Origin: Malachius bipustulatus
Taxonomy: Eukaryota; Arthropoda; Insecta; Coleoptera; Melyridae
Direction of reading: 5' to 3'
Assembly (NCBI GenBank): GCA_910589415.1
Contig: OU342635.1
Span: 5,642,001 to 5,706,000 of the forward strand
Length of the DNA stretch: 64,000 bases
Below, in pieces: positions 1 through 64,000 of the stretch. A program made the translations under genes and the position numbers. The notes beneath the pieces are model-generated. The model was given only the letters and a program-made list of their open reading frames with translations. It ran no database searches and was not told the origin of the DNA. Positions within the stretch are counted from its first letter, which is position 1. The number at the start of each line of letters is the position of its first letter.

Positions 1-1790
1 TCTGAAACGCTGCAACTTTTTGACGGACGGTATTTTCCGATCGACAGAGTTCGTCGATAAGAAGCGTCACGTGAAATGGCGATCGCGAATTTTTTAAAAA
101 TGGCCGCTACAGACGCTTTTGAAAATTTTCAATTTTTTTTTTTTTATCTACTTTGGCGGCTTACAGCTGACAGACGGTTGTCTCGATTGCAGCAAAACTT
201 TGCATTTTGGAAGAGCAATTTCTTAGCTACACGCCGATACTTTTGCAATGTTCCCCCGACCCAAGCAGCCAAAGTTACGGTAAAAAATGTGCGAGCGGAA
301 CAATTTTTCGTTCAAAATTTCGACAATTTTCGAGCAAAAGTAATGAAAAACAGCTATAGTTCGGAATTTTTTTCTCGTCAATTTTCGTACATCGGGATTC
401 GAGGATCATTTTTGCGGGATTGTGGAAGAGTTGCTCTGTTGGACTATTCAATTTTTGTCGCCTAAATTTCCAAAATGGCAGCACTGTGAATTTTTGAAAA
501 TGGCCGATTTTTGCTCGCGATTTCTCGAATTTGGCGTTTGAAAAATTGCGTTTACGATTTTTTCTTCGCGCTTTTTTCGAGAATACGTTCGAGCTAAGGT
601 TATTTCCTTTCTTTTGACTGTTTAAAAGAAAATGTATCGGTAATTTCAAAGTCGCCGCGAATTTTTTTGTAAAAAAAAATGACTCATATTGAGGTTTTTC
701 AAATTTGACAATTTTCTAGTGACTTTTTCGATTTCGCCGTCATTTTTTCAGAATAGCCAAATGAGACTCACGAGTAATGTCTTTATTTTGACAGCGTCGA
801 AAACATTTCAACGGTGACTCACGCCATCATTATGATTTTTTTTTTATTAAAAACAATAAGGAGCTTTTTCAATACTTTTCAATTTGACGTTTCAAAAATG
901 ACAGTTCAAATTTCAAATTCGAAATTTTCCAAAAAGAAAATCGTAGCCTAGAGTCTCTTCGTTACGTCAAAATTAATAGCAGGTCGACATTTTGATTTTA
1001 AAAATTCAATAAAAATTATTTCGTGTGTTCGAAACACGCATTTTCCACGAAAATGGCCAATTTTTGATCTCGATTTCTCAACTTTGACGTTTAAAAAGTC
1101 CCAGTTTGAATTTTTTGTCGAGTTTTTTTTCAAGACCACGTACTAGCTAATAGTATTGCCGTTATTATGACATTTTGAAAAAAATTGTATCGCGAGTTTC
1201 AAGGTCGCCGAGATTTTTTTTTGTTGAAAAAAGAAATTACATTTTTTTGGGTTTTTCAAGTTTGACATTTATTAAGTGACATTTTCGAATTCGCTGTTAT
1301 TTTTTCTGCATAGCCAGATGAGGGTCGCAAGTAATGCCTTTATTTTGGCATCGCCAAAAATAATTTAATCACGATTTATACCGTCACTATAATGACATTT
1401 GCTAAAAAGAAAAACAATTTTTCTCAATATTCTTGAATTTGACGTTCAAAAAAAATGACAGTTGCAGTTATCCGGGATTGCTCTTGCACCGATATGTTAT
1501 TGCTGCACATTTCACCTTTACGAGGATACCAAAATCTTGCCGCCATCTTGATCCTTCGATTTTAATTAAATTTTTTCGTGTGAAAGAAGACGTGTTTTTT
1601 TCCACTTTTCGATTTTGACGTTTCAAAAGTGCCAGTTCGGATTAGTTTTTCGAAAATATTTCACCAGGGTGTAGTGGCCGGAAGTCTCTTCGTTACGCTA
1701 AAATCACAAAATGGCCGCCATCTTGATTCTTCGAATCGAAAAAAATTATTTCCTTCGGTCGCGTTCACGGAATTTCCGCATGCGTAATAT
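1..1790. repeat. Degenerate tandem repeat, period about 530-555 bp, three units
   Basis: No gene is visible. The segment is a diverged long-period repeat. The block beginning CGTTTgAAAAATTG near 534 recurs near 1088 and 1618. The block around 706-800 (CATTTTTTCAGAATAGCC, then GTAATGTCTTTATTTTG) recurs near 1261-1350. GTCTCTTCGTTACG occurs near 953 and 1685. Short ORFs on both strands are by-products of the AT-rich repeat. Similar ATGGCCGCCAT-type sequence recurs near 52 kb and 62.5 kb. Confidence 0.55.
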
Positions 1791-2250
1791 GACATTAAGT
1801 TCTTTACTCTATTTTTCACGGCTCATTTTTCAAATTTTGCAAATAATAATCACTTCAAATTATTAGTGAAAGACCAATAGTACATCGCAATTAATTGTCA
1901 AAACAATTATTAAAAAAATGCATAAGAAAAAACAGAAATTAGCCCGAACAGGATCGGCGCATGCATAACCATCATTATAATAATTAATTAATGAAAGCGG
2001 GGCAACAAACGACCGAGCCCGCGCGATCCGGCACGTCAAAACTGCATTAATAGTTTCCCGACGACGGCGAAATGCCGCAAACGTATCATTAACAATTTCA
2101 TATAAATTGTCATATCTTCGTTATTAAATGACCAATGTGGATAATTTTTTCACAATCATTTACGGTAATTAATTGTCGTTGCGACTGTCCTTTTAATTTT
2201 CCCAATCGCGCATAAAGAAGAAGACAAAAAAAATAATAAAAAATTAATTT
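1791..2250. other. Repeat-free non-coding block upstream of Hmx
   Basis: This stretch matches none of the repeats I see elsewhere in the window. It carries several TAATTA/ATTAAT homeodomain-type cores (for example near 1981-1992 and 2168-2175) beside a GC-richer patch at 2000-2100. There is no ORF of note. It could be a conserved regulatory block upstream of Hmx, but nothing in the sequence proves function. Confidence 0.25.
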
Positions 2251-2379
2251 ATCGATTTTTTAATAAAAATAAAAGTGTAAGCTAATTTTCGAGCAGCGAG
2301 GAAATTTTTTATTTTTCGTTTAAAGTACCAACATAATCGAGATGAAATGAAGCCAAAACTTCAAATTTAGTGTTGAAGA

Positions 2380-3070
2380 AAAAAAATCTGACAAAAGTTC
2401 AACTATGTCATCGATGTAGGAAGATATATGTGAAACACGTCTGAACCGTTTCAATGACCTGCCGAAGTTTTTCCGAATTTTGACAGTTTCTCCAACGGTT
2501 TAGAAAAAAAAACTATATCTATCTTTTTTGTAGATGAAGAACGTCTCTATCATACAGTTTAATTTATTTTTCGATAGGTCGACAATATTTCGAAAAAAAT
2601 TCGAAAGCATGCGATAAAGAATAGCATTTGGTCAATTTGCTCAATTGAAGAAACAATTGCCGCTCCCAAACAGGGAATTTTTCTGAAAAATGTTTCGAAT
2701 AAAAAAATAGCACTTGAAGAATTGTTCAAAAAAGGTCTGATTTGATTTTTCGCTAGGATGAACCGTTTTCGAAAAAAAAAATTTTTTGTGGGTTTTTATT
2801 CTATTTTAAACCAAAGCTGATTTTTTGGGTTTTTTTCGAATAAGTCACTTTTGCCGACTTGTCACGTAAAAATCATCCAAATCTTTTTGGTAGGTAACTA
2901 ACGGCTCTATCTCGTTGTTTTGTTATTTTTTCGATCTGTCAAATAAATTTTGAAAAAAAAATCCGAATTAGTCGAAAAATCATGCGAGAACGGTGTCCTC
3001 AATTTTTGAGAGCCGATTACCGCTCACCTAATTATTTTTTCAAAAAACGATCTCTACAAAGTTTAAATTT
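2380..3070. repeat. Two-unit degenerate direct repeat, period about 360 bp
   Basis: Sequence around 2530-2625 (TCTCTATC, then TTATTTTTCGAT, then AAAGCATGCG) recurs around 2890-2990 (GCTCTATC, then TTATTTTTTCGAT, then AAAATCATGCG). A shared CCGCTC follows both. It abuts the transposase relic at 3131 and may be part of a larger repeat. No coding signal. Confidence 0.45.
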
Positions 3071-3130
3071 AAATTAAAAACAAAAATTTAAACTGAAATG
3101 TGTAAACTGACGTTAGTAAACTGACGTTTT

Positions 3131-4002
3131 TTGACACAAGTTTTCGTAGATGTGCATCGTAGCGGTTTTTCGGAACATGGTTTAGGACATTACAATGAAC
3201 AAAATCGTAATGCACAACCAATAAATGATCGTGTTCTTTGGCTTTGTGATGACAATCCAACTATAAGCACTCGTCGAGCAGCCCAGCAGCTCAATTCCTC
3301 TCAGTCCACTGTACTAAGAGCACTCAGCAGGCGAGATCATCAAAGGGCTTTTCATTTCCAACCTGTTCAAGGTTTGCTGCCAGGAGATGATGCTGAAAAA
3401 CGTCTCAACTTTTGTAATTTGGTTTTGGATTCGATGGAAATAGATCCACAAAGATAGTGGTTGGACGAGGATTATCACCAGCGATGGATTGGACGCTTAC
3501 CCAACAACTACCCAAATGTGAGAATTCCCGGTGAAGGTCCAGTGGCGTAGCCACCTCGCTCGCCATAGTTCTCAATTCTCTGGTGGATTATTTTGCTTGG
3601 AGTCACTTAAAAGCAATGGCGTACGACACTCCAGTAGACACTCGCGAGGTATTGCTTCAAAGAATAAGGAATGCTTATTGCGACCGCAACTAAGAAATCC
3701 CCCTGAACAAAAGGAGCGGTAATTAATTCACTAATTCGTCGATGCCAGAAGTGTATTGAAGCTGATGGAGGAATGCGTTTTGAACATTTGTAGCTTTGCC
3801 GCATTATTCGTTCATTTAGTCCAAATCGGATAAATTGTTCAAAAGTGATAGAAAAAAACTATAAAATGAAATCAACTTCAAAGCCCTCTAGCGTAGAAAT
3901 AAAGCATTTCTGAGGAAAACGTTACGTCGCAAAATAGCGTTATTCTAATCCGTTCTATCGATTCCTGAAGTTCACAAAATAAAACCTGAATCACCCTGTA
4001 TA
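3131..4002 (+). pseudogene. Broken IS630/Tc1/mariner-type transposase with its 3' terminus
   Basis: Residues read from 3131 give a helix-turn-helix region (NPTISTRRAAQQLNSSQSTV, then LPGDDAEKRLNFCN) typical of the DNA-binding half of a widespread arthropod IS630/Tc1/mariner-superfamily transposase. After a stop at about 3455 the reading jumps to the end of the catalytic half: RWIGR near 3485, then a GPVAWPPRSP-like stretch at 3537-3565 interrupted by a stop. The C-terminal tail INSLIRRCQKCIEAD...FEHL ends in a stop near 3792. The middle, including most of the DDE core, is missing. The 3' non-coding part ends in CCTGAATCACCCTG followed by TATA (about 3989-4006), which looks like a terminal inverted repeat. 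I find no matching left terminus. The tail is repeated near 60121-60395. Confidence 0.7.
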
Positions 4003-4239
4003 GAAAATCTAAGAAGTGCCCTCCCTTTATGGTTGAAGCAAAAAATAAATTATTTTGTAGGAGGTATCGTCAATATGAAGACGTTTCACATTTAAATAAA
4101 GTCAAATAGATAACAAAATTATTATTGAACTCTATTTGTCGTTAGTCCTTCACGTTACCTTGTCGAATATTGACATGTTAAACTTGGAGCGGCTTGGACG
4201 GAGACGGTAGTATTGCTAGCTCGGTGAAGTTGGCACCCC

Positions 4240-4600
4240 TAAGGGCTAATTTTTATAAAATTCAAACGGCACTCGTTTGTCTAACCAAAATGTTCGTTTG
4301 TGCACCCTGCAAAAAAAAATCCTTTTTTGTTTAATTTTGCCGTAACTTTTTTGTTAAGGGTGGACAACCGAAAATTTTGGTTGGAAAAACGTGGACAGAT
4401 CGTGGACAAACGTTTCTAGTTTGAAAATTAATCGACTAGGTATGTTCATTAGGGGTGCTTATCTAAATTTTTATCATTTTGCCGTAATGTTTTATTTTTA
4501 ATGGTGGACAAACGAAAATTTTGGTTGGACAAACGTGGACAAACCGTGGACAAACGAATGCCGTTTGAATTTTAGAAAAACTTGCATTTAGGGGTGCCAA
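4240..4600. repeat. Copy of a GGACAAACG-rich dispersed repeat
   Basis: GTGGACAAACG and AAAATTTTGGTTGGA-type motifs occur several times. The same sequence type forms a tandem block at 38590-39490 and a short piece at 37555-37610. No ORF. The edges carry ATTCAAACGGCA-type and inverted TGCCGTTTGAAT-type sequence (about 4262 and 4559), so this copy is bounded by an inverted repeat. Confidence 0.5.
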
Positions 4601-4674
4601 TTTCCCTGGGCTTGCCTTGTACCTAATATTGGCTCAGAATGTGTGGAATGTGCTTTAATGAATTGTTATATATA

Positions 4675-5169
4675 CAGAGTGGGCCATCGAAAAGGTAACA
4701 TTCTAATAATTTAGAAAGTGAAGATCTATGCAAAAAACGCTGAAACAGGTCGATTTTTTTATCGAGGGGGACATATTTTCGTGACAAATTTAACTACCCA
4801 AGCTCACCCCCTTGGCAGGGGTAGCTACCCCATTGCTTATCATCATAGGGAACAGATATCGAGTGATACATCATTTGAAAGATACTTGAATTATCTTTAC
4901 AACGATATCCAACATTTTGGGTTTCGCCGGTTACATACAGGGTGGCCCAACGAAAACGTAGCTTTCAAATGATGTATCACTCGATATCTGTTCCCTATGA
5001 TGATAAGCAAAGGGGTAGCTACCCATGCCAAGGGGGTGAACTTGGGTAGTTAAATTTGTCACGAAAATATGTCCCCCTCGATAACAAAATCGACCTGTTT
5101 CGGCGTTTTTCGCATACATCTTCACTTTCCAAACTATTAGGCTTGTTATTTTTTCGATGGCCCACCCTG
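4675..5169. mobile_element. Hairpin (foldback) MITE with about 208-bp arms
   Basis: The left arm 4675-4881 is the near-perfect reverse complement of the right arm 4962-5169, with a loop of about 80 bp. The outer ends are CAGAGTGGGCCATCG on the left and the inverse of CAGGGTGGGCCATCG on the right, each flanked by TATA (4671-4674 and 5170-5173). This fits the TA-targeting IS630/Tc1/mariner group. Inside the loop, at 4937-4951, lies a third copy of the terminus (CAGGGTGGCCCAACG), as if two elements had joined head to head. The two short ORFs here are a consequence of the palindrome. Confidence 0.8.
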
Positions 5170-5173
5170 TATA

Positions 5174-6240
5174 TAACAATTAATTATAATTTTTTAATCG
5201 AATGTTAAAATAAAAAATCACGGAAAGGAAATCTAAGTTTCATACATTTGGCAGTGGTGTTTTAGTGGGTATTACGGCTAAATTAAAATTAGCAATTTAA
5301 TATTAAATATTGCATTTTATGTTTTTTATTTTTCTTCTTTTTTTCTTTTTTTATAGAAAGGAGAATTCATTATTCTTCTTTAGATCATGCCGGGAAGAAC
5401 TGAGCAATATTTTTAAAATATCTAAATCAGCAGTTTTAAATATAAAAAGTTTCAAATAATAATAAACATTTTTATTATTATGATTACCCAAAGCTATTTT
5501 TGGCGATGTAGATATTTTTTTAAATACCTTTAAAACGAGGTCTCGCATGGCGCCACCCCAAACCGTTTGAAATTTTGAAATTGACAGGGACTGCCACGTG
5601 AACTTTAACATTTGACAAATCATTTTTACACCAAAAAATAGTAAAATCCTGAATTAATTTTTTCTAAGAAAATTCTACCTCATTCGATTCAGAATTTAAA
5701 GCGTGGTGTGGGGGGGAGTCTGAAAAAGTCATCACTGTATATTCTCAAGTTGAATAACATAAATGCCGCGTGTTTGTTTACGGAGCTAATCGTCAATTAT
5801 ACTTAAAAGGTCACATAATAAAAGAGGCGTTTGCGTCCTATGGGTGTTGATGACGTTAAACGCTTTACCACATAATAATGGGAAATTCCAAGATGATGTA
5901 GTTTTCCTCCTTGACATTGTCCGCGGGTGTAGGTAGGTGAAATTGGACGTCGTAAAATAAATCAATAAGTATACAATATAATATATCTAAAGAGTAAGTC
6001 GTAGTAATAAGATATGGTATACCTATATAATACTATTTACTACAAATAATTATAATATAGGCATGCAGGTATAGTATGGATTCTTAAAAGATCTGTGAAG
6101 CTTTCTTCATCAATGTATACCTATTACGGTTGTTGCACGCATGAAAAGAAAAAAATGAACTCTTTTTTTGCATACTTATAGGCTGTAGGTATAGGCATAT
6201 TAGAATTCTCAGAGGAGTTTCAATATAATTTTTATTTTCT
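5174..6240. other. Intergenic, no gene recognised
   Basis: AT-rich non-coding DNA with no coding signal, no clear repeat and no RNA gene. A GC-balanced patch at 5800-5940 stands out mildly from its surroundings. Confidence 0.4.
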
Positions 6241-6500
6241 CACCCTCTATGTTTTTTTTAGGTTATTGCGATGAGCACGAATTTCAAGTCTGCTGGCAAA
6301 AATTTGGGCCGAAACTTTGTTTTTTTTTCGCACTTTTTGTCGAAATTTTGGCTCTTTTTTCAGTTCTTTGCCTTATATGTATATCTCAAAAAGAAAGCGT
6401 TTTTTGACAAGCCTACTCTATACGAAATTAAAGTCGACAAAATTTACCTACTGCAATTTTCATAATTTTTTTTTTTTTGGGAAGAGTAACCGCTCTGCCG
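6241..6500 (+). repeat. Single dispersed copy of the 300-bp satellite unit
   Basis: Begins TTCTCACCCTCTATG, passes through CTGGCAAAAATTTGGGCC and a CTCAAAAAGAAAGCG stretch, and ends in an AAATTAAAGT-type tail. This is the same order of motifs as each unit of the array at 56396-59275. The overlapping small ORFs here come from the repeat. Confidence 0.6.
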
Positions 6501-8990
6501 TGGATTTATTGCATGATAGATGAGGTGAGTAGTATGTAATCTGCATATCTTTGCTGTTGAAGACACTGTTATAGGTATTCTATCCTTATTCATTCTTCAA
6601 GGAACTGTCACATCCTCTTCAGTCCTTTCATCTACTCTCCTTATATTTTTTTCCAGGTGGTGAGGGTGTATCAAGAAATAAGGGTCAGCTTGTACATTCA
6701 TGAATATTGACTACTTCAGACAGGAATATTTATGCTCCAAGTGCGTGCATGTGAGAGTCGTTTTTGGGAAAAGAAATGTTACAACCTTCGGACTCCTTAA
6801 TTCAGACATTCTTCGATGATCTCAAAATCGGGGAGAAGGCGAAAGCAGTTCTTGCACGACTCTCATGCACAGTTGATGCACAGATTTGTTGCAACTGGTG
6901 CAATGGAGGCCTGCTGCTTTTTCGTAGCTATTCATTTTTTTGCGCATCAGGTCTTGACGCATCTTCATGACATACCATGCAGATGCAGGAATTCAGGAGG
7001 AGCAAGCGTTTATAGAGATGTGATAATCAGAGGCAATTTTTGCTCGTTTCCAACCCCGATAATTTTTCCCAACCCGCCCCAGCGCATCACTGCTGCACCT
7101 GGTGATAAACCTTAAAACTAATGCTGTGTGTTTTTATGAGGTCTTGAGAGCCGCCTTCTTATAATTAATGTACCTCAGAAGGTTTTTAGCCGTACATCAC
7201 GTTGACCATCAGAAATCTCTCCCCTGCTACTGTAAGGCTTTTTGGAGTTGCCTCATCATCAGGATTTTTAAAGTGAACATCGGCAAGGTGGGGTTTTTTC
7301 ATCATAATTTTCAAAAAATTTAATTTTTCTTAATTATTGATTGTATGGTGCTAAAGTCGTATCACGCCCATTCATTGAGTGAAGAATCATTACCTACCTA
7401 TGTGTTTCTTTAATGTTTTTGTTTTGCAAAGCGTATGCTCTAGAGTTAGGTGCATGGTTGAAGGACGTTTCCCTTTCCTAGCTTCAGGAAAGCCTACCAC
7501 CTATATATTCTATATTTTTCTACTTTATTGGATTTAAACTAAAAAAAAAACTAACAAATAAATTTTCTCCGCCGGGGTGATGATTATGTGAATTCGTACA
7601 AAATCACTTAATTTTTTCAATCATGCAAAATATTTTTTTCCTGTGCGTTTTGATGAGAAAATGTTGAAGTTCGAAAAAATGTTGTCTAACCTCGAGACTG
7701 TTTGGGATTTTCGCTTCGATAGGTAGGTACCTGTATTTACAGGGTGACCTCAAAAATTTAACTATTTATGTATATGTGCTATAGAAATGATAACTTCGTT
7801 AAGTACAAGACATGCATGCGTGCCTGGATCATAAAATTTCTGCGCAGTTTTATCGCTATCTACATCTTATAGGTAAGTAATTGAATAATAAATTTGTATT
7901 AAAACACCCCATACGCTCCTGCTGATCAGTTCAGAACACAATAACGATGTCAATTTTCTACCCAGAATGAAAATATCGATGGAAACCACAAATATACGAT
8001 TGGTAAGTGGGGTTGCGAGCGTTTCGTACTATTGGCCAGCGGAACGAAATGGGAGATGAGACATGAAATCAGCTGAAGGGGAAATTTTTTCAGATGTTTT
8101 CACTTCTTCTGTCGTAATCGCGGGTTCACTCAATCATCTGAAACTCGATTTAATTTATTTTGAAATTATGGGCACTATGGAGAATACGTCAGGGACTCAT
8201 ATTGTAACGTATTTATTTTATTCGAAGTGATTTAGATTCGGAATTACTGACAGTGAACGATGGCTTTATGCTGTCATTAAAGAAGAATAATGCCTTTCTA
8301 AATGGAAACGTTATTGAAAACCAGACGACGACTCTACTTGCGGTGTTATTTTTTGTATAACCCATACCTACTTATACAGGTTGTCCTAAAAATGGCGGAA
8401 AACCCAAGTTGTGGGGAAGCTATATGGTTTTTTTCAAGCTTATTAGCCAGAAACTTAACCATAAATTTGGCAACGTGAATAAAATAAGGTCGTGCATGAA
8501 TGGTGTGGAGTTCTTTGTAAAATTAGTTTCCGTGGGAACATTTCTCCGCCTACGGCAGTGTTTTTTCACTTCTCATTTTTAGTTGCCATTTATTTGAACG
8601 TTCGATTTCGAGAAAAAAATTCGTATAGAGATAAGCGCGAAGCAGATAAGCGAGGCCGGTTAGGATAAAACTATAAAACTAAGTTATCGTAAACATTTAA
8701 ATTGGACTTGGAAATTTTATTTCAAATCTGATAAGGTATCTTCCGATTTGGAACTACAGTACCTATACCCAGAATAGGATGATAATTCCAAGTTATAATA
8801 CAATAATATATTAGCTAGGTAGGTAATATAGCTAGCTAAACTAATTATTATATAACCTACTCCGTTGCTATAAATTAATATAAGATACCTTCTTATTAAT
8901 GAACATAAGCAAGATATTAATTGAATTATTACCAAACACATTGAAGAACATATCAGCACACGAGCCCTTGATGAATTCCCTCGTCAGTTA
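6501..8990. other. Intergenic, no gene recognised
   Basis: No convincing exon or RNA gene. Single CAGGGTG-type transposon ends occur near 7739 (CAGGGTGACCTC) and 8378 (CAGGTTGTCCTAAAAATGG), each without a recognisable partner. An AT-rich run with AGGTAGGT tracts lies at 8810-8890. Confidence 0.4.
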
Positions 8991-9472
8991 GGTACCTACT
9001 AAAGATCAACACCGGAGAGAGATCCGACCAACGAAATCAAACCAAGGGTGAAATCACGGCATTAAAGAAAGACAGCCATATAAAATTGCACGCAGCAAAC
9101 GTGTAAAGTATATGTAACAATTCCTAAACCTGAAAACCGTTAAAGGGACTGCAAGAGAGACGAAAAGGCGCGCCCTTACCGTGCGAGAGAAGGACGCAAA
9201 AGGCGGCAGTCAGTGCTAGGGGTGTTTCTATTCAGAAGGGGTGTGTCCTGGATATCGCCGCCCCTCTTGATCGCAAGGGCTAGCTCAAAACACTTATGAC
9301 CAGTACTTTGCACAATCTACTACTCTCGATAACTTATTTTATGTTCTGTGAATAATAAAAAACTCGTCGCTCCGTTTAATCATCTTTACACCTACCGATA
9401 CCATTTCATATTTAAATTATTATGGACATTAATACCTACCTATAAGTGAAAAAAAAACGGGACTTTGCAAGG
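8991..9472 (+). promoter_or_regulatory. Probable Hmx promoter and 5' leader
   Basis: This is the repeat-free segment immediately before the first in-frame ATG of Hmx. It is less AT-rich than its surroundings at 9000-9280. A TCAGTG at 9210-9215 fits an arthropod initiator, but I see no good TATA box or downstream element at the expected spacing. In the Hmx frame a TAA at 9443-9445 closes upstream reading. A non-coding first exon further upstream is possible. Promoter status is inference. Confidence 0.3.
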
Positions 9473-9831
9473 ATGAGTTCTCCAGTTCGCGAAATTGATG
9501 TGAACGTTGTTTCCAGTCCCGAATTGTCCAGCAGGAATAATTCGCCGGAACCGGAAAGCTACAGGATAATAAACCACATCCCTTCGTCTGACATAATGAG
9601 TTTCCCTGTGATAAAAATCAATAACAGTGATAATGATAAGAACGAGGAAAACAAAGGAACTTCTAAGACATCGACGCAAAAAAGTGCTGGTGGTTCAACG
9701 AACTTTTCGATTTCGAGTATTTTGTCGAGGACTGAACCGACGGCTAAGAAAAACGGATTTCCGGGAACGGGGCAGAGTTCGTTAGAGCCCGCGGGGATTC
9801 AATGTGGGCCTGATAGTGCCATGCTCTCGAG
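9473..9831 (+). CDS. HMX-family homeobox protein, coding exon 1
   Basis: Residues 1-119 and two bases of codon 120. The start is the first in-frame ATG after an upstream TAA, with A at -3. The exon ends TCGAG before GTAAGA (donor at 9832). It encodes a Ser/Pro-rich acidic N-terminus. An engrailed-homology-1-like motif, FSISSIL (residues 78-84), followed by SRTEP, is the kind of sequence that recruits Groucho corepressors in many NK-type factors. The split codon is completed by exon 2 at 24964, and the three exons together give 429 residues. HMX proteins are nuclear transcription factors of neural and sensory development (family knowledge). The exon call rests on the frame-preserving join and the eh1-like motif, since the homeodomain is in exon 3. 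Confidence 0.85.
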
Positions 9832-10028
9832 GTAAGATATTTTGAATTAATTTTCGATCCTTTAATATTTTAATTAATAATTAGGTATCTACTATTATTA
9901 ATAATTGAGATACACCTTACCTATAGGTGTATCTTTCTTTTTTTATGCATCATTTTTTATTTTTATAAAAAGTTTTTCTTTGAGAGTAGGTACCTAATAG
10001 GTCCTATACATTTATTATAAAGTACCTA

Positions 10029-10785
10029 CAGCGTGCTTAAATAGTAACGGGACAGTCAAAATAAAACATCATGTATCAAATCGTATTTTCAGCACAAAAG
10101 AGAGTAACTCTTTTCAAGATCAGGCCTCGTTTAGAAAATATTTCCAAAAATGTAAAACTAAGGCTGCTAAGAAAAACATATTTCTTATAGTAACTGATGA
10201 GCAGTTAAAATCGAACACCATGTATAAAACGTATTTTAAGCATAAAAGAGGGAATAACTTTTTTCAAGATCAAGCCTCGTTTAGGAAATATTTTTAAAAA
10301 TGTAGAACTAAGGCTGCCTGTGAAAAATACATACTTTTTAGAAACTGATGGACAGCCAAAATCGAGCGCCATGTATAAACCGTAATTTAAGCATAAAAGA
10401 AAGAATAACTTTATCAAGATGAGGCCTCGTTTACGAAATATGTAGGTATCTCCAAAAATGTAAAACTGTAAAGGCCGCAAATAAAAATGTTTTTTTTTTT
10501 CAGTAACTGAGCAACAATTTTGGAAATTTTTCCTGAACGCAACCTGATCTTGAAAAAAGTTATTCTTTCTTTTATTCTTAAAACACGATTTTATACATAA
10601 AGTTCGCTTTTGCATGGCTGTCCAGTTACTATTTCAGCAGCCTTAGTTTTACATTTTTGGAAATATTTCCTAAACGAGCAGGCCTCATTTTGAAAAAATT
10701 ATTCTTTCTTTTATGCTTAGAATGCGATTCTATATACATGACGTTCGATTTTGGCCGTCCAGTTATAAGTATACCAAACACCCTG
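10029..10785. mobile_element. Composite inverted-repeat element of five about 135-bp units
   Basis: Three direct units (from about 10042, 10188 and 10340) are followed by two inverted units (about 10500-10632 and 10633-10780). Each contains the same order of motifs: GACAGTCAAAAT, ATCGTATTTTAAGCATAAAA, GGCCTCGTTTAG, TTTCCAAAAATGTAAAACT, AAGGCTGC. The outer ends are CAGCGTG (left) and CACCCTG (right), flanked by TA on each side (10027-10028 and 10786-10787). Related single units lie at 14760-14915 and 15365-15485. The ORF on the - strand across 10205-10615 is a repeat by-product. Confidence 0.7.
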
Positions 10786-10821
10786 TAATCCCTGTATAGT
10801 ATACAGGGTTTCCCCTACCCA

Positions 10822-11395
10822 TAACTTGGAAATTCGGTAATTGATGGGTGTATAGATACTAAAACCAAAATTTGAAGAAAATTAAAGGAATGTTTCCATA
10901 AATGCTTTTTAGCCGAAATACAGGGTGTTTAAAAGTGCCTATATTTACATGGGAACAGATTTTTTTGTTGCTAAGGTACCTATAACTTGTCTTTCTAGGT
11001 ATGTAACTAGGTACTTACATAAGACTTTTTGTGTATAAGTATATATAGATTGCTAGAGGTTTTCTATTATTTATTAACCCAAATTAAAAAAAAAAAAACT
11101 CTGTAACCGAACCACCCAGTGGCGTACCTATAGAATCCGGAGTCACATGAGCACATAATGATATTTTCTCTCATAGGCAATTCAAAAAAAATTTTATACA
11201 AATTTTATATTCTTGCCAAAACGGTGAGCGTCCTATCCTATCCACAATAAGAAAACTGTTCCATAAATCGGCATTTAAACACTCTGTATCTCGGTTAAAA
11301 ACACATTAAAATTTTTTTTTGCCCATTATTGAAATGAAAACATGAAAATGATTACCCGATTTTACCGAATTAAAATCCAACCAACATTTTTCTCA
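10822..11395. repeat. Imperfect long inverted repeat with CAGGGTG ends inside
   Basis: Left side: an ATTCGGTAA block near 10833, then TTTTAGCCGAAATA and CAGGGTGTTTAAA (from 10923). The right side is the inverse: TTTAAACACTCTG, TATCTCGGTTAAAA, then TTACCGAATT near 11363. The shape suggests an approximately 365-bp CAGGGTG-ended element (about 10923-11289) nested in a larger palindrome. No coding content. A hAT-like CAGTGGCGTACC also occurs near 11117. Confidence 0.45.
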
Positions 11396-11829
11396 AAAAC
11401 GGAAAACGAAGCCAATATAGGTAGGTATAATTATTCAAACCTATAAGCTTTTATACAATAATTATTGTTTAAATCCTAGTTCATGGTGCGTCGGCTAATG
11501 AAACATCCGGTATAAAAAATATTCATGGGTGTTATATACCGAAACAAAAATAATTTATCCTCATATTGATAGACGCGCAAATCGAATCCATGCATGCATG
11601 CACCTTTCGATATTGAGCAATTTGTTGCTTACGCTGGATAGTGTTTCGATCAATTTCATTAAATTTCCCATTTAAGACCCTTTTGCGCATGTTTTCGTTT
11701 CATTTTATTCGTACAATGTAAATTCGATCTTTAATGTACCTATTTATTCCCATCAGAGTCACACACTTGACGCGTAGTCACACACCTACGCATCAAATAG
11801 CAAAAAAAAATTTCTCGATTTAGGAAAAT

Positions 11830-13000
11830 GACAAATGACACTCGCACATCATCTGTCACGTGCTTTTTGCAACTGTCAAATTTGAATTGTTTGTCAAAAA
11901 ATTACAAAATATGACATTAGATCGCGCGGTGATAAAGTTTCTTCATCATTTGAAAAGGAACAAAGCTCAAGAGATAAAAGATGAGTTGGAATCAGTTTTG
12001 TGAACTGTCTCCTAACCGTCAAACATTGGTTGGCCGAGAAAAAACGCGGTCTATGTATACCACCATTTCTGATGATGAACGTTTTGGGCGACCAAAAGCT
12101 ATGCCTCAACTAGGTACCTATACCTACTAAAGATATCGATTGTGAGGAAAAATCGAAAAAAGCAGATTAGCTATGATGAGTCTTGTGGGATAAGGCGAAT
12201 GGTATACACATGCAAGTTTTTACAGCAGAAGACTTATGATGGGTGTGGAAAAATTTTTTGACAATCGACCAAAAGCGGATACGGCTTGACATATTATGGC
12301 GCGAGTGTCTTGACAACTCTATAAAAAAACACCAGAATTTTTGCGACGTTTAATTACTGTTGATGAAACCTGATGGTTTTATCACCATATTCCCGAGACC
12401 AAACAACAGTTAATGCAGTGGATCGAGGTGGGAGAACCAGATCCGAAGAAGGCGGAAGTCGTTCTTTGCGGAAAAGGTGATTGCAACAGTTTTTTTTGGG
12501 ACAGCCATATTACCTATATGATTGAGTACCTTCAGAAACGTAAAACCATCAACGGAACCCATTCCACCGCGTTGCTTGATTGATTGAAGTCCAAAATCAA
12601 GAAAACGACCACACTTGATGGCCAAGAAGAAAGTATAGTGTTGTTTCGCCCGGACAACGCTCAAACCGAAATTTGAATACATAATTGTTACCGCACCCAC
12701 CATTTTCACCCGATCTAGCTCCCATTGATTTTTTTTAATTCCAAATTTGAAAAAATTTGTCGGGGAGAAAAATATATGGATCGAATGCTGCGGTAGAAAG
12801 AGCGGTAGAACGGTTATTTTTGTGTTTACCCAAAGCATTTTTTTCCGGCTGTTTGAAGAGTTGGGAAAAGAACAAAATGTATTAAGTTGTATGTCTAGAA
12901 ATAAATTCACGAAGTGTTTGTTGAGGAACTCCATCCAATTTCATCAAAAAAAAGATAAAAATTATCTTCGAAAAAACGACGTAGGTATTACAGTATAACC
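11830..13000 (+). pseudogene. Decayed mariner transposon (transposase relic)
   Basis: Read across frames, the + strand gives a recognisable mariner transposase order. An N-terminal helix-turn-helix part (VIKFLHHLKRNKAQEIKDEL) lies near 11932-11990. The catalytic signature TVDET follows near 12357-12371. Then come an IPETKQQLMQW-like block (about 12391-12421), GEPDPKK (about 12429-12450) and FRPDNAQ (near 12647). TVDET and the following DNA block are hallmarks of the mariner family. Many stops and frameshifts interrupt it, so it is dead. The short 5' leader (GTCAAATTTGA near 11875, then AAAATATGACATTAG) is repeated at 62110-62215. I could not fix the terminal inverted repeats. Confidence 0.8.
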
Positions 13001-13035
13001 ATAAATATACCTGCATTCTGAAGGATTCTTATATA

Positions 13036-13882
13036 CAGGGTGAGTTTTTTTTTTAATGTTTAGTACAGGGATCTCGCGTAAACTACTGATGCAATTAGAT
13101 AGGAAGCGTTAAATGGGGAAAGTAGTGCACCTTTATGAACTTATAATTCCAAACTGCTTTTGTTTTTTTGAAAATCTCCATGGGTTCCTAGATATTTAAC
13201 ATAAAGTAAATTCCGGGAATTTCTTATTATACTGATATATAGGCAGTCTTATTATTGGGATTAGAGAAAAACATTCTAGACGATTTTATAAGCAATAATT
13301 TTTTAATAAATAATAATTATAATAATAATAATAATAAAAATTAAAAAAATAAAACAATAATTTATAAGCTTTACATTTTTTTAAATTTGTCCTGTCATTT
13401 TCGAGTTATGACAAACTTGTTTTTTTTTTTTTAATGTAAGTCATAGTTGGCTATGACATCATCCGATATGTTTTTTTTTTTCTAAATACGACGATATAAA
13501 ACTCGATATGGTTTTTCCTAAAAATAAGAAGTTGGGACGATTTTTACACTTAAAAAAACACATATTTATGCCATAACTCGAAAATGGCATGACAAATAAA
13601 GAAAATTATAGCGCCGTTTTATTGGTTTTAAAATCATTTAAAACATTTTTACTTACTATTGTTCTCTAATCCCAATAATTAGAGCGCTATCCCAGTTTAA
13701 AGAAATTCATGAAATTTTGTTTATATGTCAAATATCTAGACACCCATGAAGATTTTGAAAAAAAACAAAAGTTGCTTCAAACTAAGCTCATAAAACTGCA
13801 CTACTTTCCCCATTTAACAGTTCGTTTAACTGGAGTATTTTACGAGATATCTTCACTAAACATTGGAAAAAAACTCACCCTG
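13036..13882. mobile_element. Fully palindromic 847-bp MITE
   Basis: Ends CAGGGTGAGTTTTTT and AAAAACTCACCCTG, flanked by TATA on both sides (13032-13035 and 13883-13886). The outer arms (about 13036-13230 and 13690-13882) are reverse complements. Inner blocks also pair: ATTGGGATTAGAGAA near 13254 with TTCTCTAATCCCAAT near 13662, and GTCATTTTCGAGTTATG near 13393 with its inverse near 13569. The whole element is therefore one long hairpin around an AT-rich microsatellite (13300-13345). The 61-residue ORF at 13709-13894 is a by-product. Confidence 0.8.
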
Positions 13883-14149
13883 TATAAACTATAAAATTGT
13901 TCAGTTAGATTTTCATCATAAAAATATAAACGAGAAAGTCAGGTGTGATAGCTGAGTAGGTACCTACCTAATATCTATACAGAGCGACGAATTTATCATT
14001 TAATAATAAATTTAATAAACAACAAACATATAAAGAAACATAACAAATAAAAAACACAATTCAAATAAAAAACACAATTCAAATAAATATTAAAAACGAG
14101 CATCATCATTTTGTTAGACTTGCCTATTATAAGTATACTAGGTATAGCA

Positions 14150-14430
14150 GATCAATGCAGGAGGGGACTTAGGGTAAGGTAACTAAATGCACTCCAGTTC
14201 ACTTCAACACCAGAATAAAACATCGACCATCTTTTGGGACACAATACCACTCTTCTATAAGGGTTTTTGTTAGGTGTTGTATATAATAATTCAAGCTGGG
14301 ATACGAATAGAATTAAAGCTGATGCTTAGTGTGTGTTATATGTCTGATGCCATAGGGGCTGGGCTAGAGCCAATAATAGACCGGGACTAAGCTCACATCG
14401 TCCTTGCAATAATAAAAAATAAATAAATTT
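14150..14430 (+). repeat. Possible 3' tail of a non-LTR retroposon
   Basis: A GC-normal segment ending GCTCACATCGTCCTTGCAAT and then an A-rich AATAATAAAAAATAAATAAA tail (about 14408-14427). That arrangement resembles the 3' UTR of a LINE or SINE on the + strand. I see no coding remnant or target duplication, so the call is tentative. Confidence 0.3.
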
Positions 14431-14759
14431 TCTTAATGACGTCTATACCGTCATTAGAATCTTTCAATATTTTGCATAAAAATACTAAACATGACCCTGG
14501 ATTCACCACAAAAATGCTCTGTCAATTTGATGAAATTAATATTCAACCTTCAACTCCAAATTGTTACATACAAATATCGTTGGATGAACCACAATTTGGA
14601 AAATTCTCTTCAACTTTTTTCGTAAGATAAATTTATTTAAAAAAAAAAACGCATTATTATGTAATTTAACACGACTCAATACAGTTAAAACATCAACTTC
14701 AAAACCTAAAAAAATCATTTGATGTAAAAAAAATAAAATAAACATACATATTATAGGTA

Positions 14760-15485
14760 CAGGGTGTTTGGTAACTGATGGACAGTCAAAATAGAACGCC
14801 AAGTATAAAATCGTATTTTAAGCGTAAAAGAGGGAATAACTCTTTTCATGATGAGGCCTCTCGTTTAGGAAATATTTCCAAAAATGTTAAACTAGAGCTT
14901 CTAAAATATATTTTTTTGGTTTTGTTTTGTGATATCACCTCAATAATTATTCTAAATTGAATTTTAATGGTTAAAGCTGATTATTAAAATCGGGATTTCT
15001 CAAAAATAATTAATTTGATACTTAAAAAAAAAATTTTGTTTCTCTATCTCAGAAAAAACAAATTAATTTATAATTGAACATTAAGGTAATATTCAAAATC
15101 AATTCCAACCACGACCTGAATTAAGTTCACCTCATCAGGTCTAAAATTTAGTAAGCATCATTAAAGCGAGTAGGTATACCTATATTTACAGCCTCAAAAA
15201 TATTTACAAAATAGCACAAAAGTTAAAAAGTCAAAATACATTAAACCTAACTCAATGTAAATTAAACCAAAAAAAGGACACAAGGGTATTTGATTTTCTT
15301 TTATTTATTTATCTTCAATGCTGAAACATCATTGGTCAAAATCAAAATTTTGGGCGGTCAAAATCAAACATCATTTAATTATAAAATCGTATTTTAAGCA
15401 TAAAAGTGCGAGAATAACTTTTTTCAAGATGAGGCCTCGTTTAAGTAATATTCCCAAAATTGTAAAACAAAGGCTGCTAAAAAAT
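14760..15485. repeat. Partial copies of the 135-bp unit family
   Basis: CAGGGTGTTTGGTAACTGATG at 14760 begins a unit that runs to about 14915 and carries the same motif order as the element at 10029-10785. A second unit without a clean left end lies at 15365-15485. The DNA between them (14920-15360) is AT-rich with no gene. The right-hand CACCCTG terminus is not found. Confidence 0.6.
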
Positions 15486-15793
15486 TATTGAGAAGATGAG
15501 CCTCGATATGTGATATATCTTCTCCATTTTTGCTTATTTTGGAAAAATTCTTATAATAAATAAATTATTCGAGTAGTAGAATTTCCTCCCGAGTTTTTCT
15601 TCAACATGATCTATGACATTCTTTATTAAATAAAGCGAGTTGCTCGAATTATTTTATTCAAAAATATGAAATTTATTTTTACCTCTAAAGTCTCTAGAAA
15701 AATCTTTTAACATAAAAAAATTATATAAGTATATAGGTAAGTATATAATTTATTTAAGCTATAAACCTATTATATTACATATGAAGGCGTATT

Positions 15794-16349
15794 CAGGGTG
15801 TTTCATTTTTTACCAGGGTCTATTTGGGAGTGGATAGAGAATCGCAAAAAAGTAGACTTTTCTCACAAAGTATATTTTTCAGAAAGATATTATAACGGAG
15901 GTACTTATAACTATGTAAAAGTCTTCAAAGTTGAAGTATGAAAATCGAATTCTGAGGAATTACTTTTAGGGGCTGCTTGAGCGATGTTGTTCAAATTTGC
16001 TAAGCGATATTATATCTATCTACTCAATATCTATGCCAAGCGGCTTTCCCCATTTTCTAGCCCCAGCTTCTATATGCCCCCGCGGATTTTTTTCACAGAT
16101 TTATTTTTTAGATATATATTTAGCATAATTATATTTTTAGATTATAATCCATTCTATGTAATTTGAAAAGAGAAAGTCTCTTGCATATTTTCATTTTAAG
16201 TATGTGAAATTTTATTATGTGAAAAACAAACACAAATTAATTGAGGACTTTTACCTCCGTTATTATTATGCTTTTCTGAAAATATTTTGTGAGAAATGTC
16301 ACTTATTTTGCCTTTCTCTAGTGACACTGGTAAAAAATTAAACACCCAG
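15794..16349. mobile_element. 556-bp MITE with CAGGGTGTTT ends
   Basis: Left end CAGGGTGTTTCATTTTTTACC. The right end is the inverse of CTGGGTGTTTAATTTTTTACC, at 16330-16349, followed by TATA. Inner blocks pair too: GGAGGTA...GTAAAAGTC near 15897-15932 with its inverse near 16246-16262. The interior has no transposase. An ORF at 15984-16166 lies inside and has no recognisable features. Confidence 0.7.
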
Positions 16350-16377
16350 TATATAGAATCACTCTACATATACACCA

Positions 16378-17450
16378 GTTTTTTTTTTTTATTCCAAGTT
16401 TAAAACCAAGAATTCCGACTTAAAACTCGGAATTCCGATCTTTTAAGCTAAGAATTCCGACTTCAAACTAAGAATTCCGAGATCTTATATGCGGATAAAT
16501 GAATATAATTAAATTTTCTCGATTACGCAGCGCCATATCTATGATTAATCAGAAAAATGTTTCAGATAAATCTTATGCATTATTTTTTTGCTGAATATAC
16601 TTACCTACCTATACGAATTCTCAATAAAAAATGTGGGTTGTTATTTAAAATTCCCCACTTCCTCATTGCAAGGGCTGGTGAGGGGTGCGAGGGAGGATTT
16701 TGTGTTCAAACGATAAGTCTCCTACCGAACAAAGCCATTTTTATTATGGCTTATTTTCCGAGATATTGAAATATTTCAGGTTATAAAGAATCACCCTGTA
16801 TACTTATATCTTTCTTGGCCGAATCGGAAATTTAAGCCGATGATGAGCAAATTTCAGGTGAGGTTAAAAAATATATTAGGGCCGAGGTGCACGCAACATT
16901 TCTTATAGGCGACTGCCTCTCAAGTAGGTAAAGTTGGAAACGGTCTATTTGATTTCACGGCCACTTTTGCTTCACGGCCATTTCTATACCGTGACTTAGA
17001 AGTGAAATTTTTTCCAGTGACGTATATAAGGTAGTGAAGTAGGTAAATGCGGCTGAAAAGTAGAAGCGGCCTAAAAAGTTTAATTTTACGAACTGTGTAA
17101 AAGCAAAGCGCCATGCAGGCAAGTTTTATTTCTTTTTTTAATTCCGAGTTTAAACTATAAGAATTCCAACTTTAAACTCGGAATTCCAATTTTTATCAAT
17201 TTCCGCTGAAGAACCCACTTCATGACGTAATAAAGTGAAACACAATTATTATTTTGTCACAGCCGCCTAAAAGCATTCAATATTTTTTTTAGGCGACAGT
17301 CGAAACTATTTTCTTGAAACAATCGAGAAATATGGTGTTTCACTTTATGACGTCATGAAGTGTGTGTTTCTCGTCGGAAATTTATTAAAATTGGAATTCC
17401 GAGTTTAAAGTCGGAATTCATAATTTAAATAACTCGCGGAATTAAAAACA
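16378..17450. repeat. Cluster of GAATTCCGA short palindromes with a hairpin element
   Basis: The motif (C)GGAATTCCGA with flanking GTTTAAACT recurs at 16408-16482, 17130-17195 and 17390-17425, with a weaker set at 17645-17720. Between them, AATTTTTATCAATTTCC, then CTTCATGACGTAATAAAGTG (near 17218), is the inverse of CACTTTATGACGTCATGAAG (near 17340) plus GGAAATTTATTAAAATT. So 17135-17430 forms one hairpin of about 300 bp. No gene is present. A CACCCTG end (near 16794) with TATA follows a GATTC-type terminus but has no partner. Confidence 0.6.
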
Positions 17451-17720
17451 AAAACTGATTTGGAGTTTCTATGCCTTCGAAAGTATATGAAATCCCCAAG
17501 ACCAATTTTTTGTGACAGTAGTTGTCTAAAAACGTAAATTATTTTTTTATGATAGTCGAAACTTTTTTCTCTAAGCAATCGAGAAATATCGATTGTGTGA
17601 AAAAAATATCGAGAAATGTGAAGTATATTCCTAGTCGCAAATTTAAAATTGGAATTCCTCCGAGTTTGAAGTCTGAATTCTCATACTTCAAAGTCGAAAA
17701 TCTTAACTTAAACTCGGTAC

Positions 17721-18225
17721 TAAATATTTTTTTCATGTTTTTTCTATAATAATTTTCTGAGATTCCTGTAGAAAATATCTATAAAAACACATTGGTCCAG
17801 TAAAAATGCGAAATTTTTAATTTCATCCAAGCTAATTTTGACACATTGGTAAGTTTCTTTATTGTCAAACTCCTAAGTAGAAGAATCAGTACGTAAAAAT
17901 GTAAATGAGCCACAAGTAATTGAATATTTTGGCATATTTTAGATTTAATCCAAATTGTTCCATGCGAAACGATGTTCATGATGAAATTATGTAGGGATTG
18001 GAAGCATGCAACGTTACAGAATAATGAATATACATGAAGGATGTTATACCTAATGCAACCGTTTAGTTATAGACTATAGAGTATAGTATCTTGCTACAAA
18101 ATCTGAAATTGCATGACGTATACGGTATACAGAACGCCCAAATTGCTGCGGCTGCATAAGTATTTTTTATTGTCATGTTAATTTATCAGAGCTCCATAAT
18201 AAACAAGCAGTCAAAATTATTCGAA
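17721..18225. other. Intronic, nothing recognised
   Basis: AT-rich intron sequence without repeats that I can match elsewhere and without coding signal. Confidence 0.4.
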
Positions 18226-18230
18226 CTAAG

Positions 18231-18290
18231 ACACGGATGACCGTTTCGTCCTCTAGGGCTCATCAGCTTGCCATCTTGGACCTCTTTATT
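18231..18290 (-). ncRNA. Hammerhead-ribozyme-like core (degenerate)
   Basis: On the - strand, 18266 to 18243 reads CTGATGA, GCCC, TAGA, GGAC, GAAAC. This is the conserved hammerhead core CUGANGA, a short stem II (one C-A mismatch) and GAAA. The next bases form a small hairpin (ACGG, TCAT, CCGT) in the position of stem III, followed by GTC. With the best-paired stem the base at the cleavage site is G, which is non-canonical; a shifted pairing gives a GUC triplet with a poor stem. Hammerheads of this type are known in Penelope-like retroelements, and a Penelope-like fragment lies at 32350-34280. Activity is not shown. Confidence 0.45.
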
Positions 18291-18300
18291 GAGACCGTCT

Positions 18301-19428
18301 GCTTCTTGTTGGATGTTTGGATGGTGAGAAGGAAAAATAATTGAATTTGCATTCACAGACCATTTCTCAATGGATACTTGCGCTTGTTGCTTGTATAATC
18401 ATTTGAAGGGAAATTTATAAGTTGTGAATCATCCTGTAAACACTAAAAGTATCTAAGTAATAGGTACAATAATCCTACTAAACCAGTATAGAGAACGCGA
18501 GTCCCTAAAAGTTTCTATAAATATTCAATTTATTAATTTGAAAATAAAAAACTTGCGCTTGAAAATATAGAGCTGCTCAAATGTTTTTAAAAAGATAATA
18601 ATGGCTGTAAATCTCTAAGCGCCTGAAAAGATAATCCCATCTTTATTTAAGGGCTGTTTACTTCTTTATTCTTTCTTTCCGTAATCCCCTGTTTCCCTCT
18701 GCCAAGAAATCACTCAATATTTTATCAACAGCAGACATTTCAAGTTTAAATATTTTTAAAAGAAACCGCAAATCCTAAAAACATTTACCTAAAAAAACAC
18801 TGTATTCTTTAATAGGCAATACAAATCCTAAATTAGACTTCGAAGGAGGATTTGAAGACACTGTCGGTGATCTCTTTCTGTGATTTACCTTTCTATTTGA
18901 TGCATTTGTGCCTTGGAACAGAGATGTCTATTACAGAATTATTTTAGTAGTTCAAATTCTCATATTGTGTCAAATAATATGACATTATGTACTCAATTCC
19001 TTCACCGATCAACTAAAACATGCCACTTCAGGAATGGAGACGAAATCAATGGACTTATTCCAACCATGATTCATTTTCCAACCATAAAAGAGAAGTGTAG
19101 ACCGTAAAAAATGTAGTGGGATTTCTCCCAATACTTTTACAGTAGGAAAAACGCATTTGCAAAAAGGTTTCTTGTGATAAGTTGTGATATTTATATTCGG
19201 GATACACTGAACGAAAACATATATTGTAAAAATTTATTACAATAAAAATGGTGTCGTCCTCTTGTAGCAAAGGAACAAAAAACAAATCATGAACTACTTT
19301 TACTGCTTGACTGATTACAAGACAGAACGACAGAAAACTGAATGTCATAATCGAATAAAAAAGTAGAAACAAAAGATAAAAACACAACCAATACCAAATC
19401 AGTGATAAACTCAGTAATAAGTACTAGT
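18301..19428. other. Intronic, nothing recognised
   Basis: No gene or clear repeat. AT-rich throughout. A CATCCTG near 18432 resembles a decayed transposon end, without a partner. Confidence 0.35.
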
Positions 19429-19844
19429 ACTAAAGTCCGTTTCACCGAAACTTGTGCAAAAGTCATAAACCCGTCACAGGTAATCCCACCCTCTGGCCCA
19501 GCCTGTCGTCGTCACACAATAGAAGAACTATACTATATATTCTTTTCTGACGTCAAATCTTGAAGAAAAGGTAAGTCGCAATTCAGATGTTTATGAAGAA
19601 TAAGGAGAGGAATATATTCAGGCCTTTTAGCAAACAACCAGTAACATGGCATATTTTACATTATAGGGGTAAACCAGAAATCCCAAACATTTGTTATAGC
19701 CAGGTACACCAAATATTAAGTGTATTTATAGCAAAATGCACGTTTGTAAGTAGGCATGTTTAGGACCACTGTACTATTTTAGGCGGAGCTTCGAAACTGA
19801 TGACATTTATGGCTTTGCACAAGTTTCGCTGAAACAGACTTTAG
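19429..19844. mobile_element. 416-bp MITE with ACTAAAGTC terminal repeats
   Basis: The left end ACTAAAGTCCGTTTCACCG and the inverse of the right end ACTAAAGTCTGTTTCAGCG match closely and continue as AAACTTGTGCAAA, giving terminal inverted repeats of about 36-47 bp. The sequence is flanked by T/A bases fitting a TA-type target. Its interior is non-coding. It is a different family from the CAGGGTG elements. Confidence 0.65.
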
Positions 19845-20379
19845 TAGATACCACATGTACTCAGCAGATGTCGTTACTCTTCCAGGTTAGTTCCTTTACT
19901 CTAACAAAGTACCTTAAAATGTATGTTATGTAAATCATGTTTTTATTTATTCTTCTATGATGTGTAGATCACTGATTGGAGTAGTTCTATTTTGTTTCTC
20001 TTTTATCTAGCAGATATATTTTTTTTGGCAGATAAGCAGAACTTGATATAAATGAACTATTGCGGCTTGACGTGTATATCTGCCCTGCCTTATAGGTAGG
20101 TAGGTATTTTATATTTATAAGTATATGAAACAATGTAATTATCTGGAGCTGATTTGGATGTTCTTTGTATGCACTCTAAAGATTAATATTTAATGATATT
20201 TTAAACGATAAATATTTCAAAAAGTCTGTAAGTGTTGAAAGGTTCACACAAAGTCTATTGAACAAAATTAGTCTAACCTGGATAAAAATCAATACACACT
20301 TTATAATAATGATTAAACTCCCATTTATAACGAAAAACGATACTCAACTCTCCGGGCTGTAAGTCCAATTAATAATTAA

Positions 20380-20830
20380 TTAGGTACAAGAATCTTGGCG
20401 TGGCCGCGATAAGGGCCATTTAAGTTTCATGACTAATTACGTTTAACTAGAATGCCCCGAAATTTATGTGTTTTTTCCTGAAGTTTGGGCAAGAAGACGC
20501 GTTTCCACTTAAGTCATTAAAGGAGGCATTAAATCACCGTTAAAATTTAAAAAGGAGGCGTCGTAAATCGACATGCGAAAGGTCTCTGGTGGCAACTAAG
20601 TCTATCTGGCATTAAATTTGCATCAAGTTAAGTGTTCTGTCTTTGGGTGGAAGAGAGACGACTGCTTTAGAACGGAAGGCAGCAGTCTTCCTGAGAATTC
20701 CCTAAGAAGCTTAGTGCCCGTTTAAGTGGCCTGATATTACGACATGATCGATAAACAAGTATATGCCAGCAGACTCGGCGATCATGCGGCCTGCTACGCT
20801 ATTCGATCAGGCTTTTCATACGCCCTCAAA
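20380..20830. promoter_or_regulatory. Candidate Hmx intronic enhancer
   Basis: A repeat-free, GC-balanced block in an otherwise repeat-filled intron. It has NK-type homeodomain sites TTAAGTG at 20628-20634 and 20722-20728, the inverse CACTTAA at 20506-20512, and TAATTA cores near 20370-20383 and 20432. NK-2/HMX-class proteins bind (T)NAAGTG sequences, so feedback by Hmx or regulation by a related NK factor is a possible reading. The ORF at 20744-21064 has no family features. Function is inferred from composition and motifs only. Confidence 0.35.
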
Positions 20831-21183
20831 ACTTCGTGGATCTCGCGCTTCGTGTGCAGAAAAAACAAACTTCAAACATCCATTCGTACTTTATTATTCA
20901 TAACCGTAATCTACCACCCACTTCCAAATGACTCCGTAATAAATATTTCCTTTTTATTTATGCTCTATATCTTGTATCTTCGGATGTTGATAAGTTCATT
21001 TTATTTATACACGGAGAATAACGAGAACATGGTGAAAGCTTCCAAAGCACAAAATGTCTCATAGTCTGCTGAAAAAAATACACTGGAAAAAACCCATACC
21101 ATGTATTTATCAAATAAATCCAGAGGGTCTCAGTTTTTGGTAGAGACAATGGAGCTACATATTTCCTTCTCTATACTTAGCAT

Positions 21184-22640
21184 GATAAAGTTTATACTGG
21201 CTCATTACATTTTTAGTAAAAGTGCAAAAAAAGTTAATTATTTGCGCTAAATTATTAATTTGAACACTCGATAGGCCAGGGTCACAACTTTCAAGATTGG
21301 CATAGGAATTAGGCATTGAAAACCGTAGACCCGTAGATTGCTGTTCCCACTATGCTCTAGGCGGACGAAAATGGTACTAAATGGAAGAGGAAGGAATTTT
21401 GCACATCATGCGTGGCCAACCCTCCTCATAGAATCCTCTCCAAACTCTTGAAGAAACTTGACTATAGGTACTTTCACTGATTTTTGAGGAATGATAAAGT
21501 TTATACTTGCTCATTACACTTTTCGTTGAAAGTGCAAAAAAGTTCATTATTTGCGCTAAATTATTAATTTGAACACTCGGTATACCAGGGTCACTACTCA
21601 CTGCTTTCCACTACGCTCTAGGCGGACGAAAATGGTACCAACACCAAATGGAACAGGAAGGAATTTTGCACATCATGCGTGGCCAACCCTCCTCAGAATC
21701 CTCTCCAAACTCTTAAAGAAACTTGACTTTAGGTACTTACACTGATTTTTGAAGAATGGTTAAGTTTATACTTGCGCATTACACTTTTCGTGAAAGTGCA
21801 AAAAAGTTAATTATTTGCGCTAAATTATTAATTTGAACACTCGGTATACCAGGGTCACTACTCACTACTTTCAAGATGGACCATAGTATAAGGCATTGGA
21901 AACCATGGACTTGTAGATTGCTGCTTCCCACTACGCTCCAGGCGGACGAAAATGGTACCAACACCAAAATGGAAGAGGAAGGAATTTTGCACATCATGCG
22001 TGATGGCCAACCCTCCTCATAGAATCCTCTTCAAACTCTTAAAGAAACTTGACTTTAGGTACTTACACTGGATTTTTGAAGAATGATAAAGTTTATACTT
22101 GCGCATTACACTTTTCGTGAAAGTGCAAGAAAGCTCATTATTTGCGCTAAATTAATAATTTGAACACTCGGTATACCAGGGTCACAACTTTATAGATTTG
22201 CCTTAGGATAAGGCATTGAAAACCATAGACTTGTAGATTGCTACTTCCCACTACGCTCTAGGCGGACTAAAATGCTACCAAATGGAAGAGGAAGGAATTT
22301 TGCACATCATGCGTGGCCAAACCTCCTCATAGAATCCTCTCCAAGTTCTTAACTTGACTATACTTACACTGATTTTTGGGGAATGATAAAGTTTATTATA
22401 TAATTGCGCATTACCTTTTAGTGAAAGTGTAAAAAAAGTTCATTATTGGCGCTAAATTATTAACTTGAACACCGGCTATACTAGGATCACAACTTTCAAA
22501 ATTCATCATAGGATACGGCTTTCAAAAATATAGGCTCGTAGATTACTGCTTCCCACTACGCTCTATGCGGATAAACATGGTACCAAATGGAAGAGGAAGG
22601 AATTTTGCACATCATGCCCCTTTAAAATCCTCACTAAATT
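21184..22640. repeat. Five-unit tandem repeat of about 270-325 bp
   Basis: Unit starts (GATAAAGTTTATACTTG or a variant) are at 21184, 21493, 21759, 22085 and 22385. Each unit contains AAAGTGCAAAAAAGTT, TTTGCGCTAAATTATTAA, CTACGCTCTAGGCGGACGAA and GGAATTTTGCACATCATGC in that order. The second unit is shorter because the GGCATTG...GTAGATTGCT part is missing. Copies differ at many sites, so the array is not recent. The small - strand ORFs here repeat with the units and are not genes. Confidence 0.85.
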
Positions 22641-22649
22641 TAAAAAAAA

Positions 22650-24960
22650 AAACACACTAAAGAAGAGTTACAATTTTATCAATTAAGTCACGCAGCAACA
22701 ATATGCCATGACTTTGAAGACAATTCTGTAAAAAATATTTGAATTGGTTTGAGGTGTAGACACCGAATAGAGTACATTGTGAATGTTGTTAAATAGTTAC
22801 TAACTAAATACTTTTCCTAATTTGAATTACTGCCTTTTACCAATCGATTGGAACAAAAACGGAAACTATTATTAAATTTAGAGCATTAGAGCACACATTT
22901 ATGTTCGTGAATGTACGTGAATCATGCTAGGGCTTGCCCAAGTTTAAACTGATAAATTGATGACAATTTTTGGTATAGCAGAGAGTTACAAAGTTTTTTC
23001 TGCAGTAGTAACAACCAAGCTTCAATCCAAAGCAAATTGAAAAGAAATAGACAGTTTTGCCTTTATATTCATTGGGACTACATCGAAACTAAGGGGATAT
23101 AAAGTTTGAAAAAGATTCATGATGGCATGTGAAGGTGGGTAGGTGTGGTGAACACTCTGGTCTATAGGAATCGTATATTCATTATGTCCCCAAGGATATC
23201 GAACCCGTAGATAGCATTGAACGATTGATGCCGATTGTATTGGAATTGCGAGTTTCTCTTGTCCCAACTCGAGCACTTAGGGTACCTAGGATGACACCGA
23301 GATAAAAAATTATCCTGATGAGTTCAACAATAATTTTTTTCTTATTACTCCACTATTATACTTATACCAAGAAATTCACTTGAAGCCAATTTTATGTTCC
23401 ATTTACGAGAGTACTTTCAACACCTCGCAGGTAATTTCTGGCTTGCGATGTTTTCAATTATTTAAGAAGAATTGATACAGAGTTTCGAAAGTGTCTTAGG
23501 TAATGTACGAATAAATAAGCCCCATCCATTTAACATTACGAAAATTGTCAAAGAGGACTAGATCCCAGAGTCAACTTATGTTTTTTTTCGACCGCCATAT
23601 TGCTTTTACATGTTATTGGGTGTAAAAAAAAATATGAAGAAAACAAAAGATCTAAAGAATAAAATAAATAAAAATTTTAGAGTTGCCGTCTCTGAAATAG
23701 GATTTTGGGCCTTTGGAAGGGCAACGCTAAAATTGTTTCTCCATTTTTTAATTGCACCGAGTAGAGGTTTCTTCTTGACAAAAATAGTAACGGAATACCG
23801 CCGGTATTATATCACACGCGTAACAGTCCCCAGATCCCAACTGCACATCAGTTTTCTACTCGAGTTTACCATTTTTTTTTTATTGGCCATTTAGTTAAAA
23901 AATCTCATTTTTTTAGTATTATTGCTTATAAAGGAAAACCTAATAAAGCGATGTAAATGGTCTCAAAGAACGAATTGTAGAGAATTAAATTACGAAGAAA
24001 ATGAGAGCTGAAAGAACCCGAACGGTTCATTATTAAGGAAAATAACCCGAAAAAAAAACGAAAAAATTGCATTTTCTCAAAAAAATCGTAATAATAATTA
24101 TTTTTCGCATAATTGCAATCAAAAATTCTCCATAGCATATCTTGCAGCGAAGCTGCATGGATCCTCTGGAGGTCGCCTGTACGAATTTAGCAAACGGATT
24201 TGGAAAGTGGAAGTGTTCAGCTATATAAAACGTCGTCAATATTCATTTCCCATTTACCATAAATGCTGAAAAATTGGTAAAAATTGCGCGCAAACATGAG
24301 CGAAAACGGCCGAACTTGCTATAGTGCTTGTGGAGAGGGGGTCGAACAACAGACGCAGGGAAGGCTCAAAAATACAATAATACAAATAATATAGTAATTT
24401 GAGATATCTAAACTAGTTGCTGAGATAATCAAATTTGAAAATTCATTACTTCTATATACGTATTACTTATGTTTAAGCGCCTTTCCCCTCATCTGCTCTT
24501 CTACCCTCACTTCACGACCACTGAACCGCGCTCGGCCGTTTTCGCTAATGTTTGCATGCAATTTTCATCATTATCGATTATCTCGTTTACTCAAAAAATG
24601 GCGACGTTACGAATTTTTGAAGGTTTTTCGTTTTTTGAGTTTAATAATGAAACGATCGGGTTGTTTGAAATCTGATTTTCTGCGTATTTTAATTCTCTTA
24701 AATTCGTCTTTTGGATCTATTTAGATTATCTTATCAGTTTTTCTTTTATATGCAAAAAAAAACAAAAACAAAATCGACTTTTTTCACTAAAGTGGTAATA
24801 AAAAAAAGGAAATGGGAAACTCGAGTAAAAAAACTTTGTAATTATAGGATCTGGTGATTTTCTGGCAAACCCAGCCAGTAGGTCCCACTTCGAAGGCTTT
24901 TTTTTGCAGAATTTTTTTACAGAAGATCATGAGGAGCTAACTAATGACAGTTTCTTGTTC
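22650..24960. other. Intronic, no gene recognised
   Basis: No host exon or complete element. A GATCCCAGAGTCAACTTATG-type sequence near 23562 matches a dispersed repeat seen at 35040 and 59490. The ORF at 23610-23894 and those on the - strand near 24000-24240 lack family features. Confidence 0.4.
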
Positions 24961-24963
24961 CAG

Positions 24964-25112
24964 GTTAGGTCTTATGTCACATTTTGGTGCTTTGGCGGCG
25001 GCAAGCAGTAGATACGCCGCTCTTTGCGGGAATCAAGCTGATTCAAGGACATTGCCTTGGTACTGGGGTCGGATACCTTCCCAAATACCTCAAGAGAAAC
25101 CAAGTCCGAACG
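24964..25112 (+). CDS. HMX-family homeobox protein, coding exon 2
   Basis: 149 bases coding residues 120-169 plus the first base of codon 170. The acceptor is TTGTTCCAG before 24964; the donor is GTACGT at 25113. It reads LGLMSHFGALAAASSRYAAL and then LPWYWGRIPSQIPQEKPSPN, a linker between the N-terminal repression motif and the homeodomain. The PWYW core resembles a conserved Pro-Trp-Tyr patch I associate with this family, though I am less sure of that. Phases agree with exon 1 (two bases carried over) and exon 3 (one base carried over), which is the main support. Confidence 0.8.
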
Positions 25113-25544
25113 GTACGTCCTATCTCATAACTTTTTTACTTTATACACTTAAGACATTTAATTTAGATCAATTTTCATTCATTTTCACTGCTCTTGAAAT
25201 TTGGAAAGAAAAATTTGAAAAATCCTAAAAGGATATAATTCAAATAACCACAAAGCCTACGTCGTTATAGTTGAAAGAACCCTATGGCAGAAACCATAAA
25301 ATATCAAGTATAAAAGCTGTGACTATTATCTAACTAATCAAACTGCTAAAGAATTTTGAATTACAACTTCGATCCTCAAATCAACAAATCAAAATAAAGA
25401 ACACATTGGGTTCGGCTTGCGTCATAGGATACACTCCAGGCAGCCAAAATTAATGTTAAACACTGAGTGCAGTGCCCCCCTCCCCCTTTTTTGCCATACA
25501 TAGCAAGTGATTCTCCACGATTTGTCGAGCTTTTTCGGGAAGAA

Positions 25545-27164
25545 TTTTTTTTTTTTTTTTTTAAGCTTTAAGTGTCTCGACAGCTGGAGGTCATTGACAC
25601 AGTTACAATACAATTACATAATTATGATATCAGAAATTTAGTTAATGGTTAAAGACAGGTGTTTTAAATAGTAGTGACAGTATAATTATAATTTTGAAAA
25701 CAAATTGATGTCTTGTAGGTAGTTGATAACTTGAGAGAGTCGTTCAGTGGAACTGAGGAGTTCTTTTATATTTCCTTCTATGTTATGTTTGCTTCGGCTC
25801 CTAGTTAATTTTAAGCATCCTGTGAGGATGTGTTTGACAGTAAGGCTGTTGTTACAGTGCTCACAGAGCGGTGGATTTTCTGCCGCCATCAAGAACCCAT
25901 GGGTGAGTTTAGTGTGTCCAATACGTAGTCGACGAATCACCAGTTTGTTCCTTCTGGTCATAGTTGGAGGGAGTTCGAGTCGAGTAATGGATGGTTGGAT
26001 CTCATGCAGTTTTGAGGTGATTCCGTCCCAATGATTTTGCCAGGCAGTCTTGGTGGCTTTTGTGAAATAGGTTTTTAAGTCTCTATAGATTTGAGTATTT
26101 GTATGGACTGTGGGAGATAATGAGGCTTCTTTGGCAGCCTCGTCAGCCTTTTCGTTTCCCGCTATGCCTATGTGAGACGGGACCCATATCAGTGTTAGAT
26201 TGCTTCCCCGGGAGACCAGCCTGTCATGTGTGTTGTGGATATCCTGCACTATTGGATGTTGTGTGTAGAGACATCTAATGGAATCGATAGACGAGAGCGA
26301 ATCAGTGCAAATAGCTATATTCTTAGATTCCTTATTTATAGACTTGATGGCTTGAAGGATTCCGAATAGTTCCCCCGTATGCACACTAGCAGAAGATGGT
26401 AGAGACATGGTGGCGACGATGTTGTCGAGTGTAACCACCGCGCAGCCGACGCAGGTTTCACTCTTAGACGCGTCAGTGTATAAAATTTCATCGAAATTGG
26501 AGGTGTTGATTATATTCAGGAATGATTTTCTTAGAAGCTCTTTCGGGGTATCGTGTTTGGGATGGCGGCTGAGCGACGTGTTGAGGTTTGGGAGAGTTCT
26601 TTCCCAAGGCGGGGTGGTGGATGTCGGAAGATGGCATGTAGATAGGAGAGAAACATTCAGGTCTGTCAGGGAGGTTAGGTGTGCGTGGAGAATTTGTGGA
26701 ATGGATAGAATCTTAGGAGGAGGATCAGGTTGAGATCCCATTGAGGTGAGAAGCGAGTATGCTGGGTTCTGGGGGTTCGCTGATATCCTTGCAAAGTAAC
26801 TCAATAGAAGTTGTTGACGTCTCAGCTTGAGAGGGGGTTCGTTAGCTTCACAGTAGACGCTCTCACTTGGACTGGATCTGAAGGCTCCGAGACACATTCT
26901 TAGAGCGGTGTTGTGAATCGAGTTTAAGCTTTTTAAGGTGAATTCCGAAGCAGACATATAGATGACACTGCCGTAGTCTATTTTGGAACGAATAAGAGTA
27001 CGATAAGAGTACGAAGAATTTGTTTTTAATAAGATATTGAAAATAATCCCTAAGATATGGGCAGTTCCCTTGAAAGGCACTTTGTAAGATAATCTATTAA
27101 ATAAGGTGTAACCAGGCACAAAAGTAAGATTTAGTTGTATATTTGAAGGGTACTTAAACGGCAT
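25545..27164 (-). pseudogene. 5'-truncated Jockey/I-group LINE: RT end, RNase H, zinc knuckle
   Basis: An open frame from 27164 to 25686 (492 codons) gives the last part of a LINE ORF2. First comes the end of the reverse transcriptase region, with LGIIFN and then SKIDYGSVIYMSAS, apparently with a deletion between them. An RNase H domain follows, with acidic residues in ILYTDASKSE, HTGELFGILQAI, AICTDSLSSID and WVPSHIGIAGNEKADEAAKE. A Cys-His knuckle, CEHCNNSLTVKHILTGC, comes near the end. A 3' UTR of about 120 bp and a poly-T run at 25545-25562 (a poly-A tail on this strand) mark the true 3' end. The catalytic half of the RT and the endonuclease are absent. The intact RNase H frame suggests moderate age. 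The first ATG at 27164 is not a real start. Confidence 0.85.
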
Positions 27165-28640
27165 GAAATGGTTTCAGAAGCCGTACGCCGCAAGTTGCAG
27201 ACTAATCGACGAAGCTTTAGAAATGCGGATTGAACGCCGCTGACAGCTACGTGAAATGGAAATCGGACCAAGCAATAAAAACCTGGAAACACTAATCTGC
27301 CTATGTACTTAGATTGAATAAATTCATCACACGTTGCTTTCATAGAATTTGTATTTGAATTTACAAACCTATAAGTACTAAGAACCACTTCCTTCAACTC
27401 AGTTAGTATTAACATTATAACAATCCAAAATTATGAAGGTATTTACTGTTAAAAATAGGTATCTAGGAATGAAATCAGATCTCATTTGCTCTAGCTGAAA
27501 CGCTTAAAATTAAAGCTACAATGTTCATTTTTTATTGCGACATCTGTATGGCTTCCTTGGCATTTGTCAAACACGAAGAATAATAGGAAGCGACATATTC
27601 ATTGCGGAGAGATATTTTTTCAGACGTAAAAAATTCCATCCTTCAAATTAAAAGAATATTTTTCCCTGCCTTTTGCTTCAAAGAATACTCCAAATCCACT
27701 GCAGGAATTTTATTAATTTTTAGTAAATTATGATTATTTTTTGGGTTTGGTTAACAACTGCGGCAAGAAAATCTGTTTAGAAATGACGTCCCGATGAGTG
27801 GGCCATTGTGATACCTACCTCCACTGCGATCGAAGGTCTATTGTGGCTCACATCTAGTCATTAAATGAAGAGTTAGCTGGAAATTTTTGAGTCTCTTACG
27901 AGTCTTTCACTTTATCAATAAAAAATTCCTTACTCTTTAACACAACTATAACCCTTAATCTCCAAATCTAAATAATCAGCTGTTCTCTTATTTACATTCA
28001 GATATTACTAACACAACTACTTTTACTTCACTTGTCACAATCACTTCACTCTGTTCCCCACTCTATGTCTTCCACTTCCAATCACAACTTCATTCAAAAA
28101 CAACAACAATCTAAACCACAACTGACTCCTAGAGTGCCGACAGCTCTTATCATATACCCGTCGGCGTGTCTTTAAATGTCTGGTAGTTTCACGGATACTT
28201 TCACGCGGTCTCGAACATACGCAGAACGCGGAAGCATTCTGATATTAGGAATAATTATTGTCCAGAAGGTAACAAAACAAAAAAAATGCAGATCCAGAAT
28301 ACTTCGTGTTCTTTCGTTATAATACTTACAGGGTTATTCCAAATATGTGCGAAAATTTTAGAGGGCCATTCCTTGCTTCTTTCTAAGGAAAAAGGTCCTA
28401 TATCAAAGCTAAAAGAGTAGTAGACAACACAATATCGAAATGGATTCAAAACATGCTGTTGATGAGAATAGTTGAAACCAATGTGGACAAGAACACCAAC
28501 ACCATTCAGATGAATAAATACAACAAACTAAAGAACATCTATAGCTTTCCAGCACCGCCCGACGGATGGAATGCCCGAAAATGTACAATCTTCATGGGGC
28601 TTCTATTCCCGATGGATACAATCAAACAGTCGCGCTGTCG
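27165..28640. other. Intronic, no gene recognised
   Basis: No exon, RNA or clear repeat. CAGGGTTATTCC near 28329 resembles a transposon end without a partner. The segment 28440-28640 may belong to the decayed LINE that follows, but I cannot read conserved protein there. Confidence 0.35.
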
Positions 28641-28765
28641 TTAGTTCTTGTCTCCATCGATAGATGGCAACAAACTCTTGGAGTCACGGAGATCCGTGTC
28701 GATTTTCCATATAAGAGCTGGCTTCCTGGGCTGATTTAGCATGCATCCTCTGGTTGTTTCTCGAT

Positions 28766-28805
28766 GTGCTGTACTGATGAGGTCATAAAGAGACCGAAAC
28801 AGCAC
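28766..28805 (+). ncRNA. Hammerhead-like fold lacking stem I
   Basis: Reads GTGCTGT (28766-28772), A, CTGATGA (28774-28780), GGTC, ATAAAGA, GACC (28792-28795), GAA and then ACAGCAC (28799-28805). GTGCTGT and ACAGCAC pair perfectly over 7 bp, in the position of hammerhead stem III with the U16.1-A15.1 closing pair. GGTC/GACC make a perfect 4-bp stem II. CTGATGA and GAAA are the exact conserved core strands. Stem I is absent: the candidate H17 (A at 28773) is followed directly by C3. It could be a deletion derivative of a ribozyme or a self-contained hairpin of a mobile element. A chance match with both stems is unlikely. Cleavage is not shown. Confidence 0.5.
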
Positions 28806-28879
28806 GTTTTCTGCAGCTTCGAGATGACTAGATGGCTTTGTGCTCTGTGTGTTGGTCTGCCTCATGGAAGCCCTAGGCT

Positions 28880-30383
28880 AGAGCGTAATAACAGCCCTGA
28901 AAAGTTATTCAAAAATTCAACGCTCTATTAACATTATTATTTGAAACTGAAGAACTCCACAAGGAGTATTATCCCCAGTTCTGTGGAGTCTGGTCGTTGA
29001 CGAGCTACTCACCGAGAACGGTATTATTGCTTGGGCATACTGATAACACCGTCATAATGGCCAAGGGCAAATTTGAAGAATGACATTATACAGAGTGCGC
29101 TAAAAATAACCCTGAAATGGTGCCAGGAAGTAGGACTAAACATCAACCCTAGAAAAACAACCCTTGTACCATTCCCAAAAGAGTCGAGCTTCCAGAAATC
29201 AAGACCACCCTCTTATGCGGAGTTGATTTATAATAGAAGAAAGAAGTTAGAATTCTAGGAGTCTAGACAAAAAACTACTATGTACACCATGTACCATGTG
29301 TGATACCTGTCATCACATACGGAGCGGTTGCCTGGTACAAGAGGACTGAAAGAGTAACACCAAGCAAAACACTCGAGAAATTCCAAAGGATCCCATCACG
29401 TTTTCGCATCACGGTAGCAACGAGAACTTGTCAAACTGTAGCGTTGGAAGTGATCTTGGATCTGACACCACTACATTTTGTGATCGAGAGAAGAGCCGGA
29501 GAAGCTTTCCTTAGAATGTCAAGAGCAGGAATCAGAACTGGACAGCAAACCACTGATGATCAACCCTTAAGTGGCTGCGAGAAACTCGTGACACTGCCAA
29601 AAGAGAGAAGAAATTCAGTTTCGAAAGAAACTTCATCATGAAAATGTCTATGAAAGAGAATAACACTTTCCAACATCACTCTCAATAAAGAAGGCACGAT
29701 TAAATGGTACACAGACGGCTCTAAACCATCTAGGAAACCAGGGCAGGAGTCTATGGATCTCGTACCAATTACTTCAAACCCATGGAAACATCCCCCAATC
29801 ATACTTCCAGCGGAAATACACGCAACTACGAAAAGAGACAGCATCAACTACAAGAAAAAAGAAATTGAATTATGGACGGGTAGTCAAGCAACCATAAAGA
29901 CGTTGGCTCTTCGACCATCAGCTCCAAAAAGGCTTGGCGTGCCTAGAAAAACTTAACGAATTAGGCAATAAAATGAGCATCAACATCATTCTGTGGCTTC
30001 GAAGAACATTCTTCAAGGCAGAACTCCGAAATGAAGAAGAAAACCTGACAGATATCCATTGCAGAAACCACTCAGGGTTGAGACAAGGTAAAGAACTCCT
30101 CGAGTACTTCAACCAAGAAAGATCTAAAATACTTCTCAACCCCGGTAAAGAATATCTTAGAAGACTGGCGGGATTCATGACGGGACATTGTAAGCTCAAG
30201 GAACGCCTGAATAAGTTAGGCGTAAAAGATAAAGCGTCTGCAGGTTTTGAAAAATGGGAGACGATAGAAACGCTGTGGCTCAGCACCAGCTGGAGTCAGG
30301 GGATCTATACCTTGATCTACCTTCATCCTTTCAAAACCCTCACGTTTCTCAAGAAAACGGACTTGGAGAGAGTACTTCATTAA
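28880..30383 (+). pseudogene. Decayed LINE (I/R1/LOA-like): RT, RNase H and C-terminal remnants
   Basis: Read across frames, a VLSPVLWSLVVDELL-type RT block (near 28966-29010) is followed by the catalytic box, here HTDN in place of the usual YADD (near 29037), then TVIMAKGKFEE. Next come WCQEVGLNINPRKTTLVPF (about 29112-29170), ITYGAVAWYKRT, and a VALEVILDLTPLHFVIE block (near 29440-29485). RNase H remnants follow (WYTDGSK near 29703, LPAEIHAT near 29808), then the terminal domain LRRLAGFMTGHCKLKERLNK (near 30158-30215). Stops and frameshifts are frequent. The same C-terminal domain occurs in the relic at 53217-54270. The clade assignment is tentative. Confidence 0.75.
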
Positions 30384-30808
30384 TGTAATTCCGCGCACAC
30401 CAGGAGGAAGCGTTGTATTGGGGGGAACTCAATTATCCTCAATAATTCCAACACAATACAATATAATGTAAGTGCGTCCCCAAATGCAACGTTTCTGTTT
30501 GAGATTCTGTCAAAAAAGTACTTTCCCAGTTTTTTGACGACATCGCAGAAACCGTTTCACATACAGAACTCAGCTTTTTTCTCTATTATATGATAGAATT
30601 CATCTGAACATAAAGACAACATAAAATATATTCATGTTGCAATAATTGAAATTTTCTGATAAAACCAATTTAAAGATGGTCATTTGTTGCAACATAAGAC
30701 ATTGTGATCAATAAGTCATTCTTTTGATACTTTTGCTGTCTTAAATCGAAAAAACTTATTGCCAAAAACAGTTTTCATCTCAGTTCTGATGAAAATTACT
30801 GAACATAA

Positions 30809-31666
<858 letters not shown>

Positions 31667-32345
31667 AAGCTTGTAAAGATTGTCGTTAATGGGTTTCTGT
31701 GCAACATAAGTATTATGTTTTATATTATATGTTCTTATTGCATGCAGGTTCAAAAAGAACGCAATATTCCTTGTACTTATTAGTTTTAACAAGAAGAAAA
31801 CATATCACAAAAAATTCTAAAGTAAGACGGAAAACAATAAATAATAATAATAATAATATTTCCAAACGCTTTGTCACAAGACTTGGAAAGAATAACTTAT
31901 TGTAAAGCTCAACATTTGATATGTTATATTATAAAACCAGTTTAATAAAAGTAATTTTTTGTTTTGCCTATCAAAAATTGTCAATATTTTGGAACAATAA
32001 TAAGGGACATGATCCTTTCTTTCTAATTCACCGCACTATAAATATAAGGCATCAAATTTCTTTTGGATCCTGCTTTGCAAATTTAATTTGTAGAGACGCT
32101 TCTTGTACATATGTGTATTATTATATTTATATATAAAAATATATTATTAACTAAATTTATGTAGCCAATTGTATATATCTGACTTTATAAATCAGCTATT
32201 ATCATAGTTACCTGCTATGCCAAAAAATAGATACCTTCTATGTTCATTGTGTAGTATCTACCAACTCAATAATTGTTGTTATGGTAAATAAATAGTATAG
32301 CGAAAAATAATGTGGCATTTAATTTCACGTTTTTACATTAAATTT
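31667..32345 (+). terminator. Probable Hmx 3' UTR with candidate polyadenylation signals
   Basis: AT-rich sequence after the Hmx stop, without transposon signatures. AATAAA hexamers are at 31836-31841, 31944-31949 and 32287-32292, so the transcript probably ends at one of these. The last lies just before the Penelope-like fragment. Which is used cannot be told from sequence. Confidence 0.5.
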
Positions 32346-32349
32346 TATT

Positions 32350-34280
32350 GGCGCGACGCAGAGCCGGATGCCAAATCCTCCGCAGTTTCATTCCTTCCAT
32401 GTACCTTCCTGTTGAAACGATTTTGATGATTTGGACCAGCAGTTCAATAGTTTCATAGCATATGGTGTGTCATCCTGAAACAAAGTATGAAACGCGACTT
32501 TTATGTCTTACCCAGGAGACTGATTCCAGCAGTGGCGGCGATAAGGCCCCCGGAGATCCCGAGACGCGGAGGGGCCCGCAATCTCCGCAATTTAATATCG
32601 CTTGTAAAAAAAATGAATAGGAACGTTCAGAAATGTTTAAATTTTCTTCACTAGGATAGGACATCCTGTACTTTTCTTTTCTATGTTTGAAAAGAGTTCA
32701 TCATTGGAGTTCTGCTTTAGAGACAAGTGGACTTTCATGCAATTTTACCCCCAAAACCTGTTTCCAAAAGAAAAGAAAAATTTGAGTAATTTTTTGTGCA
32801 ATCTTTTGTTTTTCATGTTTTTTTTCCTGAGTCAATTTTCGTGCCTGATTTTCTTGCCTGAAGTTTCATTTTATGAGGCTAAATTTAATAAAGTTAGCTT
32901 AAATATGAGGGTAAAAAATCGGCGAGGAAAAAAGTTATAATTTCAAGAGCAAACATTTGATTTTATTAGATCACCCTGTAAAAACTGATGTTAAAGCGAA
33001 AATTTCTAAGACCGTCTGGAGACGGGACATCAATAAGCTTCAAAATTTTCTCATCCAAACACACAAAAAAAATTGTCCTTTCAAAAAATCTCCTTCACTC
33101 CTTGTAGAATTTTTTTGCAAGTTTTAATTTAAATCCAGTAAAAGAGAAATATAAAGGAAAAGTACTGATGCGAAAAAAATCGAAATACCTAGGAATAAAA
33201 GTTAACGCCAATCAAAACCAGGCAAAATGTTGGGGCGCGACAGTTTCATTTTTTAGTAGTGTGTCTCACACTATTAAAAAAAAATCGGGTGACGGCGTGA
33301 TGAAACCCTTTTCTGAAATAAAAAATCCGGGAAGAGCCCTGGACCCCTTTCTCTGGGGGATATTCCATATTCCCCAGACCTTCCCCCCCCCCGAAGTTGT
33401 TCACCAAAATTGGTGAATTGATTGGCCAAAATCCGCTTTTTTTTGGATGCCACACTTTTTCATAACACCCAAGTCCTTAAAAACGCTAAAATGCTAAAAA
33501 AAACACATTGAAAAATTCGCGGGAGGGGGGGCGGCGGACAATTTCTTATCGCCGCCACTGGATTCCATAGTTTCTCTGATGATCACGTTTGTATTGGCGC
33601 TGTGTTTGGTGGTCTCAATATACCGAATTGATGGGATATTATGGTATACAGAACCATAAGAGTACGATATTCTACACATAAACTCCACCAGAAGAAAATG
33701 GATCAAGATAGCGTCTTTGACTGGATGAAGAATATTGCGAGCTTGTTGAGTAGGCTTAAAAGTTGGTTTGAACGCCTTGGCGCTGCAGGAATTTTTAAGC
33801 TCCCAAAACTCTTGGAAGTTTTTAGTTGGGCGCCATAAAATGTTGAATGTATCATAGATTGGGTAACGTTCTCCTAATTTCTTCAACGATGCAACCATTT
33901 GCCTGCAGAGCATTCTTTAGATATGCTACTTTTTCTCGGAGGTGTTAAATCAGACAAATGAATGTCCTCGATCCACAAGTGTTTTTATTACTGCCCGCTT
34001 TTGACCTAGATGGTGATTGGAGTTTTTGTGTGGATTCGATGTGTTAGAATTCGGTTACGCTTTGACCCTAGGTGTCATTTTTGCATTCCTTTTAAAATGA
34101 GGACACCTATGTAGTACTTTTCTATTTCCATGATGAATTGTGGTGTTCAAGGTCGTGGCTCAAAGGGTTTTATGTAGAAATTGGCAGCAATACACCGCAG
34201 GAGCTCTCTCATAGCAACTACATCCAGTTTCTCATGAAAATAGGTGACCACATTTATTTGGAGAACCTGTTTATTTCTCA
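32350..34280 (-). pseudogene. Penelope-like retroelement fragment, split by a hAT-type MITE
   Basis: On the - strand, NSNHHLGQKRAVIKTLVDR (around 33980-34036) matches the part of Penelope-like RTs where exogenous-type NS.HHP.QK..V...L..RA occurs. About 70 codons later SYSYGSVY (near 33660) resembles the start of a GIY-YIG endonuclease, followed by IRYIETTKHSANTNVIIRE. After the insertion at 32530-33560 the frame resumes with a YETIEL-like patch and ends MKLRRIWHPALRR near 32365-32400, the expected C-terminus. Frameshifts and stops are present. The region between RT and endonuclease (33494-33913) is still an open frame. The family call is by recalled motif pattern, not by search. Confidence 0.6.
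32530..33560. mobile_element. Non-autonomous hAT-type element, 1031 bp, 8-bp target duplication
   Basis: Perfect 16-bp terminal inverted repeats CAGTGGCGGCGATAAG and CTTATCGCCGCCACTG. The flanks GATTCCAG (32522-32529) and GATTCCAT (33561-33568) form an 8-bp target duplication with one mismatch. CAGTG..G termini and 8-bp duplications are typical of the hAT superfamily. The interior has no transposase. The ORFs at 32683-32940 and 33168-33416 have no family features. It interrupts the Penelope-like fragment, so it inserted later. A CACCCTG end near 32972 lies inside. Confidence 0.85.
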
Positions 34281-35371
34281 ACAAGGGATCACCCTCTATT
34301 TTTTTTTTGTGTAATATGAGTGTTTTTCGTAACCGAATATATCAACTTTATTCAAAGTGGTTCACTTTTTTACGCCGTTTGAGTGTTTTTGAACCGACAT
34401 AACACACTATGGAAAAAAATTAATGGATCAAAAATCACCATGGAGCATAAGCCCACAAAAGACTCAATTTTTGAGATATTCACCTATGGCAATTGAATTT
34501 TATTTGGTCGTTGCTATATCCATGGCCAGCGTGGATATAATTTTGCTACTAAATCCATGGTTAGTTTATATAACAATGATAAATGACCCGAATTATCAGG
34601 TTCTGCATAAGTTTTTGATTACCTCTCTGTGAAAACAATAGGAAGTCTATATAAAAACATAAAATGCGCAAGAGTGTGTATGTTTAGTGGCCTGATTGCC
34701 TCCATGACGGACAGAGATATAGCAATGGCGTTTTTCCTTTTATAAGAAGACATTTTTTTGATTCAAGCATGTTTAGAAAAATACGATTCACAGTAATTTT
34801 AATTCACAGTAAATGAGCAAAGTTGGGCCCAATTTGATGCTTAGTAAGAATCGGAAACTAATTTTTTGAAAAATTCGGCCATTACTGAAATATGCTGAAA
34901 TAACTGAAAAAATTAAATTTTTAATTTGACCCATATCTTTTTTATGGTTGAAAATTATTTGATGATTTTTCATAGGCAGATTTTTTGATAAGTCATAAAA
35001 ACTATCCATTTGACAGTTCAAAAATTTTCAAAGCCGATTAGATCCCAGAATTTTCATAGTCAACTTGTGTTTTTCTGTTATTGCTCAATGACGTCATCAT
35101 ATTTTTTTCAAAATGGCAAGTACCTACTTGTCGTAGATAGAACGTAGAATGAAAACAACATATACGTCACAAATTCGCAGAAACGATAATCGGTAGTAGC
35201 CAGTCCTAAAGCAATCAAAAGACGATTTTTTTTTATTAGGTAGTTGCCGTTTTCAAAAAATGATGATGACGTCATTATCAAATAAACCATTTTCATAAGA
35301 AACAATTAATGCCTGGAAGTGTAACAAAACACTTCTCAGTCCAGCGAAATCAGACAAAAGTGGAAGCATTA
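34281..35371. repeat. Dispersed repeat copy in intergenic DNA
   Basis: No gene. The part 34850-35100 (TATGCTGAAATAACTGAAAAA, later GATTAGATCCCAGAATTTTC and AGTCAACTTGTG) shares motif order with 59320-59550 and, in its last part, with 23555-23600. It therefore belongs to an interspersed family of at least 250 bp. The rest is AT-rich with no recognised content. Confidence 0.45.
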
Positions 35372-35791
35372 CAGTGTGTCCCATTTAAAATCAGCTTCAT
35401 GGAGATCTCGGAAACGGTAAGAGATACAGGGCCGTGTTAATTAGAGAAAAAATTTTCTAGGAATTTTTGTTATATGATAGGTTACTGGTTTTCTTGGCTG
35501 TTGTTACACAGAATGACATTAAAATTTAATATGGTGGCAATAAGAAAAAGAAAGTTCACTATGAAAACTGTGGGATCTAGTTGGCTTTGGATTGCTGATA
35601 ACAACTTATGTTAAGCGCAAAAATTATTTATTAATTTCCAATAATACCTTTCAGGATACTTCAGGAACGCCTCAAGTTTCCATAAATTTCGTTTCAGATA
35701 TAAAACTACGCTACTTTTCTATCATTTAAGCGGCCCTGTATCGCTTACCGTTTCCGAGATCCACAAGTAGTTCATTTTAAATGGGACACTG
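35372..35791. mobile_element. 420-bp MITE with CAGTGTGTCCC ends
   Basis: Terminal inverted repeats of about 60 bp: the left starts CAGTGTGTCCCATTTAAAAT and the right ends in the inverse ATTTTAAATGGGACACTG. Both continue into GGAGATCTCGGAAACGGTAAG or its inverse, then ATACAGGG / CCCTGTAT. It is flanked by TA on both sides (35370-35371 and 35792-35793). The interior is non-coding. A GTGTCCCATTTAAAATAAC piece near 59659 is a further fragment. Confidence 0.8.
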
Positions 35792-37554
35792 TATCGTTTT
35801 AGAAACTGCGAATTGACACTTGTGGACCATATCCGCACATTTGTGTGAAGCTGAAGTCTCCAAGGATGATAAGCTCATTTTTTTTCCTCTCATTTCTTTG
35901 ACCAGAAAGCGAGCCAGAAAGTCTAAGAACCGCAGTTGGGGTTGTCAAAGATGGAGTTTTTGCAAAATATGTATAAGATATTTCTGGTCCCAGGGTCCCA
36001 GTTGGGTAGAAAAAAGGTTGTTGCGTACGTAAAGCACACATACTTAGGGGACTCGTCAGCATGTCATATCAGTCATATAAAACCATACATATTTGACTGA
36101 TATTACTAACTGATGGGGACGAGGATGACAAGGACGAGATGGGGTAATATCTTCAGTTCTCACCTCAGATGTTGTGTTTTCTGTTTTAATATATTTTTGT
36201 GTTGTTACTAATTGTCAAATCTCAACTAAAATTGATTGTAGTGTAACTTGCAACTTCTACTAACTGTAATTTGATACGCTTTGTCCATTAGGTACGCTAT
36301 TTTTTTATATTTCCCCAGTTTTGTTTATACCGCAATAATAGGTAAGTAATTCTTTCATGTTTTATTTTTGAATAGTGAATTACTTAATTATTCATTAATC
36401 ACCAGAAGCAATCTTTATATTAAATGACTTCCAGCCATCAGCCAGCCAGCAACCCTCAAAGAGCAAATTATCCGTCAAAAATGTTTACCTTTACATACGG
36501 AACGTGTCAGTCAACATGTAATGTACTAAGTAATTAAAGTACATAATAGAGAATTAATTTCCATCCCTATATTATAACGACTAATTTATTCTCGATGTGA
36601 AAGAAGTCACCGATCTAATCTCTCTGATCTGTAGATGGATGAATTGAGCATTATTAGAAGCACTCGAGGGGGAAAGACCCGCCCTGATAAGATCTCGATG
36701 GTATCTGGCCGAAGGGCGGGTAGCCCGCTATGTTAGGGGCCTATTAAATGATTATCTAAGCAAACAAAAATCATCTATTTAATTAGAATCGGGAACGGAC
36801 CGGAAACTCGATATTTGGGGTCGCGTGCGCCGTTTGTCGCTGGCTAAATTTTAACTAATGTGCATTTAAATGGACACTATTTAGCGGATGTGGACGAAAT
36901 TATAGGGTTATCGGGCTTGCCCGATGCATGTGCGGTCAACGATCCTGATGATGCACTTTCCTGAAAGGTATAAGATATCTACTTATTCGATAATTGCGTA
37001 TCCGGGATAAATAAAACAAAAATTCCATAGCAAGATAACATTCTGGCCTGGCTGATCATATTTTCAGTTTTCAATTAACATACTCACTCAGGGGCGGCTG
37101 TGAATGCTGGAATGCGGAATCAGTAATTGCAAAAGTTAGACGTCCGGCTTATAGACTAAAGACCGCTATTTTTGACGTTTACATCCGACACTCAATATTT
37201 TGTGTTATTATTTATCATAAACGGTTTTTTTTGATTTTTCGAACATAGGGAATTCCCATGTAAATATGTATAGACTTCTGTAAATATTAGCTTCCCTATA
37301 CGTTTTAGAGAGAAATGTTGAATTATTGATCATTTGTTAAAAGTGAAAGCTGCTTTTTCTACACTTTACTATCTCACTAAGGCAATATAAAAAACTATTT
37401 GTTTGATTTTATGATTATTATTTTAGTTTAGGGGATTCACAGAGCACAATATCGTTCATAATACGTATACCTATCTAGAGAAAAATTATTTACCTATATA
37501 CCTACCTTTGTGTCAAAAGGCCATAAACTCTTAAGACAAAGTACGGAAATTTTT
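35792..37554. other. Intergenic, including a repeat-free block at 36600-36970
   Basis: No exon recognised. The part 36600-36970 is unlike the surrounding AT-rich DNA, free of repeats seen elsewhere, and contains homeodomain-type cores (TTTAATTAGA near 36777 and AAATGATTA near 36747) plus GC-rich patches. It could be a downstream regulatory block. The ORFs at 35799-36062 show no family features. Confidence 0.3.
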
Positions 37555-38060
37555 AAAAACTTCGAACGGCATTCGTTTGTCCACGATTTCCAAAATTTTC
37601 CTTTGTCCTCTGTTCCGTCATCGTAATTATTATTGATTTATTTCGTTGTTAGAATTGATATCGTAATCCCGATGAACGATATGCTAATATCATTCAGCAA
37701 CAATTTGTTCATCATCGCAAGGTTCGTGGTTCGAAGAACAATCAACACCTACCCCTTCCTTCCCTTTACCCGCACATGCAAAGAGAAGTAAGCAAGGAAG
37801 AGAAGCATCCAGGTTTGTCCGTGGAAGTCATCGAGCGAAGTGCTGTCGCATCAGAGATTCGCATTCGTATCGTTCGTTAGTGACTGGTCGTCAGATACCC
37901 TCCTAAATTGTGTTAATACCACTCGTAACAATTAATCATATCGTGAACTTAAAATAACCGCGGTTTATAATCGTTAATTAAATTAAGTGATCTATAACCA
38001 AACATCAAGAGACAGAGAGCAAACGGAAGGTCAGTAACTACTTATTCGATTTTATTTACT
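37555..38060 (+). other. Repeat scrap followed by a possible non-coding exon
   Basis: 37555-37610 is a short copy of the GGACAAACG-type repeat (CGAACGGCATTCGTTTGTCC). The following 37700-38033 is GC-balanced, repeat-free and ends AACGGAAG before GTCAGTAACT, which fits a splice donor at about 38034. It has no long ORF and no ATG with good context, so it might be a 5' untranslated exon of a gene beyond the window. This is inference from composition and one splice-like site. Confidence 0.2.
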
Positions 38061-38589
38061 GTGCATCTACCTACTGATGTTTCCCTTTGTGCTAAGCCCT
38101 GGTCCTTCATCCTATAACATATAAAGCAATAGTAAAACATTGGTACAAACATCCTCCGTTTTGTCATTACATGCATTGATAGAAAATGCGAAAGTGTATA
38201 CTTATATTGTGTAAGTATAGGTATAATTAGTTATCTACATATCGATTGTCAGGGATAGGTACCTAAATTATTATACATTATATTCCTTTTCCTTCCTTGG
38301 CACCCATTTTTTTGAGATGGTGAAAAGAGTGAGTCAACAAAGGACACAGGCCGACTGTTGGGCGGCGGCCCATCTTTACGTGGCCAAAAACAAGCCAAAC
38401 GCCGTAAGTCCAACTTCGTTATCTTTGTGTCATAATTAGTCCATCTCATTTCCTTTTTTACATACCTTTGTAATTAATAGTTCAATTCCTCGAATTGATG
38501 GTCCTTCTTACAATACAATCGATTTTATATTATTTAATTCATATTCAGATATTCCTGAAACATCCACCCTCGTAAAAAAAATCCGAAAT

Positions 38590-39490
38590 TTTTGTTTATC
38601 TCCCCTCTCAAAGAAAACTTATGACCAAATGAAAAAAATTGACAACAGCACACCAAATGCGAATTTTGATAACATTCAAACAGCATTCGCTTGTCTACCA
38701 TTTTTCAGCGTTTTTTCAACCAAAATTTTCATCTGAAAGTCCCCCAAACAAATTTGAGGTTCAATGAAAAAAAAATTACATCTAGCACCGTCCATGAATA
38801 TTTTTGTATTTGTCATTAATTTTCATACGGGGTACGATTTGTCCAGTGTCTACGTTCATTTGTCCCGTTTGTCACAAACAAAAATGCCGTTTGAATTTCA
38901 TAAAAATTCGCATTTGAGGGGCTGCTGTCCATTTTTTCAAGTTGCTCGTAACTTGTTTTTTTGCAGGGAGGACAAACGAAAATTGTTGAGACAAAGGTGG
39001 ACAAATTGTGAACAAACGGAAATGCTGTTTGATTTTTTTTTTTTAATTCGCATTTAGGGCTGGCTGTCATTTTTTTTATTTAGTCATAAAACGTCTTTAA
39101 GGGGAGAGATAAAAGAAAATTTCCGATACAAACGTGGAAAAAAAATCGTGGAAAACGTGCGGGGCTGCTGTCAATTTTTTCAAGTTGATCGTAACTTTTT
39201 TTTGGCAAGGAAGACAAACGAAAATTTCGGCTAGAAAAAAGTGGATAAAAACCGTGGACAAACGAAAATGCCGTTTGAATTTTATAAAAATTCGCATTTA
39301 GTGCTGGCTGTCAATTTTTTTTATTTGGTCATAAATAATTGTCTTTGAGGGGAGAGATAAAGGAAAATTTCAGATACAAACGTGGACAAAGAAATCGTGG
39401 ACAAACGTGCGGGGCTGCTGTCAATTTTTTTAAGTTGGTCATAACAATTTTTTGAAGGGTGAACAAACGGAAATTTTGGTTGAAATCATC
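38590..39490. repeat. Tandem GGACAAACG-family repeat, period about 245 bp
   Basis: Unit motifs GGGCTGCTGTCAATTTTTTC (near 38920, 39160 and 39412), AAAAATTCGCATTTAG (near 38903, 39046 and 39285) and GGGGAGAGATAAA (near 39100 and 39350) alternate with GTGGACAAACG. Related sequence lies at 4240-4600 and 37555-37610. The - strand ORFs in this block repeat with the unit and are not genes. Confidence 0.7.
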
Positions 39491-40949
39491 AAATCGGTGA
39501 CGGATGATTCTTTGTGATAAGAAAATCACAAAATTTTCTTGTTCGTCTGATATGATGACCGAGCCAATTACAACATTTTGAACTCAAATAAGACAGGGCA
39601 AAATATTCGATTCGCGCTTCCCGGCGTTTTGCTTTTTTCCCATTCCACCTGCTTATATGAGAGAGAAGAGAGAAGTGATTCGGTAGGTCCAAGTTATCGA
39701 TCAACGAACATTCGCATTCGAGTTAGGTGTTGGTTGGATATTAGGTTTGAACACAGCGGCGAAACAGCGCGGGGGCAGCAGCGTCAGGGGGCGCCGTGAC
39801 GGCGTATTGGCCGATCTGATGTCAGGATAATCCATCACGATTTACAGCCATCGACGTTCGATTTACAACCTTCGCTAAACCCGTTGTCCTTTTGCTGACA
39901 CGAATCATAAACAACGCATTATTATCCTCCCGGCAACCGCGACATCGGTCTGGTTATGGTCTTTTTATAGTTGTAGATTATTTAGCTTGATATCACCGTG
40001 GGCGATGGAGTAATTGAGAGATTTATTGCAAAGTGAAATTCAGGCGTTACCTACCTACCTGTCGACAATCAAAATCGATGGTCTGAAAAAAATTCCAACA
40101 TCAAAATTTAGACTAATGATAAATGAAATCCTCTCCATGAACGGTAATGATCGTAACCAAAGAATATTAATCACTATATTCTTCAACAATCCAGAAACAA
40201 TCAATTTTGCGAAATGTTATTCTGATCATTACATAAAATTGATTTTTTCAATCCCTAGAAATCCATAGATATTTACATAATCAACAATACACAATCATAA
40301 CTGAACAACTAGACAAATATCGTTTTTCATTGCTTCATTTTTTCTTGATGTTAATCAAAACTTAGAAGATTACAAGAAATTATACTTTAGTTCCCATAAA
40401 ATAATTAATTTTGAAGCTACCCTAATGAGGCTTCTCTAAAATTTTATAAAATTTTTTGACGCATGGCTCTTCAAATAAATTTAAAACTGAGTTATCTGCT
40501 CATAGAAAAAATAATTTATTCCATATTTTATCAACCATTCCATAAAATAGGTCAACTAAAAACGTGTTACGTAAAATCTTGAGTATATTTAAAATACTTA
40601 GCTAAATTGGATGTCATCACTTTAAAAAACTGTCAAGATGTTAATCAGAGTGCAGCGCAGTCTACTTAGAGTTGGAATAATATTATTGCCTTATGTGTGG
40701 TCCTAATTCGTAATTTATGTATGCTCGCTAAGATATCATCACCCAAAGTTAACCTCTTTAGAGAGACACACGTGATTGATTGTATCATATTTGTTTCGCT
40801 CTAATGCTTGAAACATTTCTTGAAATTTGATGAACATCAACTACCTACTACCTTATGTCGATATAAAGAAACATGTCGCAGTATTATACAAAAAATTAGA
40901 TGACGTTGAGAAATTTGGTGGTTATATAGTTAGTTATACAGGAAATTCA
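39491..40949. other. Intergenic; GC-balanced patch at 39580-40010, otherwise AT-rich
   Basis: 39580-40010 lacks repeat matches and has a GC-rich stretch near 39756-39810. No splice-flanked ORF is convincing, and the 73-residue ORF at 39578-39799 is unlike any family I know. 40270-40949 is plain AT-rich DNA with no feature I can support. Confidence 0.3.
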
Positions 40950-42190
40950 ATATATCAATAATTATTATTATCTTTCATTGTTATTTGTAATAATTATGAG
41001 CTATGTTAAAATTATTGTTAACAATCATTTTGCATTTAGAGATATAAGAATTCCCCACCTATTAAGGTTTACACCCGTTACCTATATCCTTGAGATATCC
41101 TGAGTTCCTGCAGTGACTTACTAGCGATATCACAAAGTAACAAACTTGTATAGTAGGTATATATGTAGATATATAACATATCTATCTTAGATATGTACAA
41201 AATTATATACCACAACATTGATCATGTTAAAAGGTAACATATCTTCGATATATAAAAAGTTATAGAACAGTTACATCAATAATTATTATCTTTACCTATC
41301 TGTTTTTTTATCAAAGTTTTGCTAAGCTTATTGTTGAAAACTATCATTTTGAATTGATATTGTAGATTGCCGATCTCTATAAGAACTTCCTACATTAACT
41401 ACTTACTGGCGATATCACAAAGTTACAAACTTGTCATAGTACATAGATATATGACATATCTATCTCAGACATGTACAATTTATATACCACAACATTTGAT
41501 GATGTTAAAAGGTTACATTATCTTCGATATATAAAAAGCTATAGAAAGTTACAACAATAATTATTATCTTTCTCTATTTTTTGATTAGAGTTTTGCTAAG
41601 ATTATTGTTAACAATACCTAATCATTTTGCATTGATAAATATAAGATAGATATAAGAATTCCCCACCTATAAGGTTTACACCCGTTACCTATATCTTTGA
41701 GATATTCTCAGTTCCTGCAGTAACTTACTGGCTATATCACAAAGTTACAAACCTGTTATAGCATATGATCGTGTTAAAAGGGTAACATCTTCGATATATA
41801 AAAAGTTATAGAGCAGGTACATCAATAATTATCATCTTTCTCCGTTTTTGATAAGAGTGTTAATAATATTATTTTTAACAACAATTATTTTGCATTAATA
41901 GATTGTAATCGCTATAAGAATTCCCCACCTTTAAGATTTACACCCTTGATATATCCTCAGTTCCTACATTAACTTACTGGCGATGTCACAAAGTTACAAA
42001 CTGATATATGATATATCTATCTCATATAATATGTGCAAATTATATACCACAACATTTCTTGCTGTTAAAAGATTAAATCTTCGATATATAAAAGTTATAT
42101 CTCTGGTATATATCAGTTACATAACGGGTATTTGCTAGCTACATCACAAAGTTACAGACTGGTGATATTGATAAAGGGACATGTCAAAGA
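40950..42190. repeat. Tandem repeat of about 250-320 bp, four to five units
   Basis: GATATCACAAAGTTACAAAC or a variant starts near 41126, 41411, 41733, 41982 and 42139. Each unit also has ATATACCACAACATT, TGTTAAAAGGTTACAT, CTTCGATATATAAAAAGTTA and AATAATTATTATCTTTC in order. TATAAGAATTCCCCACCT recurs between units. The last unit is truncated. No coding content. Confidence 0.8.
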
Positions 42191-42239
42191 TATATCGATT
42201 ATAAATTATGTGATAACTTTTTTGTCACGCACGTTAATA

Positions 42240-42690
42240 CTGGTCTTGTCAAGGTAGCTGCCAGAAAATTGGAATTTCTCAATAGAACAAAAAAATATTT
42301 TTCGTCTAGGCACTTATTGCAGACAATTTATAAGGCACAGATCCGACCAACAATCGAATTACTGTTCGCAGGTGCGGGGTGCTGCCTGTATATACACATC
42401 AAAGGCGATACGTCTCTAATAACTCACTCGCTAACACCCTATAGACTCGGGGATTCATTACTATCGATTTTTCTGCGACATTTTTCACGGATCTTGCTTG
42501 ACGATTATTATCTTGATGTGTTATCTTTCGGACTTTCTATCGGTCGGAATACACATCAGGCAATGCATGCTTGATGATAAGGTTCTGGTTCTTCTACCCA
42601 AGAAAATAATCGCATTACAAGTAGGACTGCTTCCTGGAGAGCGCAGAAATATTGTAAGTAGTCTCATAAAAACGGGTAAGTACCTTATAT
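42240..42690 (+). pseudogene. LINE reverse-transcriptase C-terminal scrap
   Basis: A frame beginning near 42249 reads VKVAARKLEFLNRTKKYFSS, then RHLLQTIYKAQIRPTIEL. This matches the thumb region of non-LTR retrotransposon RTs, where AS.KLGFL.R..KYF....LL.LYKAQIRP..EY is typical. After a frameshift, LLSIFLRHFSRILLDDYYLD and RNTHQAMHA resemble the part further downstream. There is no catalytic domain. The family within the LINEs is not determined. Confidence 0.6.
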
Positions 42691-44363
42691 AATATCCCTC
42701 CAGCTATTACCTTAACTTGTAGTTTGGGCTATTTTTTTCATTATTATAAATAGCAAACTTACTGTATAGGTAAACGTCCTGTATATCTAATGTAGGTATA
42801 TAGCTACCTAATATATCGACACATCGAGAGAATGAATCGATTGCATTTTGGGGATAGGGATAAAGCTTTCACATCCAGAAATACGTTACCATGGCGTAGG
42901 ACATGGAGGTTGCGAGAGCAGCGCCGTTAGATTATAGTGGCAGAGTTGATTAATTTATCGGTGTCGGGGGACAACGTTCGCTCTCGCTAACCTCACTTTG
43001 CACTATAATGGTGGCCGCATTAGCTGGGACCATCTATACAATCACATCCTTAATTAAGGCTTAAAGATTGTCAAGGGATGCCCCGCCAGATCCAAATAGC
43101 GCCCATGAAAAAGTAATTTACTTTTCATTTCCTAGCTAAAACTATAATATAGACTAATGCGTTAAGGCTTCTATGTATCAAACAATTATTATGTTAATTT
43201 ATCGCCATAAGGGTTTACTATCATGCACTTACCTACCTTAATAAGTTACCTACCTTTGTACAGGGTGGGAAAAATCATTTACTGAAATAATTCCCCTTCG
43301 AACCCCATTTCTATTTTTCTTCATATAAGTTGTTGGTTTTCGAGTAATTTCATTTTTTCTAGAGCTGCGCGTCAATAATTTTAAATAAACTAAAATTTGA
43401 GCGTATCAAAAAAAATTTCAATTTCTTAAATATTTAATAACTCGAAAACCATGACAAAAACAAAAAAATTACAAGAACCTTTTTGGGTAGGAAATCACTC
43501 AAGCTTTCTTTTTTCTAATAATCATTTTTTTGATCTATCGAACGAATTAACGACTTATTAGCAAAAAAAATGTTTTTTCACCAAAGAGGTAGTTTTTTTT
43601 GGGGGGGGGTCCTAGAAAATATTGTTTATGAACGTTTGGTACATTTTTTACTTTACCGACTGGACTAATAGTAAAGTATTCATAAACAAAAAAGTCATTT
43701 TTAATTGACAAATGACTTAAGTACCTACCTACCTCTAAATCGAACTACTTATTTCGTTTCGTTCTTAATGACATTTTTAATAGCAAAGCAATCATGTGGC
43801 TGGGTAGACAGACATTTGGCGTTCAATTTAACTTATCTGTCACTATGAAATCTTTTAAGAGATCAACAATCGCTTTTAACTTTAGTTTAACTTTAATCAT
43901 GTTTCTGCGAACATCTGGTGCACATAGGGGTTGACAATGCAAAATAGAGCGGACGACCAATCTGAATTCATGAATTCCCTACTCTAATACGGACTCGGAT
44001 TACATACGCGGTCTCTGATTCTTCCCGACGACAAAATTGCGCATCCAATTTAAAATCTGAGATATATACACACACTGATTTTGTATTTTATGTCGATTTA
44101 ACTTATTCGGTCTGTTGCAAAGTTGCTTTTTATTATTTGTTGAGTTAATACTTACGTAATATTTATGTTTCACTTACTTGTAACATAATATTGTAGTGCC
44201 TTATCGACTTCTGGAGAAAAAACACAATGACACAATAAATATTGCAATGTAAAGTCGGGGAAACTTAACAAAAATATTATTTAATTAAAAATAAGAACCA
44301 TGAAAACTTTTTGCGTTATTAAGTAATTGAAAAAAGAGATATTTACTTAATTGACAGTACTTA
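42691..44363. other. Intergenic, no gene recognised
   Basis: AT-rich with ACCTACCT tracts. A transposon-type left end (TACAGGGTGGGAAAAATCATT) starts near 43260 without a visible right end. The segment 42830-43100 is GC-balanced and repeat-free. No exon is supported. Confidence 0.4.
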
Positions 44364-44931
44364 TGTTAACTCCGCGTCAAAGAGCAACACGAAATATTAA
44401 CGACGCGATTCGATCCTGAAAGGGGGCTAAATTAATGCGGCTCGATGCCGCGATGGTAATGACAAATCGCCACGGTGACAGGATCGAAATTTAGGGAAGG
44501 ACCAGGCTATAATTGCCAATGATTGACAGGAACACCAATTAATTAATAATTATCGAAATTACTGACCTTGTGTCTTGTCCGACTAAAGGGGCACTTGTTT
44601 TAATTTGCGAGATGTTGTAACTATTATTACTGTTCACTTTGCTCCACTATGTAGGTACCCACGATTGTTCCACTACTTAATACCGCTTCCTTATTTAATT
44701 AAAGAACTAGGTATCCCGTTCCCGTAACACCAGCATCGACGAGTCTGGTACGAACGGCACTCTGTCGAGTTCTTTTCTCTCTCGATGTTAAACCTCGACT
44801 CTTCTCTCTATGTGTGGTCCTGTCCGGTCAGGTGTCCTTTTCCTTCGTCCCGATGTGTAAAGGGATAGGAAGGGGTAGGAAACGGTGGTGTCTTAGAGAA
44901 TACGAATCGATTATTCACCAAGGACGTAACA
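44364..44931 (-). repeat. BEL 3' LTR
   Basis: 568 bp. It begins TGTTACGTCC on the element strand and ends GTTAACA. Just inside it on that strand lies a purine-rich GGTGGGCGG (about 44935-44943), the likely polypurine tract for plus-strand priming. The target duplication ACTTA lies at 44359-44363. Confidence 0.9.
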
Positions 44932-45074
44932 TACCGCCCACCAAAATTACCGGAGGAATTTTCCGCTATCAGAAAATTGAACCAAAAGCGAAACTAACGA
45001 AAACGAAACTAACGACAATAACAAAAACGAAACGAAACGAAACGACAAGTCAGGGACGAAATTCCCTGAGTCCG

Positions 45075-48000
45075 TTACTGGTTAGGTAACGGGCAAAGTT
45101 TGACCAGAGGTCGTTTACAAAGACCTCTGGTCGTACGAACCGAGGCAACCCTGGCGACACCATCCGCACCAGGGTGCAAAGAAACAATTCTTCCTAGAGC
45201 TGCTAGGAAAGTCTCTGACGATAAATCAGAAGCGATTTCGAGATGAATCGCGCGAGTCGCGAAACATACGAACAAACATAAATAGGCTTTAGAAGTTTTG
45301 ACACCCCTATACCTCGACAAGACAATAGGAAAGGGTCCCCCATAATCGACCCCGACACAACTAAAAGGCTTCAATTGGGAGACACGAGCGACAGGTAAAT
45401 TCCCCATGGGAGGCTCCAACGAGAGGGGACGAGTGCGAAAGCAACGATTGCATTTCGACAAATAACTACGAATGACCCTACGAGCAGACAGGATCCAAAA
45501 ATTTTGTTGAAGGAGATAATGAGTAGTGTTCACTCCTGGGTGCAAATTACCTCGATGTATCTGATCAATCAAAAGTTCAACCAACCTATGCCTTCCTGGC
45601 AACAATGCGGGATATTTAGCGTCGAATGCTAAACCCGAATGCAACAGTCGACCCCCGACTCGCAAAATACCGAAATCATCAATAAAGGGCGACAATGACT
45701 GCAAGTACTTGGCACATGGTTTACCAGAGCGAATTTTCTCCAATTCCGAAGAGAAGACCGAAGATTGAACAATTCTAACAATGTGCATGAGAGCAGCATG
45801 CAACTCAGAGACACTCAATGCACCAGTGGTCCTATTGACAGCACGACAATTGTTAGTGAAACGAAAACAACGAGCGATAATACCCTGAATTTTCCTCAAA
45901 GAAGAAAATCTTTTCAACAAAACATCGACATCCGAAATCTCTATCGTAGCGAACAAAACAATATTCCTTTTCTCCAGTTCAACATCAGAAGTGGGAGCAA
46001 TGGGAAAGAGTGCTGGCCAAGATTCCAGCGGCAATCTGAGGAATTCAGGCCCCGCCCACCATGCGGAAGCCCCGACTAACTCCTCTGGTAACAAGCCCCG
46101 AGACGCGACGTCCGCTGGGTTGTCACCTGAACGTACATGATTCCAACAATCCGGAGGAATTCGATCCTGAATGTGGACGACACGATTCGAAACAAAAGTC
46201 TTCCACCGATGTGGAGACGACTTGATCCAGGATAGAGCGACCGAAGAGTCACTCCAAGCGAAAACCTTATCAACAACAATGGATTGAGGACCTTGTTCAA
46301 GGACGAACGAAACGAGATCTGATAGTAAGACTGCGGCACACAATTCCAGCCGTGGAACGGAGAGTGGTTTGAGCGGAGCAACACGAGACTTGGCAGTAAC
46401 GAAACGAACCTGCACATTGCCATCGGCGTCCTCGAAACGATAATACACCACACCCGCATAACCTGCAGTCGACGCATCACAAAATGCGTGCAGTTGACAC
46501 GACACGAAAGATCCTTCGGGAACCAAGCACCTAGGGATTGTCAACTTGGATAAAACATGAAGAGTGGACTTATATCGATTCCACTTTTCGACAACATCAG
46601 CTGGTGGATCTTCATCCCAATCCAGCCCGAGATACCACAAATGTTGAATGACTCGTTTTGCCATAAAGGTCAATGGGCACAAGAAACCCAACGGGTCATA
46701 GATCTTAGCGACTTCTGAGAGAATGCTTCTCTTAGTACAAGGTGAATCTATGGACTTAACCATGAACGAAAACGAATCAGTAGCCGATTGCCACTGAAGG
46801 CCAAGAATTTTCACCGAAAAGTCCGATTCCGAATCAAAGTTGGATGACTGCTGTTGACAATGTTCAACCGGCAGATCCTGAAGCAATTGTGGATTGTTAG
46901 CAGACCATTTCCGCAACTCAAATTGTCCCAATTGCAATAGCGAAATGAGCTGATTTCTCAACTCCAAGGTTTCCTCGATTTGATTTGCCCCAATGGCAAA
47001 ATCATCGACATAAAGCCCGAGACGAATGGCTTTCGAAGCGAGAGGAAACTTCTCAGAATTTTCTTGAGCTAATTGTAACAAGCACCTAATGGCCAAATAT
47101 GGCGAGGACGAAACACCATAAGTTACAGTGTTCAATTTGTAACTTCGAATAGGATCCTTTTCTGAAAAACGCCAACGAATTAATTGATACTGTCGATGTG
47201 AATCTCCAACTAAAATTTGCCGATACATCTGCCTAATGTCACAAGTGAACACGAATTTGTTCTCTCGAAAACGAAGCAAAACACTAGTGATGTCATTTTG
47301 CAACTTCGGACCAATCAACAAGGTATCATTTAACGAAAGATTGTTCGATGCTTTGGCCGAGGCGTCGAACACGACACGAATTTTCGACGATACTGGGGCG
47401 AGCGAAGACACATCAGAAGACATCGAAACACCAGGGTCTTTAAAAACGCAATGATGCGGAATGTAATAAGAGTTTGCAGATTCCGACTCCAATGGCACCA
47501 ACGACATGTGCCCAGCCTCCAAATAATCTTTCATAAACTCTACATACATGTCTCTAATGTGAGGCAACCTCGACAATCGTCTCTCCAAAGCGAGCAAACG
47601 ACGATCTGCGACATTCAACGAATCATTAAAGATAGGCAACTCTTTGCTATCCTTAAATGGCAACAATACCCCAAAACGACCTGATTCTTCTCGATAATGA
47701 GACTCAACGAACAACGACTCAGCCTCTTGTTCCTCATTAGAGCAAACCTCAACTGAAGGCACCTCCTCAACTCTCCAAAATGCCTTAAGAGTCTCTTCAA
47801 GGGTCGAATCTACCGACGCAAAACAAGCTTGAACCTCGCCCGCAACCTTCGACGAAATGGTTCCCAAAAGAACCCAACCAAACGTCGTGTTCATTGCGGC
47901 TGGACAGTTATCACTGCCCGACAAATAACCACCATGAACAATATTGGGAAAGATGTCAGCTCCTAGCAAAACATCGACAGAACCAGGCGTGTACCAATTA

Positions 48001-49748
48001 GGATCCGCTAACTTCAAATTATCAAGCGCCTTCGATGGCGAAATGTCAACACTGGGAAGTTTTCCACAAATATTGGGCAAGACCAAAGTACTTACTTTAA
48101 AAGTAGGTGATGGTACCCCAACGGGACGAATAATGCAATCAGATGATCCCTGGGCCGATCCCAAGGTCACGTGACCCAAACAAGAAATAGGTGTTGATGA
48201 TCGATTCAAGTGCAAGCCCAAACGCTTGCGGCACCGATCAGTAATAAAAGACGACTGACTGCCAGAGTCAATTAAAGAACGAACCACTTGATAGTTGCCC
48301 CACTTGTCTTGAACTTCAATACATGCGGTTGCTAAAAGAACCGTAGTATTGCTACGAGAACGAGAACGAACATCCTGAAAGGATGGGAGAGAAGACATGG
48401 CAACCGTGGATGCGACTGGAGGCGGCTCAACTCGATGAGAAGCTGCTCCATCCGAATTACTAAGTTTAACGAAATGTAATAAAGAGTGGTGCCGACCTGC
48501 ACACTCCTTACACGAATGAGAAGAGGGGCACTGCTTCACCAAGTGTGAAGGGCCAAAACAATTTAGGCACAAGCGCGCTGCCTTCACAGCCTCAAAACGC
48601 TTGCGCGGGTCCAACTTCAAAAAAGAACGACAATTCGAGATCGGGTGTTCTCCATTACAATGGAAGCACGACTGCTTCGATGAAGACGCACTCGACGTTG
48701 ACAAAAATGCATGTGAATTCCTCGATTCCACTTTTCCACCAGACTTGACGCTACTCCGCTTACCAACGACTGCAGACGGAGATAGGTCATTCCCCAAAGA
48801 TGATTCTAATGCACGACACTGTGACGACAAAAACTTGTGCAAATCCTGATATGATGGAAACTCTTCAGATGCAAATTGGAGTTCGAAACGCTTTCGAGTA
48901 GCGTTATCCAATTTCTGTAGCAACCAGTTGAACAAAGTGAAATCCCAGAGAGAGACGCCTGAGACCTGACCCAAAGCTGTAATATTTTCTGAAAAGGTAT
49001 TCAACAATTCACGAAGCGATTGTGAGGAATCAGAATCCGTTATTTTGGGAGCATTACAAATCGCCTGCCAATAACACGTCGCAAGTACTCGCTCATTCTG
49101 ATACCTTTGGACAAGAGTATCGAAAGCTATCACATAATTGTCATCTGTCAGTGGTAAATGTTTGACAAGGGTAAGAGGTTCCTTTGACAAAGTCGAAACT
49201 AAATACTGGAACTTCTCAATTGGAGCTAACGAATCATTCGAATGAATCAAAGTCCTAAACAAATCATAATAAACCGACCACATCCTCAACGAACCATCAA
49301 AAGTAGGTATACCGATACGAGGCAATTTCACATGTGAACTTGCAGAGGGGGGTAGCGCGGGAGCACCAGACTGTCGACTATTTAACGATTCACTCGAACC
49401 ATGACGTGATTTCACCACCGTATCCTGAGTCGATTCCAACGACAATTGAACCGCTCTAATCTGAAAATAAACCGAATCAACTTCGATAAGTAGTCCCGAG
49501 TATGATTTCCAAATCTCCGATGACACATCTACGACCAAAGCACTCTTATCTGCCGACTCAACCGTAATCAGGATATTTCTATCAACCTCCTGCACCTGAT
49601 TGTACAAATCTGAAGCGCTGTCGCATGCAGCCAGGACAATAAAACGCGACTTTTCATCAATGGGTGCTGAAACTACTGTCAGAATCGAGTTCAAACGAGT
49701 CAAAAACTTCGAAACAGAAGCGTTTGCTCCGACCAAAGTGTTGGACAT
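45075..49748 (-). CDS. BEL/Pao Gag-Pol polyprotein with integrase core deleted
   Basis: 1557 residues from the ATG at 49748. The frame is open a few codons further upstream, but without an ATG. Gag-like region: a conserved LPRIGIPTFDGSLRMWSVYY block (about residues 140-165). Zinc knuckles: CFHCNGEHPISNC (about 361-373) and CLNCFGPSHLVKQC with CKEC..RHH (about 393-425). Aspartic protease: SLIDSGSQSSFIT with catalytic Asp494. Reverse transcriptase: YVDD at 913-916. RNase H: HAFCDAST with Asp1091. Integrase: the HHCC zinc domain (HRGNLHPGVNTTHYLL to CNRC, about 1395-1445) and the first catalytic Asp1468 in VDYGGPF. Near residue 1518 the frame jumps from FLAAL to LGRIVSLHPGADGVARVASV, the typical extreme C-terminus of BEL Pol. 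The remaining catalytic residues and about 250-300 residues are therefore missing without breaking the frame. Confidence 0.9.
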   Translation of the reverse strand: MSNTLVGANASVSKFLTRLNSILTVVSAPIDEKSRFIVLAACDSASDLYNQVQEVDRNILITVESADKSALVVDVSSEIWKSYSGLLIEVDSVYFQIRAVQLSLESTQDTVVKSRHGSSESLNSRQSGAPALPPSASSHVKLPRIGIPTFDGSLRMWSVYYDLFRTLIHSNDSLAPIEKFQYLVSTLSKEPLTLVKHLPLTDDNYVIAFDTLVQRYQNERVLATCYWQAICNAPKITDSDSSQSLRELLNTFSENITALGQVSGVSLWDFTLFNWLLQKLDNATRKRFELQFASEEFPSYQDLHKFLSSQCRALESSLGNDLSPSAVVGKRSSVKSGGKVESRNSHAFLSTSSASSSKQSCFHCNGEHPISNCRSFLKLDPRKRFEAVKAARLCLNCFGPSHLVKQCPSSHSCKECAGRHHSLLHFVKLSNSDGAASHRVEPPPVASTVAMSSLPSFQDVRSRSRSNTTVLLATACIEVQDKWGNYQVVRSLIDSGSQSSFITDRCRKRLGLHLNRSSTPISCLGHVTLGSAQGSSDCIIRPVGVPSPTFKVSTLVLPNICGKLPSVDISPSKALDNLKLADPNWYTPGSVDVLLGADIFPNIVHGGYLSGSDNCPAAMNTTFGWVLLGTISSKVAGEVQACFASVDSTLEETLKAFWRVEEVPSVEVCSNEEQEAESLFVESHYREESGRFGVLLPFKDSKELPIFNDSLNVADRRLLALERRLSRLPHIRDMYVEFMKDYLEAGHMSLVPLESESANSYYIPHHCVFKDPGVSMSSDVSSLAPVSSKIRVVFDASAKASNNLSLNDTLLIGPKLQNDITSVLLRFRENKFVFTCDIRQMYRQILVGDSHRQYQLIRWRFSEKDPIRSYKLNTVTYGVSSSPYLAIRCLLQLAQENSEKFPLASKAIRLGLYVDDFAIGANQIEETLELRNQLISLLQLGQFELRKWSANNPQLLQDLPVEHCQQQSSNFDSESDFSVKILGLQWQSATDSFSFMVKSIDSPCTKRSILSEVAKIYDPLGFLCPLTFMAKRVIQHLWYLGLDWDEDPPADVVEKWNRYKSTLHVLSKLTIPRCLVPEGSFVSCQLHAFCDASTAGYAGVVYYRFEDADGNVQVRFVTAKSRVAPLKPLSVPRLELCAAVLLSDLVSFVLEQGPQSIVVDKVFAWSDSSVALSWIKSSPHRWKTFVSNRVVHIQDRIPPDCWNHVRSGDNPADVASRGLLPEELVGASAWWAGPEFLRLPLESWPALFPIAPTSDVELEKRNIVLFATIEISDVDVLLKRFSSLRKIQGIIARCFRFTNNCRAVNRTTGALSVSELHAALMHIVRIVQSSVFSSELEKIRSGKPCAKYLQSLSPFIDDFGILRVGGRLLHSGLAFDAKYPALLPGRHRLVELLIDQIHRGNLHPGVNTTHYLLQQNFWILSARRVIRSYLSKCNRCFRTRPLSLEPPMGNLPVARVSQLKPFSCVGVDYGGPFPIVLSRYRGVKTSKAYLCLFVCFATRAIHLEIASDLSSETFLAALGRIVSLHPGADGVARVASVRTTRGLCKRPLVKLCPLPNQ

Positions 49749-49769
49749 TTTGCTAAAGAGTATCAACAA

Positions 49770-50489
49770 AACACTAAAGCAATAAACGAATAAGGGTTAT
49801 TTTTTACACCTGTAAAAAATACAACGACAACGAAATACGAACAATAACTAAAAATAAGTACCTAACCAAGTGAAGGTTACTTATTTAAAAACGAGTTGAA
49901 AATAAATTGACTTTGAAATTCACCAAAAAACAATACTTGAGATACCGAGTGTACCCAGTAGGTATACCGTGAATACAAAAATCAATATTTTCCCTGTAAC
50001 AACGAAAAAGGGTTATTCGTTAAAAACCTGTAAAAATACAACAACAACGAACGATGAGCAATACCAAAAATAAGTACCTAACCAAGTGAAAGTTACTTAT
50101 TTAATATCGAGTTGAAAATAAATTATTGAATTCGAATTCACCAAAAACAATACTTAAGATACCGAGTGTACCCAGTATACCGTGAATGCAAAAATCAATA
50201 TTCTGCCCTGCGAATTCAGAGAGAAAATATTTCAACTATTACAGAGGTTTTTAAAACGAACACCTGCAACGAACGAAGAAGTGGAGTGAGGTGAGAATGG
50301 AGTAAAATTAGTGGAATGGGTGAAAATGCCGTCTGGCGTCCTTTGGATCGACTATTTCGAATCCTTTGACCTACAAACAGGCTACCTTAACACAGTGAGT
50401 GAGAAACTAATTTCAAACAAATGATGCAACCAATTAATGAACTATATTTCCACGAGCTTTCCTATCCGACTACGGAGGGACCAAAAAAA
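49770..50489 (-). repeat. BEL 5' leader with a two-unit tandem repeat
   Basis: This lies between the 5' LTR and the Gag-Pol start. Two near-identical units of about 215 bp (about 49792-50005 and 50010-50215) share GGGTTATT, AAAATAAGTACCTAACCAAG, CGAGTTGAAAATAAATT, GATACCGAGTGTACCCAGTA and ACCGTGAATG in order. The leader is non-coding and could hold packaging or dimerisation signals, which is inference only. Confidence 0.7.
50466..50483 (-). other. Candidate primer binding site of the BEL element
   Basis: On the element strand, six Ts after the 5' LTR, TGGTCCCTCCGTAGTCGG begins with the TGG expected for pairing to a tRNA CCA end. The implied tRNA 3' end is CCGACTACGGAGGGACCA; I cannot name the tRNA with certainty. 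Confidence 0.5.
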
Positions 50490-51057
50490 TGTTAACTCCG
50501 CGTCAAAGAGCAACACGAAATATTAACGACGCGATTCGATCCTGAAAGGGGGCTAAATTAATGCGGCTCGATGCCGCGATGGTAATGACAAATCGCCACG
50601 GTGACAGGATCGAAATTTAGGGAAGGACCAGGCTATAATTGCCAATGATTGACAGGAACACCAATTAATTAATAATTATCGAAATTACTGACCTTGTGTC
50701 TTGTCCGACTAAAGGGGCACTTGTTTTAATTTGCGAGATGTTGTAACTATTATTACTGTTCACTTTGCTCCACTATGTAGGTACCCACGATTGTTCCACT
50801 ACTTAATACCGCTTCCTTATTTAATTAAAGAACTAGGTATCCCGTTCCCGTAACACCAGCATCGACGAGTCTGGTACGAACGGCACTCTGTCGAGTTCTT
50901 TTCTCTCTCGATGTTAAACCTCGACTCTTCTCTCTATGTGTGGTCCTGTCCGGTCAGGTGTCCTTTTCCTTCGTCCCGATGTGTAAAGGGATAGGAAGGG
51001 GTAGGAAACGGTGGTGTCTTAGAGAATACGAATCGATTATTCACCAAGGACGTAACA
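50490..51057 (-). repeat. BEL 5' LTR
   Basis: 568 bp. It matches the copy at 44364-44931 at every position I checked. On the element strand it starts TGTTACGTCC and ends GTTAACA. It is followed on the + strand by the target duplication ACTTA (51058-51062). Confidence 0.9.
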
Positions 51058-51138
51058 ACTTACGCATTAGATATAACTCTTCATACTAAGAAAAGAGCGT
51101 TCCATACGCAATATCTTCCCTTCCTCGATAACCAGTTG

Positions 51139-51654
51139 CAGCGTTGCCACAGGTGTCTCGTTCGAGCCAGATATGACTCGTTTTAAGTAAAAGCTACTCG
51201 CTGACTCCTCTTTCCCAGATTTGGCTCTTTTTCGGTTTTTAGAGACGTCCAGCCAGCAGCTATGCTCATGCAGCCTAGTAGTAGTGTAGTGTGTAGGCCG
51301 TAGCTCATGGCATTCTTTAATATAAGGCCGTGGTAACATGTATGTATGTGTATGTAGCTGAAACTTTTAGTCAACAGCTGGCGCTGTCCGCTGTCAATGG
51401 ATTATGTTATGTTATTCTGCATTCTGCTATTCTGTATCTGCGGCCTGCGCACAGGCACATAGCGGTCGGCGAGTAAAACGTCAAAACACAATAATTGTCA
51501 AATGTCAATTGTTAATTGTCATTTTTATTGTACCTCCTCGCAGACAATACAGAATTTCCCTTTTCTTAAATCTGAAATAGCTCGTTTTAGTACGTATTTG
51601 GCTCGTTTTTTCGCGACATCTGTCTCGAAAAAAATTGTGCTCGTGGCAACACTG
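51139..51654. mobile_element. 516-bp MITE with CAGNGTTGCCAC ends
   Basis: Terminal repeats CAGCGTTGCCAC and GTGGCAACACTG (12 bp, one mismatch). Inner subterminal blocks also pair (TGACTCGTTTTA with TAAAACGAG-type inverse). The flanks AGTTG (51134-51138) and AGTTG (51655-51659) look like a 5-bp target duplication. CAG..TTGCCA ends are seen in some hAT-like families, though 5 bp is shorter than the usual 8. The interior has no transposase, and the two - strand ORFs have no family features. Confidence 0.6.
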
Positions 51655-51959
51655 AGTTGAATAAATCTGGGTAAGGTCATAATTTTTCTTATAAATAATT
51701 TAAAGCTTTTATTCGATTTTATTATTGCTCTAATTTTTGGGGCTACCTCAATAATTTTTTAATTTATCTTAAAATTATTAAGATTACCCAAAAATTGATC
51801 TTGTATCTGCCTTAATAACCTGTACCTTGTCCATTTGATGTACAAATTTTAACAATAGCCAGAAATTTCTGGTCTCTTTCAACTTGTAAAATATAAAATT
51901 GCAGTTTCTTGGAGATTTTTGAGAGTATTTTTAATAAAAAAAATACACTATTGAGGATG

Positions 51960-52910
51960 ACATCACTTTACGAAAATTACCCAAACTCGTCAAATTTGCA
52001 TTTTAAAAACGCTCCTGTAGCGTCATCTTTCGAAATTAGGGGACGAAATTTTGCATTCTTGTAAAACTTTTGAAGCAATTTGAATTTTCGTCAAAAAAAT
52101 TTCAAAAATCGCGTTACTTCTACGTAGTGTTCCTTCGAAATTTCAAAAAAACCGTTTTGTCCCCCCATTTCAGGTCGCCGTTCTAGGGGGCTAAAATTTT
52201 GGTGAGAGAAAGATATCCATAGGCAGTGGTCTGGTGTTGCATTTGGGCACAATCGGCCGAGCCGTTTAAAAATGGCAGCCATTTGAATTTTCGAAAAAAT
52301 GGCTATTTTTTAACCCCTGTATATGCAAGATAGAAAAAAACTTTTTAACCCAATTAACAAAAGTGGAAGAAAATTATTCGGAACTTGAGTTGATGTGATA
52401 AAATGTTCATTATTTCTATTAATAAGCCAGTGGCGTGGGTAGGAAAATGGTAAAAATGGCTAAGTTTCTATAGGTAACCATTTATGACTTTTGATTTTCA
52501 ACACGCCCCTATAATATCTGTATCTTTCAAAATTTGTACGCGAAATTTTGAAATCTTGTAGAACTTATGCTATAGACTTTGAATTTACGTTGAAAAGGTT
52601 TCCTAAAGTTGCGTGATTTCAACAGGGTCTCCTGTCAAATTTCGAAAAAACCGTTCTTGTATATACCATTATTTCAGGTCGCAGTTTTCAATCTAGGGGA
52701 TTCAAATATTTATAGGAGTAAGAAATCCATAAGGAGTAGTCTAATCTTGCATTTGGGCAAAATCGGCTGAGCCATTTCAAAATGGCGATCATTTGAATTT
52801 TCGAAAATATGTTTATTGCTATTTTTTGAACCGCTCTTTACAAGCAAGATGAAAAAACTCAATCAACAGGATCGGAAAAACATTTTTCGAACGCTTGTTA
52901 AAAAAAACAC
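51960..52910. repeat. Two-unit dispersed repeat, period about 500 bp
   Basis: Unit motifs: CGCTCCTGTAGCGTCATCTTT / ACGCCCCTATAATATCTG; CATTTCAGGTCGC; TTGCATTTGGGCA(A/C)AATCGG; AAAATGGC(A/G)(G/A)(C/T)CATTTGAAT; GCTATTTTTTAACC / GAACC; then GCCAGTGGCGTGGGTAGGAA. The same family recurs at 62400-63100. No gene is present. The CAGTGGCGTAGG pieces resemble hAT ends but lack matched flanks. Confidence 0.6.
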
Positions 52911-53216
52911 GCCAGTGGTGTAGGTAGGAAAAGGGAAAAAATTCCTATATCCATTTTATCGCCTGTTTTATCGCCCAAAGGAATTGAAATTAAATTTCCA
53001 CAGTAAGCAACTTCGCTAAAATGACATGACCATGTATACTTATGCAGGCATAGATTGTGAATGAGAATTAAATAAAAACCGAGCCATACAGAACCAATAA
53101 AAAAATGAGCGGCACCTATCTGGTCACTGCCGAGTGCATCTTGAAAAAAGTTTTGTGGCTTAAAAGAAAAAAGAGCCCCCATAACTATACGCCACTGATT
53201 CTGTTGATCTGTTGAA

Positions 53217-54270
53217 ATCCACTGATCTGTTGAAAGCTCTTCAACAGAGCCAAGAAGTCAAGACAGTGGGTGACTATAAGGTAACCCTAACTGAATACAA
53301 TAAGGAGATAAGCACAGCCTGAAGGAATGGAGGAAGCTCTGTCAGGATGTGGAAACCACAACCACAACCACAAGGAGCAAGACTCTACAAACTTCTGGCA
53401 AAAGATTCCCTTAACCCCATTGGAACTCTAAAAGACAACAATGGTAAATATACAGAAACTGGAAGCGGTACACTGGAGGTACTTCTGAAGGCGCACTTTC
53501 CAGACTGTACGACAATAAATCAGCAAGACAATCGACAGTTTGACATAATAAAACCTGCACATAAGCACTCGAAATAAGACTGTCGGCTGGCAAGACATGA
53601 CATATTATCACATAAGACAAAGTCAGATGGGCAGATCAGCAGTGTCGTAGAATGTATGAGAAGGAACTATAAGAATAGGGAAATCTACATACTCTCCGGC
53701 AGCCAGGCCAGCCTGAAACCTCTTGCATGCTACAAAACGAAATCAAAACTGGACCACGTCACAGGACCAGAACCAATGTTTGGAACTACCAGTAACATGG
53801 TACGTGGCGCGATAGCTATTTGGATAAGTAACCAACACAAAGCATATTGAAACCACATACCAGGCAACTAACATAGCAAGTTAATGCTAAAAGAACCACC
53901 TACAAAACTTACCAATGAACTACGGCATTTAAACAGAGTGCAGGTTAAAACAGTGGTTGGACTTCTTACAGGACACTGCCACCTAAGACAACACCTGAAG
54001 AGGCTGGGTATCTTCAATGGAGAACCAGCATGAAGACTATGCAATGAGGAAGACGATCCATGTAATCTTTGAGTGCCCAGCACTCAATCGAACCCGACAC
54101 ACAATCATGGGGAACAATACCAATGACTAATGACATGATGTCGGGGAAAGCCTTGCCAAGCAAACTTCTGAACCTTGTGAAGGGTACAGAGTTATTTGAA
54201 TAGCCAAGAGCCAATAGCTACCGAAAGATACAATAAGTCTAAATGGGTGCAGCATCAGGGACCTAAAAAC
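53217..54270 (+). pseudogene. Internally deleted LINE relic (ORF2 linker, RNase H, C-terminus)
   Basis: Across frames: YKVTLTEYNKEIS, then GARLYKLLAKDSLNPIGTLK with an LEVLLKAHFPDCTTI block (about 53370-53515). This is typical of the linker between endonuclease and RT in I/R1/LOA-type LINEs. The RT itself is missing. The frame resumes with EIYILSGSQASLKPL (near 53680), an RNase H remnant, then LNRVQVKTVVGLLTGHCHLR and QHLKRLG (near 53930-54010), with a CNEEDDPC-like metal-binding remnant. The C-terminal domain matches that of the relic at 28880-30383, so they may be one family. It is dead, with several frameshifts. Confidence 0.65.
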
Positions 54271-56390
54271 CGATTTCCGTATCTAGCAACAAACAACAAC
54301 CATGCCACTGATTTCGACTGAGAAGTTTTTTGTACTAGTACTTCATTCCCTGTCTCGTTCAAAGAAAAAAAGTTCCTATTAACATGCAAACGTACCGTTT
54401 TCGAGATGTCTCGAAATATCAGCATGTCAGTTGTAAATTGCAATAACTTTTCAGCTGTTACATCTAGAAACTTGATCTTTCCCAAAAAACTTCTTTACAT
54501 ATTCAACTACAATGCTACATTGGTAAAAATATTAATTTCGAAAATTGGTAACACAACTTTTTAATTTGAAAATAAAAAATCTCATAAAAAAATCGCCGAT
54601 TTATTGGTAAATAATATTAAGAGCTCTTGTTGCGCTTATTTTTCAAAAAATTGTCGATAGTTTGTTGTGTAAAAATTTAAAATCGATTGCTGCGTCATTA
54701 CCGGAGAAATTACGAGTTAAAGTCGAAATTTCATTGAAAAAACGCGCGGCAAAAGTACTTTAAACTGTTGATTTTTTATATTTGTGTTCCAATGTGTAAC
54801 TTTTCGGTAAAAATCAACTGAAAGTGTGTTTTTGCATAAAAAATCGATCACAATTGCTTTGAAACTGTTACCTACCCCGTCCCACTTCGAGGGTTAAAAC
54901 GGTGGTGCGCTGCAGCAGGCAGCAACACTTGATTTAAGTGTTTTTTGTAGATAATAATTCGATTATTTTTTTATTATTGTTTACGTATCGAATTTATTTC
55001 TAGCTGTTTTTTATTTATTTCAGTTTGGCCTCTTTTTATTTTTTTATCAATTTAATGACACTCTTCAAATTATTATCACATGCTAACTCTAAATCATAAA
55101 AATTTTAGAATGAACTTATAATAAACATAACTTAAAATAAGAAAGATGAAAGTAGGAGTCTTTCGAATGTGAAAAACCAACCAAAAAAAAAAAAAAAATA
55201 CTAAAACATTTTCTTTTTCGAAAATAAATAATTTAAAATAAGTCGCAGTAGCATTTAGCGACAAACTGCAACACTATAGGAGCGTTTTAAGTCACAAATT
55301 TAAATTTGCCAGTGGCGTAGGTATAAAAATCGGTTAAAACTGCTATTTTCTTATATTATTTTTATTAGGGCGCGTTTTCAAACGGATTAAACTGAATTCT
55401 CACAGTAAAAAACAACTATACTAATATGATAAAAAATGGCCTTGAAAATTTCGACAGCCCAATTTCCAAAATACGGAAAATATTCATAGTTATTAAACTA
55501 ACGCACAAAAATACACTAATTATATGATTGATGCGCAAGAGATTTTTTTACTGTCATTATTCGCCTATTAAATGATTGAAAATCAATATCTTTGATGTCC
55601 CCCCCGTTTTACGTATTAGAACGATGTCTTTTGTTAAGAGATGAATGATGGTGTGTCCCTTGATCACTTTCAGCATGGGTTGGTAAATCATTGTAATAAA
55701 AAAGCCGTACGAGGGCGAAATATTGTATTGTTTACGACAATAGAGAGCACATGTAGGCTTTCCTGATGATGGTAGATGTAAATTAAAAGTCAACTTAATT
55801 GCAGGATGGACTTGTGCAATTGCTTTCAAGCATTTAAATCTCTCAGTGAAGTATTATTTTAGAGAAGCCTGTCTTTGTTCTGGTAAAAAAAAAAATGTTA
55901 TACGAATGATTTTTTTATATTGATCCAGTGAATATACTAATAATAAATAATCAGCCTGTATTTCCAGACACACACGTTACCTGCAGCTGTTGGAGTAAGA
56001 GAAAATTTCGAATTTATTGATTAGAAAGGCGCTAGGCGCTACCTACCTACCTACGCTATATACCTTTTCAATTTTCAGGTTCTATTCAATGTGATCAAAC
56101 GTATTTGATAAAAATACTCCAATCGGTAGTCTTTCATCGCCTCCAATTCTCCAGCTTGTGAATCTTTCGCCACTTCATCCATTTTTGCAATTGAAGACTT
56201 TATAGTCTGGATAGAGTCTCATTGTCGATGAGGCATTTCTAAAATTATACTCGTACTGTTCCTTTTATTAAACGCAATTTTCAATTCAGTTATAAATTTC
56301 GAATAATATAAAGTTCAAGATATAATTGAAGTTTTACTATCGGAAATCATCATAAAAGAAAAGGGGTTGGTTAAATTACAAAAAATGTTT
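54271..56390. other. Intergenic, no gene recognised
   Basis: AT-rich DNA with no exon. A GC-richer patch (CCCGTCCCACTTCGAGGG near 54878) and a CAGTGGCGTAGG piece near 55311 are the only landmarks. ACCTACCT tracts lie near 56040-56055. The 90-residue - strand ORF at 55557-55829 lacks family features. Confidence 0.4.
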
Positions 56391-56395
56391 GAGTT

Positions 56396-59275
56396 TCTCA
56401 CCCTGTAAAGGTTTATTGGGTCGCTGACCACGAATTTTAAGTTTGCTGACAAACATTTGGGCCGAAGCTTTGTTTATTTTTGCACTTTTTGCCCAAATGT
56501 TTGCACTCTTCTCATCTTTGATCTAAATCTCAGAAAAGAAGCGTTTTTGCGTTTTTTCGACATGTTCATTCTATTCAATATTAAAGTAGATAAAATTTCC
56601 TACATTTCTGTAGGAAGATTATAACAGTTCCACCGGTAAAGCGCGCCAAAAAAACATAATCCCATTGCGTGGAGTTTTGGAAAGTTTTGCTACAGTTTTG
56701 ATTATCTCACCCTCCATGTTTTTTGAGTCGTTGAACACGAACTTGAAGTTCGCTGGCAAAAATTTGGCCCAGAACTTTCTGTTTACACTTTTGCCCAAAT
56801 TTTTACACTCTTCTCAGTCTTTGGTATAAATCTCAGAAAGTAAGCGGTTTTTCGACAAGCCCGTTCGATACACAATTAAAGTTCTCATAGAAAACGGTTT
56901 TTTTTAGACTAAAGGTTCTGCCGGTAGAGCGCGCCAAAGAAAACATATTCCCGGGCGGTTTTGAACAGGTTTGCTACAGAGTTTTAATTTTCTCCATGTG
57001 TTTTGGATATGTTCACGAACTTGAAGTGCTGGCAAAAATTTGGCCCGGAACTTTCTTTTTGCACTTTTTGTAAAAATTTTTGCACTATTCTCAGACTTTG
57101 GTCTAAATCTTAGAAAGTAAGCGGTTTTTCGACAAACCCGTTAGATACAAAATTAAAGTAGACCAAATTTCCTACACTTCTAATAAATAACGTTTTTTTA
57201 AGTCCAACCGTTTCGCCGGTGGAGCGCGCCAAAAAAAACATACCCATTGCGTGGGGTTTTGGACAGTTTTGCTATAGTTTTAATTTTCTCACCCTCTATG
57301 ATGTTTTTGGGTCGCTGAACACGAATTTAAAGTTTGCTGCCAAAATTTTGGCCCGGAACTTTATTTTGGTACTTTTAGCCCAATTTTTTTTTTACTTTTC
57401 TCAGTTTTTAGTCTAATCTCAGGAAGGAAGCTATATTTCGACAAATCCATTTTATACAAAATTTAAGTAGGTACCTAGATAAAATTTCCTACATTTCTCA
57501 TAAAAAAGTTTTTCTTTTAGGACCACTAACCGTTCCGCCGGTAGATCGTGCCAAAAGAAGACAATACATAATATTCCCATTGCTTGAGGTTTTGGACAGT
57601 TTTGTTATAGTTTTGATTTTCTCACCCTCTATGTTTTTTGGGTCTCTCTGAACAAGAATTTGAAGTTTGCAGGCAAATATTTGGCACGGAATTTTCTTTT
57701 TGCCCAAATTTTTGTCTTTATTCCCAAATTTTTGCACTTTTTTTCCAAATTTTTGCACTTTTCTCAGTTTTTGATCTAAATCTCAAAGGAAGCGTTTTTC
57801 GATGAGCCCGTTCTATACAAAATTAAAGTAGACAAAATTTCCTACATTTCTCATGTAACACGTTTTTCTGGAAGACTAAACGTCCCGTCGCGGTAGAGCG
57901 CGCCAATAAAGAAAACATATTATTCCCATGTCTAAGTGAAAAGTGGCAAAAAGTGAAAAAAAAAGTTCTAGTCTAAATTTTTACCAGCAAACTTCAAAGT
58001 AGTGTTCAGTGACCCAAAAAAACATGGATGGTGAGAAAATCAGAACTACAGCGAAACTGTCCAAAACCCCACGCAATGGGATTTTTTTTTTGGTCTTCCA
58101 AAAAAAAAAACGTTATTTATAAGAAAGTTAGGAAATTTTGTCAACTTAAATTTTGTATAGGATGAACTTCTCGAAAAAAACGCTTCCTTTCTGAGATTAA
58201 CACCAAAAACTAGAAAAAATAACAAAAATTTGGGTCATTATATACATCCGCGGCTCCTACAGTTTCACTATGGCACATATATAGGCGTGGAGAACATACC
58301 TATAGTAACACCAGGAAGATATTCATTTGCTTTGCAAATGAAAGGGAAGGCCATAAAACGGCTTTAAAAACCGATTTTGAGAGTGAGAAGAGAATACGGT
58401 CCTGACGAGAGGCGCGGATTAAACACCTCGACTTTAGGAAATAAGAAGAAATAACCACTTCACAACAATAGCCAAGCGCTTCGAAGCGTGCAGAGACGTA
58501 TTTAGCTCTATATCCGCTTTTACATATCGTGTCCAGTTCACAGGGATTGATGTTGCGATTTTTGGAATATAAATGCAAAATAAATGCAAAATTCAAAATA
58601 AAAACCATGCTACTGTTCATTTCGAAGATTTTCCTTGCCCTGAAAGTGAAGAAAAAATAGAAATTCGACCGTAGTGTCAAAGAGACCTTAGCTGTGACCT
58701 TAATATTAGTTTGCAATGGCTGTTTCTAGCTTCTTACCCACCCAGCACCCCTATTTCGCTCCTCGGTCCCGAAAAAATTGATGAAACGTAGGAGCCGCGG
58801 ATGTATACAATTACCAAAATTTGGGCTAAAAGTGCAAAAAGAAAGTTCCTGGCCAAACTTTTGGCAGCAAACTTCAAATTCGTGTTCAGTAACCCAAAAA
58901 AAAAACCATGGAGGGTGAGTAAATCAGAACTACAAGGAAACTGTTCCACAAAAAATCCCCACGCAATGGGAATTGTTTTTTTTTTCGCAAACTCTACAGG
59001 CGCAACGGTTAGTCTTCCAAAAAAACTTTATTTATGAAAAATATAGAAAATTGTGTCTAATTTAATTTTGTATAGAATTGACTGGTCGAAAAAACGCTAC
59101 CTTTCTAAGATGAAGGCCAAATACTAAAAAAAAGTGCAATAATTTGGCAAAAAAGTGCAAAAAAATTGGTTCTGGGCTAAACTTTGGCCAATAAACTTCA
59201 AATTCGTGTTCAGTGGCCCAAGAAAACATAGAGGGTGAGAAAATCAAAACTAAAGCAAAACTTTCCACTGCGAGA
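56396..59275. repeat. About 300-bp satellite array with an internal change of orientation
   Basis: Direct units start CTCACCCT(C/G) near 56396, 56705, 56990, 57287 and 57619. Each runs through ACACGAATTTAAAGTTTGCTG, (C)AAATTTTGGCC, CTCAGTTTTTGATCTAAAT, GTTTTTCGACAA, AAATTAAAGTAGA, GTTCCGCCGGTAGAGCGCGCC and CCCATTGCGTGGGGTTTTGG. From about 57915 the units are inverted (GGTGAGAAAATCAGAAC near 58031, 58917 and 59236). A 558-bp insertion (58245-58802) splits one inverted unit. Single copies exist elsewhere (6241-6500). No gene is present; the ORFs here are repeat by-products. Confidence 0.8.
58245..58802. mobile_element. 558-bp MITE inserted in the satellite array
   Basis: Terminal repeats CATCCGCGGCTCCTAC and GTAGGAGCCGCGGATG, extended by a short GTTTC/GAAAC, with TATA on both sides (58241-58244 and 58803-58806). 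Satellite sequence matches on both flanks, so the element entered an existing unit. The interior contains an open - strand frame (58300-58716, 138 codons) without recognisable domains, so it may be non-coding. Confidence 0.75.
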
Positions 59276-60120
59276 ATGCTAATATGGCTAGCCTATTTTT
59301 ATTTTATTTTTTTTGTTGATACTGAAATATGCTGAAAAAGCTGAAAAAGCTGTAAAAGCTGGAAAATGTTCAAATCTTATTCTACCAATATTTTTTTTTT
59401 TATCATTGATAATAAATTATTTAATTTTTTGTAGATCTACACAAGTCGTCATTAGCTAAACATTTTACATTTAAAAATTTATCAAAGGCTACTAGATCCT
59501 GCGTAAAGGGTTTTCATAGTCAACTTTTGGATTTCTTAATGGCCGCCATTATTATTTTTTAATATGACATAAACTACTCAATTTAACCTCCAGCTGTAAA
59601 AAACCATTCTTACTGGATTTTTGTAGACAATTTGAAAATGCAATATAACATATGAGGTGTCCCATTTAAAATAACAAAGATGGTATCCATGCCCACATAA
59701 CTAGAAGGGTTGCGATTTTGGAAATATTCTCACTCGATAAAACCGCCGTCACCAAAATTTGAAAGTTTTTTTTTAGTTCCCCTCATATTATTCTAATAGA
59801 CTACTAAAAGATCAGCCTGCGTAGGTACAGTCGGTCAAATATTTTTATTTTATGACTTAATGGTTATTTTCGGATATTTTCTGACTCGATATGCCTAAGC
59901 AATGTAAAATTTTTAAGTATTTCTGCTGCCATTTCGCTCCAAATCCGTCACAGTTTTATACTCACCCTTCTTTACCATAATAATTATTATTATACTCATC
60001 TGCCCAGAGAAGCAAATTAAAAAAATTCGTCATAGTCTTAAAAGTGTTATTGTATGCACTTAAAATTTATTCACCTGCCTAATTTAAATCTTATATATAG
60101 TGTGTCCCATCAAGATAAGC
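59276..60120. repeat. Dispersed repeat copy and intergenic DNA
   Basis: 59320-59550 (TGAAATATGCTGAAAAAGCTG, later CTACTAGATCCTGCG and CATAGTCAACTTTTGG) is a copy of the family at 34850-35100. 59650-59680 is a scrap of the GTGTCCCATTTAAAAT element. The remainder is AT-rich with no gene. Confidence 0.45.
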
Positions 60121-60395
60121 TTGATTAATTCACTAATTCGTCGATGCCAGAAATGTACTGAAGCTGGAGGAATGCATTTTGAACATTTGTAATTCTGCCG
60201 CATATTCGTTTGTTTATTTAGTCCAAATCGTTCAAAAGTTATGAGAAAAAAACTAGAAAATAAATTCAACTTGAACGCCCTCTAGCGTAGAAATAAAGCG
60301 TTTCTGAGGAAATTTTTTACATTGCAAAATAACGTTATTTTAATCCGTTCTTTCGATTCCTGAAGTTAACAAGGTAAAACCTGAATCACCCTGAT
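60121..60395 (+). pseudogene. 3' fragment of the transposase element seen at 3131-4002
   Basis: Closely similar to 3720-4002. It encodes the C-terminus INSLIRRCQKCTEAGGMHFE, then HL and a stop (about 60124-60198). The 3' non-coding tail continues (CGCCCTCTAGCGTAGAAATA, then AACCTGAATCACCCTG near 60378-60393). The 5' part is absent: the upstream join is to a GTGTGTCCCATCAAG piece at 60103-60117, which looks like a different element end. Confidence 0.7.
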
Positions 60396-61756
60396 GTATA
60401 TAAAATGTTTCTATATGTATATTGTGCAGAAGAGGTACCTTTCCCTACACAGAAGACCAAAATAATTCTCCTTCCAAGGCATGCTTGATTTATTATTAAA
60501 CATGAAAATATGGTCAAATTTATTATCTAATCAAGCAGGTCTAGATCCAAAAAGGTCATTTTTGTCATTTATACCTATAAATTCGCTTATCCAGGGACAC
60601 ACTGTATTATTTGAATTGTTTTACCATAGTCAAACTAGACTTAATTCAATCATTTGTAAGTTCTTGTGGGTTAAATAGAAGTTTGCTAATTATCAACGTA
60701 TTGTTAATTAAAATATCAAATTCCCATAAGAGAGTAATAATGGTCACAAGAGAGCTTTGGACTAAATGAATTGAAGTAATTATCCCCACGTAGGTATAGT
60801 TTGTCGTGCTTAATAAGTGAAACAATGTTAAAAAGCAGTTACCTACTAATTTGTTCATTATTACGATAGACATAATTAGAAGTTATGGATTTATTTACGT
60901 GATTAAAAAAACTATAGTAGATATAATGGAGTGTATTTAATATTTAGGTATCATTCTACATTTAAGCAGGAGCCGTCGAAAAAAATAGTTCACTTTTCTG
61001 GGTTATTGAGTGCTGGTATCTACATCATCCAATAATTCTTTCGCAGCCCTCGATCATTGTGAAACAATTAATGTCTATCAACAAGAGTTGGCCATGACCA
61101 GCGCACGAAGCCTGTATATGTATATATATTGTTTATTTATAAATAACCCGATCAATTCTCTTGACAAAAAAAAATAATCAACAAAAATTTCGCTAATTAT
61201 TCCATTCGATTTAATTTATTAATTGCTCCCGTTTCGTTAATCTGTCCATCTCGAATTTCCATTGGCAGGTGGAGTGCTGGAGCTGGATGAAGACGCGGGG
61301 ACAAAGCCGATAACCCTCGAGCATGAGACGCAGGACGCAGAGGGGTTAACTCTAAATACAGAGGGTGGTGTATGTTGAGGCTTTTAATAGAGCAGCAGAG
61401 ATTAATCTGGCGGACTTTTGTTGATCTTTCTTTTAGGTAGTGCATCATGTCTGTTCGTAAATGACTTCAGTAGTCATTGGGGACTGAGGGACTTTGTGAG
61501 TGCACAAAACTGGTCTCTCTACAGGGACCCTCTGCGTATATTCGGGAAATCGGTAAAACTTTAGCAATTGCTTTCGCTGTAATATTTATGATTTTTTATT
61601 ATCCACACTTTTTTACTTGTAAGTAGGTATCTAATTTTGCCATTATTTACCTTGTACTCCGTTTACTAATTTACCTTAGCATTAGGTATAATCACCGATA
61701 CTGGTCCCTAGATCATGGAAAAGTGGTTTTGAAAAATGGATTTACCACCCTGTATA
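60396..61756. other. Intergenic, no gene recognised
   Basis: AT-rich; no coding signal beyond short ORFs. A CACCCTG end at about 61746-61752 directly abuts the next element through TATA. Confidence 0.4.
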
Positions 61757-62024
61757 CAGTGTGTCCCAAATTTTCTTTATCAAGGGATATCCCGATATCC
61801 GAGTGATTTGCAACAAATGAAATTTGAGAATTTTCAAGTGGAAATATCACGTTTTGAGTTGAAAAGAATAATGGCGGTATATAATTTGACAGTAGTTTGT
61901 CAATAAAATTGTATTGAGGGTGAAGCCTCAAAGCTTTAAAGGAATATTTGAAATTTCCCAAATTTCATTTCAGGTTTTGAAATAACGCGGATATCCCTCG
62001 ATTAAGAAAATTTGGGACACCCTG
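61757..62024. mobile_element. 268-bp MITE with CAGKGTGTCCCAAATTTTC ends
   Basis: Terminal inverted repeats of about 36 bp, CAGTGTGTCCCAAATTTTCT and the inverse of CAGGGTGTCCCAAATTTTCT, continue into (A/G)AGGGATATCC. TATA lies on both sides (61753-61756 and 62025-62028). The interior is non-coding. The left TATA is shared with a CACCCTG end of a neighbouring element. Confidence 0.8.
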
Positions 62025-62109
62025 TATATCCCACAATAAGTCCGCATCATCGTATGGGAAATATTTTTCCTTCTCGAACAAGGAAAATTTTGACTTCGCT
62101 AATAGTTTG

Positions 62110-62215
62110 TGCTTTAAAAATAATGTCAAATGACAGTCACACCAGCGTGTTTTTATAACTGTCAAATTTGACATTTTTTACCAAAAAAACAAAATATGGC
62201 ATTAGTTTTTAAAAT
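62110..62215 (+). mobile_element. 5' leader fragment of the mariner at 11830
   Basis: GTCAAATGACAGTCACACC, AACTGTCAAATTTGACA and AAAATATGGCATTAG parallel, in the same order, the sequence at about 11829-11920 just before the mariner relic. No transposase follows, so only the left part is present. Confidence 0.5.
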
Positions 62216-62399
62216 TTTGGAAAATGTCACAGTAAAAAGTTATTTGATGTTTCATTTTTCACTCATGTACCAATTTTGAGTTCGCGCTAGTAAGTAAATG
62301 AATCAAAAATTTGTTGAACTGAGCATTTCTGAGTTTTCAAAAATTTCCAAAATTGCACAAAATTATTATTATTTATTAGGATCAAATTTTTTTTTTCAA

Positions 62400-63100
62400 T
62401 TTTTTTTGTGTCCTGTTTTGTTCTAACGGTTTTCAATCTAGGGGACTGTAATTTTTATGAGCAAAAACCGATTGGGGTGTTTCAAAAATGGCGGCCATTA
62501 GAATTTTCGGAAAAATTTATATGTTTTTAACCCCTAAAAAAGTGTTACAATTAAATTAACAGGATAAAATAAAGATTTTCCACTTGAAAAATCGTCGGCT
62601 AGTTTTAAAAAATAGACTTTTTCTCTTTTTTCTCTTAATAAGCCAGGGGCATGGGTACCTATATGAAAAGGGAAAAAATTGCAAAAATTTCCAGTATCTA
62701 CTAAAAACGCCCCTGTAGCTTTAACTTTCAAATTTTAGGCACAAAATTTTAAACCCTTATAAAATCTGTTGTGGAGGATTGGATTTTTGTTCAAAAAGAC
62801 TTTCTAAAAAAACGTTGTTTGTACAGGCTGTTCCTTCAAAATTAAAAAAAAAAAACGTTCTTGTTCCTCGATTACAGGTCGTTGTTTTCAACCTAGGGAA
62901 CTGAAATTTTTGTAGGTTAATGTATAGGAAGATTGTTGGAATGTGTAGGAAGTGTTGCATTTGAGAAACATCGGTCAAATATTTTCCAAATTGCGTATAT
63001 TTGAATATTTGTAAAAACTGCTATTTTTTAACACCGCTAGATGCTATTATTACAACTAAACGCCATTTTTAAATCAAATTAACAGAATAAGTTACGCATC
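62400..63100. repeat. Further copies of the about 500-bp repeat of 51960-52910
   Basis: Recurring order: AATCTAGGGGACT, then AAAATGGCGGCCATTAGAAT, TTTTTAACCCC, AATAAGCCAGGGGCATGGG, AAACGCCCCTGTAGC, ATTACAGGTCG, TTGCATTTGAGAAACATCGG. Units begin near 62425 and 62885. No gene. Confidence 0.5.
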
Positions 63101-64000
63101 CTAAGTTACACAATTGTGAATTGTGCCAAAAAATTTGGTTTTAGTCATTATAGTTGACCTTAGCTCTTTTTTGTCTTTTTCTTGCAATGGCTGGGTTAGA
63201 CAAATTTCGGTCAGCTCGAAAATTCGATTTTTGCAAAATCCGGTCAGCTCGAGTTTATTTTACAAGGTCCGGTTTGAAAAGTCACAAAAGCTCAAATTTT
63301 CGGGCCTACCCGACCTTGCAAAAAGCGAATTTCCGAGTTTCCGGATCCGGACCTTGTCAAACCTGATCTTGCAAAAAAATAAATTGAGCTAACCGGGCTT
63401 TGTTATAAAAAAAAAACTCAAAAACTCAAAAACTATAAAAAGGTCTAGGCGCTGCATATTTTATTTATATTTATTCAGCGTGATTCATGACTAATGCGAC
63501 GCAGGAGACATGGAGGCAAGTCTAAACCGATGACAATTTTTTTTCTGCCACAAGGTACGAAGATACAGGGTGTTTTCTATGTTTGAGCATAAATTTTAAA
63601 CGGCGATATCTGTGCAATGGTTTGATGAAATTCAACCAAAATTTAGCAGAAACTCTGCTATTCTGCTATTCTGCTACCGTGGCCGAGGCACTTCAAAATG
63701 ACTTTTCGACAAATTAAAAATCCAGGACCATACTCGAAAGGAAATAGTTTGCTCTTTTTGACAGAAAAGCGGATTTTCCGATCAATTTTCGGAAAAAAAA
63801 CGTCATAGAATTAGGCAAGTACAGAAAAAAGGCTATGAAATGAGCTTCATACTAAATCGAACGGAATAACTTCCCAAAAATAGATAAAAAATTAAAACTT
63901 GCACCTCTGCCTACACTTCAATTTTCAATTTTTCCTCACAAATTGTTTCTAATGTTTCTCAAAACTTATTGAAAATCATTTCAAAAGCTGTCGTACTATA
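63101..64000. other. Intergenic, with a transposon end running off the window
   Basis: A short direct repeat (CGGTCAGCTCGA at 63209-63220 and 63241-63252) and a CAGGGTGTTTTCTATG left end near 63567 flanked by TA. Its partner is not in the window. ATTCTGCTATTCTGCTA near 63658 is a local duplication. No gene. Confidence 0.4.

What the first reader, a model, noticed from the sequence alone, without database searches (positions are those of the whole stretch)
28766..28805. Hammerhead-like RNA fold with perfect stems II and III but no stem I
GTGCTGT/ACAGCAC (7 bp) and GGTC/GACC (4 bp) surround the exact core strands CTGATGA and GAAA. That is the hammerhead layout except that stem I is missing and the cleavage-site base is joined directly to C3. 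Two perfect stems plus both invariant core strands in 40 nt is far beyond chance for 64 kb. It sits in an Hmx intron just before a LINE relic, so it may be part of a retroelement or an undescribed minimal variant.
Basis: partly seen in the sequence, partly recalled or inferred. Interest (0 to 1): 0.75.

Follow-up and report, generated by a model that had tools for sequence, protein, structure and literature searches.

The report
Decayed hammerhead ribozyme in beetle retroelement
The odd two-stemmed hammerhead is a mutated copy of an ordinary three-stemmed self-cutting RNA carried by a small jumping element with many copies in this beetle genome; it is not a new minimal ribozyme, although the way its copies insert head-to-head is informative.

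Summary
The letters are as described and chance is very unlikely (0 equally good placements in 1.28 Gb simulated), but the layout was misread. The host genome gives 43 matches, the window included (a lower bound). Aligned copies show a type I hammerhead: stem I TCTCGA/TCGAGA plus GCTGTA/TGCAGC, stem II GGTC/GACC, stem III ACA/TGT, cleavage site GTC. In the window copy stem I is complete but lies partly outside the reported coordinates, and stem III is damaged (C·U mismatch, longer loop). The reported 7-bp stem is the stem I 5' strand pairing with the stem III 5' strand. The type I fold has lower computed energy in 34 of 37 copies; the window copy is the strongest exception. 15 of 37 copies keep a complete type I ribozyme. 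The unit is a ~447-bp repeat: 18 of 32 insertions are head-to-head, none tail-to-tail, and 5 of 24 have clear 11-13 bp target-site duplications. This resembles Penelope-like terminal anatomy and suggests mobilisation by such an enzyme. No such gene was identified; the genome-wide family search did not complete. New member of a known kind.

The parts
28525..28536 (.). Left target-site duplication AAACTAAAGAAC
   Evidence: 11 of 12 identical to 28944-28955; score 8, which 17 of 552 mismatched flank pairs reach: suggestive for this copy alone.
28537..28943 (+). One unit of the repeat family, 5'-truncated by about 32 nt relative to the 447-bp reference unit (L122:1263-1709)
   Evidence: BLAST: unit positions 33-444 = L121 1300-1706 = window 28535-28941, 86% identity; borders set by the TSD.
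28759..28764 (+). Stem I outer 5' strand TCTCGA, pairs with 28819-28824
   Evidence: Alignment A1; 94.6% of cells paired.
28768..28773 (+).
   Evidence: 97.8% of cells paired.
28774..28780 (+). Core strand CTGATGA (C3-A9)
   Evidence: 33 of 37 copies keep all core bases tested.
28781..28795 (+). Stem II GGTC-ATAAAGA-GACC
   Evidence: 97.6% of cells paired.
28796..28799 (+). Core strand GAAA (G12-A15.1)
   Evidence: invariant in the 37 aligned copies.
28799..28810 (+). Stem III, damaged here: ACA-GCACGT-TTT; most copies have ACA-GCGT-TGT
   Evidence: A1; the R1 match marks the C.U non-pair and two inserted bases.
28811..28811 (+). C17, predicted cleavage 3' of this base (TTC here; GTC in 32 of 37 copies)
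   Evidence: Site listing; layout from the Rfam HH9 alignment of the L123 copy.
28812..28817 (+). Stem I inner 3' strand TGCAGC
28819..28824 (+). Stem I outer 3' strand TCGAGA
28944..28955 (.). Right target-site duplication AAACTGAAGAAC

Best explanation
A decayed copy of a classical type I hammerhead ribozyme inside one unit of a ~447-bp, apparently non-coding, ribozyme-bearing retroelement (retrozyme-like) of a beetle. The confidence given is for this first sentence. Shown by sequence: family copies, three-stem type I architecture, GTC site, tandem and head-to-head dimers, target-site duplications at some insertions. Inferred: intact copies self-cleave multimeric transcripts 3' of C17. Inferred, about 0.55 likely: a Penelope-like reverse transcriptase copies the RNA from its 3' end into both ends of a staggered break, and two 5'-truncated cDNAs join to give head-to-head dimers. 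The window copy is one 5'-truncated insertion whose ribozyme is probably slow or dead, because stem III has lost its central G-C pair and the stem I 5' strand now pairs better with the stem III 5' strand.
For: 43 genomic matches, the window included. 19-pair type I structure 96.3% paired on A1, 37 copies; 15 of 37 complete in pairs, core and H17. Type I fold lower in energy in 34 of 37; the window copy is 5.7 kcal/mol the other way. Rfam aligns the L123 copy to Hammerhead_HH9 in this layout, 24.1 bits. Insertions: 18 of 32 head-to-head, 4 tandem, 10 single, 0 tail-to-tail. TSD score >=11 in 5 of 24 against 0.04 expected; four of the five are head-to-head. Head-to-head inverted pLTRs, a 31-bp tail optionally on one of them and 8-10 bp TSDs are described for rotifer Penelope elements (PMC3846280, passages). 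A lizard Penelope protein cuts and extends both strands at AT-rich/ATT sites (PMC11167929, passages).
Against: No copy reaches an Rfam gathering score (0 in 11 loci; HH9 24.1 of 52). Free RNAfold minimum structures of the consensus are not type I: they pair part of the core (-20.6 against -17.1 kcal/mol with the core open), and folding z-scores are modest (-0.98 to -2.21). No covariation. 19 of 24 insertions lack a TSD score >=11. 11 of 50 outer ends stop before unit position 400, and the second arm of three head-to-head cases (L134, L145, L149) is a fragment under 40 nt. The rotifer paper prefers self-priming on an antisense template to explain head-to-head arrangements, and the lizard study found its ribozyme inactive without protein and not needed for insertion in vitro. 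No Penelope ORF was recognised by eye in 13 fetched stretches.
Confidence: 0.93

Rival explanations
1. One reading: an undescribed hammerhead variant without stem I, in which A17 is joined directly to C3.
For: Both core strands and two perfect stems; Hammerhead_3 alignment with stem I deleted, 29.0 bits; the window copy by itself prefers this fold by 5.7 kcal/mol; 97.6% of cells with letters on both sides are paired.
Against: All its pairs occur in 5 of 37 copies; 34 of 37 fold better as type I; a full stem I flanks the interval.
Confidence: 0.03
2. Sub-case of the best explanation: the unit is the pseudo-LTR of an autonomous Penelope-like element of this genome, not an independent non-autonomous element.
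For: Head-to-head dimers, partial tandems, two main 3' end classes (400-433: 20 of 50 ends; 440-447: 19 of 50), no head-to-head dimer with both ends long (0 of 18), (ATT)n at unit junctions. Penelope elements carry hammerheads (PMC11167929, PMC7761336, passages).
Against: No Penelope ORF recognised near copies in 13 stretches. Penelope ribozymes are described as minimal variants lacking helix III or the loop-loop contacts; this one has a 3-4 bp stem III and an internal loop in stem I.
Confidence: 0.3
3. Head-to-head dimers arise by self-priming on an antisense transcript (as proposed for rotifer Penelope elements), not by priming at both ends of the break.
For: PMC3846280 passages give this as the best interpretation of head-to-head Penelope repeats with palindromes at the junction.
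Against: The two arms are truncated at different unit positions in many dimers (e.g. L124 55/213, L128 149/234), which fits two separate cDNAs better; junction palindromes were not tested.
Confidence: 0.3
4. Tandem satellite DNA amplified at DNA level, with no retrotransposition.
For: Head-to-tail units joined directly in some loci, e.g. L126, L142, L158; a hammerhead-bearing satellite family is reported in cave crickets (PMC2837043, search listing only).
Against: Dispersed single and dimeric copies on many contigs, 5'-truncated, some with TSDs.
Confidence: 0.04
5. Chance resemblance to a hammerhead.
For: Reading many windows multiplies opportunities.
Against: 0 in 1.28 Gb simulated; 15 of 37 relatives carry a complete type I ribozyme.
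Confidence: 0.005

Closest known systems
Type I hammerhead ribozyme (Rfam Hammerhead_HH9 RF02275 is the best match of the L123 copy; that HH9 counts as type I is recalled)
   Same: CUGAUGA and GAAA core, three stems in type I order, GUC site, internal loop in stem I and a 7-nt stem II loop
   Different: Below Rfam gathering scores; loop-loop contacts not tested; window copy has a broken stem III
Metazoan non-LTR retrozymes (PMC7229834; passages seen)
   Same: Type I ribozyme in a short repeat of low GC (44%); 447 bp is at the top of the 150-450 bp quoted for the repeats; some tandem copies; TSDs, where present, longer than 4 bp
   Different: Longer than the ~170-400 nt quoted for the RNAs; head-to-head dimers predominate here. 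'inverted', 'orientation' and 'opposite' do not occur in that main text
Penelope-like element pseudo-LTRs (PMC3846280, PMC11167929; passages seen)
   Same: Head-to-head inverted copies within one TSD, partial tandems, two 3' end classes about 30 nt apart, AT-rich/ATT junctions, hammerhead
   Different: No RT/GIY-YIG ORF found; stem III present; unit 447 bp against 181-218 bp pLTRs in the rotifer passages; TSDs 11-13 bp against 8-10 bp there
Hammerhead_3 (Rfam RF00008, type III)
   Same: Local match of the reported 40 nt
   Different: Matches only with stem I deleted; the family is type I

Membership tests
Type I hammerhead ribozyme | Core CUGANGA ... GAAA with A15.1-U16.1 and H17 | tested here: met
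   33 of 37 copies keep all core bases tested; the window copy keeps them
Type I hammerhead ribozyme | Three stems, stem I open-ended | tested here: met
   Family: 17 of 37 have 19/19 pairs; window copy 18 of 19, stem III broken
Type I hammerhead ribozyme | Reaches Rfam gathering score | tested here: not met
   0 in window, 0 in 11 loci; HH9 24.1 of 52
Type I hammerhead ribozyme | Compensatory changes in the stems | tested here: inconclusive
   0 pairs with a two-sided change; mean column identity 95%
Type I hammerhead ribozyme | Self-cleavage 3' of H17 | not testable with these tools
   Needs a transcription assay
Stem-I-less minimal hammerhead (reader) | Outer 7-bp stem conserved in copies | tested here: not met
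   5 of 37 copies keep all 11 pairs; two pairs absent in 23 of 31 distinct rows
Metazoan retrozyme | Type I ribozyme in a short tandem repeat | tested here: met
   447-bp unit; head-to-tail units in L126, L142, L158, though tandem is only 4 of 32 insertions
Metazoan retrozyme | Circular RNA intermediate | not testable with these tools
   No RNA data
Penelope-like element | Head-to-head inverted terminal repeats inside one TSD | tested here: met
   18 of 32 head-to-head; TSD score >=11 in four of these: L133, L136, L141, L145
Penelope-like element | Optional ~30-nt 3' tail on one of the inverted copies | tested here: inconclusive
   12 of 18 head-to-head cases have exactly one long end, none both; hand-computed probability of no double about 0.06
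Penelope-like element | RT plus GIY-YIG ORF | tested here: inconclusive
   None recognised by eye in 13 stretches, no profile search run on them; PF01541 genome search did not complete

The most novel reading that the evidence does not exclude
A non-autonomous retrozyme with a classical (stem III-bearing) type I hammerhead that is mobilised by a Penelope-like reverse transcriptase through two-sided target-primed reverse transcription. It would be a genomic-anatomy link between metazoan retrozymes and Penelope-like elements, which a review I saw in passages (PMC7761336) proposes as likely but does not show there.
Probability: 0.45. Interest if true: 0.5.

Novelty: new member of a known kind. 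Interest (0 to 1): 0.3.

Why it matters
It removes a supposed new ribozyme variant and shows how a decayed copy can look like one: one substitution and a longer loop let a stem I strand pair with a stem III strand. The family itself bears on an open question, which enzyme moves metazoan retrozymes, because its insertions carry Penelope-type scars (head-to-head dimers, some within one clear TSD, variable 5' truncation, two main 3' end classes).

Tried and rejected
Non-circular permutations (PMC10085705: outline and parts 1-3 of 8): considered because a stem I strand could lie elsewhere; not needed, since the order here is the ordinary type I order. snoRNA look-alikes (snoZ17 15.1 bits and others): far below thresholds, rejected. 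Covariation as arbiter: uninformative. Literature: ('hammerhead', 'lacking stem I', 'stem I-less', 'without stem I', 'two-stem hammerhead', 'absence of stem I'; at least two terms) found 0 papers; ('type I hammerhead', 'retrozyme', 'head-to-head', 'inverted', 'metazoan'; at least four) found 0. Both cover only the held open-access library. Pfam on three pieces of the flanking relic gave nothing at E<=1.

Rows dropped: A1 and R1 use 37 copies from the 30 loci L121-L150; BLAST hits not spanning the ribozyme, and repeats of one place, were dropped. TSD test: 24 of 30 loci (5 repeats of a place and L149 left out). Insertion tally: 25 of those 30 plus 7 of 13 later stretches. Of the other six, L151, L153, L154, L155 and L157 cover places already counted and L152 has no unit; one further partial hit (L155:8482-8596, 77%) was not counted. 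In one search hits under 25 bases, hits contained in others and clusters away from the main one were dropped.

Full report
What is there. The 40 nt at 28766-28805 read exactly as reported. Rfam's best match is Hammerhead_3 with its stem I segment deleted, 29.0 bits against a gathering score of 48.5; nothing in the window reaches gathering. In 1.28 Gb of simulated sequence with the window's dinucleotide make-up no placement was as good, so the hammerhead resemblance is real.

The family. A 100-base query around the motif has 43 matches in the 544-Mb host assembly, the window included, mostly at 92-96% identity; 40 of 1034 first-look candidates were scored, so this is a lower bound. The host is a beetle, judged from the Hmx homeodomain exon at about 30860-31666: of 3438 proteins found (120 listed), the best named ones are from Tenebrio, Exocentrus, Leptinotarsa and other beetles.

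The correct structure. Most copies read TTTCTCGATGTGCTGTACTGATGAGGTCATAAAGAGACCGAAACAGC(--)GTTGTCTGCAGCTTCGAGATGA. This is a type I hammerhead: stem I outer TCTCGA/TCGAGA and inner GCTGTA/TGCAGC with an internal loop TGT/T; CTGATGA; stem II GGTC/GACC with loop ATAAAGA; GAAA; stem III ACA/TGT with tetraloop GCGT; cleavage after the C of GTC (32 of 37 copies have GTC). Rfam aligns the L123 copy to Hammerhead_HH9 in this layout, 24.1 bits, E 0.00036 for that small search, below gathering 52. Unconstrained RNAfold does not give this fold for the consensus: it pairs part of the core (-20.6 kcal/mol).

Why the window copy looks stem-I-less. It has two more bases in the stem III loop than most copies and T where most have G, so stem III is ACA-GCACGT-TTT with a C.U mismatch. 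The longer loop, with CAC, then continues a complementarity between GCTGT (stem I) and ACAGC (stem III). With both folds projected on each of the 37 copies, type I has the lower energy in 34; the window copy is the strongest exception, by 5.7 kcal/mol. By the share of cells paired the two folds are alike (96.3% and 97.6%), and neither has a two-sided compensatory change, so pair counts alone do not decide.

The element. With L122:1263-1709 as reference unit (447 bp, 44% GC), units occur singly, in tandem, and most often head-to-head with 3' ends outward. Of 32 insertions 18 are head-to-head, 4 tandem, 10 single, none tail-to-tail; 50 outer 3' ends fall at 440-447 (19), 400-433 (20) or before 400 (11). 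In L134, L145 and L149 the second arm is a fragment under 40 nt. Flank comparison finds duplications scoring >=11 in 5 of 24 insertions against 0.04 expected from mismatched flanks; four of the five are head-to-head (L133, L136, L141, L145), so each of these entered as one insertion. 19 of 24 have no such clear duplication. The window unit spans 28537-28943 between AAACTAAAGAAC and AAACTGAAGAAC (score 8, reached by 17 of 552 control pairs), in sense orientation in the last Hmx intron (my reading of the exons). The sequence on both sides looks to me like one LINE relic, downstream reading TPQGVLSPVLWSLVVDELL, but the joined flanks gave no uninterrupted frame and Pfam did not confirm it.

How it probably works. 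Inferred: tandem or read-through transcripts are cut at GTC by intact ribozymes. A reverse transcriptase primes on both ends of a staggered break from the RNA's 3' end, and two 5'-truncated cDNAs meet, giving head-to-head dimers with one target duplication. Penelope elements are the best candidates. A rotifer study describes head-to-head inverted pLTRs, a 31-bp tail optionally on one of them and 8-10 bp duplications, and itself prefers self-priming on an antisense template as the cause (PMC3846280, passages). A lizard Penelope protein cuts and extends both strands at ATT sites; its ribozyme needed the protein to cut and was not needed for insertion in vitro (PMC11167929, passages). A review names Penelope elements and Terminons as likely movers of retrozymes (PMC7761336, passages). 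In 18 head-to-head cases, 12 have exactly one long end and none has two; by hand the chance of no double is about 0.06. No Penelope ORF was recognised by eye in the 13 stretches fetched (ORFs of at least 90 or 130 codons), and the genome-wide family search did not complete, so whether the unit is a Penelope pLTR or an independent retrozyme is open.

Verdict. Hammerhead: yes. Stem-I-less variant: no. It is a decayed member of a type I hammerhead retroelement family.

Noticed in passing
L131, L132, L144, L145, L150: A subfamily with two extra stem III loop bases: most of its copies can form stem III ACAG-NNNN-TTGT (one more G.U pair) and have TACAGC instead of TGCAGC in stem I; the window copy belongs to this length class.
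   Followed up: partly
window 45075-49796 (-): A 1573-codon open frame with Pao/BEL retrotransposon domains (Peptidase_A17, DUF1759, integrase zinc-binding, DUF5641, RVT_1).
   Followed up: no
window 25686-27173 (-): A 495-codon open frame with an RNase H domain, probably a LINE 3' part, also in the Hmx intron (LINE and intron are my reading).
   Followed up: no
window 9446-9835, about 24962-25111, about 30860-31666 (+): Likely Hmx exons; only the last (homeodomain) was supported by a search; the first gave no Pfam match.
   Followed up: partly
L028, L029, L031, L038, L077: Viral contigs hold GTACTGATGA...CGAAAC sequences with 4-6 bp stem II and short outer stems, possibly ordinary hammerheads.
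   Followed up: no
L131 and L160: Head-to-head insertions whose right arm stops at unit position 73 or 345 instead of at a usual 3' end.
   Followed up: no
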